DNA of 42,237 bases, taken from NCBI GenBank assembly GCA_903873705.1, contig CAIQPK010000085.1, positions 1 to 42,237 on the forward strand. The letters run 5' to 3'. The stretch comes from an uncultured Acidobacteriota bacterium (GTDB lineage: Bacteria; Acidobacteriota; Terriglobia; Terriglobales; Acidobacteriaceae). A program made the translations under genes and the position numbers. Below the pieces are notes generated by a model. It had not been told where the DNA came from. It searched no databases and saw only the letters and a program-made list of their open reading frames with translations. Numbering within the stretch: the stretch's first letter is position 1; every line of letters begins with the position of its first letter. Below, piece by piece: positions 1 to 42,237 of the stretch.

Positions 1-1
1 A

Positions 2-436
2 GCAGTGCCCACGGAAGAAGGCTGGGTCTTTGCCAATCCCCGAACGAACCGGCCCTACTATCCCACCGAGATCCAGAAGCGGCATCTTCGCCCTTCGGGT
101 TGCTGTGTGGTGGAATGTCCGACGTGCGGGGCGGCACCTGGCGTTTGGTGTAACCAGGATCAGAAAACCGGAAACGGCGTTCGCATGCTTTTGCATGACA
201 CGCGCGTAAAGAACTCCGGCAAGTATGGGGGCATCGGCTGGCACACGTTCCGTCACACGTATCGTTCGTGGCTGGACGAGACCGGGGCACCGATGAAGGT
301 GCAGCAGGAATTGATGCGACACGCTTCAATCCAGACGACGATGAACGTCTATGGACAAGCGATGTCGTCATCGAAGCGGGAAGCGAATGGGAAGGTTGTG
401 GAAATGGTGCTCAAGCCGTTGAAAGCGAGCGCCTGA
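2..436 (+). CDS. Tyrosine recombinase (phage/island integrase), C-terminal fragment with a zinc-finger-like insert
   Basis: The gene is cut by the left edge; the frame is open to base 2, so the GTG at 5 is not its real start. The visible part is the end of the catalytic domain: the H-x-x-R box in GWHTFRHTYRSWL (about residues 79-91), then LMRHASIQTTMNVYG with the second His and the nucleophilic Tyr. The first catalytic Arg lies outside the window. Between a typical IQKRHLRPSG segment and the H-x-x-R box is an extra stretch of about 40 residues with CPTCGAAPGVWC and a later LLHDTRV. This resembles the small phage-type zinc-binding module (C-x2-C-x7-C ... H). The gene reads toward the 3' end of tRNA-fMet 75 bases away, which suggests that it integrates an element there. 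The family call is firm; the zinc-binding role is inferred. Confidence 0.88.
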   Translation, partial: AVPTEEGWVFANPRTNRPYYPTEIQKRHLRPSGCCVVECPTCGAAPGVWCNQDQKTGNGVRMLLHDTRVKNSGKYGGIGWHTFRHTYRSWLDETGAPMKVQQELMRHASIQTTMNVYGQAMSSSKREANGKVVEMVLKPLKASA

Positions 437-510
437 TTTGCGATTTTTCTTATTGGGAGATATTGGGAGCCGATTCGATTTTGTCGACTCCCAGAAGTTG
501 TTGATTTGAT

Positions 511-587
<77 letters not shown>

Positions 588-592
588 AATCG

Positions 593-621
593 ATTCTACG
601 ACTGTTATGACTCAGGGTCAA
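593..621 (-). promoter_or_regulatory. Sigma70-type promoter of tRNA-fMet
   Basis: On the minus strand, TTGACC (616-621) is separated by exactly 17 bases from TAGAAT (593-598). The expected start of transcription falls within a few bases of the mature 5' end of the tRNA at 587, so the 5' leader would be very short or absent. Confidence 0.75.
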
Positions 622-746
622 ACTAGGCAACCGTTTGCCACTGAGATCAAATGCGATGAGGCCACCGGAACTTTTGCTGGAAACTTGCGTCTCATTGAGT
701 GGCGGCCTGCGGGCACGCCATCACGTTGTGCAGTTGGAGGTTGGCG

Positions 747-2051
747 ATGATGGTTCCGATGAGGACGGGTTTCGGTGTAGTGGTTCTGGCCGGTGGGATG
801 ACGCTTGGCGCGATGGCGCAGGAGAAACCCGGTCTCCCGGATGCGCAAGTGGAAGCGAATGTGCTCCGCGCACTGGCCAGCGCGCCTGAGCTTGCGACAC
901 AGAATATTCAGACGACGACAGTTTATGGGGTGGTGACCTTGAATGGGTCGACCACCGATGAAGCGGCCCGCACGAAGGCGGAGAACCTTGCGGCACGGGC
1001 GCTGGGCGTGAAGAAAGTTGTCGACGAGATGACCATTGGGCCGGTGACCGTGACCGGAAACGGAGCGCCTCCGTCAGGCGAAAGCCCCCAGGAAGGAAAC
1101 AATGGGCTGGTGCTGCAGTCGGATGGAACGTATGCGCCGGCGGACCAGGCGCAGGCCGGGCCGCCGCAGCCCACGGGAGCACCTGAGCCGGGCTACTCGT
1201 CGCCTCCCGCTCCCCCGGCTGGCGGACAGTATCCGCAGGGAGGAAGGGCTGCCTATCCGCAGGCGGAGACGGGGCAGTACCCGCCTTCTGGCGCTCCCTA
1301 TCCTCAGCAGGCTCCGCCACCGAACGGGCAGTATCCTCCAAGGCGGCCTATGTATGGAGCGCAGCAGGGTGGGTATCCCTCTCAGCAGGGCGGTTATCCG
1401 GTCGAGGGCGGACAGGTTGCTGGACGCCAGGTTCTGGTTCCGGCTGGAGCGCTTATCCGTATCCGCGTGAACCAGGGCATCAGTACGCACCGTGCGCAGC
1501 CGGGGACGGTGTTCGATGGCACGGTGCTCAACGATGTGGTTGCCGATGGTGCCGTGGCCATTCCGCGCGGTGCTTCCGTGCAGGGAACGGTAGTGGAGGC
1601 CAAGGATTCGGGTGCGCTGAAGGGCCGTGCTGAACTATCGCTTCAGCTCACGCGGCTGATCCTGGGTGGCCAGAGCTATGCACTGGCGTCGGACGTGTGG
1701 TCCCAGCAGGGTGCGGACAAGACGAAACATACGGTGAACTCGGCGATTGGGCTGGGGGCGCTGGGTGCGGTGATTGGTGCGGTGGCCGGCGGCGGATCGG
1801 GCGCGGCGATCGGTGCGGGCGTGGGCGGAGCGGCCGGTGTGGCTTCTTCCGCTGCGTCGCCCGACGGCCGGGTGATCGTGCCGCCGGAGGCGATCCTGAC
1901 GTTCCATACGGCGCAGCCCACCCCGGTTACGACGGTGTCGGAGCAGGAGATGTCTCGGCTGGCGTATGCCGCGGGGCCGAGTACGGCGCCGCAACCGGTG
2001 GTACGGCGGCGCTACCCTGCGCCGTACTACGGTCCTTATGGACCGTACTAA
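747..2051 (+). CDS. Secreted BON-domain protein with Pro/Tyr/Gly-rich linker and glycine zipper
   Basis: 434 residues from the ATG at 747, chosen because GGAGG lies at 736-740, six bases before it, and because it yields a clean signal peptide (residues 1-24, cleavage near AMA-QE). Residues about 32-100 form a BON domain (VYGVVTLNGSTTDEAARTKA), a fold linked to binding membranes or polysaccharide in the periplasm. A long Q/P/Y/G-rich linker with repeated YPQ/QYPP units follows (about 115-225), then a beta-rich domain (VLVPAGALIRIRV onward), then a glycine-zipper stretch (about 331-368) of the kind that inserts in membranes. The C-terminus is YYGPYGPY. It is probably a periplasmic or outer-membrane-associated structural protein. 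Its exact role is unknown. It stands alone, downstream of the tRNA. Confidence 0.82.
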   Translation: MMVPMRTGFGVVVLAGGMTLGAMAQEKPGLPDAQVEANVLRALASAPELATQNIQTTTVYGVVTLNGSTTDEAARTKAENLAARALGVKKVVDEMTIGPVTVTGNGAPPSGESPQEGNNGLVLQSDGTYAPADQAQAGPPQPTGAPEPGYSSPPAPPAGGQYPQGGRAAYPQAETGQYPPSGAPYPQQAPPPNGQYPPRRPMYGAQQGGYPSQQGGYPVEGGQVAGRQVLVPAGALIRIRVNQGISTHRAQPGTVFDGTVLNDVVADGAVAIPRGASVQGTVVEAKDSGALKGRAELSLQLTRLILGGQSYALASDVWSQQGADKTKHTVNSAIGLGALGAVIGAVAGGGSGAAIGAGVGGAAGVASSAASPDGRVIVPPEAILTFHTAQPTPVTTVSEQEMSRLAYAAGPSTAPQPVVRRRYPAPYYGPYGPY

Positions 2052-2072
2052 CGGGCTGATCGCCTAGCGTGT

Positions 2073-2107
2073 AAGGCAGCCATCGATGCTGGCGGCCTTT
2101 AGCTTTT
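2073..2107 (+). terminator. Possible intrinsic terminator after the BON gene
   Basis: AAGGCAGCC pairs with GGCGGCCTT (one mismatch) around a loop containing ATCGAT, followed by a weak T stretch (AGCTTTTG). It lies 22 bases after the stop codon. The rest of 2108-2295 shows no gene; TATACT near 2167 could be a -10 element for the next gene, but no matching -35 was found. Confidence 0.45.
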
Positions 2108-2295
2108 GCTCAGGCAGAAAGCGCAGATCGATGGGGGAGGCGGCGATTTTCGACCTGCTGCTGATTTATACTTTTCAGGAGCCCCTGCAGCAGGAGTGGT
2201 GCGTCCGCGACGCGGACCTGAACAGCCTGCGCGCAAAACCCCGGGCATGCGGTGCGCACTATGCGCTCGCACGAAGTGAAGGTCTTTAGCCAAGC

Positions 2296-4284
2296 ATGAT
2301 CCGCATTCTGCAGCAAGACAACCGTGTCACCAAAGCCATCTTTGCCGTTGTCATCGGCGCCGCTATCCTTACGATGGTCATCACACTCGTTCCGGGTATT
2401 TTTGACAACGACACGACCGGCAACTCGGCGGTTTACGCCACGGTGCACGCCCCCGGCTACTTTGGCCGCCTGGCGGGCGACAGCAAGACCATCACCGTCG
2501 AAGAGGTGAATCGCGCGGCGCAACAGCAGCTGCAGCAGCAAAAGCTGCCTGCGTTCCTGCTGCCCTACATGATGGAGCGAGCGGGACAAGGCCTAATTGA
2601 GCGCAAGATCCTGGAGCGCGAGGCTGACAAGCTCGGGCTGAGCGTGAGCGATGCCGACCTGGCGCGCGAGCTCAAGACGGGCCCATTGGGTCAGTACATC
2701 TTCCCGAACGGCACGTTCATCGGCGACGACAAGTACATCGATTTTGTGCAGTCGGCGTTCCAGATGTCGGTTGCAGATTTTGAGCGCGACTTGAAAGCTG
2801 ATCTGGAGATGCAGCGCCTGATGGCGCTGATCACCGGCGGCCTGACGGTTTCCGACACCGCCGTGCGCGATGCCTTTCGCGAGGCGGGCACCAAGGTTCA
2901 GTTCAACTACGCCGTGATTTCCGCGGTGGATGTAAAGAAGACGATCAACCCGAGCGATGCGGAACTCGAAGCGTTCTTCAAGCAGAATGGCGCGCGCTAT
3001 GCGACGGCTGTTCCGGAGACACGCAAAATTGAGTTCTTCGCGTTCGATCCGTCGAACCTGCCCGGCGGCAAGCCGAAGGTGACGGATGCGGACGTTCAGG
3101 CTTACTACAACGCTCATCAGAAGGAATACACCGTTGAGGAGCAGGTACAGACGCGTCACATCCTGATCCCGGTTCCTGCGGGCTCGAATGCGGCTACCGA
3201 TTCGGCGGCCAAGGCCAAGGCCCAGGACGTGCTGAACCAGGTGAAGGCCGGCGGCAACTTTGCCGACCTCGCGAAGAAGTACTCGGAGGACCCGGGCAGC
3301 AAGGACAAGGGCGGCGAGTTGCCGATGATTCCGACCAGCGGTCTGGATCAGGCCTATGCGAAAGCGGCGATGGCGTTGAATCCGGGTCAGACTTCTGACC
3401 TGGTGAAGTCTCAGTTTGGCTATCACATCATCCAGACGATCAAGAAGGATTCCGCACACACCAAGAGCATTGCTGAAGTGAAGGACACGATTATGCCGGC
3501 GCTCGAGCAGCAGAAGTCGGCTTCGACACAGCAGAATTTTGCACAGCAACTGGCTGCAGAAGCGAAGTCGGGCATGCAGAAGACCGCAGATGCGCACGGC
3601 CTGAAGCTGGTGACGACCGACTACGTGGCGAAGGATGGCGTGATCGGTAGCCTGGCAGACGGTTCCGGCGTGCTGGCTCAGGCGTTCTCCACCGCCAAGG
3701 GTGCTCCGCCGGCAACGGCATCAACGGGTGAAGGCTATGCTGTGTTTGTGGTTGACGACGTCAAGGCGGCGCATGCGCCGGACTTCGCTTCGTTCAAGCC
3801 AACCGTGTTGAACGACTTCCGCGACCAGAATGCGCCGACGATCCTGAACAATCAGCTGACCAAGCTCGCGGATCGTGCGAAGGTGTTGAACGATCTGAAG
3901 AAGGCAGCTGACGAGGCGAAGATTCCGCTGAAGAGCAGCGAGTTTGTGACGCGCGATGGCCAGGTACCGGAAGTAGGCTCGATGGCAGGGCCGGCTTCTG
4001 TGGCCTTCACGATGCCCAAGGGTTCGATCTCTGCGCCGCTTAACACAGGTCAGAGCGGTATTTTGCTGCAGGTTATCGACAAGCAGGAGCCGACGGCCGA
4101 CGAGATCGCGCAAAACTTTACGGCGACGCGCGAGCGCCTGCTGGGCAGCGAGCGGCAGGAGCTCTTTGCAGTCTATGCGGAGACGCTGATGAACAAGTAC
4201 GAGAAGTCGGGCGCGATTGCGCTGGCGAAGCAGCCCACAGCTCCGGCGATTCCGGGAGCACCGGCGACTCCGGCAGGCAAGTAG
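2296..4284 (+). CDS. PpiD/SurA-like membrane-anchored peptidyl-prolyl isomerase
   Basis: 662 residues. An N-terminal membrane anchor (about residues 14-35, AIFAVVIGAAILTMVITLVP) would place the rest in the periplasm. It is followed by a SurA/PpiD N-terminal chaperone domain (about 55-200) and a parvulin (PPIC rotamase) domain at about 285-385, with QTRHILIPV at its start, FADLAKKYSEDPGSKDKGGELP in the middle and FGYHIIQ at the end. A second, divergent parvulin-like or C-terminal region leads to an Ala/Pro-rich tail. The family helps outer-membrane and secreted proteins fold. Length and order match PpiD (about 620 residues) better than soluble SurA. It is transcribed alone or with malQ, 48 bases downstream. 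Confidence 0.9.
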   Translation: MIRILQQDNRVTKAIFAVVIGAAILTMVITLVPGIFDNDTTGNSAVYATVHAPGYFGRLAGDSKTITVEEVNRAAQQQLQQQKLPAFLLPYMMERAGQGLIERKILEREADKLGLSVSDADLARELKTGPLGQYIFPNGTFIGDDKYIDFVQSAFQMSVADFERDLKADLEMQRLMALITGGLTVSDTAVRDAFREAGTKVQFNYAVISAVDVKKTINPSDAELEAFFKQNGARYATAVPETRKIEFFAFDPSNLPGGKPKVTDADVQAYYNAHQKEYTVEEQVQTRHILIPVPAGSNAATDSAAKAKAQDVLNQVKAGGNFADLAKKYSEDPGSKDKGGELPMIPTSGLDQAYAKAAMALNPGQTSDLVKSQFGYHIIQTIKKDSAHTKSIAEVKDTIMPALEQQKSASTQQNFAQQLAAEAKSGMQKTADAHGLKLVTTDYVAKDGVIGSLADGSGVLAQAFSTAKGAPPATASTGEGYAVFVVDDVKAAHAPDFASFKPTVLNDFRDQNAPTILNNQLTKLADRAKVLNDLKKAADEAKIPLKSSEFVTRDGQVPEVGSMAGPASVAFTMPKGSISAPLNTGQSGILLQVIDKQEPTADEIAQNFTATRERLLGSERQELFAVYAETLMNKYEKSGAIALAKQPTAPAIPGAPATPAGK

Positions 4285-4332
4285 CGAGACGAGCGGCCGG
4301 TTGGCTGCATCGTATGTGGCAGTGAGGATCGG

Positions 4333-5913
4333 ATGACACAGGAACGGATATCCGGTGTGCTGCTGCATGTGACGTCGTTGCCATCGCATGGCGGCGTGGG
4401 TGACTTCGGCCCCGCAGCCTACGCGTTTGTCGACTTCCTGGTCGCAGCCAAACAGAAGATGTGGCAGGTGCTGCCGTTGAACCCTACGGGTTACGGCAGC
4501 TCGCCGTATTCGGCGCTCTCGGCGTTTGCGGGCAATCCGCTGCTGATCAGCCTGGAGTTCCTGGCCCGCGATGGGTGGATTGCGTGGGAACGGCTAAATG
4601 GCCTGCCGGGACCCGATGGTCCGGCGGATTTTGGTGCGGCATTCGAGCGCAAGCAGCCGCTCATTGAAGAAGCAGCCTCGAACTTTCTGGATCGCGCCAG
4701 CGACGAGGTGCGGCAACGCTTCCAGCGGTTCTGCCAGGACAACACATCATGGTTGACCGACTACGCCATGTTCAACGTGCTGCGGCGCGAGAACAATTAC
4801 GCAAGCTGGCACGAGTGGCCGGAGGAGCTTGCGTTGCGCAACTCTGACGCGCTGGCTCGGCTGATGAACGAGAAGGGCCGCGAACTTGCGATCGAGCAAG
4901 TGGTCCAGTTCTTCTTCAGCGATCAGTGGGGCTGCCTGCGGGCCTATTGCGCTGAGCGGCAGGTGAAGCTGATGGGCGATGTGGCCATCTTCGTGAGCTA
5001 CGACAGCGCGGACGTGTGGACGCATCCGGAAATTTTTGAGTTGGACGAGAAGCGGCGGCCGCTGCGGGTGTCGGGTGTGCCGCCGGATTATTTTTCTGCG
5101 ACCGGGCAGCGGTGGGGCAATCCGCTGTACAAGTGGGCACTGCTGCAGGAGCATGGCTTCGAGTGGTGGGTGGCGCGAATTCGGCGATCGCTGGCGCTGT
5201 ATGACGCGATTCGGCTGGACCACTTCCGCGGGTTTGAAGCTTATTGGTCGATTGCGGCGGAGGAAGAGACGGCGTTGAATGGGCAGTGGGTGAAGGCCCC
5301 CGGGCAGGCGCTTTTTGTGCGGTTGAAGGACGTTTTCGGAGAGTTGCCATTCATTGCTGAAGACCTGGGGCTGATCACCATTGAAGTGGATGAACTGCGG
5401 GAGTCCTTCGGCATGCCGGGCATGCGGATTCTGCAGTTTGGTTTCGCGGATCGAGGCGGGCATATGTATCTGCCCCACCGGTATGTGCCGAACACGGTGA
5501 CCTATACCGGGACGCATGACAACAACACGACGCTCGGCTGGTGGAAGCAGGATGCGACGGCGGTCGAGAAGGCAAACGTGCAGACCTATCTGCAGCCGAT
5601 TGAGCATGACGGCGAGATTGTGTGGGCGATGATCAAGGCGGCGGCACGGTCGGTGGCGAACCTGTGCATCTTTCCGCTGCAGGACATTCTGCACCTGGAC
5701 AGCGACGCACGGATGAACACTCCCGGAGACTGTCAGGGCAATTGGACCTGGCGGTATGAGCCTGACGCGCTGCATCCGGATTTTGCGGTAAAGCTGGCGG
5801 CACTGATGGAAATGACCGATCGCGACGGGTATCAGAAGCCGATTGAGGGCATGAGTGCGGGAATGCCGAGCGATGAGGCGCACCTGCGGGTGGATGAGGG
5901 AACGAAGTATTGA
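4333..5913 (+). CDS. malQ: 4-alpha-glucanotransferase (amylomaltase, GH77)
   Basis: 526 residues, the usual length for a short bacterial MalQ. It transfers 1,4-alpha-glucan segments between maltodextrins in the cytoplasm, in glycogen and maltose metabolism. All GH77 landmarks are present: the nucleophile D296 in RLDHFRG, the acid/base E343 in AEDLG, and D396 in GTHDNNTTLGWW. This spacing is nearly that of Thermus aquaticus amylomaltase (D293, E340, D395). The N-terminal LPLNPTGYGSSPYSALSAFA motif is also typical. GAGGAT precedes the ATG. There are no other sugar genes next to it, so its pathway partners lie elsewhere. Confidence 0.96.
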   Translation: MTQERISGVLLHVTSLPSHGGVGDFGPAAYAFVDFLVAAKQKMWQVLPLNPTGYGSSPYSALSAFAGNPLLISLEFLARDGWIAWERLNGLPGPDGPADFGAAFERKQPLIEEAASNFLDRASDEVRQRFQRFCQDNTSWLTDYAMFNVLRRENNYASWHEWPEELALRNSDALARLMNEKGRELAIEQVVQFFFSDQWGCLRAYCAERQVKLMGDVAIFVSYDSADVWTHPEIFELDEKRRPLRVSGVPPDYFSATGQRWGNPLYKWALLQEHGFEWWVARIRRSLALYDAIRLDHFRGFEAYWSIAAEEETALNGQWVKAPGQALFVRLKDVFGELPFIAEDLGLITIEVDELRESFGMPGMRILQFGFADRGGHMYLPHRYVPNTVTYTGTHDNNTTLGWWKQDATAVEKANVQTYLQPIEHDGEIVWAMIKAAARSVANLCIFPLQDILHLDSDARMNTPGDCQGNWTWRYEPDALHPDFAVKLAALMEMTDRDGYQKPIEGMSAGMPSDEAHLRVDEGTKY

Positions 5914-5983
5914 GGCTCGCGTGCGAAACGTGTTATCCGCTGGCGAGACGTCTAGAATAAGTAAGAGATCTTAGGAGAACAAC

Positions 5984-6166
5984 GTGCCACTTTCCGGGGA
6001 AGCTATTCGCACCATGAACTACGTCGACGATATTTCTGTCACGTTGCGCCGCATTCTTTCCACGCTGCCGATGCTGACGGACGAAGAGAAGGCGCGCGTC
6101 GCCGAGCATATCAAGTCGGCTGATCCGAGCTACGAGACCGTCGTCAACGCTGTCTCGGCCAAGTAA
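5984..6166 (+). CDS. Small 60-residue protein of unknown function
   Basis: The GTG start at 5984 is supported by AGGAG at 5973-5977, six bases upstream; the later ATG at 6014 has no ribosome site. The protein is soluble and mainly helical (ISVTLRRILSTLPMLTDEEKARVAEHIKSAD), without Cys or membrane segments. Its stop codon overlaps the start of the next gene by one base (TAATG), so the two are almost certainly translated together. I do not recognise the family. The coding character and coupled start make it a real gene. Confidence 0.72.
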   Translation: MPLSGEAIRTMNYVDDISVTLRRILSTLPMLTDEEKARVAEHIKSADPSYETVVNAVSAK

Positions 6167-6717
6167 TGATCCCGGTAGAAGCGATTGCGGTGATCGGCGC
6201 GGGAACGGCTGGTCGCGCTTTTGCGCTGGCTTGCGCGCGGGCCGGTTATCGTGTCGCGCTCGAAGACGTGATGCCAGAAAAGCTGCGGCGCGCGCAGGAT
6301 GAGTACAGCGTGGTTGCGGGGGCGATGACCGGGTCGCTGCGCTATGCGACCACCGTGGAGGGTGCCGTCGAGGATGCGGACCTCGCAGTAGACTTTGTGC
6401 CAGATGAACTGGAGTCGAAGCTGGAGATTTTTTCTCTGCTCGACCGGATGGCGCCGCCGCGGACGATCCTGGTGACGCCGACCAATGCGTTGAGCATCAC
6501 TGACCTGGCTTCGTGCACGTACCGCGCTGACCGATGTGTTGGGGTGCGGGGAACATTTCCGCTGGCTGGTGATGCGGCGCTGATGCGGAGCAAGTTTCTA
6601 AACGACGAAGTTGAGGCTGCGGTCATCGAGGTTTGGAATCGGCTCGGTGTCAGCGTTCCCGTGGTGGAAGATGTTGAGCCCATGCTCGTAAAGAACCTGC
6701 CGGAACAGCGGCGGTAG
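6166..6717 (+). CDS. Stand-alone NAD-binding domain related to 3-hydroxyacyl-CoA dehydrogenase
   Basis: 183 residues. A Rossmann fold starts at once (AIAVIGAGTAGRAFALACARAGYRV; the dinucleotide motif is GAGTAG). DVMPEKL follows where the acidic residue after beta-2 normally selects NAD. The segment DFVPDELESKLEIFSLLDRMAPP and the following TPTNALSITDLA match the 3-hydroxyacyl-CoA dehydrogenase N-domain (usual ...E...K...F..LD). The full enzyme has about 280 residues with a helical C-terminal dimer and substrate domain. Here the protein ends right after the Rossmann domain, and the usual G-R-H-F-x-x-P substrate segment reads RGTFPLAG. It may be an NAD-binding regulator or a remnant. It is translationally coupled to the 60-residue gene. 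Confidence 0.75.
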   Translation: MIPVEAIAVIGAGTAGRAFALACARAGYRVALEDVMPEKLRRAQDEYSVVAGAMTGSLRYATTVEGAVEDADLAVDFVPDELESKLEIFSLLDRMAPPRTILVTPTNALSITDLASCTYRADRCVGVRGTFPLAGDAALMRSKFLNDEVEAAVIEVWNRLGVSVPVVEDVEPMLVKNLPEQRR

Positions 6718-6766
6718 TCCGCCACAGCGGCCCGAAGGCTTTGGCGCAACGACCTAACCCTCCACG

Positions 6767-8728
6767 CTAATCGGCCTTTTCCTGCTTGTAAGGCTTCTGC
6801 ATCAGAGCTCGCGCTTCATTCACGGCGCCCTGCGTGTTGTCGTTGGTCTGGACCGCGAGGCGGTACTCGTTGACGGCGCGCTCGCGCTGGCCGGTGATGT
6901 CGAAGATGCGGCCGAGCTCAATGTGGCTCCAGACCTCGACCCACTTAGGATCGCCGTCGCCGCGGAGAGCGTCGCGGAAGGTGTTGGCCGCGGACTGGTA
7001 GTTCTTCTGCATCATGAAGATTTCGCCGAGACGATAGTTCGCGAGGGCGCTGGCCTTATTGGCGTCGAGCGCCTTCTGATACTCGCCGATGGCGCCGATT
7101 AGGTCGCCCTGGGCGACAGCCTGCTGGCCGCGCAGGACGGCGACGCGGACGGCGAGGTCGGGCGTGGATTTCAGAAGCCAGTTGTCCGGGTCGATCGTAA
7201 TCTTGCGCGGGCGGCCAAAGGTTTCGATGATGAACTGACTCTCGTTGCCGGAGAGGTCTACACGCCGGATTTCGGTCTTACCTTCGGTTTCGATACGGAG
7301 CTCGACGGGCATGGAGAAGAGGTCGAGGTCCTGCGTGACGGAACCGATGGTCCGGAAGCCTTTGTTGTTGCCGAGGCGCAGAACGGTGTACTTGTTGGCG
7401 AAGGCAGGTGCACCGGTGCCGTTGACCCATTGCGAGAAGAAGGCGGTGAGCTCGAGATGGGATTCGGCCTCGGCTACTTTCTGGAGATCGGCCAGGCGGA
7501 CGGGTTTGTCGGCAAATTGCGTCAGGAGCGCGCGGACGAATTTCAGGAAGACGTCGTCTCCCATCTCCCAGCGGAGCATGTGGAAGACCATGGCGCCCTT
7601 TTCGAGCGTCATGGATTGAAATTGCGGGCTGAAGGGATCCTGGCGGCCGAGGGTGGAGAGCGGATCGGTGTCGTAGGCGAGGGCGCCGGCGGAGATGTCA
7701 GTGACAGCGGCTTGCAGCGCGGTTTTGCCGGCGGAGTCTTCAAGGTTGAGCAGTTCGGCGTAACGGCTCATGCCGTTGGTGATCCAGGCGTCGTTGAGGG
7801 TGGCGGGGGAGATCTGCGATCCCCACCACTGGTGGGCGATGGTGTTGGCGAAGAGGCGGGCGTTGCCACGGTCGGGGCGGATGGCGACGACTTCCGGGCC
7901 CCAGGCGGCGGAGACAGCATCGCCGGGGAGCTCAACGACGTCCAGCTTGCCGGACTCAGCGGGGCCGAATGTGCTGGAGAAGAACTCGAACTCCTTGACG
8001 ACGGTGGAGGCGAAGTCCTTGGCCTGGGTCTTGTGCGCTTCGGTGGTGAAGACGCGGACGTTGGGAATCCCAGGCGGGCTATAAGGTTCGACGAACTTGC
8101 CGGCCACGATGGTGCCGGGAAAACCGGGCTTGGACCAGTTGAAGGTGTACTCGGTCTTATTTCCGGTTGTCTTCTGGCCGGTGAAGCCGCTGCCGACGAC
8201 GCGCTCGCCGGCGGGGACGGTGATGTGGGTTTCGGCGGTGAAGCGGTCGGTGAAGAGGCCGGGGAGAGCGATGGGGAACCAGCGGCCGGCGTAGAGCAGG
8301 ATGCTGACGGGGTCTGCGATGGCGGCGAGCTTGATGCCGTCGACTGGGCTGGAGTCGAGGGTGAGCGGGCCGGAGTACTCGAAGGTGTAGGCGGTGGCGG
8401 TGTTCCGGGCGATGGGCGAGGCGGGCAGGACGCGGAGTGTTGAGTCGGCTGCGACGCGCTCGGTGGTGAGGACTTTGCCGGTGCCGTCGATGACCCTGGT
8501 GACCTGCAGTCCGTTGTTGAGGCCGAAGACGAGGACGTTGAGGTCGTCGAGGGTCTGGAAGTTGACGGTGACGGTCGCTGTGAGCCGGCTTGCCGCGGGA
8601 TCGATCTCCGCATGGATGATGTAGTTCGTGACGTCGATCTGCGGGCGGAGGGGAACGGCTGCGCTAAGGGGGAGGCTCGCGGAGAGGGCGAGCAATACGA
8701 GGCACAGGAGGCTGAGACGCTTGACCAT
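6767..8728 (-). CDS. M1-aminopeptidase-like secreted protein with TPR repeats; catalytic residues lost
   Basis: 653 residues from the ATG at 8728, which begins a clear signal peptide (MVKRLSLLCLVLLALSASLP); the longer frame to 8800 adds residues from a repeat remnant. The N-terminal beta-domain and the middle domain follow the M1 (gluzincin) pattern. However, the zinc site H-E-x-x-H reads N-T-I-A-H (7832-7846), the third ligand in W-L-x-E-G reads W-I-T-N-G, and the GAMEN substrate loop reads AAWGPE. The frame of these sites is otherwise well kept (AHQWWG, RYAELL). The C-terminus (about 540-640) carries TPR units such as ALANYRLGEIFMMQKNYQSA. It is probably a periplasmic binding or scaffold protein rather than a peptidase. 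Confidence 0.87.
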   Translation of the reverse strand: MVKRLSLLCLVLLALSASLPLSAAVPLRPQIDVTNYIIHAEIDPAASRLTATVTVNFQTLDDLNVLVFGLNNGLQVTRVIDGTGKVLTTERVAADSTLRVLPASPIARNTATAYTFEYSGPLTLDSSPVDGIKLAAIADPVSILLYAGRWFPIALPGLFTDRFTAETHITVPAGERVVGSGFTGQKTTGNKTEYTFNWSKPGFPGTIVAGKFVEPYSPPGIPNVRVFTTEAHKTQAKDFASTVVKEFEFFSSTFGPAESGKLDVVELPGDAVSAAWGPEVVAIRPDRGNARLFANTIAHQWWGSQISPATLNDAWITNGMSRYAELLNLEDSAGKTALQAAVTDISAGALAYDTDPLSTLGRQDPFSPQFQSMTLEKGAMVFHMLRWEMGDDVFLKFVRALLTQFADKPVRLADLQKVAEAESHLELTAFFSQWVNGTGAPAFANKYTVLRLGNNKGFRTIGSVTQDLDLFSMPVELRIETEGKTEIRRVDLSGNESQFIIETFGRPRKITIDPDNWLLKSTPDLAVRVAVLRGQQAVAQGDLIGAIGEYQKALDANKASALANYRLGEIFMMQKNYQSAANTFRDALRGDGDPKWVEVWSHIELGRIFDITGQRERAVNEYRLAVQTNDNTQGAVNEARALMQKPYKQEKAD

Positions 8729-8734
8729 GCGATG

Positions 8735-8760
8735 AAATCCCTGGGGCTGAAGTCGCCCGG
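8735..8760. repeat. Family A repeat, partial copy
   Basis: CCCTGGGGCTGAAGTCGCCC matches the left half of the family A element seen complete at 10443 and 12373 (CCCCAGGGGCTGAAGCCCG). It sits in the leader just upstream of the M1-like start codon, so it may form part of the 5' untranslated region. Confidence 0.5.
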
Positions 8761-8774
8761 TTTGACGTGTCAAA
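8761..8774. promoter_or_regulatory. Inverted repeat upstream of the M1-like gene (possible operator)
   Basis: TTTGAC-GT-GTCAAA has perfect 6-base arms and lies 33 bases before the start codon at 8728. Its position suits a regulator site, but no regulator is identified and one copy proves nothing. Confidence 0.3.
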
Positions 8775-8866
8775 AGCTGTGGGCAGAGTACACCCTTCAA
8801 CCTGTTAGACGTTGATTGTACGAGTTCGGACCTATGGGGGGATGTCGGGTAGTTGTCTGAGTTCTG

Positions 8867-10177
8867 TCAGCGGCCGAGAGCGGCGAGGACGGCGTTGGCC
8901 AGGCGGGAGATGGAGGTGCCGGTGGGGCTGATCAGGGAGTGGCGGACTTCGGCGAGGCCGGCGATCTGGGTGACGCGCTCGGGGGTGTCGGCGAGGAGCG
9001 GGGCGAGGGTCTGGGCTACGTTGGCGGCGGTGAAGGTGTCCTGCAGCAGCTCGGGGATCAGGCGGCGCTGGGCTATGAGGTTGACCATGGCGATCGGCGG
9101 GGCTGGCGAGTCGGCGCGGAGGGCCTGGAAGTCCTCGGGGAACTCGTGTGGGTATTGGACGAGCTTGCGGGCGAGGGCGAAGGTAAGCGGCGAGACGCGG
9201 TAGACGACGATGAAGGGGTTGCCGATGACCGCGGCCTGGATGGTCGCGGTGCCGGAGGCGACGACCGAGGCGCGGGCGTGGTGGAGAGCTTCGCGGGCAT
9301 CGGGGACGAGGGTGAGGCGCGGGTTGTTGGTGGTCGGTTGTCCGCTCTCGGTGAAGTAGCGGAGGGATTCGCGGTCGAGGTCGGCGATGTACTTCTGGAG
9401 GTCGGTGGTGTTGATGGTGCTGGCTACGGGGAGGAGGAACTCGTAGTGGGTGTAGAGGGTTGTGGGGAGTTCGAGGTGGTCGCCGTCGAAGGTGATGGCG
9501 GCGGATTGTGTGGCGATGAGGTCGGAGACGGCGAGCTCGTGGAGCGTGGGCAGATTGGCGCGGATCTCCTTCCAGCGCGAGCCGGGGAGGAGGGCGATCC
9601 AGGTCTTGGCGGGGTCGAGGTGGTGCTTTGCGGCGTAGTCTTCGCGGCTGATGGTCGGTAGCGGAACTTCGGCTAGAGGGTGGCCGACGAACTCGGCTAC
9701 GACGCCTCGGTTGCGGTAGAAGGTCTCCTCGAAGGGGAAGATAACCATCATTCTGGAGACGCGTTGCTGGACCCAGCGGAGGCGGTCGCGCTTCCATGCC
9801 CAGAGCTGCGGGCTGACGAACCAGATGACCGGGATGCCGGCCGCGTGGAGATGTTTGGCGAGGCGGAAGTTGACGTCGGGAAAGTCGATGAGGATGGCGA
9901 CGTCGGGCTTTTCGCGCTTGATGGTGGCGACGAGGCGGCGGTAGCTGGCGATGATGATAGGGATGTGGCGGACGATTTCGGTGATGCCCATGACGGCGAC
10001 GTCCTGGGCACGGACGGTTTGTTGCTGGCCTTCGGCGGCCATCTCGTCTCCGCCGAGGCCGATGTAAGTGGCTTGCGGGAGGCGGGTTTTGAGTTCGTGT
10101 ATGAGGCGGGCGCCGTAGTGGTCGCCGGAGGCTTCGCCGGCGGAGAGGAAGAGGCGCGGGTTGGGCTGGGTGGCGAT
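8867..10177 (-). CDS. lpxB: Lipid-A-disaccharide synthase LpxB (no standard start codon visible)
   Basis: LpxB joins UDP-2,3-diacylglucosamine and lipid X at the inner membrane to form the lipid A disaccharide. Seen here: LFLSAGEASGDHYGARL, SPQLWAWKRDRL, FPFEETFYRN, LLPGSRWKEI, SGTATIQAAVIGNPFIVVYR. The essential GEASGD segment lies upstream of the first in-frame ATG (10042). Going further back, the frame meets a TAA at 10187-10189 with no ATG, GTG or TTG in between. The only near-cognate start is ATC at 10175-10177, giving 436 residues. Either ATC is used, as in infC-type rare starts (ATT), or the true start has been changed by mutation or sequencing error. The gene lies upstream of the M1-like gene on the same strand. 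Confidence 0.9.
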   Translation of the reverse strand: MATQPNPRLFLSAGEASGDHYGARLIHELKTRLPQATYIGLGGDEMAAEGQQQTVRAQDVAVMGITEIVRHIPIIIASYRRLVATIKREKPDVAILIDFPDVNFRLAKHLHAAGIPVIWFVSPQLWAWKRDRLRWVQQRVSRMMVIFPFEETFYRNRGVVAEFVGHPLAEVPLPTISREDYAAKHHLDPAKTWIALLPGSRWKEIRANLPTLHELAVSDLIATQSAAITFDGDHLELPTTLYTHYEFLLPVASTINTTDLQKYIADLDRESLRYFTESGQPTTNNPRLTLVPDAREALHHARASVVASGTATIQAAVIGNPFIVVYRVSPLTFALARKLVQYPHEFPEDFQALRADSPAPPIAMVNLIAQRRLIPELLQDTFTAANVAQTLAPLLADTPERVTQIAGLAEVRHSLISPTGTSISRLANAVLAALGR

Positions 10178-10442
10178 GGTTAGAGTTTAGCGGAGGTCGC
10201 TCGAGGGGGGGGGTGCCCCCTCCAGACCTCGGTCTCAAAGTCTCTGAAAAGAAAGGCCCAGGTCTGGCCAGACTTCGTGGCTGGTCTGGTGTCAGGGGAG
10301 TGTGAAGGGCCCTATGAACAGGATAGCGGGTTGGGGGAAATAGTACGCCAAGTTTTTGAAATGGAAATCGCTCGTGGGGGCGCGGGTTTTGGGAGTATTG
10401 CAGAGGCTGGGGGGCTTGACAGGTTTGTGGCTGGTTGAGGAG

Positions 10443-10513
10443 GGCATACCCCAGGGGCTGAAGCCCGATCTGTGGCGGGGTTTGAGACCCAAGGCTGAAG
10501 CTCTGGGGTACCT
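10443..10513. repeat. Family A repeat, complete copy
   Basis: A 71-base element with the pattern GGCATACCCCAGGGGCTGAAGCCC ... GAGACCCAAGGCTGAAGCTCTGGGGTACCT given in two parts: its left end is GGCATACCCCAGG and its right end is CTGGGGTACCT. The two ends are inverted repeats, so it can form a long hairpin, and GGCTGAAGC appears in both halves. A second complete copy at 12373 lies inside a gene. Confidence 0.8.
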
Positions 10514-10544
10514 TCAAGCAACGGCAAGAACAAGAGCAAATGAT

Positions 10545-10590
10545 TTGACGCAAAGTGCGCGAAGTTTAAACGCCAAGTTCCGCCACGGGG
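10545..10590. repeat. Family D repeat
   Basis: TTGACGCAAAGTGCGCGAAG followed by TTTAAACGCCAAGTTCCGCC. It is closely matched at 39618 and more loosely at 15071 and 25541. It belongs to the common CGCAAAG-rich class of intergenic repeats. Confidence 0.65.
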
Positions 10591-10640
10591 TTGCCAGGTC
10601 TTGATAAGGGGTTGTGGCTAAGATAAGGGCGGGAGAGACG

Positions 10641-11306
10641 ATGGCGGGCAAGTTGGTGCGTGAGTTTGAGGCGGTGCTGGAGAAGGGGGACCGGGCGCTG
10701 GGGTGGACGATTGCGCGGGTGCCGTTCGATCCGGCGGCGGTGTGGCCGAAGATGGTGCGGCTGCGGGTGCGCGGGACGGTCAATGGGTTTGGGTTTCGGA
10801 CGTCGCTGTTTCCGGATGCGGCGCGGCCGGGGTTCTATTTTCTGCTGGTGAACAAGGCAGCGCAGAAGGGTGGTGGGGTGGCGCTGGGGGATATTGCCGA
10901 GTACAGGCTGGAGCCGGATATGGAGGCTCGACCGGCCGAGTTGCCGGATGAGCTGGCGGTGCTGTTGGATGAGGCGGAGGGGCTGCGGGAGTGGTATGAC
11001 GCGCTGACGGAGTACACGCGGCGGGAGCTTGGGAAGTGGATCTACGGGGTGAAGAGCGAGGCGGCGCAGATGAAGCGGGTTGAGCAGATCGCTGAGCGGC
11101 TGCTGGCGACGATGGAGGCGGAGGTGGAGCTGCCACCGCTGATTGCGGGGGCGTTGAAGAGGAATGCGAAGGCGCGGGCGGGATGGGAGAAGATGACGGC
11201 TACGCAGAGAAGGAATGAGTTGATGGCGGTGTTTTATTACCAGTCGCCGGAGGCCCGGGAGAAGAGGTTGGCGAAGATGGTGGCGCTGGCGGCGTCAAAG
11301 GCTTGA
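10641..11306 (+). CDS. DUF1905 / YdeI-OmpD-associated-like protein
   Basis: 221 residues from the ATG at 10641, chosen because GGGAGAG lies six bases upstream; a GTG at 10614 is possible. The first half (VREFEAVLEKGDRALGWTIARVPFD, split: VREFEAVLEKG and LGWTIARVPFD) is a DUF1905 beta-barrel with VRGTVNGFGFRTSLFP. The second half contains the helical YdeI-type segment ending LPPLIAGALKRNAKARAGW and TATQRRNELMAVFYY, with the usual repeated A-R-E-K-R-L tail. The protein is cytosolic. Its function in this family is not established; there are links to stress and peptide resistance only by name. It stands between repeat-rich spacers. Confidence 0.82.
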   Translation: MAGKLVREFEAVLEKGDRALGWTIARVPFDPAAVWPKMVRLRVRGTVNGFGFRTSLFPDAARPGFYFLLVNKAAQKGGGVALGDIAEYRLEPDMEARPAELPDELAVLLDEAEGLREWYDALTEYTRRELGKWIYGVKSEAAQMKRVEQIAERLLATMEAEVELPPLIAGALKRNAKARAGWEKMTATQRRNELMAVFYYQSPEAREKRLAKMVALAASKA

Positions 11307-11622
11307 AGCGCGGCTCCCTGGAGTAATGATGCATCTCGGAATCTCAACGCTGGCATCGTGCCTTACCACCCATGTGGCCAATAGTGCGCGGCAGGAATGG
11401 GGCACCCGGGGCTTTGGTGCCGCTATTTGCGAAGAACGGGAGAAAAGCAGGTTCTTCGCTTTAGCTCAGAGTGACAATTTCTCTTTGGAGAAATTGTCTA
11501 AGAACAGCAACAGCAACAGCAAGTGCAAGTGCAAGTGCCAATGCGGGGATCTCTCCACTACACTGCGCTTCGGTCGAGATGACAGTTGCGGGGGTGGGGC
11601 AATGTTGGAAGTGTGAACGCGT
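11307..11622. repeat. Composite repeat region (families B, E, hexamer and C)
   Basis: No gene is supported. It contains ATGGGGCACCCG (about 11398, family B end), a family E unit (11449-11502: TTCTTCGCTTTAGCTCAGAG, then TGACAATTTCTC), a short inverted repeat ATTTCTCTTTGGAGAAAT, an AGCAAC/AGTGCA hexamer tract (11508-11539) and a family C unit (11538-11585: CGGGGATCTCTCCAC ... CTTCGGTCGAGATGACAG). The same order E-hexamer recurs at 33858. Confidence 0.75.
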
Positions 11623-13806
11623 TCAGGCGGTGACTTCGAGTTCCTGGTCTTTGTATTGGAGCTGGTAGAGCTTGTAGTAGAGGCCGCGCTCGGCGAGGAG
11701 TTGCTGGTGGGTGCCTTGTTCGCGGAGCTGGCCTTTGTGCATGACGAGTATGGTGTCGGCGCGCTGGATGGTGCTGAGACGGTGGGCGATGAGGACGCTG
11801 GTTCTTCCGGTGATCATGCGTTCGAGAGCGAGGCGGACGCGGAGTTCGGTGTCGGTGTCGACGGAGCTGGTGGCCTCGTCGAGGATGAGGATGCCTGGGC
11901 GGTGGGCGAGGGCTCTTGCGAATGAGATGAGTTGTTTTTGGCCGGTGGAGAGGGTGCTGCCGCGTTCGACTACGGGCTCAGCGTAGGTGTTGGGGAGGGT
12001 CTGGATGAAGTCGGCTACGTTGACTTCGGTGGCGGCGTGCTCGACTTCCTGGTCGGTGATCCAGTCGGAGCCGAGACGGATGTTTTGCGCGATGGTGCCG
12101 GAGAAGAGGAAGGGGTCTTGCAGGACGACGCCGAAGCGCTTGCGGAGGGCTAGGAGGTCCTGGTCGCGGACGTCTACGCCGTCGACCAGGACCTGTCCGG
12201 CCTGGACGTCGTAGAAGCGCATCATGAGGGCGGTGATGGTGGTTTTGCCGGCTCCGGTGTGGCCTACGATCGCGGCGGTTTCATCGGGGTGGATGGTGAA
12301 GGAGACGTTGCGGAGGATCCATTCGATGGAGGGGTCTTCGCGGGGGTCGGCGGTGGTGTTGGCGGCTGTAAAGGCATACCCCAGGGGCTGAAGCCCCGCT
12401 TCTGTGCTGGGCGATGAGACCCGAGGCTGAAGCCTCGGGGTACCTAGAAGCGCGTTGGTGGCTGGGCCGGCTTCTTGCGATCCCACCTTAGCCGACGATG
12501 AGGCCGTCGGCGAAGATGGGGCACCCAGAGTTTGTAAAGAGTCGAGCTGCTCGGGGGTGAGGCGTTGGTAGGTGAACCAGACGTTGCGGAATTCGATGCT
12601 GCCGGTTTTTTGGGTGGCGATGGGGGTGGTGGGGGAGACGATTTCGGCGGGGGTGTCGAGGAGCTTGAAGATGCGCTCGGCGGCGGCCATGGCGGATTGG
12701 AGGATGTTGAATTTGTCGGAGAGGTCCTGGATGGGGCGAAAGAAGCGCTGGGCGTATTGGATGAAGGCGATGAGGATGCCGATGGTGACGGTGTTGCCGA
12801 GGAAGCTGAGGTGGGTAGTGCCGGCGGCGTCGAGGTAGCGGTGGGCTGTGGACCAATGCTGAGAGGTGGCGTGAAGAATCGAGGTGCCGCCTTGCCAGAT
12901 GACGAGTGCGATGGCGATGGAGCTGAGGAGTTCGACTACGGGGTAGTAGAGGGCGTAGGCGAAGATGGCGTCGGTCCAGGCGAGCTTGTTCTCGTGGTTG
13001 GCGGCGGAGAAGTCGTCGAAGGCGCGCTTTTCGCGGTTGAAGAGCTGGACGACGCTCATGCCGGAAACGTACTCAGCGGTGAAGGCGTTGATTTTGGCGG
13101 TGGCGCCGCGCTGGCGGCGGTAGCTGTCGCGGACGTGGTCGCGGAAGCGCTTGGTCGCATACAAGATGCCGGGGATAACGGAGAGGGCGAGGATGGCCAG
13201 GGGCCAGCTCATGCGGAGCATGATGACGATGATGAAGGTGAGCGCGAGGACGTCTTCGAAGATGGCGAGGACGCCGGAGGTGAACATTTCGTTGAGGGCG
13301 TCGACGTCGGAGGTGAGGCGGGTGACGAGGCGGCCGACGGGGTTGCGGTCGAAGAAGGCGACGTGCATGGACTGGATGTGGCGGAAGATCTGGGAGCGGA
13401 GGTCGAACATGATCTTCTGGCCGGTCCACTGCATGAGGTAGGTCTGGACGAACTCGAGGACGAAGGTGAGCGAGAGGGCGGCGAGGTAGAGGAGGCCGAG
13501 CTGGGTGATGCCGGTGGAGGGGTCGGGGGAGAGGTGCGCGCTGAGCCAGGAGGGGCGGACGGTGCTGGTGAAGTAGGTGTCGACGGCGACCTTGACGAAG
13601 TAGGGGCCGGCGACGTCGGAGGCTGACTTGAGGAGGATGGAGAGGGCGGAGAAGGCGACCTGGAGGGTGTAGGGGCGGAGGTAGCCGATCAGGCGGCGCA
13701 TGAGGCGCGCGTCGTAAACCTTGCCGACGGTGTCGGCGTCCTGCCTGGCGGTGGAGGCGGGCTGGGGCTGGTTGTCTGTGTTGGGCTTCGCGGCCTGGTC
13801 TGCCAT
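11623..13806 (-). CDS. ABC exporter (fused membrane and ATPase domains), with repeat-derived insert in the ATPase domain
   Basis: 727 residues, against about 600 for the family. Residues about 30-345 form the six-helix exporter membrane domain. The ATPase domain starts at GSIEFRNVWFTYQ. It has Walker A GHTGAGKTT, signature STGQKQLISFARAL (LSTGQ in place of LSGGQ), Walker B GILILDEATSSVD and the switch His in IAHRLST. Between FTYQ and EWILRNVSFTI are about 80 extra residues, coded by a family B element (12478-12529) and a complete family A element (12373-12445); typical relatives have only a short turn there. The substrate is unknown; an MsbA/LmrA-like lipid or drug exporter is likely. It is divergent from hemW, 45 bases away. 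Confidence 0.92.
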   Translation of the reverse strand: MADQAAKPNTDNQPQPASTARQDADTVGKVYDARLMRRLIGYLRPYTLQVAFSALSILLKSASDVAGPYFVKVAVDTYFTSTVRPSWLSAHLSPDPSTGITQLGLLYLAALSLTFVLEFVQTYLMQWTGQKIMFDLRSQIFRHIQSMHVAFFDRNPVGRLVTRLTSDVDALNEMFTSGVLAIFEDVLALTFIIVIMLRMSWPLAILALSVIPGILYATKRFRDHVRDSYRRQRGATAKINAFTAEYVSGMSVVQLFNREKRAFDDFSAANHENKLAWTDAIFAYALYYPVVELLSSIAIALVIWQGGTSILHATSQHWSTAHRYLDAAGTTHLSFLGNTVTIGILIAFIQYAQRFFRPIQDLSDKFNILQSAMAAAERIFKLLDTPAEIVSPTTPIATQKTGSIEFRNVWFTYQRLTPEQLDSLQTLGAPSSPTASSSAKVGSQEAGPATNALLGTPRLQPRVSSPSTEAGLQPLGYAFTAANTTADPREDPSIEWILRNVSFTIHPDETAAIVGHTGAGKTTITALMMRFYDVQAGQVLVDGVDVRDQDLLALRKRFGVVLQDPFLFSGTIAQNIRLGSDWITDQEVEHAATEVNVADFIQTLPNTYAEPVVERGSTLSTGQKQLISFARALAHRPGILILDEATSSVDTDTELRVRLALERMITGRTSVLIAHRLSTIQRADTILVMHKGQLREQGTHQQLLAERGLYYKLYQLQYKDQELEVTA
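12373..12445. repeat. Family A repeat inside the ABC exporter gene
   Basis: A complete 73-base copy (ends GGCATACCCCAGG and GGGGTACCT). Read on the minus strand it encodes GTPRLQPRVSS-PSTEAGLQPLGYA without a stop. The hairpin ends match the copy at 10443, but the arm CCGAGGCTGAAGCCTCGG is an even better palindrome here. Confidence 0.85.
12478..12529. repeat. Family B repeat inside the ABC exporter gene
   Basis: Form: GATCCCACC, a stem-loop (GCCGAC ... GTCGGC), then GATGGGGCACCC. On the minus strand it is read as GAPSSPTASSSAKVGS. The stem sequence differs from copy to copy while the outer ends are kept. Confidence 0.8.
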
Positions 13807-13851
13807 GTGGTTCTATTTTAGATGGCCGTGGGGTGCGTGAAAGAATGAGGT

Positions 13852-15063
13852 ATGTCTGCGCTGACGCCGCTGGGTGTTTATATTTCTGTGCCGTTCTGCA
13901 AGGCTAAGTGCAGCTTCTGCAATTTTGCGTCGGGGGTGGGGACGGCGGAGAAGATGGCGGCGTACGTGAAGACGCTTTGCGCGGAGATGGACGCGGCGGC
14001 GGCGACGTCGGAGAGGCTGGGGGCGGAGCTAACGCGGCGGGTGGATACGGTTTACCTGGGGGGAGGGACGCCTAGTCTGCTGGAGCCGGGGCAGATGGAG
14101 CGGGTGTTTGCGGCACTGCGGCGAAATTTTGATGTGGACGGCGATGCTGAGGTGACGATGGAGGCCGCGCCGGGACAGATTTCGGATCCGTCGCTGGAGA
14201 TGGCGATGCGGCTGGGGGTGAATCGCGTGAGCCTGGGGGTGCAGAGCTTTGTGGACCGCGAGAGCCAGGCGGTGGGGCGGTCGCATACGGGCGAGAGCTG
14301 TTTGGCGGAGATTGCGCGGCTGCGGCGGGCGGGGGTGAAGGAAGTGGCGGCGGATTTGATTGCGGGGCTGCCTTATCAGACGGCGGCGAGCTGGGAGTAT
14401 TCGCTGGGGGCGGCGGTGGCGTCGGAACTGACGCACTTGAGTGTTTACATGCTGGAGGTGGATGAGGACTCGCGGCTGGGGCTGGAGGTGCTGGCGGGTG
14501 GGGTGAGGTTTCATGCGCATGGGGTGCCTAGCGATGAGGTGTCGGCTGCGCTGTATGAGCAGGCTTGCGAGGCGCTGGAGGCGGAGGGGTTTGGGCAGTA
14601 TGAGATTTCGAACTTTGCGCGGGGGCGGGAGCATGAGTCGAGGCATAACCGGAAGTATTGGGAGCGGGGGGCGTATGTGGGGTTCGGGCTGGATGCGCAC
14701 TCGATGCTGATGAGGCAGGGTCCAGGGTCCAGGGCCCAGGGTTCAGAAGGCGTGCGGGTTGCGAATGTTGAGGAGTTGGGTGGGTATGGGGCGGCGACGT
14801 GGGGTGGTGGTGTGGTGCGGGTGGGGGTGGATGAGGCTTTTGAGGAGAGCTTGTTTTTGGGTTTGAGGCTTTGCGAGGGCGTGGATGTGGCGGGGTTGCG
14901 GGAGAGGTTTGGTTCGCGGGTGGAGACCGTTGAGGGGGCGGTGGGGGAGTTGGCGTCGGGTGGGTTGATGGTGGAGGAGGGTGGGAGGTGGAAGCTGACG
15001 CTGCGGGGGCGGATGGTGTCGAATGAGGTTTTTGGGCGGTTGCTGGAGGGAGTGGCGGTTTGA
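13852..15063 (+). CDS. hemW: HemW-like radical SAM protein (heme chaperone; old name coproporphyrinogen III oxidase-like)
   Basis: 403 residues. The radical-SAM cluster motif is CKAKCSFC (C16, C20, C23), followed by YLGGGTPSLL and NRVSLGVQSF. The HNxxYW motif (RHNRKYW) marks HemW, a heme-binding chaperone, rather than the oxygen-independent oxidase HemN. After the GFGLDAHSM motif the frame runs through a family F repeat (14716-14750), giving RQGPGSRAQGSEG where relatives have a short loop. The C-terminal winged-helix domain (LFLGLRLCEGVD) is present. It is divergent from the ABC exporter. Confidence 0.92.
   Translation: MSALTPLGVYISVPFCKAKCSFCNFASGVGTAEKMAAYVKTLCAEMDAAAATSERLGAELTRRVDTVYLGGGTPSLLEPGQMERVFAALRRNFDVDGDAEVTMEAAPGQISDPSLEMAMRLGVNRVSLGVQSFVDRESQAVGRSHTGESCLAEIARLRRAGVKEVAADLIAGLPYQTAASWEYSLGAAVASELTHLSVYMLEVDEDSRLGLEVLAGGVRFHAHGVPSDEVSAALYEQACEALEAEGFGQYEISNFARGREHESRHNRKYWERGAYVGFGLDAHSMLMRQGPGSRAQGSEGVRVANVEELGGYGAATWGGGVVRVGVDEAFEESLFLGLRLCEGVDVAGLRERFGSRVETVEGAVGELASGGLMVEEGGRWKLTLRGRMVSNEVFGRLLEGVAV
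14716..14750. repeat. Family F repeat inside hemW
   Basis: Runs of GGTCCAGGGTCCAGGGCCCA followed by GGGTTCAGAAG, i.e. tandem degenerate (G)GGTYCA units. The same unit occurs in addA (22345) and addB (23721). Confidence 0.75.
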
Positions 15064-15070
15064 CGGAGGG

Positions 15071-15130
15071 CCAAGGCGTTTCACGCAAAGAAAAGCGAAG
15101 GTTGAAAGCACGCAAAGGGAGCGAGGGTTT
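15071..15130. repeat. Family D repeat between hemW and the threonine aldolase
   Basis: CCAAGGCGTTTCACGCAAAG ... GCACGCAAAGGGAGCGAGG. It is very close to 25541-25602 over its length. Confidence 0.75.
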
Positions 15131-15191
15131 CGGTGGTGGATATGGGTTGTGGATATGGTCAACAGGATGTGGATGGATGTGAGGGTGCTCA

Positions 15192-16226
15192 ATGAGTGTG
15201 ATTGATTTGCGGAGTGACACGGTGACTAAGCCGACGGCAGCGATGCGGGCGGCTATGGCGGCGGCTGAGGTTGGGGATGATGTTTATGGCGAGGACCCTA
15301 CCGTCAACAAGCTGGAGGCTCGGGCGGCTGAGGTGTTTGGGCGGGAGGCGGCGATCTTTGTGCCTACCGGGACGATGGGGAACCAGATTGCACTTCGTCT
15401 GCATACGCAGCATGGGCAGGAGGTGATCTGCGAGGCGCGGTCGCATGTACTGGATTGGGAGATGGCGATGGTGGCGGCGTTTTCCGGATGTGTTCCGCGG
15501 ACGGTCGTTGGGGAGCGTGGGGTGATGCGGTGGGCGGATATTGCGAAGGCGATTGCGCCGAAGATTTACTATCGGGCGGCGACCGCGATGGTGACGGTGG
15601 AGAATACGCACAACATGGCGGGTGGGACGGTTACGCCGGTGGCCGTGCTGGAGGAGATCTGGGCGGGTGCGCGGGAGGCGGGGTTGAAGACGCACCTGGA
15701 TGGCGCTCGGGTGTTCAATGCGGCGGCGGCTCTGGGGGTGGATGTGACGGCGCTGACTTCGGGGTTCGATACGGTGATGTTTTGTTTGTCGAAGGGGCTG
15801 GGGGCGCCGGTGGGGTCGATGCTGGTGGGGAATCGGGAGGCGATTGATCGGGCTCGGGTTTATCGGAAGGCGCTGGGGGGTGGGATGCGGCAGGCGGGTG
15901 TGCTGGCGGCGGCGGGGTTGATTGCGCTGGAGGCGATGCCGGGGCGGTTGGGGGAGGACCACGCTCATGCGCGGATGATGGCGGAGGCGGTGGCTGAGGT
16001 CGATGGGGTGGAGTGTGATTTGGGGAGCGTGCAGACGAATATTGTGTTCTTCCGGCTGGCTGGTGGAGGAGCAGCGGAGTATGTGGCTCGGGTGAAGAAG
16101 GCCGGGGTGTTGTGCAGCGCGATTGGGCCGGACCAGGTGAGGCTGGTGACGCACTTCGATGTTTCTCGGGAGGAGTGTGAAAGGGCGGTGGGGGTGTTGA
16201 GGCAGGGAGTAGGGAGTAGGGAGTAG
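15192..16226 (+). CDS. ltaE: Low-specificity L-threonine aldolase
   Basis: 344 residues. This PLP enzyme (fold type I) cleaves L-threonine and L-allo-threonine to glycine and acetaldehyde. Motifs: IDLRSDTVTKPT at the start, GDDVYGEDPTVN, the aromatic/His region with EARSHVLDWE, the cofactor Asp in HLDGARVFNA, and the PLP lysine K201 in LSKGLGAPVGS. The last residues (VGSRE) and the stop codon are coded by the GGGAGTA tandem array, so the native C-terminus has probably been replaced. GAGG lies about 10 bases before the ATG. Confidence 0.93.
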   Translation: MSVIDLRSDTVTKPTAAMRAAMAAAEVGDDVYGEDPTVNKLEARAAEVFGREAAIFVPTGTMGNQIALRLHTQHGQEVICEARSHVLDWEMAMVAAFSGCVPRTVVGERGVMRWADIAKAIAPKIYYRAATAMVTVENTHNMAGGTVTPVAVLEEIWAGAREAGLKTHLDGARVFNAAAALGVDVTALTSGFDTVMFCLSKGLGAPVGSMLVGNREAIDRARVYRKALGGGMRQAGVLAAAGLIALEAMPGRLGEDHAHARMMAEAVAEVDGVECDLGSVQTNIVFFRLAGGGAAEYVARVKKAGVLCSAIGPDQVRLVTHFDVSREECERAVGVLRQGVGSRE

Positions 16227-16246
16227 GGAGTAGGGAGTAGGGAGTA
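16205..16246. repeat. Family G: (GGGAGTA)6 tandem array over the ltaE stop codon
   Basis: Six perfect 7-base units. Because 7 is not a multiple of 3, each reading frame through the array passes TAG within 21 bases. The third codon cycle supplies the ltaE stop at 16224-16226. Confidence 0.9.
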
Positions 16247-16279
16247 GGCAGGTGCGTGGTCCCGGGGCTCTCAATTCGG

Positions 16280-16410
16280 GGTTCCTTCGCTTCGCTCGAG
16301 GATGACGGCGAGAAACAAACAACGGCAGCTCCGCGGCGAATGCAGCTGCCTCGGCCGACGCCAATGCGGGGATCTCTCCACTGCGCTGCGCTTCGGTCGA
16401 GATGACGGTG
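16280..16410. repeat. Families E and C repeats downstream of ltaE
   Basis: Family E unit at 16280-16307 (TTCCTTCGCTTCGCTCGAGG, then ATGACGG) and family C unit at 16361-16410 (CGGGGATCTCTCCACTGCGC, then GCTTCGGTCGAGATGACGG). No gene lies between 16227 and 16429. Confidence 0.75.
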
Positions 16411-16429
16411 GTGAGGTAGCGGGAAGCGG

Positions 16430-18232
16430 TCAGGCTTCGACGGTGGGGAGCTCGGGGCGGGTGGCGGCGGGGCCGGTGCGGGGGAGGAAGACCGTGATGG
16501 TGGTGCCCTGGTCTTGCGGGATGATGCTGCTGCGAATGTCGATGGTGCCGCCGTGCTTTTCGATGATGCCCTTGCTGACCCAGAGGCCGAGGCCGGTTCC
16601 GCCTTCTCCCTTGGTGGTGAAAAAGGGCTGGAAGATGCGCTCGAGGGCGGCGGGTTCGATGCCACTGCCGGTGTCGGCGACCTGGATGACGACGCCGGGG
16701 CGGGAGCTTCCGTCGCGCGCGGAGGAACGGGTGGCGCTGATGGTGATGCTGCCGTTGGCGGAGCAGGCGTCGACGGCGTTGGCGACCAGGTTGGTAAAGA
16801 CCTGGCGGAGCTCGGCGGGGTAGCCTTCCACGCGCAGGCCGTCTGCGATCTGGTTTTCGACGTGGATGGTCTTGTTTTTGAGCTGGCGGTCAAGGAGGAC
16901 GAGGACGCTTTCGAGCATCTCCTTGATATCGATGGTGATGGCGGACTTGGCTTCGCGGTAGAGGCCCAGCATGGCGCGGCTGATCTGGCCCATGCGGCCG
17001 AGCTCCTGCTGGGCGAGATCGAGGTAGTGGTGCGAGGTGACGGTATCGGTCTCGTCGCGCATGAGGTAGAGGAGGTTGACGACGGAGTCGAGCGGGTTGT
17101 GAATCTCGTGCGCGATGGTGGCGGCGAGGCGGCCGGCGACGGCGAGCTTTTCGGTGGCGAGGAGAGCGTCCTGTGCGCGGCGCTCGTGGGTGATATCGCG
17201 GAAGACCATGACGATGCCGGAGAGTGCGCCGGAACGTTTGTAGATGGGCGCGCCGCTATCGTCGATGTTGATTTCGGTGCCGTTACGGCGGATGAGGATG
17301 GTGTGGTTGGCCAGGCCGACGACGCGCTGGAGGCGCTTGACCTTGGCGACGGGAGTTTCGACGAGCTCGCGGGAGGCCTCGTTGACGATGTGGAAGACGT
17401 CCTCGAGGGGGCGGCGGAAGGCTTCGGTCTGGGACCAGCCGGTGAGCTCCTGGGCGACGTTGTTGAGGAGCTCGACGCGGCCTTCGGGGTCGCATACGAT
17501 GACGCCGTCGCCGATGGAGGTGAGGGTGGTGCGGAGTCTCTCTTCTGACTCGAATGTGGCCTGGGCGTGAAGGCGGAGGCCGTTGAGGGTGCCCTGGTAC
17601 GCGTCCGAAACGCGGTGAAGGCGGCTGACCGTGAAGAGACTGATGACGACACCGGCTCCGAGTGCGAGGACGATGAGCGCGATGATGGTGACGCGGGTCT
17701 GGCGGCGCCAACGGGCGACTTCCTTCTGGCGGACGGCGGTCTCACGGGCGAAGATGTTGTTGATGTCGGCGCGGACGCTGTCCATGGCGACTTTGCCGCG
17801 CATGTTCTGGGCGACACTGCGGGTGTCTGCTCCTCCGGCGACTTCTGCGATGAGGGGTTGCGCGAAGCTGAAGCGCCAGGCCTGCTCGTGAGCTTCGAGG
17901 TCGAGGACGGGCTGAATGGATTCGCCCTGGGACTGGAAGATGCCCCTGAGGGTGTTGAGCGCCGCGGCGATGTCTGGCGCGGACTGATAGTAGGGCTGCA
18001 GGAACTGGGTGTCGGAGGTGATCTGGTAGCCGCGGAGGCCGGTTTCCTCGTCGATGGTGCGACGGTAGACGAGGCCGGTGGTGGTCATGCCCTGGTCGGC
18101 GGCCTGGATGGTGGCGACGGTTTTTTGTGCGCTGCGGACCTGCCAGACGAGGACGGTTGCGACGCCCGCTAGCGCGAGCACCGGGAGGAGCAGGGTCTGG
18201 ATGAGAATGCGATTGAACTGGCTGAGGTTCAC
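16430..18232 (-). CDS. Membrane sensor histidine kinase (CHASE3-like sensor, PAS, HisKA, HATPase)
   Basis: 600 residues. Two membrane helices (about 9-29 and 183-206) frame a periplasmic helical sensor of CHASE3 type (DEETGLRGYQIT). A PAS domain follows (about 240-360: LTSIGDGVIVCDPEGRVELLN ... MVFRDITHERRAQ). The phospho-acceptor is H375 in TIAHEIHNPLDS. ATP-binding boxes: NLVANAVDA, VADTGSGI, FFTTKGEGGTGLGLW. It probably autophosphorylates on an unknown signal. The lone receiver 150 bases upstream is the natural candidate partner; no DNA-binding regulator lies nearby. Confidence 0.92.
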   Translation of the reverse strand: MNLSQFNRILIQTLLLPVLALAGVATVLVWQVRSAQKTVATIQAADQGMTTTGLVYRRTIDEETGLRGYQITSDTQFLQPYYQSAPDIAAALNTLRGIFQSQGESIQPVLDLEAHEQAWRFSFAQPLIAEVAGGADTRSVAQNMRGKVAMDSVRADINNIFARETAVRQKEVARWRRQTRVTIIALIVLALGAGVVISLFTVSRLHRVSDAYQGTLNGLRLHAQATFESEERLRTTLTSIGDGVIVCDPEGRVELLNNVAQELTGWSQTEAFRRPLEDVFHIVNEASRELVETPVAKVKRLQRVVGLANHTILIRRNGTEINIDDSGAPIYKRSGALSGIVMVFRDITHERRAQDALLATEKLAVAGRLAATIAHEIHNPLDSVVNLLYLMRDETDTVTSHHYLDLAQQELGRMGQISRAMLGLYREAKSAITIDIKEMLESVLVLLDRQLKNKTIHVENQIADGLRVEGYPAELRQVFTNLVANAVDACSANGSITISATRSSARDGSSRPGVVIQVADTGSGIEPAALERIFQPFFTTKGEGGTGLGLWVSKGIIEKHGGTIDIRSSIIPQDQGTTITVFLPRTGPAATRPELPTVEA

Positions 18233-18381
18233 AGGGTTTCCGCGTCCAGCTTAACGGGCTTTGCTCTCTGTGACTTGAGACCGGCTGCTGGATTCAAAAA
18301 GATAATAATGCTTTCGAACTTATTCGACGCCTGACGTGAGAAGCGTGGGATGGGGCCTCAGCGTGAAACGGTTGGAACTGG

Positions 18382-18768
18382 CTAACTCGAAACGATTTGA
18401 CGCTCTTTATTTTGAAACAGGCTGCCTAGCTTCTGCAATAAAACGGGAGCGCCTTCGCCCTTGGTCATGTAGACGTTGACGAGATCGGTGACTTCGGCGG
18501 GGAGGCCCATGTAGGCGGAGAGGAGCAGGATGGGGACTTCAGGTTTGGCCTGGCGCATGCGGGCCGCGACTTCACCGCCGTGCATGCCGGGCATAGAGTA
18601 GTCGAGTACGACGGCGTCGACGGGGTTTTCCTGGAAGATGGTGAGGCCGGATGGGCCGTCGAGCGCGGTGAGGACGGTGTAGCCGGAGCGCTCCAGGATG
18701 AGCTTGCGGACCTGGAGGCCGACCACTTCATCGTCGACGCAGAGCACGACATGGCTTTCCTGTGGCAA
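18382..18768 (-). CDS. Single-domain response regulator (receiver only)
   Basis: 128 residues from a TTG start at 18768; a purine-rich CGGGGGGC stretch upstream could serve as ribosome site. Receiver landmarks: the acidic pair in CVDDE, the phosphorylated Asp in VVLDYSMPGMHGGE, Ser in LLLSAYM, and Lys in MTKGEG. There is no output domain, so it should pass phosphate on or act by protein contact, as CheY does. It starts 60 bases after addA ends and may be transcribed from the addBA promoter. Confidence 0.88.
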   Translation of the reverse strand: MPQESHVVLCVDDEVVGLQVRKLILERSGYTVLTALDGPSGLTIFQENPVDAVVLDYSMPGMHGGEVAARMRQAKPEVPILLLSAYMGLPAEVTDLVNVYMTKGEGAPVLLQKLGSLFQNKERQIVSS

Positions 18769-18828
18769 ACGGAGCCCCCCGGGCGTTCCTCAATCCTGCC
18801 TGAGGATATCACCGGAGGTAGTGGGTTA

Positions 18829-21800
18829 TCAGTGTTGGAGGAGAGTTTCGGATACATCTTCGGGGGCATGTGAGGGCCAGGAGATGAGGCGGGGGATGAG
18901 GGGGTAATAGAGGGCGAGCATGATGGGCTGCCGGTGCGGGCCGAGGGCGGTGAGGGCGCGGGCGTAGGTTTCGAGCTGGGCGCTGTACTTGGCGCGCTCC
19001 TGCTGGTCGAAGAGCGTGTCGGAGCGGGAGCCCTGCTCGGTGGTCTTGTAGTCGACGATCCAGAGGTGGGTGGTGCCGGTGGAGAGTGGGGTGGGGCCGG
19101 CGAGGAAGGTGCGGTCGACGCGGAGCTCGCCGGTGGGAGTGCGGAGGGCGTGCTCACTGCGGGAGCCGGGGTGAGGTGTGAGGGTCCAGAGGCCGCGGGG
19201 GTCGGCCAGCGACTGCTGGAGGGCGGAGAGGGCGCGGGGGGCCAGGCGGTCGAGCTGGCTGGGGGGAAGGCCTTCGGCACGGAGGCTGGCGGTTAGGCGA
19301 GGGAGCCATGAGGGAAGCTCGGCGGCGAGGGCGGCGAAGTCGGGGAGCGCGGCCAGGCGATCGGCGAGGAGCTGGAGGAAGCGGTGGACGACGTTGCCGA
19401 AGGCGCGGACGGCGAAGGAGCCTTCCGGGCGGTCGAATGCGGGTAGGTGCTGGAGGGCGTTGGCGGGGGTGTAAGGGAGGGGTTGGGTTTGGGTCAGGCG
19501 GGTGAGGGGGTTGAAGGAGAGGGGCAGACGCTGGATGGTTGGGGGCGCCGGGAGGGCTGGCTCGGCTGCGGCCGCGAGGGCGAAGGTGGGCTGGGCGAAA
19601 GTGGGTTGTTGTGAGGACTCGTTTTCCAGAGATTGGCGCCAGATTTCCACAGATGAGGAAGAGGGGATTTCGGCGAAGTGGGGGGCGGCGGCTGGCCAGG
19701 CAGCCTCAAGGAGTGAGCCGCGGGGGACTGAGGGTTCTCCGTTCTTATAGGGGAAGACCGCGGCGAAGAGGTGGAGTTCTTCCCTGGCTCGGGTGCAAGC
19801 GACGTAGAAGAGGCGTTTGCGCTCGGCGGCTTCGCGGGCGTTGCGGTTGCGGGTGAGCCAGGTGTGGAGGGCGTCGGGTTCGCCGCCTTTGCCGTAGATG
19901 GGGGCGAGGATGACCGAGGCTTCGGCGGTGTCGGCGGGGTTGGTGGAGGGGGAGTCGAGCTCAAGCCAGTTGAGGAGCTGGGTGTGGCTGGACTGGCCCA
20001 TGCGTTCGAGGGCGGGGACAAAGACGACGTCCCACTCGAGGCCCTTGGCGCGGTGAATGGTGCTGAGGTCGACGAGGTTTTCGCCGGTGCGGGGTGCGGC
20101 GTAGAGACGGGCGACGGCGGCGTTGAGGGCGGCGAGGTCGACGCGGCCGCCGGGAGATTCGACCTGACGGAGGGCGCGGAGGAAGGCGTCGACGTTGGTG
20201 AGCTGGTCAGGGCGGAGGGCGGCGTCACCGCCGAGGGAGTGCCAGGTGCGCTGGACGAGGGTGGCGGTGGAGGAGCGGCCGCGTTCGTCGAGGGCGGTGA
20301 TGAGGGTGGGCCAGATACGGTTGAATTGGCGCTGGCCGTCGGGGGTGAGGAGGTGGCAGCGGTCGGCGGCGGTGGCGGGGATGGTCTCAGCGAGGGTGCC
20401 GGGGAGGCCGTTGCCGGCGAGGGCGAGGAGGTCCGCCAGGCCGAGGCCGCACCAGGGGGCGCGCAGGATGGCGAGCCAGGCGGCGCGGTCGGCGGGGTGG
20501 AGCAGGGCGCGGGTAAGGGCTAAGACGTCAAGGACTTCCGGGCGATTGTTGAGGAGCTCGATCTCATTGGCGCGGTAGGGAATGTTGTGGCGGTTGAGCT
20601 CGGCGATGGTGGGGGCTAGGTGATGGCGGGCGCGGGCAAGGATGGCGATGGTCCAGGGGGCGGTGCGGCCTGGGGGAAGGGGCTTGGCTTGCCAGAGCTC
20701 GATACGCTGGCGGATGGTGCGGGCTTCGATGAGGGTGTTTTGTTCCCTGGTGATGAGGGTTGGCGTTGAGGTTTCGATGGAGGCGGCTATGGCGAGGTCC
20801 GCATTGTGCGACCCCACCCGTGACGGTGAGAATGTCACGAATGGGGCACCCGAATTTGGGGTGGTCCCAACTGCAGGTCTCTCCACATCGCTGCGCTCCG
20901 GTCGAGATGACAGATTTGTGGAGGATTTTTCGGGGTCACCGAGGAGGGTGGTGTTCCAGACTAAGGCGGCGGCGGTGGGGGAGGGGTCTCGGGTGGGGTC
21001 GGCGTAGACGAAGGGGACGTCTATGGCGTTGGGGTTGGGTTGGGCGTCGGTCGCGGGGAAGATGGCATTGAAGTTGTGGTTGAAGTCTTCTACCAAGGTG
21101 GCCTGGGAGCGAAAGTTAGCGGTGAGGTGAAGGACGCCAAGGGGGATGTCGCCGAGGCGTTGGGTGCGCATGGCGCGCATGAAGCGTTCAACGCGGGCCT
21201 GGCGGAAGAGGTAGATAGATTGCTTGGGGTCGCCGACGAGGAAGAGGGTTTGGCTATGGCCGTCCCAGCTTTGGGAGAGCATTTCGATGAGCTCGTATTG
21301 GCTGGAGGAGGTGTCCTGCATCTCGTCGACGAGGAGGTGGCGGAGGGTGGCGCCGGCGGCGGAGGCGAAGTCGGCGGGTCCGCTTTCGGAGCGGAGGGCG
21401 TGCTTGGCGGCGATGGTGAGCTCGGTGAAGTCGCATTCCTGGCGTTCGGCGAAGAGGACTTTGAGCTCGGCGAGGGCGCGGAGTAGGAGGTGGAAGAGGG
21501 ATTTGGCGACGGCCCACTGGTTGTCGGGGTAACGGGCGGGGGGAAGCTCGCGAACGGCGCAGAGGGTTTTGCAGAGGCCGGTGTCGTGGCGGACCTGGTC
21601 AATGAGTTCTTTGAGGAGGGCTTTGTCATCCGGGGAGAGCTTGAGGCCGACGTGGTCGACGTTGAATCCCTTGCGCCAGTCGCCGCTGTTGGTGACGAGG
21701 AGGCCGATGAGGGCGGTCCAGTGGTCGAAGTGCTCGGCCTGGGTTTCAGGTGGGTCGGATTTGTTGGCGCAGATGTAGAGGGGGTTAGGGAAGTCTTTGT

Positions 21801-22812
21801 AGCCGGGTTCGTGGGCGAGGCGGGCGGCGAGCCAGGAAAGGGCGATCAGCATGTCCGGCGGCATGGCGTGGGCGGCGCGGGTTAGGCCGGCGCAGACGAT
21901 TTGCTCGAGGGCGCGTTCGAGGCGGGGACGGACGATGGTTTCGAGGGCGTCGTCTTCGAGGTCGGGGCCGAGAGGGACGAGCTCGCCCCACTGCTCGCGC
22001 TGCTGGAGCATGCGGGCGAGGAGGGTTTCGCAGTCTGAGAGGGAGCCGTCGCGGTGGAGGAGGATGTCGCGGATGGCGGCAGAGAGGCGGGGGTTGGGTC
22101 CTCCGAGCTGCATGAGGGTGCGGCGAGCGGCGAGGTGGTAGAGGGGGTCGGCGTTTTCGGATGGGGTGCGGGGGGCGCCGGAGCCGGAGAGGAGGGGAAG
22201 GGTAGCGGCGATTTCGGCGGCGATGGAATCGATGGTGCGGATGTTGAGGCGCTGGGGGCGGGTGAGGAGGCCCCAGTTTTGTTGGGCGTCGCGGGCGAGG
22301 ACGGCGGCGGCGAGGGTTTGGGAGGTTTGGTCGAAGGGGGAGAGGCCAGGGTTCAGGGACCAGGGTTCAGGGTCCAGGGGTGAGGGTTGAGGGGTCGAGG
22401 GTTCAGGGGTCGAGGTGGTCCCAGCTGCAGGTCTCTCCACCGCGCTGCGCTCCGGTCGCGATGACAGATTTGTGGAGGGGATGGAGCGGGGGGAGGCTTT
22501 GTGGAGTTGGGCGAGGACGCGTTCGCGGAGCTCGGCGGTGGCTTTGCGGGTGAAGGTGATGGCGAGGACTTCTTCGGGTTGCTGTACGGTGTCGGAGGCC
22601 AGAAGCTTGAGGAAGCGCTGCATGAGGAGGCCGGTTTTGCCGGAGCCGGCGGGGGCTTCGACGATCCAGGAGGCGGTGATTTCGAGGGCCTGGTCGCGGG
22701 CGGGCTGGTCGAGGGGCGGTTGGGTTTCGGTGGATCCCACGTCCGAAGGTCCGGAGGGGGGGCACCCCTTTTCTTGCGGGTCTGATGGGAAATGCAGGAG
22801 GTTATTCGGCAT
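18829..22812 (-). CDS. addA: AddA-like ATP-dependent helicase/nuclease subunit A, with three repeat-derived inserts
   Basis: 1327 residues. UvrD-type helicase motifs run in order: Walker A EAPAGSGKTGLL, Ia ITFTRKATAELRERV, the DEMQDTSSSQYELIE Walker B (usual DEFQDT), III VGDPKQSIYLFRQA, V STIHRAKGLEWDVVFVP, VI FYVACTRAREELHL. A RecB-type nuclease ends the protein (GNVVHRFL, then LRVDRTF and WIVDYKT). With AddB it should process double-strand DNA ends for RecA. Its N-terminus overlaps addB by 11 bases. Repeat-coded peptides sit at residues about 14-27 (family B), about 113-150 (families C+F) and in the 640s-680s (families C+B); none breaks the frame or hits a motif. Confidence 0.9.
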   Translation of the reverse strand: MPNNLLHFPSDPQEKGCPPSGPSDVGSTETQPPLDQPARDQALEITASWIVEAPAGSGKTGLLMQRFLKLLASDTVQQPEEVLAITFTRKATAELRERVLAQLHKASPRSIPSTNLSSRPERSAVERPAAGTTSTPEPSTPQPSPLDPEPWSLNPGLSPFDQTSQTLAAAVLARDAQQNWGLLTRPQRLNIRTIDSIAAEIAATLPLLSGSGAPRTPSENADPLYHLAARRTLMQLGGPNPRLSAAIRDILLHRDGSLSDCETLLARMLQQREQWGELVPLGPDLEDDALETIVRPRLERALEQIVCAGLTRAAHAMPPDMLIALSWLAARLAHEPGYKDFPNPLYICANKSDPPETQAEHFDHWTALIGLLVTNSGDWRKGFNVDHVGLKLSPDDKALLKELIDQVRHDTGLCKTLCAVRELPPARYPDNQWAVAKSLFHLLLRALAELKVLFAERQECDFTELTIAAKHALRSESGPADFASAAGATLRHLLVDEMQDTSSSQYELIEMLSQSWDGHSQTLFLVGDPKQSIYLFRQARVERFMRAMRTQRLGDIPLGVLHLTANFRSQATLVEDFNHNFNAIFPATDAQPNPNAIDVPFVYADPTRDPSPTAAALVWNTTLLGDPEKSSTNLSSRPERSDVERPAVGTTPNSGAPFVTFSPSRVGSHNADLAIAASIETSTPTLITREQNTLIEARTIRQRIELWQAKPLPPGRTAPWTIAILARARHHLAPTIAELNRHNIPYRANEIELLNNRPEVLDVLALTRALLHPADRAAWLAILRAPWCGLGLADLLALAGNGLPGTLAETIPATAADRCHLLTPDGQRQFNRIWPTLITALDERGRSSTATLVQRTWHSLGGDAALRPDQLTNVDAFLRALRQVESPGGRVDLAALNAAVARLYAAPRTGENLVDLSTIHRAKGLEWDVVFVPALERMGQSSHTQLLNWLELDSPSTNPADTAEASVILAPIYGKGGEPDALHTWLTRNRNAREAAERKRLFYVACTRAREELHLFAAVFPYKNGEPSVPRGSLLEAAWPAAAPHFAEIPSSSSVEIWRQSLENESSQQPTFAQPTFALAAAAEPALPAPPTIQRLPLSFNPLTRLTQTQPLPYTPANALQHLPAFDRPEGSFAVRAFGNVVHRFLQLLADRLAALPDFAALAAELPSWLPRLTASLRAEGLPPSQLDRLAPRALSALQQSLADPRGLWTLTPHPGSRSEHALRTPTGELRVDRTFLAGPTPLSTGTTHLWIVDYKTTEQGSRSDTLFDQQERAKYSAQLETYARALTALGPHRQPIMLALYYPLIPRLISWPSHAPEDVSETLLQH
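20806..20923. repeat. Family B plus family C repeats inside addA
   Basis: Family B at 20806-20853 (ACCCCACC, stem CGTGAC/GTCACG, ATGGGGCACCCG), then family C at 20859-20923 (TGGTCCCAACTGCAGGTCTC ... TCGAGATGACAGATTTGTGG). Read on the minus strand: NLSSRPERSDVERPAVGTTP then GAPFVTFSPSRVGS. Confidence 0.85.
22345..22477. repeat. Family F plus family C repeats inside addA
   Basis: Family F at 22345-22412 (tandem CCAGGGTTCAGGG and GAGGGTTCAGGGGTC units), then family C at 22413-22477. Family C is read as NLSSRPERSAVERPAAGTT, nearly the same peptide as at 20859. Family F is read as a Pro/Ser-rich tract ending EPWSLNPG. Confidence 0.85.
22732..22769. repeat. Family B repeat at the 5' end of addA
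   Basis: GATCCCACG, short stem TCCG/CGGA, GGGGCACCCC. It is read as GCPPSGPSDVGS near residues 16-27 of AddA, in a different frame from the copies at 12478 and 20806. Confidence 0.7.
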
Positions 22813-25501
22813 CGGGGGCCTCGGCTTCTTCGCCGGTGGCGAGGGTGGCGATGTCGAGGCGGCAGAGGAGGCGCTGGTCGCAGTGGGTGCAGGTGAAGGG
22901 GTAGTCCTTGGGCGAGACGACGGGCTGGCCGTGGGCGAAGTCGTGGGCGAGGTGTTCGAGGACGGTGCGCCAGCTGGCGATCTGGTCTTCGAGGGTGGCT
23001 TGTTCCATGGGTGAGGGTTTGGGCAGGGGGCCGTAGCCGGACCACTTCATGTCTTTGCCGGGGCGGATTTTGGCGAAGGCTACGCCCTGGAGGTTGGCGG
23101 CTTCGGGGAGGAGGGCGTAGAGGGGGAGCTGGGGGTCGTCGGGGCGGGGACCTCGCCAGTCGGCGGGTGAGGAGCGGGCGCCGGTTTTGTAGTCGACGAG
23201 GAGGGTGCCGCCTTCGACGGCGTCGATGCGGTCGACGCGGAGGTTGAGGGTGAGGGGGCCCACGGTGACGGCGCGCTTCTGCTCGCTGGAGGTGACGGTG
23301 AAGGGGGCGCGGTCGAGCTCGCGGTCGAGCCATTGGAGGAGGAGGTAGGTCATGCGGTCCTTCTGGACGGCGATGTAGGCGGCTTCCCAGGGGCTGTTGG
23401 CGGCGGGGCGGGGGAAGGTGGCGTCGATGGCGGAGCGGAGGCCGGTGGTGCGGTCATCCGGGGACATGGAGCGGAGGTTTTGCTGGGTTTCGACGTGGCT
23501 CCAGAAGTTGGCCATGACGGCGTGGAGGAGGGTGCCGGATTCGCCGGCGTCGAAGCCGGGGGTGGTGGTGTTGAGGGGTGTGGCGTTGAGGCGGAGGGTG
23601 GCGAAGGCGCGGAAGCTGCAGGCGGCCTGGAGCTTGAGGACGAGAGAGCCGCCGCGGACTGCGGTGGAGGCGAGGCCGGGGAGCGGGGCGGTGTCGGGGA
23701 GGGTTTCGAGGGTGAGTAAGGGTCCAGGGTTTAGGGCCCAGGGCTCAGAGAGCAGGTTGGTGGTTTCGATTTGGGGCCAGTTGAGGTTGGCGATGAGGGG
23801 TGAGAGGCGTTGGGGGCCGGTTTCGTCTTCGACGGCGTAGAAGAAGAGGACGGTGGGGGCGGCCTTGGTGAGGCGGGCGGTGGCTTCGGCGGCGCGGGCT
23901 GAGGCGCGGGCGGGGTCGGCGCCAGGCATGTGGAGGTCGTACTGGAGGGGCCAGGGGAGCAGGGGGTTGGGCCGCTCGGGGGTGGGCCAGTTGGCGTCGG
24001 TGGCGCGGAGGAAGATGAGGGCGTCGAAGATGAGGCCGGCGGCGTCGGCGGGGGTGAGGATTTGGAGGGCGGGCTCGATGGTGCTGGGGGAGCTTGTTGT
24101 GGCGCGGGCCTGGCGTTCGATGGCGGCGAGGGCAGTGGCGAAGTCGACGCGCTGGCCGGCGAAGTCGAGGGTGGCGACGGCGTCGAGGACGTGGTCCCAG
24201 GTGCGGGCGTCGCGGAATTCCTGGGCGGTGAGGGGGCGGTAGCCGGGCCAGTGGACGGCTTCGAGCGTATTGCGGACGTGGTCGGTCCAGTCGGCGTAAC
24301 TGGCCGTGGTGGGGATGCGGGTGGTGAGCGGAGTGAGGATTGGGGTGATGGCGGGGTGGTTGCGAGCGAGGGTGAGGAGGGTGGGGATGTCGAGTTCGGG
24401 ACGGAGGAGCTCGGTTCGGCGAAGGGTGAAGGCGTCGAAGGTGGCGCGGTCGTCGGTGGTGTCGATGGCGCCGAGGTAGGAGGAGAGGAGGAGGGCGGAG
24501 ATGGTGTCGAGGGGGAGGGGGGCGAGGGTCCAGCGGAGGAGGTCGAGGGCGGTGGTGATGAGGGCGGTGTCCGCTAGCGGGATGTTCGTTGAGAAGGCGA
24601 AGGGAGCGGAGGAAAGGTCGGCGGTGATGGCTTCGAGCTCGGGGGAGAGGATGTGGCGGAGGGTGCTTTCGAGGAGGGGTTGCTCGTCGGCGAGGGTGGG
24701 GACGATGAGGGCGACGCGGTGGGGGAGGTTGGCGGCGGCGCGGGTGAGGATGAAGTGGCGGACGTAGTGGGCGGCGGTTTGGAGCTCGTCGGTGGGGTTG
24801 GGGGCGCGGACGATTAAATGGGTGGGGTGTTCGGGGGAGAGCGGTCGAGCTTCGCTCGATGCCCACCCTAACGACGATGGAACTGTCGTGAGGATGGGGC
24901 ACCCGGGTTCTGGGGCTAGTGCAGGGAGGTTTATGTGGGTGATGTGGGTGCCGCTTTGGGTGAGGGCGGTTAGGAGGTGGGTGCGGGCGGGGGTGTCGTC
25001 GTCGAAGGCGATGAGGGTGATGGCGGGGGGCGGGGTGAGGGTTTGGTTTTCGAGGTGTTCGCGGAGGGCCTGGGGGAGTTCGGATAAGGATAGGAGGGCG
25101 CGTTGGTCGCAGCGGCGGTTGAAGGCGGTGGCCCAGGTGGCGAAGGTGCGGGCGTCGTGGGTGGTGGCGGTGCGGCGGAGGTGGGGGAGAGCGTCGTAGG
25201 CGGCGGCGAGGGAGTAGGCGGATTGGGCGAGGTCGGCGAGGGAGTCTAGGTCGGTGAGGGCGGAGAACTCGGGGGTGGCGGCGATGATGTCGCGCCAGAG
25301 GGTGTGCTCCTGCGGTGGGTTGAGGAGGAGGCGGTGGTCGGCTCCGTTGAGGATGAGGGTGGACCAGAGGGAGCGGAGGAAGGTGTTCCAGCTGAGGACC
25401 TGGGTGGTGTCGAGCTGGGTGCGGAGGGATTGCGCGGCGCGCTCGCTGGCGGCGAGGAGGAGGGAGCCTCGGGCTAGGGCGGCTTGGAGCTCGGCGGGCA
25501 T
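22802..25501 (-). CDS. addB: AddB-like helicase/nuclease subunit B (PD-(D/E)XK, iron-sulfur type)
   Basis: 899 residues from the ATG at 25501. A GTG at 25555 gives 18 more, but that start lies in a family D repeat and its peptide looks random. The N-terminal part is an inactivated UvrD-like fold (SERAAQSL, VLSWNTFLRSLW). The C-terminal nuclease has GTLLHAVMANF, LRVDRIDAVEGG and LLVDYKTG. Four cysteines fit the AddB [4Fe-4S] clasp: one in AACSFRAFA and CTHCDQRLLC at the end. Repeat-coded stretches: family B at 24841-24910 (GCPILTTVPSSLGWASSE) and family F at 23721-23752 (EPWALNPGP). It is the first gene of addBA. Confidence 0.88.
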   Translation of the reverse strand: MPAELQAALARGSLLLAASERAAQSLRTQLDTTQVLSWNTFLRSLWSTLILNGADHRLLLNPPQEHTLWRDIIAATPEFSALTDLDSLADLAQSAYSLAAAYDALPHLRRTATTHDARTFATWATAFNRRCDQRALLSLSELPQALREHLENQTLTPPPAITLIAFDDDTPARTHLLTALTQSGTHITHINLPALAPEPGCPILTTVPSSLGWASSEARPLSPEHPTHLIVRAPNPTDELQTAAHYVRHFILTRAAANLPHRVALIVPTLADEQPLLESTLRHILSPELEAITADLSSAPFAFSTNIPLADTALITTALDLLRWTLAPLPLDTISALLLSSYLGAIDTTDDRATFDAFTLRRTELLRPELDIPTLLTLARNHPAITPILTPLTTRIPTTASYADWTDHVRNTLEAVHWPGYRPLTAQEFRDARTWDHVLDAVATLDFAGQRVDFATALAAIERQARATTSSPSTIEPALQILTPADAAGLIFDALIFLRATDANWPTPERPNPLLPWPLQYDLHMPGADPARASARAAEATARLTKAAPTVLFFYAVEDETGPQRLSPLIANLNWPQIETTNLLSEPWALNPGPLLTLETLPDTAPLPGLASTAVRGGSLVLKLQAACSFRAFATLRLNATPLNTTTPGFDAGESGTLLHAVMANFWSHVETQQNLRSMSPDDRTTGLRSAIDATFPRPAANSPWEAAYIAVQKDRMTYLLLQWLDRELDRAPFTVTSSEQKRAVTVGPLTLNLRVDRIDAVEGGTLLVDYKTGARSSPADWRGPRPDDPQLPLYALLPEAANLQGVAFAKIRPGKDMKWSGYGPLPKPSPMEQATLEDQIASWRTVLEHLAHDFAHGQPVVSPKDYPFTCTHCDQRLLCRLDIATLATGEEAEAPDAE
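23721..23752. repeat. Family F repeat inside addB
   Basis: GGTCCAGGGTTTAGGGCCCA then GGGCTCAGAG. It is read as LSEPWALNPGP, almost the peptide of the addA copy (EPWSLNPG), so the same frame is used. Confidence 0.75.
24841..24910. repeat. Family B repeat inside addB
   Basis: GATGCCCACCC, stem ACGAC/GTCGT, GGATGGGGCACCCG, preceded by CGGTCGAGCTTCGCTCGAT, itself a palindrome (TCGAGC..GCTCGA). It is read in the GCP frame, as at 22732. Confidence 0.75.
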
Positions 25502-25540
25502 GGAGTACAGGTTATATGGGGTGAGGTGAGCAAAGGCAAA

Positions 25541-25602
25541 AGCAAGGCGTTTCACGCAAAGAACGCAGAGGAGAAAAGCACGCCAAGGGCGCGAAGGTTT
25601 TT
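25541..25602. repeat. Family D repeat upstream of addB
   Basis: GCAAGGCGTTTCACGCAAAG ... GCACGCCAAGGGCGCGAAGG. It fills most of the gap between addB and the MFS gene and supplies the spurious GTG at 25555. Confidence 0.75.
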
Positions 25603-25624
25603 GGGGTGGGTTGGAAGGGTGGGT

Positions 25625-26836
25625 TTAGTGGGAAGCGGTGGAGGTGGTGGGTAAGTCGGGGGGATGGAGGTTGGGGAGGAGGCTGGGGACGGGGTCGGGG
25701 GAGGGCATCCAGAGGCAGACGGCGAGGAGGCCGATAGCGGCGAGGAAGGGGACGACCATGGCGATGCGGAGGGAGTTGGCCTGGCTGGAGATGATGCCCA
25801 TGAGCCAGGTGAGAGCGGCGGCGCCAAGGCCGGAGACGGCGAGGATGAAGCCGGCTTCGCGGGCGTGGGGGTGGCGGCGCATGAGCAGGGCGAAGGTGGA
25901 GGGGAAGATCGACGAGAGGCTGAGGCCGAGCAGGATGCAGACGATGGAGAGGGACATGGCCGTCGTGCAGCGGGCGAGGGCGGGGATGAGGATGACGGCG
26001 CAGACAAGGCCGGTGCGCTGCACGGTGGTTTCGCGGATGCGGCGGAGGAGGAGGGCGGTGATAGCTCGGCCAGCAGTGAGGGTGGACCAGAGGACGACGA
26101 TGGCGGATTGGCCGCCGAGGATGCGTCCGTCGGCGTAGCGCATGGAGAAGGTGGTGAGCCACTGGGAGAGGCTGGTTTCGAGGCCACCATAGAGAAAGAG
26201 CATGAGGCCGAAGCCGATGGCGGCTTTGCGAGCGAGGGCGTAGGGAGGGATCTGTTCCTGGACGGTCTCGATGCCGGAGCGGTCGGCGGAGTTGAGACGG
26301 CCGCCGATGGCGATGACGATGAAGGCGGCTGCGAAGGTGAGCAGGAACTGGCGGAGGGTGTGGTTGGGGAGGAAGGCGGCGATGAGGACGCCGACGGCGA
26401 CGGCTCCCAGGCTCCAGAAGAAGTTGATGGCGTTGAGTGCGGCGCCGGTCTGGTGGCTGTAGCGGCGTCCGGCAAGGATGTTGGTGGAGGCGATGATCTG
26501 GCCCAGGCCTACTCCGACGCAAAAGAGGGCGATGGAGGCGGTGTAGAGGCCGGTGGCGTAGGCGAAGCCGGTGAGACCGGCGCAGGTGGCGAAGAGTCCG
26601 AAGAAGATGCCGTTGCGGAGGCGGTTGGGGACGGTGGACCCGCCGACGAAGGCACCGATGAATTTGGCGAAGAGCAGGAGGCCGGCCTGATAGTCGGGCA
26701 GGTGCCAGAGTTGGGAGAGTGCGGGGAGAATGGGGCCGAGCAGGACGGTACCCATACCGGCGAGCAGGAAGCCGGCGCAAAGCCAGGGGGCTGTTGGACC
26801 TGCGCCTTCGGGTTCGTTCGCTTGCAGGGAATTCAC
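25625..26836 (-). CDS. MFS permease (FucP-like sugar transporter family)
   Basis: About 403 residues from the GTG at 26836, preferred because GGAG lies nine bases upstream; the frame is open to a GTG at 26935 with a low-complexity leader. Twelve membrane helices are predicted by eye (first LCAGFLLAGMGTVLLGPILPAL, split at 20: LCAGFLLAGMGTVLLG and PILPAL). The loop between helices 2 and 3 holds NRLRNG, and ALNAINFFWSLGAVAVG in helix 5 is reminiscent of the fucose/glucose permease branch. The substrate is not determinable. It is divergent from the copper gene at 27032. Confidence 0.82.
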   Translation of the reverse strand: MNSLQANEPEGAGPTAPWLCAGFLLAGMGTVLLGPILPALSQLWHLPDYQAGLLLFAKFIGAFVGGSTVPNRLRNGIFFGLFATCAGLTGFAYATGLYTASIALFCVGVGLGQIIASTNILAGRRYSHQTGAALNAINFFWSLGAVAVGVLIAAFLPNHTLRQFLLTFAAAFIVIAIGGRLNSADRSGIETVQEQIPPYALARKAAIGFGLMLFLYGGLETSLSQWLTTFSMRYADGRILGGQSAIVVLWSTLTAGRAITALLLRRIRETTVQRTGLVCAVILIPALARCTTAMSLSIVCILLGLSLSSIFPSTFALLMRRHPHAREAGFILAVSGLGAAALTWLMGIISSQANSLRIAMVVPFLAAIGLLAVCLWMPSPDPVPSLLPNLHPPDLPTTSTASH

Positions 26837-27031
26837 GGACACGCGCTCCAGAGTTCTCGACGGTGCGGTGCTGCGCGGGGACGCGGGGAGCGTCGGGGCG
26901 GTTCCGGTTCCAGGCCCGCAGTAGCCGCCGCACACGGTCGGCTCTGTTCGAGGAACACGATGGGTGAGATGCTAGCACGGCGCAGCGGGGGTTGTACGAG
27001 AACCGGTGGGGAGTGCGGCTATCATGGAGAC

Positions 27032-27955
27032 GTGAAGCTGACGACGATTGCTTTTTTGAGACGGAACGGACGGGGCGCGATGGGTTTCATGGCGCTCATG
27101 GTGGCTGCGCTGGTGGTGGCCGGGTGTCATGGAGGGGCTAAGACGCCGCCGGTGGAGAAGCAGTATCCGGTGCGCGGGGTGATCATGGGGACGGTGCCGG
27201 ATAAAGGCGAGATTATTCTGGACGCCGAGAATATTCCGGGATTCATGGAAGCGATGACCATGCAGTACAAGCTGGGAGATCCGGGGATTATTTCCGAGCT
27301 GCATAAGGGCGACAAGATTACGGCGACGCTGATTGCGGGGCAGGACGCGGCGGGGCCGATTAACATGCGGCTGACCAACATCGTCGTGGTTGGGCAGGCG
27401 AGGCCGGACTCGGTGCCGAAGGTGGTTTACCACGTGCCGGCGCCGGGGGACGTGGTTCCGGATTATCCGATGCTGAATCAGAGTGGGAAGAAGATCAAGA
27501 TCAGCCAGTTCAAGGGCAAGGTGGTGTTGCTGACGTTTGTGTACACGCGTTGCGCGATGGCGGATTTTTGTCCTCGGATGAGCAAGAACTTTGCGGAGAT
27601 TGACAAGGCGCTGGCGAGCGATCCGTCGACTTATGGGAAGAGTCATTTGCTGAGCATCAGCTTCGATCCGGGGTTCGACACGCCGGAGGTGCTGCGGACC
27701 TATGGCGGGGCTTACACGGGGAATTATTCGAAGGAAACGTTTGGGCACTGGGACTTTGCGGCGCCTTCTGTGGCGGACCTGCCGAAGGTCGAGCAGTTCT
27801 TCGACCTGGGGGTGACGGGCGAAGGGAATACAGTGATGCACTCCCTGGCGACAGTGATTGTTGGCAAGGATGGCAGGGTGGTAGCGTACTATCCGACCAA
27901 CGACTGGACCGTAAGTGATGTTTTGAAGCAGGTTCGGACGGCTGTGTCGATTTAG
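27032..27955 (+). CDS. Lipoprotein with CusF-like copper domain fused to a Sco1/SenC thioredoxin domain
   Basis: 307 residues from the GTG at 27032 (GGAGA just upstream); the ATG at 27080 is an alternative. The lipobox is LVVAGC. Residues about 45-120 look like a CusF/copper-binding domain (VRGVIMGTVPDKGEIILDAE, then IPGFMEAMTM). Residues about 145-305 are a Sco domain: VLLTFVYTRC, cysteines C174 and C180, and copper-ligand H270 in TVMHSLATVIVG. Sco proteins normally have C-x3-C; this one has C-x5-C (CAMADFC). It probably carries Cu(I) for cytochrome oxidase assembly or copper tolerance outside the inner membrane. A small membrane protein follows 31 bases later. Confidence 0.88.
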   Translation: MKLTTIAFLRRNGRGAMGFMALMVAALVVAGCHGGAKTPPVEKQYPVRGVIMGTVPDKGEIILDAENIPGFMEAMTMQYKLGDPGIISELHKGDKITATLIAGQDAAGPINMRLTNIVVVGQARPDSVPKVVYHVPAPGDVVPDYPMLNQSGKKIKISQFKGKVVLLTFVYTRCAMADFCPRMSKNFAEIDKALASDPSTYGKSHLLSISFDPGFDTPEVLRTYGGAYTGNYSKETFGHWDFAAPSVADLPKVEQFFDLGVTGEGNTVMHSLATVIVGKDGRVVAYYPTNDWTVSDVLKQVRTAVSI

Positions 27956-27986
27956 CGACGGTTTGGCGATTTACGGAGGATGTGCG

Positions 27987-28361
27987 ATGGCGAAGACGAC
28001 GGTAGCGTTCGGTGGGTTGTTGATCCTGTTGGGAGCGATTGGGTATATCGGGACCGGGATGGAGCATCCGACTGCGCTGATTCCCGCCTTCGTGGGCATC
28101 ATCCTGTGCGGTGCCGGTGTGTTTGCTAACACTGAGGACACGAAGAAGCGGATGCTGTGGATGCACATTGCGGTGACCGTCGGGCTGCTGGGCTTCCTGG
28201 CCAGCGCGGGACGCGCCGGCATGGTGCTGGCTAAGGGCGGGTCGGCGACGGCGCCGGGAACGCTGGCTAACCTGGCGATGGCGTTGATCTGTGCGGCGTT
28301 TGTGGCGTTGTGCGTGAAGTCGTTTATTGCGGCTCGTCGCGGACGTCTTGCTGAAGCGTAA
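27987..28361 (+). CDS. Small four-helix membrane protein of unknown function
   Basis: 124 residues from the ATG at 27987, with GGAGG seven bases upstream (27975-27979). Four hydrophobic segments: VAFGGLLILLGAIGYIGTG, LIPAFVGIILCGAGVFA, MHIAVTVGLLGFLASAG and LANLAMALICAAFVALCV. There is a basic C-terminus (AARRGRLAEA). I know similar short proteins from acidobacteria and planctomycetes but no named function. The close spacing to the Sco gene suggests co-transcription, so a role near copper or respiration is possible. Confidence 0.78.
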   Translation: MAKTTVAFGGLLILLGAIGYIGTGMEHPTALIPAFVGIILCGAGVFANTEDTKKRMLWMHIAVTVGLLGFLASAGRAGMVLAKGGSATAPGTLANLAMALICAAFVALCVKSFIAARRGRLAEA

Positions 28362-28435
28362 GTTATTCCCAGAACATCTGATCGGTGTGAAGGCGCGCGG
28401 CGCATCGCTGCGCGCCGAAGTACACTGGTGGGTAC

Positions 28436-30334
28436 ATGGGAAGTTTTGGACATTCTGGAATGGGTGGGGGCATGCGCTCCGACCGGCCTGCGCGCGGCAC
28501 GGGCAAAGCTGTTGGCGCCGACCTGACGAAGTCGCGGCCTAAGCCGAAGCTGAAAAAAGTGATGCCCGAGGTGTGGAAGCTGGTGAAGCCGCGGGCTCCG
28601 CTGCTGGCACTAAGCTTTGTGCTGATGGTGATCAACCGGGGCGCGTCGTTTGTACTGCCGCTCTCGTTCAAGCCGCTGGTGAACCAGGTGTTCACCCTGG
28701 GGCGGATGGACCTGCTGCCGAAGATCATTATTGCGGTGGTAGCGGCCACGCTGCTGCAGGGCTTGACCTCGTTTGCGCTGACGCAGATGCTCTCCAAGGG
28801 CGGCCAGCGCCTGATCTCTGAACTGCGAACGCAGGTGCAGGAGCATATTGGGCGGCTGCCGGTCGCGTTCTACGACGAGAACCGGACGGGAACGCTGGTG
28901 GCGCGCATTATGAGCGACGTGGAAGGCGTGCGCAACCTGGTGGGGACCGGTGTTGTGGACTTTGTGGGCGGCATCCTGTCGGCCATGATTGCGTTTGTGC
29001 TGCTGATCCGGATCAACCGGCTGATGACGCTGCTGACGTTCTGCATCCTGCTGGTGTTCGGCTTCATTTTGCAGAAGGCGTTCAAAACGATCCGGCCTAT
29101 CTTCCGAGAACGGGGCAAGATCAATGCCGAGGTGACGGGCAGGCTGACGGAGTCGCTGGGCGGCGTGCGGGTGGTGAAGGGTTACCACGCCGAGGCGAGC
29201 GAGGCGAAGGTGTTTGCGGGGGGCGTGAAGCGGCTGCTGGATAACGTGGTGAGCTCGCTGACGGCGCAGTCGATTATGACGCTGTCGTCGACGGTGGTGC
29301 TGGGTGTGGTGGGCGGGCTGGTAATGTTCCTGGGCGCGCGTGAGCACTCGCTGGGGCGACTGGACACGGGATCTTACTTTACGTTTACGTTCCTGCTGGC
29401 GTTCCTGGTAGCGCCGATTGCGCAGCTGGTGGCGATCGGGACGCAGCTGACCGAGGCGCTGGCTGGGCTGGACCGGACGACGGAGATCCTGGCGGAGGCG
29501 GAGGAAGATTCCGAGCCGTCGCGGGTGACCGTGCTCGATCACATTGTGGGCGATGTGGTTTTTGACCACGTGAATTTTGCGTATGAGAAAGACAAGCCGG
29601 TTCTGCACGATGTGAGCTTTGAAGCGAAGCCGGGAACGGTGACGGCTCTGGTGGGGTCGTCGGGGTCGGGCAAGTCGACAATCATCAGCCTGGTGTGCGG
29701 GTTCCACACGACCGGGACGGGGCGCGTGCTGGTGGATGGGCACGACCTGGCCAGCGTGCGGCTGAGCAGCTATCGCGAGCAGCTGGGCGTGGTGCTGCAG
29801 GAGACGTTTCTGTTCGATGGGACGATCAAGGAGAATGTAAAGTTCTCGCGGCCCGGGGCGACCGATGAGCAGTTTGAGAAGGCGTGCTCGATTGCTCGGG
29901 TGGATGAGTTTGCGCTGCGGTTTCCGGAGGGTTTTGGGACGATCGTGGGGGAGCGCGGGGTGAAGCTGTCAGGCGGTCAGCGGCAGCGGATTTCGATTGC
30001 GCGTGCGATTCTGGCGGACCCGCGGATTCTGATCCTGGATGAGGCGACGAGCTCGCTGGACTCGGAGTCGGAAGCGATGATCCAGGCGGGCTTGAGCTTT
30101 CTGATGCAAGGGCGGACGACGTTTGTGATTGCGCACCGGTTGTCGACGATCCGGCGGGCCGACCAGATACTGGTGGTGGAGCAGGGCGTGATCGTGGAGC
30201 GGGGGACGCATGAGGAGTTGTATGCGATGAAGGGGCGGTACTTCGACCTGTACACGCGGCAGCATGGGCTGGAGACGAATTTGTTCCTGGCGCCGGGTGA
30301 GGGTGATGGTGGGTTGGTGGAGGCTGAGGCGTAG
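28436..30334 (+). CDS. ABC exporter, MsbA-like
   Basis: 632 residues. The N-terminus is Gly-rich (MGSFGHSGMGGGMRSDRPA), then six membrane helices (about 55-350). The ATPase domain has VGSSGSGKSTIISLV (Walker A), VVLQETFLFDGTI (Q-loop), LSGGQRQRISIARAIL, ILILDEATSSLD and IAHRLSTIRRAD. The coupling segment PVAFYDENRTGTLVARIMSD is typical of lipid A exporters, so a lipid-flippase role is likely but not proven. Unlike the exporter at 11623, its signature is standard and it has no insert. Confidence 0.92.
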   Translation: MGSFGHSGMGGGMRSDRPARGTGKAVGADLTKSRPKPKLKKVMPEVWKLVKPRAPLLALSFVLMVINRGASFVLPLSFKPLVNQVFTLGRMDLLPKIIIAVVAATLLQGLTSFALTQMLSKGGQRLISELRTQVQEHIGRLPVAFYDENRTGTLVARIMSDVEGVRNLVGTGVVDFVGGILSAMIAFVLLIRINRLMTLLTFCILLVFGFILQKAFKTIRPIFRERGKINAEVTGRLTESLGGVRVVKGYHAEASEAKVFAGGVKRLLDNVVSSLTAQSIMTLSSTVVLGVVGGLVMFLGAREHSLGRLDTGSYFTFTFLLAFLVAPIAQLVAIGTQLTEALAGLDRTTEILAEAEEDSEPSRVTVLDHIVGDVVFDHVNFAYEKDKPVLHDVSFEAKPGTVTALVGSSGSGKSTIISLVCGFHTTGTGRVLVDGHDLASVRLSSYREQLGVVLQETFLFDGTIKENVKFSRPGATDEQFEKACSIARVDEFALRFPEGFGTIVGERGVKLSGGQRQRISIARAILADPRILILDEATSSLDSESEAMIQAGLSFLMQGRTTFVIAHRLSTIRRADQILVVEQGVIVERGTHEELYAMKGRYFDLYTRQHGLETNLFLAPGEGDGGLVEAEA

Positions 30335-30354
30335 AACGGGAGTAGGATTAAGAC

Positions 30355-30606
30355 ATGGGGACGCTGAATGTCAATCCGGAGATGGATGAGCTGGTTGAGC
30401 AGCTCACTGCGACGACTGGTGAGCCTGCGGATGTGGCGGTGCGGGTAGCTCTGCGCGAGCGGCTTGATCGCGTAACGCATCGCAAGGGGCGTGAATTGCT
30501 GGAGCGAATTCGACCCATCCTTGATCGCGTTGCGGCCATACCGGAGCGTGATCCGCGACCTGCGGAAGAAGTACTGGGGTACAACGAGCACGGGCTCTTC
30601 GATTAA
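30355..30606 (+). CDS. vapB: VapB-type antitoxin (Rv0623-like / PSK family)
   Basis: 83 residues. The N-terminal ribbon-helix-helix-like part (LNVNPEMDELVEQLTATTGE, then ADVAVRVALRERLDR) matches the short antitoxin family that pairs with PIN toxins. The C-terminal tail (EEVLGYNEHGLFD) is the usual toxin-binding end. GGGAG lies upstream of the ATG. The stop overlaps the toxin start (TAATGG). It probably represses its own operon together with VapC. Confidence 0.92.
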   Translation: MGTLNVNPEMDELVEQLTATTGEPADVAVRVALRERLDRVTHRKGRELLERIRPILDRVAAIPERDPRPAEEVLGYNEHGLFD

Positions 30607-30995
30607 TGGTTATCGAGACATCTGTTCTCGTTGCCATCGTCCTTCGCGAAGCGGATTTCGAAAATTTAGTATTCCTGATCGCTGAAACGGAGGCGCGTTT
30701 TGTCTCGACCGCCAATTACCTCGAAGCTTCATTGGTCCTTTTTCAAAAGCGCGATGAAAGTGCGTTCCTCGAGTTAGATCGGCTTATCGATGAGATGGAG
30801 ATCACTGTTGTTCCCGTGACTCCGGCCCAGGTTCGGATAGCGCGGGAAGCTTTCGGAATATATGGCAAGGGCCAAGGCAATCCAGCACAACTCAATCTCG
30901 GAGACTGGTTTGGGTATGCGTTAGCTAAGCAGATGGGCGAACCGCTCCTGTTCAAAGGAGACGATTTCCTCCACACCGATGTGTTGAAGGCTTAG
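30606..30995 (+). CDS. vapC: VapC-type toxin, PIN-domain ribonuclease
   Basis: 129 residues. The PIN acidic centre is seen as E4 (MVIETSVLVAI), E40 (TANYLEASLVL), D100 (NLGDWFGYALAK) and D119/D120 (LLFKGDDFLHTD). The family nearly always has Asp in place of E4 (MVIDTS). The exchange keeps the charge but may weaken metal binding. These toxins cut specific RNAs, often tRNA or rRNA. It is coupled to vapB by a one-base overlap. Local base composition is less GC-rich than its neighbours, a hint of transfer. Confidence 0.93.
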   Translation: MVIETSVLVAIVLREADFENLVFLIAETEARFVSTANYLEASLVLFQKRDESAFLELDRLIDEMEITVVPVTPAQVRIAREAFGIYGKGQGNPAQLNLGDWFGYALAKQMGEPLLFKGDDFLHTDVLKA

Positions 30996-33112
30996 GTCTG
31001 ACTCGGCTCGATACCTAGCTCACGGAGGAGGAAGGCGTAGTCGAAGGCTATTTCCTTCAGGTAGTCGTAGCGGCCTGAGGCGCCGCCGTGGCCGGCGTCC
31101 ATGTTGATGTGGAGCAGGAGCGGGGTGGCGTTGGTTTTGAGGGTGCGGAGCTTGGCTACGTACTTGGCGGGTTCCCAGTACATGACCTGTGAGTCGTTTA
31201 GGCTGGTTTTTACCAGCATCGAGGGGATGGCTCCGGGGGAGAGCTTGTCGAGGTTGTCGTAGGGGGAGTAGCTGCGCATGTAGGCGAAGGCTTCGGGCTC
31301 GTTGGGATTGCCCCACTCTTCGTACTCGGCGACGGTGAGGGGGAGTGAGGCGTCGAGCATGGTGTTCATGACGTCTACGAAGGGGACGTGGGAGAGCACG
31401 GCGCGGAAGAGATTGGGCTTGCCTTGTTCGGCGGCGATGTTGAGGACGGCGCCCATGAGCAGGCCGCCGGCGCTGCCGCCTTCGATGGCGACGCGGGTGG
31501 GGTCGCCGTAGCCGTTGCTGGTGAGGAATTCGGTGGCGTCGATGAAGTCGGTGAAGGTGTTGCGCTTGACCATCATTTTGCCGGCGTCGTGCCAGGGGTC
31601 GCCCAGTTCTCCGCCGCCGCGGATGTGAGCGTAGGCGATGACGATGCCGCGGTCGAGGAGCGAGAGGCGCGAGACGCTGAAGCCGAGTGGCAAGGGGTAG
31701 CCGTAGGAACCGTAGCCGTAGAGGTAGAGCGGGCGCGTGCTGTCTTTGTGGAACGCGGCTTGTCCGGGAACCTCCCGGCGGTAGATGAGGGAGATGGGGA
31801 TTTTGGTGCCGTCGGTGGCGGGGAACCAGAGGCGCTCGGAGTTGTAGAGCGAGGCGTCGAAGCCGCCGGGGACTTCCTGCTGCTTGAGGAGGGTGGAGGT
31901 GTGGGTGAGGGTGTCGTACTCGAAGATGGAGGCGGGGCGGACGAGCGACTGGTAGTTATAGCGGTAGACGGTGGTGTTGAAGTCGCGGTTGACGTCGCCG
32001 GAAGCGGCGTAGGCGGGGTCGGGGAAGCGGATGTCGTTGGATGCGCCGAGGGTGCCGTCGGGGGTGAGGGCGAAGACGCGGAGGACGGGGAGGCCGGCTT
32101 CGCGGTAGTTGGTGACGAGGAAGTTCTGGAAGAGGTCGAAATCCTGCAGCGGGGCGTCTTTGCTTTTTGGGAGGACTTCCTCCCAGAAGGCGCGCTGGTC
32201 GGCGTCTTCAAAGCCGATGGGAACGCGCATGAGGCGGAAGAGTTCGGCCTGGTGGTTGGTGTGGATGTAGAAGTAGCCGTCGCGGTGGTCGACGTGGTAC
32301 TCCTCGTCGTCGACGCGTGGGGCGAAGAGGCGGAAGGCGTCTTCGGGTGTGGCGGACTCGAGAATATGGATCTCGTTGGTGGTGTGGGAGCCGGAGTCGA
32401 GGAGGATGTACTTGCGGTCGCTGGTGCGGCCTACGCCGAGGTTGAAGCGCTCGTCGGGTTCGGTGAAGACGAGGACGGGGGGCTGGCCGATGTTGAGGCG
32501 GTGGAGCTGGTCCTGGCGCTTGGTCTGGTCGTCTTCGGTGGTGAAGAAGAGGGTGGTGGAGCTGGCTGCCCAGGCGATGGAGCCGACCCGCTCGGCGGTG
32601 TCGGGGAACTCGGTTTTGGTGGTGAGGTTGCGGATGTGGAGGGTGTACTGGCGGAAGCCGGTGTTGTCGGTGGTGTAGGCGAGGAGGTTGCCGTCGGGAC
32701 TGACGCCGATGGCGCCGAGGGACATGAAGGGCTGGCCTTCGGCGAGGGCGTTGACGTCGAGGATGACTTCTTCGGGGGCATCTGGCGTGGACGCGGGGCG
32801 GCGGAGGAAGATGGGGTACTGGCTGCCCTTGGCGGTGCGGGAGAGGTAGATCCATTCGCCGTCGCGGTAGGGGACGGAGACATCGTCTTCCTTGATGTGG
32901 GAGAGGATTTCGTCGTAGAGCTGGGCCTGGAGCGCGGTGGTGTCTTCCATCGCGGCGGCGGTGTAGGCGTTCTCGGCCTCGAGGTAGGCGGTGACCTCGG
33001 GGGCGCCCTTTTCGCGGAGCCAGGCGTAGTCGTCGACGAGCTCGGTGTTGTGTATGGGGGTGGTTTTGGGCTTGCGTTCGGCGACGGGGGGTGTGGGAAG
33101 GGTGTGGCTCAT
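30992..33112 (-). CDS. ptrB: Oligopeptidase B (prolyl oligopeptidase family S9)
   Basis: 706 residues from the ATG at 33112, where the family N-terminus begins (PPVAERKPKTT, HNTELVDDYAWLR). A longer open frame to 33844 is not supported. A seven-blade propeller comes first (about 75-410), then the alpha/beta hydrolase: RGGGELGDPWHDAG, the nucleophile S547 in IEGGSAGGLLMG, the acid in LVKTSLNDSQVMYWE, and the base in DAGHGGASGRYD. Oligopeptidase B cuts short peptides after Arg or Lys in the cytoplasm. The gene end overlaps vapC by four bases, on opposite strands. Confidence 0.95.
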   Translation of the reverse strand: MSHTLPTPPVAERKPKTTPIHNTELVDDYAWLREKGAPEVTAYLEAENAYTAAAMEDTTALQAQLYDEILSHIKEDDVSVPYRDGEWIYLSRTAKGSQYPIFLRRPASTPDAPEEVILDVNALAEGQPFMSLGAIGVSPDGNLLAYTTDNTGFRQYTLHIRNLTTKTEFPDTAERVGSIAWAASSTTLFFTTEDDQTKRQDQLHRLNIGQPPVLVFTEPDERFNLGVGRTSDRKYILLDSGSHTTNEIHILESATPEDAFRLFAPRVDDEEYHVDHRDGYFYIHTNHQAELFRLMRVPIGFEDADQRAFWEEVLPKSKDAPLQDFDLFQNFLVTNYREAGLPVLRVFALTPDGTLGASNDIRFPDPAYAASGDVNRDFNTTVYRYNYQSLVRPASIFEYDTLTHTSTLLKQQEVPGGFDASLYNSERLWFPATDGTKIPISLIYRREVPGQAAFHKDSTRPLYLYGYGSYGYPLPLGFSVSRLSLLDRGIVIAYAHIRGGGELGDPWHDAGKMMVKRNTFTDFIDATEFLTSNGYGDPTRVAIEGGSAGGLLMGAVLNIAAEQGKPNLFRAVLSHVPFVDVMNTMLDASLPLTVAEYEEWGNPNEPEAFAYMRSYSPYDNLDKLSPGAIPSMLVKTSLNDSQVMYWEPAKYVAKLRTLKTNATPLLLHINMDAGHGGASGRYDYLKEIAFDYAFLLRELGIEPSQT

Positions 33113-33193
33113 TGAGGGTTCGTAAAACTCCAGTCCATGAACAGCATAAAGTGTCCGGGGCAACGCAGGGTGGAGCGGAGGTATCTGAATGGC

Positions 33194-33238
33194 TGTACGA
33201 CGCACGTACATTGACTTGCGGCCACGCCGCAGCGGGGA
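33194..33238 (+). promoter_or_regulatory. Leader with two inverted repeats before the DUF4142 gene
   Basis: TGTACG-ACGCA-CGTACA (33194-33210) abuts TTGACT (33211-33216), which would serve as a -35 box. TGCGGC-CAC-GCCGCA (33217-33231) follows, then the ribosome site GGGGA (33234-33238), six bases before the ATG. No good -10 box is seen at the normal distance, so the promoter type is unclear. Confidence 0.4.
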
Positions 33239-33244
33239 AATCCA

Positions 33245-33754
33245 ATGAAAAATATGAATAAAGTGATGTGTTGCGCCATGCTCGGCTGCGCGGCAATGAT
33301 GATTCCTGCCAAGGCGAAGGCTGCCGATGACAACGATAAGAAGTTCCTGGCTATGGCGGCGCAGGGCGATGTGAACGAGATCAAAATCAGCGAGCTGGCC
33401 GAGGGCAAGGCGAGCAATCCTGCGGTGAAGGCGTTTGCGAAGAGGATGGTGATGGAACACAAGATGATGTCGGCGAGCATGAAGCCGTTTGCGGATTCGT
33501 GGGGACTGAATGCGCCGATGGACGTGGATGCCGATCACCAGAAAGAGTGGCAGAAGCTGAACGGGCTTTCGGGCAAGGATTTTGATAAGGAGTACATGGA
33601 CGCGATGGTTGATGACCACGGCAAGGCGCTGGATGCGTTTACTTCGGAAGCCAAAGATACGAAGGATGCAAAGTTCAAGGCTGCTGTGATCAAGGGCAAG
33701 ACGCATGTGGCGGCGCATAAGAATATGGCTTATGACTTGAAGAAGAAGCTGTAG
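33245..33754 (+). CDS. Secreted DUF4142-domain protein
   Basis: 169 residues. Signal peptide MKNMNKVMCCAMLGCAAMMI with cleavage near AKA-AD. The mature part is a four-helix ferritin-like bundle of the DUF4142 family (KKFLAMAAQGDVNEIKISELA, split: KKFLAMAAQG and DVNEIKISELA; AFAKRMVMEHKMM; DKEYMDAMVDDHGKALDAF). The His and Glu/Asp pairs (MEHK, DDHGK) are the conserved ones, perhaps metal-binding. The function in the family is unknown; it is often envelope-stress linked. A strong terminator follows, so it is a single-gene transcript. Confidence 0.9.
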   Translation: MKNMNKVMCCAMLGCAAMMIPAKAKAADDNDKKFLAMAAQGDVNEIKISELAEGKASNPAVKAFAKRMVMEHKMMSASMKPFADSWGLNAPMDVDADHQKEWQKLNGLSGKDFDKEYMDAMVDDHGKALDAFTSEAKDTKDAKFKAAVIKGKTHVAAHKNMAYDLKKKL

Positions 33755-33772
33755 GTGGGTCTGATTGGGATG

Positions 33773-33806
33773 CGGCCCTTCCCTTTGGGAGGGCCGTATG
33801 TTTTTT
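33773..33806 (+). terminator. Intrinsic terminator of the DUF4142 gene
   Basis: CGGCCCTTCCC and GGGAGGGCCG form a stem (one bulge) around TTT; TATGTTTTTT follows. It lies 20 bases after the stop codon. Confidence 0.85.
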
Positions 33807-33857
33807 GGGGGGTGTGAAGCGAAAGCAAGAACGGGAGAAGGCAAAAGCGGTGAAGCA

Positions 33858-34003
<146 letters not shown>

Positions 34004-34010
<7 letters not shown>

Positions 34011-34143
34011 ACTCTGGGGACTGACATTCATGGCGTGGAATGACAACTCTGGGGACTGACATTCATGGCGTGGGATGACAACTCTGGGGACTGGCATTCA
34101 TGGCGTGGGATGACAACTCTGGGGACTGACATTCATGGCGTGG
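34004..34143. repeat. Tandem array, four copies of a 35-base unit
   Basis: The unit begins AATGACAACTCTGGGGACTG and ends ACATTCATGGCGTGG. Copies start at 34004, 34039, 34074 and 34109, with only two or three base changes among them. It lies just before the TPM-domain gene. Each unit holds an ATG, which creates a false longer N-terminus for that gene. Confidence 0.92.
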
Positions 34144-34184
34144 TGGATGCCGCGACGGAACTTTGTGTGGACGGCGCGCGTAAC

Positions 34185-35033
34185 ATGGAGAGTATGAGCG
34201 CTCGATGTTCAGTCTGGGCAGGATGGAAGTGGACGCTGGCCGTGGCGGTGGCCGGCCTTTTCTTTGTCGCCATGGCTGGCGCGGAGACGGTGGATTCGCT
34301 GGCCAAGCCCACCGGGTATGTGAGCGATTTTGCGAACGTGTTCGATGCGGCTTCGCAGCAGCAGATGGAAGCGCTTTGTGCGGAGATCGATAAGAAGGCG
34401 CACGCACAGATCGCTATTGTTACGGTGAACGATACGGGCGGAGCGGACCCGATGCAATTTACGCACGATCTTCAACAGAAGTGGGGTGTGGGAACGAAGC
34501 CTGACAACCGTGGCATCGTGATGCTGTTTGCGATCAAGACGCACAAGCGGTGGATCGAAGTCGGGTATGGGCTTGAGGGCATTCTGAACGATGCCAAGGT
34601 TGGGGATATTGGGCGCACGATGGTGCCGCAGCTCGAGGCCGGAGAGTATGGCCCGGCAGCGCTGAATGGAGCGCAGCAGATTGCGGATGTGATAGCGAAG
34701 GATGCGAATGTGACGCTGGATGCGCCGGTGGTGCATACCTATCATCGTGAGGCGAGCCAGTCGAGTCGTTCCGGTGGGCGGGGAATTGGGTTCGGCACCA
34801 TCATCTTTATCGCGATTTTGATCTTCCTTTTTTCACGCGGCGGGCGGGGAGGGCGGGGCGGTGGCGGCGGCGGGTGGCTGTGGTTTCTGCTGGGCAGCAT
34901 GATGGGCGGCGGCGGGCGCGGCTATGGTGGCGGCAGTTTTGGCGGTGGGGACTCCGGTGGCGGCGATAGCGGCGGTTTTGGAGGCTTCGGCGGTGGCGAC
35001 TCCGGTGGCGGTGGCGCTGGCGGCGATTGGTAG
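34185..35033 (+). CDS. TPM-domain (YgcG/DUF477-like) membrane protein with Gly-rich tail
   Basis: 282 residues from the ATG at 34185 (an ATG at 34194 is nearly as good, GGAGAG lying between them). Signal peptide or first helix: WTLAVAVAGLFFVAMAGAE. The TPM domain (about 35-165) has GYVSDFANVFDAASQQQMEAL, split at 20 as GYVSDFANVFDAA and SQQQMEAL, then IAIVTVND, NRGIVMLFA and RWIEVGYGLEGILND. Next come a membrane helix (IGFGTIIFIAILIFLF) and a long Gly/Ser/Asp-rich tail ending GGAGGDW. It probably faces the periplasm. It is followed by lemA 55 bases later; this pairing is common in bacteria and suggests a shared envelope role. Confidence 0.88.
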   Translation: MESMSARCSVWAGWKWTLAVAVAGLFFVAMAGAETVDSLAKPTGYVSDFANVFDAASQQQMEALCAEIDKKAHAQIAIVTVNDTGGADPMQFTHDLQQKWGVGTKPDNRGIVMLFAIKTHKRWIEVGYGLEGILNDAKVGDIGRTMVPQLEAGEYGPAALNGAQQIADVIAKDANVTLDAPVVHTYHREASQSSRSGGRGIGFGTIIFIAILIFLFSRGGRGGRGGGGGGWLWFLLGSMMGGGGRGYGGGSFGGGDSGGGDSGGFGGFGGGDSGGGGAGGDW

Positions 35034-35088
35034 TACGTAGAGCGTAAGCTGTTGGAAGTGCGCTTAAAACGCGCGAAAGGATGAAGTG

Positions 35089-35664
35089 ATGAAAGCTGGA
35101 TTGATTGGACTGGGCGTACTTGTTCTGCTGTTAGTGCTGGTTGGCGGCAGCTACGTCAGTGCGAAGAACCAGATGGTGGTGTTGAACGAAAACGTGACGC
35201 AGCAGTTTCATCAGCTGGACGTGGTGCAGCAGCGGCGTCTGGACCTGATTCCTAACCTTGTGGCCAGTGTGAAGGGCTATGTGAAGGAAGAGGAGACAGT
35301 GCTGACCAACATTGCGAATGCGCGCGCGGGTGTGATCGCGGCGGGGTCGAATGCGGCGAGCAGCATTGATGCCAACAAGCGGCTGGATGTGGCGATCAGC
35401 CCGTTGCTGCGTTTGCAGGAGGCGTATCCGGACCTGAAGTCGAACCAGCAGTTTATCCGCCTGGAAGATGAGTTGGCGGGGACGGAAAACCGGATTGCCG
35501 TGGAGCGGCAGAAGTACAACAAGACGCTGGAGACGTACAACGTGTTTGTGCGACAGTTCCCGAACAGCATCTGGGCGAATATGGCCGGGTTCCATTACCG
35601 GGATGAGTACTACACGGGAAATCCGGCGAATGCGAATGCGCCTACGGTGGATTTCGGGAAGTAG
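35089..35664 (+). CDS. lemA: LemA family protein
   Basis: 191 residues from the ATG at 35089, with AAAGGA six bases upstream; a GTG three bases earlier is also open. N-terminal membrane helix (LIGLGVLVLLLVLVGGSYV), then the LemA helical bundle: NQMVVLNENVTQQFHQLDVV, RRLDLIPNLVASVKGY, FIRLEDELAGTENRIAVERQ and NVFVRQFPNSIWA. This fits the family throughout. The cellular function of LemA is not settled. It forms an operon with the TPM gene. Confidence 0.94.
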   Translation: MKAGLIGLGVLVLLLVLVGGSYVSAKNQMVVLNENVTQQFHQLDVVQQRRLDLIPNLVASVKGYVKEEETVLTNIANARAGVIAAGSNAASSIDANKRLDVAISPLLRLQEAYPDLKSNQQFIRLEDELAGTENRIAVERQKYNKTLETYNVFVRQFPNSIWANMAGFHYRDEYYTGNPANANAPTVDFGK

Positions 35665-35799
35665 TGAACAGTGAAGAGTGAATAGTGAATGAGGCAGGAG
35701 CACGGGCCATCGCTGCGGCGGTGGCCCTTTGCTTTGGGCTGGGTGTAGGGGCGGGTACAGGCGAGAGCGCGGGGGCGCGATATGCGGTAGGTTAGGGGT

Positions 35800-37089
35800 A
35801 TGGGTGCGGCGCACAATCCGGTGGTGGCAGCGGGGATTCCGACGAGCGTTTCGGCGCTGGTGGGTCTGGCTGTGCTGGATGATTCAGGCAAGAGCCTGGG
35901 GCGGGTGCATGAGTTTGCGGTGGATGTGGAGAAGGATGCGGCGCATGTGGGGGCGCTGATTCTGCGGCGGCGTGAGGGTGGTCACATGCGCGAGTTTTCG
36001 CTGCCTGTGGCGAGCCTGGAACAGCCGGGAGTGAGTGCGTCGAAGTTGAGGGCGACGGCGGCGCCGGTGCCGGCGGGAGAGATTGCTGATTTTCTGCTGC
36101 TGGAGCGGGACCTGCTCGATCAGCAGATTATCGATGTGGATGGGCACAAGGTCGTCCGCGTCAACGATGTGGACCTGGTGTGGGAGCCGGCTGGGGATGC
36201 TTCGCAGGCGCTGGGGTTGCGGATTGCCTCGGTTGAAGTGGGGTTGCGGGGGGCTTCCCGGCGGCTGCTGAAGGGGTTGCCGAGCCTGGCTGTGGACGGC
36301 GTTTCGGACCGATTCAAGCAGCGGTCGATTCCGTGGGAGTTTGTGGACCTGATTGTGCGCGATCCGGCTCGGCGGGTGCGGCTGAAGATCGATCAGAAAC
36401 GGCTTTCGAAGCTGCATCCTTCGGACATTGCGGCGATCCTGGAAGAGCTGGCGCCGGCGGAGCGCGAGGCGATCTTTACGAGCCTGCCGGAGGAGACGGC
36501 GGCGGAGACGCTGGAGGAAGTCGGGCCGAAGCTGCAGAAGGAGTTGCTGGAAGGCCTGGACTCGGACCGCGCGGCCGACATTGTGGAAGAGATGGACCCG
36601 GCGGCGGCGGCTGACCTGCTGGCGGAGCTTTCGGAGGCGCACTCCGAGGCCATCCTGGAAGAGATGGAGCCGGAAGAACGGCAGGATGTTGAGGAACTGC
36701 TCGAACATGATGAGACGTCGGCTGCGGGGCGGATGACGACGGATTACGTGTCTGTACTGCAGAGCGCGACCGTGGCGGATACGGTGGCGGCACTGCGGGA
36801 GTTCGAGGGCGATCCCGATACGATTACGGAGATTTATCTGCTGAGCGAGGAAGAGAAGCTGAAGGGCGTTGTGCCGCTGGCACGGCTGCTGATGGCGCAG
36901 CCGGAGACGCTGGTGGCAACGCTGACCGATGGGCATCGCGTGAGCTGTCCGGTGGGGGCGAAGGACGCGGAGGTGGCGGAGCTGTTCGATAAGTACAACC
37001 TGCGATCGCTGCCGGTGGTGAACAAGGATGGCCAGGTGGTGGGGGCGATCCATGCGGAGCAGGTGATTGCGCAGCTGCTTGAGGGCTAG
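35800..37089 (+). CDS. Soluble PRC-barrel / MgtE_N / CBS-pair protein (no channel domain)
   Basis: 429 residues. Residues about 15-165 are two PRC-barrel-like halves (ALVGLAVLDDSGKSLGRVHE, and LLDQQIIDVDGHKVVRVNDV). Residues about 195-305 are the MgtE N-domain superhelix (LSKLHPSDIAAILEELAPAE, then LEGLDSDRAADIVEEMDP). Two CBS motifs close the protein (MTTDYVSVLQSATVADTVAAL and the end LPVVNKDGQVVGAIHAEQV, each shortened here to its key part). The five-helix Mg2+ channel of true MgtE is absent and no helix is hydrophobic enough to span a membrane. It is thus a cytosolic sensor-like protein for Mg2+ or adenine nucleotide. It leads a plus-strand set with a glycosyltransferase (3 bases later) and an Nramp-like carrier. 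Confidence 0.88.
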   Translation: MGAAHNPVVAAGIPTSVSALVGLAVLDDSGKSLGRVHEFAVDVEKDAAHVGALILRRREGGHMREFSLPVASLEQPGVSASKLRATAAPVPAGEIADFLLLERDLLDQQIIDVDGHKVVRVNDVDLVWEPAGDASQALGLRIASVEVGLRGASRRLLKGLPSLAVDGVSDRFKQRSIPWEFVDLIVRDPARRVRLKIDQKRLSKLHPSDIAAILEELAPAEREAIFTSLPEETAAETLEEVGPKLQKELLEGLDSDRAADIVEEMDPAAAADLLAELSEAHSEAILEEMEPEERQDVEELLEHDETSAAGRMTTDYVSVLQSATVADTVAALREFEGDPDTITEIYLLSEEEKLKGVVPLARLLMAQPETLVATLTDGHRVSCPVGAKDAEVAELFDKYNLRSLPVVNKDGQVVGAIHAEQVIAQLLEG

Positions 37090-37092
37090 GCG

Positions 37093-38166
37093 ATGAGCTT
37101 GAGTCCAGCATCCGGCGTTGCGCCGCTGAAGATACTTTATGGGGCGGGGTTGTCGGCACAGGACTCATCGCAGTATCGGGCGTGGGCGCTGGCGCGGTTG
37201 GGGCATGATGTCGTCGAGTTTAATTTTTATCCGTATGAGTCGGGGAACTGGCTGGTGCGGAAGGTGGTGCACCGGGTGGTCGCGGGCCCAGGGGTGGAGC
37301 GGTTCAATCGCGACATTTTGGCGATGGCGGAGCGCGAGCGGCCGGATGTTTTCTGGGCGGACAAGCTGCTGTGGCTGCAGCCGGAGACGCTGGGCAAGCT
37401 GCGTGCGATGGGGATTGCGACAGTCAGCTACATGATCGACAACCCGTTCGGGACGCGGAAGGACCCGGGGTGGCGGCTGTATATGAAGGACATTCCGTAC
37501 TTCGATCTGCACGTGGTACAGCGGGACAGCAACATCGCCGACTACATGGGACGCGGGGCGCGGGACGTGATCAAGATCCAGACGGCTTTTGAGCCGACAA
37601 TCCACTTTCCGCCGCCGGCGGGGTGGAGCGATAAGGACCGGGACCGAGGCGTTTCGTTTATCGGCACATCGTACGATGAACGACCCGCCTTTTTGACGCT
37701 GCTTTGGCGGGAGTGCGGATTTCCGGTGGTGATATCGGGCGATGCGCAGTGGAAGAAGCGGCTGGAGCCAGATGCGCTGGCGGCGCTCTACACGGGTGGG
37801 GAGCTTTATCTCGATGGCTATCGTGAGGGTGTGTGGCGGTCGAAGATCAACCTGAGCTTTATTACTCATGCGAACAAGGATGAGTTTGTGCATAAGAGTT
37901 TTGAGATCGCGGGGTGTGGGGGATTTCTGCTGGCGGAGCGGTCTGAAGGGCACCTGGCGCGGTTTGTGGAGGATGAGGAGGCCGTGTTCTTTACGGGGTT
38001 TGAGGAGTGCGCGGAGAAAATTGGGCGGTATCTGCCGGATGAGGCGGCGCGGGCGCGGATTGCGGCGGCGGGATGTGCGCGGGCGGCTCGGGATGGGTAT
38101 CACAATGATGCGCAGGTGGGGAAGATCGTGGAGCGGGTTCGCGGCATTTTGACGGCGATGGGGTAA
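37093..38166 (+). CDS. CgeB-like glycosyltransferase
   Basis: 357 residues. The N-domain reads KILYGAGLSAQDSSQYRAWA with LGHDVVEF; the inter-domain part has DNPFGTRKDPGW and FDLHVVQRDSN. The C-domain has SFIGTSYDERPAFL, FITHANKDEFVHKSFEIAGC, then GGFLLAERSEGH, the donor-sugar end of GT-B enzymes of the CgeB/spore-maturation group. There is no signal or membrane segment. The acceptor is unknown. It starts three bases after the MgtE_N-CBS gene, so the two are co-transcribed, although no functional link is evident. Confidence 0.84.
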   Translation: MSLSPASGVAPLKILYGAGLSAQDSSQYRAWALARLGHDVVEFNFYPYESGNWLVRKVVHRVVAGPGVERFNRDILAMAERERPDVFWADKLLWLQPETLGKLRAMGIATVSYMIDNPFGTRKDPGWRLYMKDIPYFDLHVVQRDSNIADYMGRGARDVIKIQTAFEPTIHFPPPAGWSDKDRDRGVSFIGTSYDERPAFLTLLWRECGFPVVISGDAQWKKRLEPDALAALYTGGELYLDGYREGVWRSKINLSFITHANKDEFVHKSFEIAGCGGFLLAERSEGHLARFVEDEEAVFFTGFEECAEKIGRYLPDEAARARIAAAGCARAARDGYHNDAQVGKIVERVRGILTAMG

Positions 38167-38204
38167 GGTGGGCTGTCGAGCCGATGGGAAGGACGGGTTC
38201 TGTC

Positions 38205-38236
38205 GAGCTTAGAACTCAGAGATATTGAGCTTAGAA
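38205..38236 (+). promoter_or_regulatory. Direct repeat GAGCTTAGAA x2 upstream of the Nramp-like gene
   Basis: Two exact 10-base copies (38205-38214 and 38227-38236) are 22 bases apart, about two helical turns. The first copy also forms GTTCT ... AGAAC with its flank. It lies about 105 bases before the carrier start. A regulator site is possible; nothing else supports it. Confidence 0.3.
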
Positions 38237-38340
38237 AAGGGGTTTCTGTTGAGGGTTGGGGTTTTGAGGTTTGAGGGGTGAGGGGGAGCGGTTAGTCTAG
38301 GGGGAGACATGTTGAGCATCGGACAATGCGGGGTGGGTAA

Positions 38341-39600
38341 ATGAACCGGTGGAAGCGCTGGAGGACCAGTGTTTTTCTGTTCCTCGCGGTGCTGGGGCCG
38401 GGGTTTATTACCGCCAATGTCGATAATGACGCCGGCGGAATTCTGACCTACTCGCAGGCCGGGGCGCAGTACGGCTACAAGCTGCTGTGGACGATGATTC
38501 CGATCACGATTGCGCTGATCGTGGTGCAGGAGATGTGCGCGCGGATGGGCGTGGTGACGGGCAAGGGCCTGAGCGACCTGATCCGCGAAGAGTTTGGGCT
38601 GCGGATGACGTTCATCATCATGATGCTGCTGGTGGTGGTGAACTTTGCGAACGTAGTGACGGAGTTTGTGGGCATCGCGGGGTCGCTGCAGCTGTTCCAC
38701 ATCAGTAAATACATCAGCGTGCCGTTGTGCGCGGTGGCGGTGTGGGCGCTGGTGGTAAAGGGCGACTACAAAGGAGTGGAAAAAATATTCCTTGCCGCGA
38801 GCGTTTTCTATATTGCCTACATCATTGCCGGCGTGATGAGCGAGCCGGACTGGCACCAGGCGATGGTAGAGACGGTGAAACTGCCCGGACGCGAGGTGTG
38901 GGCAGACAAGAACTATGTCTACATGACGATCGGTGTGATTGGGACGACCATCACGCCATGGATGCAGTTCTATCTGCAGGCCTCGATTGTGGACAAGGGC
39001 GTGGGCATCAAGCAGTACAAGGCTTCGCGGCTGGATGTGATCGTGGGGTCGTTCTTTACGGATATTGTGGCGTGGTTCATCGTGGTGGTGTGCGCGGCGA
39101 CGCTGTATGCGCATGGGATGCGGGACATCAGCGTGCCGGCCGATGCGGCGGAGGCGATGAAGCCGATTGCGGACCGTTACGCTTACATCCTGTTTGCGGT
39201 GGGGTTGTTCAATGCGTCGTTCTTTGCGGCGTCGATTTTGCCACTGTCGACGGCTTATACGGTTTGCGAAGGGCTGGGATTTGAGGCGGGGTTGGACCGG
39301 ACGTTCAAGCAGGCGCCGTTCTTCTACTGGTTCTACACGGCGCTGATCGCTGGCGGAGCGGCGATTGTGCTGATTCCGCGTTTCCCGATGATGACGGTGA
39401 GCGTGTTGTCGCAGGTGTTGAATGGCGTGCTGCTGCCGTTCATCCTGTTCTTCATGCTGCGGCTGATCAACAAGAAGGCGCTGATGGGTAAGTACACTAA
39501 TTCGCGTTGGTTCAACGTGGTGGCGTGGACTACCGCGGTGATTGTGATTGGGTTGTCAGCTGTGATGGTGTGGCAGGCCGTGGTGCCGGGGAAGAGCTAG
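38341..39600 (+). CDS. Nramp-like divalent metal transporter with altered metal site
   Basis: 419 residues, about 11 membrane helices, with the Nramp opening LGPGFITANVDNDAGGILTY and the QAG that follows. Aligned from GPGF, the canonical helix-1 motif D-P-G-N reads D30-A-G-G, so the Asn ligand is lost. In helix 6 the canonical M-P-H reads T-P-W (GTTITPWMQFYL), so the Met that favours transition metals is lost as well. This suggests another ion, perhaps Mg2+, as in the Nramp-related Mg2+ carriers. Placement near the MgtE_N-CBS protein fits that. The ordinary alternative is a Mn2+/Fe2+ carrier of a divergent branch. Confidence 0.87.
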   Translation: MNRWKRWRTSVFLFLAVLGPGFITANVDNDAGGILTYSQAGAQYGYKLLWTMIPITIALIVVQEMCARMGVVTGKGLSDLIREEFGLRMTFIIMMLLVVVNFANVVTEFVGIAGSLQLFHISKYISVPLCAVAVWALVVKGDYKGVEKIFLAASVFYIAYIIAGVMSEPDWHQAMVETVKLPGREVWADKNYVYMTIGVIGTTITPWMQFYLQASIVDKGVGIKQYKASRLDVIVGSFFTDIVAWFIVVVCAATLYAHGMRDISVPADAAEAMKPIADRYAYILFAVGLFNASFFAASILPLSTAYTVCEGLGFEAGLDRTFKQAPFFYWFYTALIAGGAAIVLIPRFPMMTVSVLSQVLNGVLLPFILFFMLRLINKKALMGKYTNSRWFNVVAWTTAVIVIGLSAVMVWQAVVPGKS

Positions 39601-39617
39601 AGCTGGCGGCAGTGGCT

Positions 39618-39720
39618 TTGACGCAGCGTTCGCGAAGTTTAAACGCCAAGTTTCGCCAAGTAGGATGAGCAGCAGCGAGAAGCCGATTGCTTCACTGCGC
39701 TATGTAAGGGCAGCTTTTGG
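39618..39720. repeat. Family D and E-like repeats after the Nramp-like gene
   Basis: Family D at 39618-39660 (TTGACGCAGCGTTCGCGAAG then TTTAAACGCCAAGTTTCGCC), the closest match to 10545. An E-like remnant follows (GATTGCTTCACTGCGCTATG, 39684-39703). Confidence 0.65.
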
Positions 39721-39738
39721 AATGGCGTGCCCAGGGCG

Positions 39739-40200
39739 TTAGAGGAGCTTTCCGTCGGCGAGATCGCGGATGAGCGAGAGGTCGGCGGCGAGGAAGTCGA
39801 AGTCGGGGAGCGCGGTGAGGGAGCTCCACTGCATCTGCTGAAAGATGCGGTTCTCCATTTCGCCTGAGAACTCTAGGACGCGGAAGAACTGGATTTCGAT
39901 GGCTCCGCCGTTGCGGTAGGTGTGGCGGAGGGTGGCGATGCGGTCGCCGACGGTGGCGTCGATGCCGAGCTCTTCCTGTAGCTCTCGGGCGAGGGCGATT
40001 TCGGGGGTTTCGCCGGGCTCGATTTTGCCTCCGGGGAACTCCCATTTGAGGCCCATGGGCTGGTCGGCTCGGCGCTGGCAGATGAAGACTTCCTGTTCGG
40101 GGCCGGTGCCGCGCAGCATGAGGGCCGCGACGACGTGGCGCAGCGGCCGGGCTGCGGGGTTGGGTCGGCGGGAGTCCAGTTTGCGAATGGGTTCCTTCAC
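39739..40200 (-). CDS. mutT: Nudix hydrolase, MutT-like (8-oxo-dGTP diphosphatase)
   Basis: 153 residues. The Nudix box is complete, GGKIEPGETPEIALARELQE followed by ELGI, with all five key residues (G, E, R-E, E-E). The preceding WEFPGG and the FICQRRADQPMGLKWEF region match MutT, which removes oxidised dGTP from the pool; a broader (d)NTP specificity is possible. The C-terminal segment LTALPDFDFLAADLSLI is also MutT-like. The HAD gene lies 62 bases upstream on the same strand. Confidence 0.92.
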   Translation of the reverse strand: MKEPIRKLDSRRPNPAARPLRHVVAALMLRGTGPEQEVFICQRRADQPMGLKWEFPGGKIEPGETPEIALARELQEELGIDATVGDRIATLRHTYRNGGAIEIQFFRVLEFSGEMENRIFQQMQWSSLTALPDFDFLAADLSLIRDLADGKLL

Positions 40201-40262
40201 GTCTCTGCCAGTTTAGACGGGCGACACACCCTTTTCGCTGCAAGGGGAGGAATGGTGGGCGA

Positions 40263-40997
40263 TTACGGAGCGACGGACGCAGGGTAGTACACGGGCCAGC
40301 CTTCGGCGGCGGCGCGCTGGAGCAGGGCTGGGGACGGGTTGACGGGGAAGGCTCCGCTGCGGCCGTCGGCGGCGATGGCGATGGCGAGCATGGCGGCATC
40401 GTGGACGGAATTGCCGAAGACCGCGTGGGGCGCGGTGATGCCGACGCGGTGGAGGCTGGCGACTTTGCCTTCGTCGGTGGGGACGTCGATGAGGCGGTCG
40501 GTGGCGATGCCGTGCTCGGGCGCGACGCAGGCGGCGAGGACGCGGTTGGCGGGGATGTTGAAGCGGCGGACGCCTTCTTCGATGACCCAGTCGCAGGTGG
40601 AGCTGACGGCCCAGATGTCGACGCCCTGCTGCTGGAGGTCGCTGACGAGGGCGAGCATTTCGGGGAAGATGTGGTGCTCGATGTGGATCCGGAAGAAGTC
40701 GGCGGCGGCGGCGCGGAGGCTGTCGACGGAGAGGCCGCGGTAGACCTGGACCATTTCGCCGCAGATGGCGAGCTCGGAGACTTCGCCGCTGTTGTAGCCG
40801 GCGTAGCGCTGGTTGATCCAGGCGATCTGCGTGGGGGAGATCAGGCCGGTTTCGATGGTGTAGCGCATGAAGCTGGAGCCGGCGTCGCCGGACCAGAGGG
40901 TGCCGTCGCAATCGAATACGGCGACGCGGGGTGAGAGGGCGTGGACGCGGGCGTGGAAGTCGGGTGTGGAAAGGGTGATGGGTGTTGCTGAGGGCAA
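40263..40997 (-). CDS. HAD-family phosphatase (phosphoserine phosphatase-like)
   Basis: 244 residues from the TTG at 40997, chosen because GGAG lies five bases upstream; the frame is open to another TTG at 41054. Motif I is FDCDGTLWSGDAGS (nucleophile and acid Asp), motif II AVSSTCDW, the motif III Lys is in DEGKVASL, and the motif IV acid in FGNSVHDAAML (usual GDSxxD, here GNSVHD). The long helical cap (MVQVYRGLSVDSLRA) fits the SerB / HAD-IB subclass. The substrate is not determined. Confidence 0.85.
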   Translation of the reverse strand: MPSATPITLSTPDFHARVHALSPRVAVFDCDGTLWSGDAGSSFMRYTIETGLISPTQIAWINQRYAGYNSGEVSELAICGEMVQVYRGLSVDSLRAAAADFFRIHIEHHIFPEMLALVSDLQQQGVDIWAVSSTCDWVIEEGVRRFNIPANRVLAACVAPEHGIATDRLIDVPTDEGKVASLHRVGITAPHAVFGNSVHDAAMLAIAIAADGRSGAFPVNPSPALLQRAAAEGWPVYYPASVAP

Positions 40998-41160
40998 GGT
41001 GGCTCCGATAAATGGTGTTGGCTTAAGTAGAACAGCCGGGGCGGCGCGTGCCAAGTGTGATGGCAGCGGCTAAATTGGCGGCGCAGGAGGCGGCAAATTT
41101 TGGTAGGCTTCAGTGGCGGGGATTTTGTTCGGACTTCGACATCTCTGCGGGAGCTTGAGG

Positions 41161-42237
41161 ATGTTGAGTTTCGAACGACTATTTCCGGCGGAGAGTGGAG
41201 CGCGCGCGGTGGCGCTGCGGCTGTACGAAACGGTGCGGGAGTTGCCGATCATCAGCCCGCATGGACACTGCGATCCGCAGTGGTTTGCGGATAATCTGCC
41301 GTTTCCTGATCCGGCGGCTTTATTTATTCAGCCTGACCACTACATCTTCAGGATGCTGTACTCGCAGGGTATTGCGATGGAGCGCCTGGGGGTGCCAGAT
41401 GCCTGCGGCAAGGTGTGCGCTGACCCGCGTGAGGTGTGGCGGCTGTTTGCGAAGAACTACTTTTTGTTTCGCGGGACGCCGACGCGGCTGTGGCTGGATT
41501 ATGCGCTCTCGGAGCAGTTTGGGTTGACGGAACGTTTGAGCGCGGCGAATGCGGATGAGTACTACGAGGCGATCGATCGCAAACTGCGGACGCCGGAGTT
41601 TCTGCCGCGGGCGCTGTATGAGCGGTTCAACATTGAGGTGCTGGCGACGACCGATGCGGCGACGGACTCGCTGGAGCATCACCGGAAGATCAAGGCTTCA
41701 GGGTGGGGTGGGCGGGTGCTGCCGACGTTTCGTCCGGATGCGGTGATCGACGCGGAATACGCGGACTTTCGCGCGAACGTGGAGGCGCTTGGGGAGGTGT
41801 CTGGCGAGGATGTGGGATGCTATCGCGGCTACCTGGCGGCACTGCGGAAGCGGCGGAATTACTTCAAGGCGAATGGTGCGACGGCCACCGATCATGGGCA
41901 TGTGACGGCGATGACGGCCGACCTGCCGGCGCATGAAGCAGCTGCGTTGTATGAGCGGGTTTATACGGGGCGGACGCGCGCTGGGGATGTGGAATTGTTC
42001 CAGGCGCAGATGTTGACCGAGATGGCAGGGATGAGTGTGGAGGATGGGCTGACGATGCAGCTTCATCCGGGTTCAATTCGGAATCACAACAAAATGGTTT
42101 ACGAGCGGTTTGGACGGGACAAGGGAGCGGACATTCCTTCGCCGACCGACTATGTGCGCGGGTTGCGGTCGCTGCTTTCGAAGTATGGCAATGAGCCGAA
42201 CTTTACGTTCATCCTGTTTACGCTGGATGAGTCGAGA
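41161..42237 (+). CDS. uxaC: Uronate isomerase, 5' part (cut by window end)
   Basis: 359 residues are visible of about 470. It interconverts D-glucuronate/D-fructuronate and D-galacturonate/D-tagaturonate, the first step of hexuronate use. GGGAG lies seven bases before the ATG. The metal-dependent amidohydrolase-type motif H-x-H is in SPHGHCDPQWF. Other landmarks are FLFRGTPTRLWLDYAL, LATTDAATDSLEHH, LPTFRPDAV, HGHVTAMTADLP (usual DH) and LHPGSIRNHN. The last bases read FTLDESR. It is divergent from the HAD gene. Confidence 0.95.
   Translation, partial: MLSFERLFPAESGARAVALRLYETVRELPIISPHGHCDPQWFADNLPFPDPAALFIQPDHYIFRMLYSQGIAMERLGVPDACGKVCADPREVWRLFAKNYFLFRGTPTRLWLDYALSEQFGLTERLSAANADEYYEAIDRKLRTPEFLPRALYERFNIEVLATTDAATDSLEHHRKIKASGWGGRVLPTFRPDAVIDAEYADFRANVEALGEVSGEDVGCYRGYLAALRKRRNYFKANGATATDHGHVTAMTADLPAHEAAALYERVYTGRTRAGDVELFQAQMLTEMAGMSVEDGLTMQLHPGSIRNHNKMVYERFGRDKGADIPSPTDYVRGLRSLLSKYGNEPNFTFILFTLDESR

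Follow-up and report, generated by a model that had tools for sequence, protein, structure and literature searches.

How short repeats come to lie in frame within bacterial proteins is unsettled, and Rickettsia is the best-known case. As far as the accessible portions of two accounts go, such repeats occur in protein genes of Rickettsia, Neisseria, enterobacteria and REP-rich genomes, with tRNA synthetase and recBCD genes among the hosts (PMC2229807, PMC3733652). The window analyzed here, the whole 42,237-nucleotide stretch that is contig 85 of a 94-contig, 4.18-Mb assembly (G000; its genus-mates are labelled G001-G027), raises the same question. A sequence-only reading had placed four repeat families, A, B, C and F, in frame within genes for an ABC exporter, AddA, AddB and HemW, at sites where linkers are tolerated, and had likened them to Rickettsia palindromic elements (RPEs). 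Are these segments insertions, and if so, how did they enter their hosts while keeping the frame?

Repeat copies, their borders and their hosts

Profiles grown from the four families, applied at E values up to 1e-3, match all four hosts where the reading had put the repeats, except for one B segment in AddA that was recognized by eye (Table 1). The peptides it quoted, EPWSLNPG and EPWALNPG among them, are correct; the predominant antisense reading of B is GAPSSPTASSSARVGS and that of F is (E/G)PWALNPG. The hosts do keep open frames, and at the level of domains, Pfam and NCBIfam matches flank the inserts on both sides. Because neither AddA nor the exporter reaches any NCBIfam cut-off, their names stay general; among named records, the best matches to AddA come from Edaphobacter, Terriglobus and Granulicella (Acidobacteriaceae).

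Table 1. Host genes and repeat copies in the window, with the basis for each assignment.
Feature	Position	Strand	Basis
Host gene, MsbA-like ABC exporter (ABC_membrane + ABC_tran)	11623..13806	-	Pfam; no NCBIfam model above cut-off
Host gene, HemW (radical SAM)	13852..15063	+	TIGR00539 above cut-off
Host gene, AddA-like helicase-nuclease	18829..22812	-	Pfam/NCBIfam; genus orthologues
Host gene, AddB-like nuclease (TIGR03623)	22802..25555	-	Above cut-off
Family A element, 72 nt, in ABC exporter; antisense reading about GTPRLQPRVSSPSTEAGLQPLGY	12374..12445	+	Profile; hairpin z -3.3 as DNA
Family B element, 45-nt class, in ABC exporter; antisense reading GAPSSPTASSSAKVGS	12482..12526 (profile match to 12531)	+	Profile; hairpin z -4.1
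Family F element in HemW; sense reading GPGSRAQGSE	14717..14747	+	Profile, orthologue lengths
Family B element, 39-nt core, AddA insert 2	20813..20856	+	Profile
Family C element (subfamily C1), AddA insert 2; antisense reading SSRPERSDVERPA	20875..20916	+	Profile
Family F element, AddA insert 1; antisense reading EPWSLNPG	22344..22370	+	Profile
Family C element (C1), AddA insert 1; antisense reading SSRPERSAVERPA	22429..22470	+	Profile
B-like segment, AddA N-terminal extension	about 22735..22776	+	By eye; below profile threshold (E 1e-3)
Family F element in AddB; antisense reading EPWALNPG	23719..23749	+	Profile; not clear insertion vs orthologues
Family B element in AddB, 43-nt core; unusual frame GCPILTTVPSSLGW	24862..24904 (profile match to 24909)	+	Profile
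Intergenic family A copy	10444..10513	+	Profile
Intergenic family C copy (C2)	11548..11587	+	Profile
Intergenic family C copy (C2)	16371..16409	+	Profile

Reversed G000 stretches yielded 0 profile matches, compared with 60 for A, 27-30 for B (three B profiles), 107 for C and 45 for F in the forward direction, and B and C patterns written backward, the control for the pattern search, had 0 matches in the genome. Chance or low-complexity similarity is thus ruled out as the source of the matches.

Comparison with relatives defines the borders. An AddA match was found in 27 of the 28 genus genomes searched (G000 counted; the G020 match is to a distant helicase only). The genus orthologues of AddA share about 44-65% identity, and none of the relatives proved similar enough to show empty sites in the DNA itself. 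Where the match is full-length, the tblastn alignment is typically interrupted at residues about 107-158 and 628-690, which are the repeat positions. From the syntenic stretch, taken from 20 genomes, we aligned 19 orthologues of the exporter and 20 of each other protein; most of them lack the inserts. The exporter site measures 111 aa against a genus median of 55, the two AddA sites 101 and 116 aa (medians 60 and 56), the AddA N-terminus 50 aa (median 29) and the HemW site 46 aa (median 38). AddB holds up as a host for its B insert (66 vs a median of 40 aa) but not for F, whose site, at 51 vs 48 aa within an orthologue range of 45-55, is not counted as an insertion. Some orthologues are long as well: 3 of 19 at the exporter site (78-103 aa), 4 of 20 in HemW (47-52 aa) and 3 of 20 in AddB where B lies (53-61 aa). 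Some of them reach this length without these repeats, which speaks against the insertion account. In G002 the exporter carries its own insert at the same site as in the window (103 aa vs the median of 55), parts of which match five further places in that genome; a C-like stretch within it is visible by eye and is absent from the C profile matches at E 1e-3. The HemW of G002 likewise has an F-like peptide insert at the site of the window's F, and a C copy lies in the AddA of G011, at a different place.

Structural comparisons bear on where the inserts lie. An AlphaFold model of AddB, built from 13 sequences (mean pLDDT 69.4, pTM 0.56; 249 of 917 residues below 50), places residues 211-242, with a pLDDT below 50, between two strands; the neighbouring residues are modelled with confidence, and the B insert is accordingly predicted to be a loose loop. 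For the four other hosts tried against relatives in the PDB, the ValRS, HisRS and GlmS copies occupy gaps that separate aligned segments, and the copy in QueA lies in an insertion.

Gene content was surveyed over about 1.06 Mb of G000, overlaps counted, comprising the window, an untargeted 400-kb sample and regions around repeat matches. Genes were called with a simple self-trained coding model rather than a standard gene finder, and a copy was scored as intragenic if it lay within a gene of 200 codons or more; four A, three C and three F copies at the edge or end of a gene, or in a small gene, count toward the totals without being scored so. On these terms the intragenic copies at E up to 1e-3 number 1 of 60 for A, 16 of 30 for B, 25 of 106 for C and 31 of 43 for F. 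Eight 40-41-nt matches to the B pattern fell below the profile threshold and outside this classification, and one other match to the B pattern, on contig C2, is unrelated. In the untargeted sample, only 3 of 21 A, B and C copies lie in genes although 84.6% of the sequence is coding; thus, gene copies of these families are strongly depleted. The host genes, the window's included, number 30 for A, B and C and 45 with F. Beyond the window there are 27 A/B/C hosts, of which 20 were scanned and 18 have Pfam domains; these include five aminoacyl-tRNA synthetases and proteins resembling GlmS, RecQ, PriA, DnaX, RNase R and QueA. Together, the borders, the reversed-sequence control and these additional hosts support the RPE-like reading of repeat families lying in frame at tolerated linker sites.

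The palindromic character implied by the likeness to RPEs extends to only part of the material. Compared with shuffled sequence, hairpin folding is stronger in the window copies of A (z -3.3) and of B (z from -1.9 to -4.1) but not in three short C copies and one F.

Several other features accompany the repeats in the window. Hexamer repeats of AACAGC/AACGGC occupy two intergenic stretches, 11491-11556 and 33868-33987, adjoining C-like sequence, and similar GCAAGTGCC runs lie upstream of many intergenic C2 copies. At 34002-34141, copies of a 35-bp unit stand head-to-tail upstream of a gene. A small gene pair at 30355-30995 presumably encodes a VapBC-type antitoxin and a PIN-domain protein, judging by eye. 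A search for known RNA families found just one tRNA across the window.

Length, frame and strand

The B cores within G000 genes measure 45 nt (12 copies), 39 nt (2) or 43 nt (2); those between genes measure 38 to 43 nt, a length that in 12 of 14 cases is not divisible by three. All 12 of the 45-nt copies are in genes, compared with 4 of 18 of other lengths (p 2e-5). In other species the same division appears less sharply: for copies picked by length among the B matches listed from G002 and G005-G010 (G003 and G004 left out), 14 of 18 with 45 nt are in genes vs 6 of 24 with 43 nt (p 0.0015), and three of the four 45-nt exceptions have a different loop. The extra stem pair that marks the 45-nt form is complementary in 11 of 12 copies in G000 and 9 of 14 elsewhere (plus two G-T pairs), or 20 of 26 overall, and the B stem shows paired changes between copies. 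For C, only the short form occurs in genes (25 of 79 short copies vs 0 of 27 with the long hairpin, p 0.0004). Each C subfamily keeps mostly to one frame, C1 reading SSRPERS in 14 of 15 cases and C2 reading VISTEAQ in 7 of 8.

Orientation is more regular still. In G000 the sense strand of all 196 A, B and C copies (60 A, 30 B, 106 C) is the locally G-rich strand, as judged from GC skew in the flanking 2.5 kb on each side. By the skew of the whole stretch, 95 of 96 loci agree, the sole exception lying in a stretch whose own skew changes sign. Furthermore, in contigs that have at least two copies, the minority strand of the contig carries just 3 of 142 A, B and C matches, whereas 2000 shuffles put 42 there on average and never fewer than 31. 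In the single-contig relative G011, 53 of 53 copies agree within 18 stretches chosen around C copies. There the sign of the skew reverses at several places and the repeat strand reverses with it, in one case 5 to 13 kb from dnaA. To the right of dnaA the + strand is G-rich, which by standard replication geometry implies that the repeat sense strand templates lagging-strand synthesis.

Further relatives follow the same pattern, though less than perfectly, with 66 of 68 A, B and C profile matches in agreement with skew and 46 of 49 B copies found by pattern, the three exceptions being partners in inverted doublets. Such doublets dominate in G003 and G004, where, counting by eye, 40 of the 56 B matches listed form 20 inverted pairs, about 90-250 bp apart and arranged minus then plus in 20 of 20; they also occur in G006 and G010, whereas B copies in G000 are single. 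Because B in G003 and G004 is mostly paired in this way, the polarity rule concerns single copies.

Of the 41 B and C copies found within G000 genes, 38 run antisense to the host, which is thus a head-on gene, compared with the 58% expected from coding bases in the high-skew sample stretches (p 1e-6). As a general rule an antisense position fails, since G005 and G009 often have their copies in sense.

The skew itself is extreme, at 0.29 in the window (0.57 at third codon positions), above 0.2 in many G000 stretches and as high as 0.395; the part of SkewDB available to us gives a typical skew of 2.5%. Repeat number rises with absolute skew among 20 sample stretches (Spearman 0.52, p 0.02). Skew and repeat strand both flip within two contigs, at about 80-100 kb of C59 (L143) and about 86-90 kb of C69 (L287). 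These switches were considered as ori and ter and rejected, because dnaA lies on C31 and G011 shows several switches. Some strand switches are probably inversion borders, and those on C59 and C69 are perhaps inversion borders or the terminus.

Proposed insertion at the fork and its alternatives

We read the repeats as short, non-autonomous mobile elements that insert strand-specifically in step with the replication fork and are then filtered for open, polar inserts of 3n length, an account that is on balance probable when taken whole. At the fork, a single-strand event would place the repeats in the lagging-strand template, in the manner of IS200/IS605 and TnpA-REP (Y1 HUH) elements. Most insertions in genes would then be lost, and the survivors would be those that are stop-free, span a multiple of three bases and encode polar peptides in loops or inter-domain linkers. 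Permissive sites may go on to gather further repeats, giving the combinations A+B, B+C and C+F. Insertion plus filtering is the part we hold with high confidence; a fork-coupled Y1 mechanism, proposed by analogy, is a tentative candidate for how the insertion might work.

Two Y1_Tnp genes were found in G000, at loci where no known RNA family was detected. The first (L009, C69:17498-20740) is flanked by GGCCTTCAGGCC and GGGGCTTTAGCCCC-type palindromes that resemble family A, in matches that are weak (E 0.018 and 0.075), and the second (L010) is flanked by another, unrelated palindrome. Thus, A may be the REPIN of such a Y1_Tnp gene. Neither B nor C lies directly beside either gene, and the search found no mobiliser for these two families.

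A bolder version of the fork-coupled account is possible, though we find it doubtful. It would hold that unrelated repeats enter only the lagging-strand template as a fork-driven linker system, and that one of them has evolved a gene-adapted form, 3n in length, stop-free and fixed in phase, which extends, time and again, the loops of essential enzymes (tRNA synthetases and replication and repair proteins) throughout the genus, the same sites being hit independently in different species.

The confinement of one length class to genes gives rise to another proposal, namely that a distinct coding-adapted lineage of 45-nt B, and likewise of C1/C2, moves between genes in a fixed phase, in place of filtering after insertion. 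If a filter were the only force, 45-nt B would be expected between genes as well, but there are 0 among the 14 intergenic B copies in G000, an absence that filtering alone leaves unexplained. The restriction of intragenic C to the short form and the single frame of each C subfamily would also fit such a lineage. We nevertheless regard it as rather unlikely: the variation of B stem pairs from copy to copy argues against one recent lineage, G009 has 43-nt B copies within genes too, in sense, and a short target motif combined with codon periodicity could fix the phase.

A different challenge concerns the cause of the polarity. Replication-oriented chromosome signals include AIMS, KOPS and Chi, and selection might similarly maintain the repeats for a role in segregation, fork progress or repair, with wrong-way copies purged. 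That near-total polarity is common to three unrelated families speaks for some such role, yet the same role would then be needed for three unrelated sequences, and the copies are few for it, at 30 to 106 per family examined. In G011, moreover, skew and repeats switch together several times, so that wrong-way blocks seem to be tolerated, and we judge selection an unlikely source of the polarity.

It is very improbable that the inserts arose as ordinary linkers through local slippage or duplication. F is a short near-tandem motif, loops vary among orthologues and an unrelated 14-aa extension occupies the HemW site in G014, G016 and G018, but the presence of the same sequences in unrelated genes and between genes refutes this origin for A, B and C; F might have it. 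Least credible of all is an origin of the polarity in base composition, with skewed mutation leaving profiles able to find only G-rich-strand copies: such extreme skew invites the suspicion, and the agreement of 41 of 43 F copies with skew may be compositional because F is itself G-rich, but skew is followed by all 41 C copies whose 23-base core is unmutated, the C pattern search makes no distinction between the strands and the core is about equally rich in C and G, so that for C the idea is largely refuted.

Relation to known repeats

Beyond Rickettsia, protein-coding palindromes are reportedly present in Wolbachia as well. The window elements resemble RPEs in that repeat families lie in frame within conserved protein genes whose products are presumed functional (parts of PMC2229807 and PMC3733652). 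They differ in belonging to another phylum and in being shorter than RPEs, for which the accessible text gives 105-146 bp (PMC2229807). Furthermore, the composite A+B, B+C and C+F inserts and the replication polarity set them apart, polarity being absent from the description of RPEs in the portions of the two papers available (PMC2229807, PMC3733652). The Correia repeats of Neisseria, in which a 107-bp and a 155-bp form are distinguished, offer a parallel to the length classes, since the form with an open frame is found in genes and the other between them; the split in Neisseria follows stop codons, as described in the part consulted, whereas here it follows length modulo three (PMC2229807).

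The GTAG/CGTC REPs are likewise short, palindromic and mostly intergenic, with some copies in open reading frames that include recBCD, uvr and tRNA synthetase genes, and two Xanthomonas species carry different REPs at about the same site of recB, according to the accessible portion of their description (PMC3733652). That portion reports neither replication polarity nor a 3n class for them (PMC3733652), and by eye the consensus ends of A, B and C bear no GTAG or CGTC tag. Family A, again by eye, resembles the REP doublet of REPIN/RAYT systems; B in G000, by contrast, occurs as single oriented copies. No RAYT was found for B or C, and the elements, at about 30-72 nt, have no gene of their own, which distinguishes them from both REPIN/RAYT and IS200/IS605 elements.

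By analogy, the closest precedent for the polarity is IS200/IS605, whose orientation follows replication and whose insertion prefers the lagging-strand template, as stated in the parts of two papers seen (PMC5371812, PMC6006769). Here, too, repeat orientation follows replication, in 196 of 196 and 53 of 53 copies, with a flip beside dnaA in G011. The BRE repeats of Bordetella are reported, in the accessible part of their account, not to be co-oriented with the fork (PMC3110155). We found neither near-total replication polarity nor an in-gene 3n class of such repeats described in the mainly non-subscription literature available, parts of which were covered, and this is weak evidence of absence.

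Our findings go beyond the known in-frame repeats in three respects: the strand polarity, a 3n class of B confined to genes in G000, and the adherence of each C subfamily to one frame. Because the strand rule for A, B and C has no exception in the tested copies of two genomes and a length class separates genes from the spaces between them, insertion at the fork followed by a frame filter becomes directly testable. The repeats show a route by which essential enzymes gain new loops.
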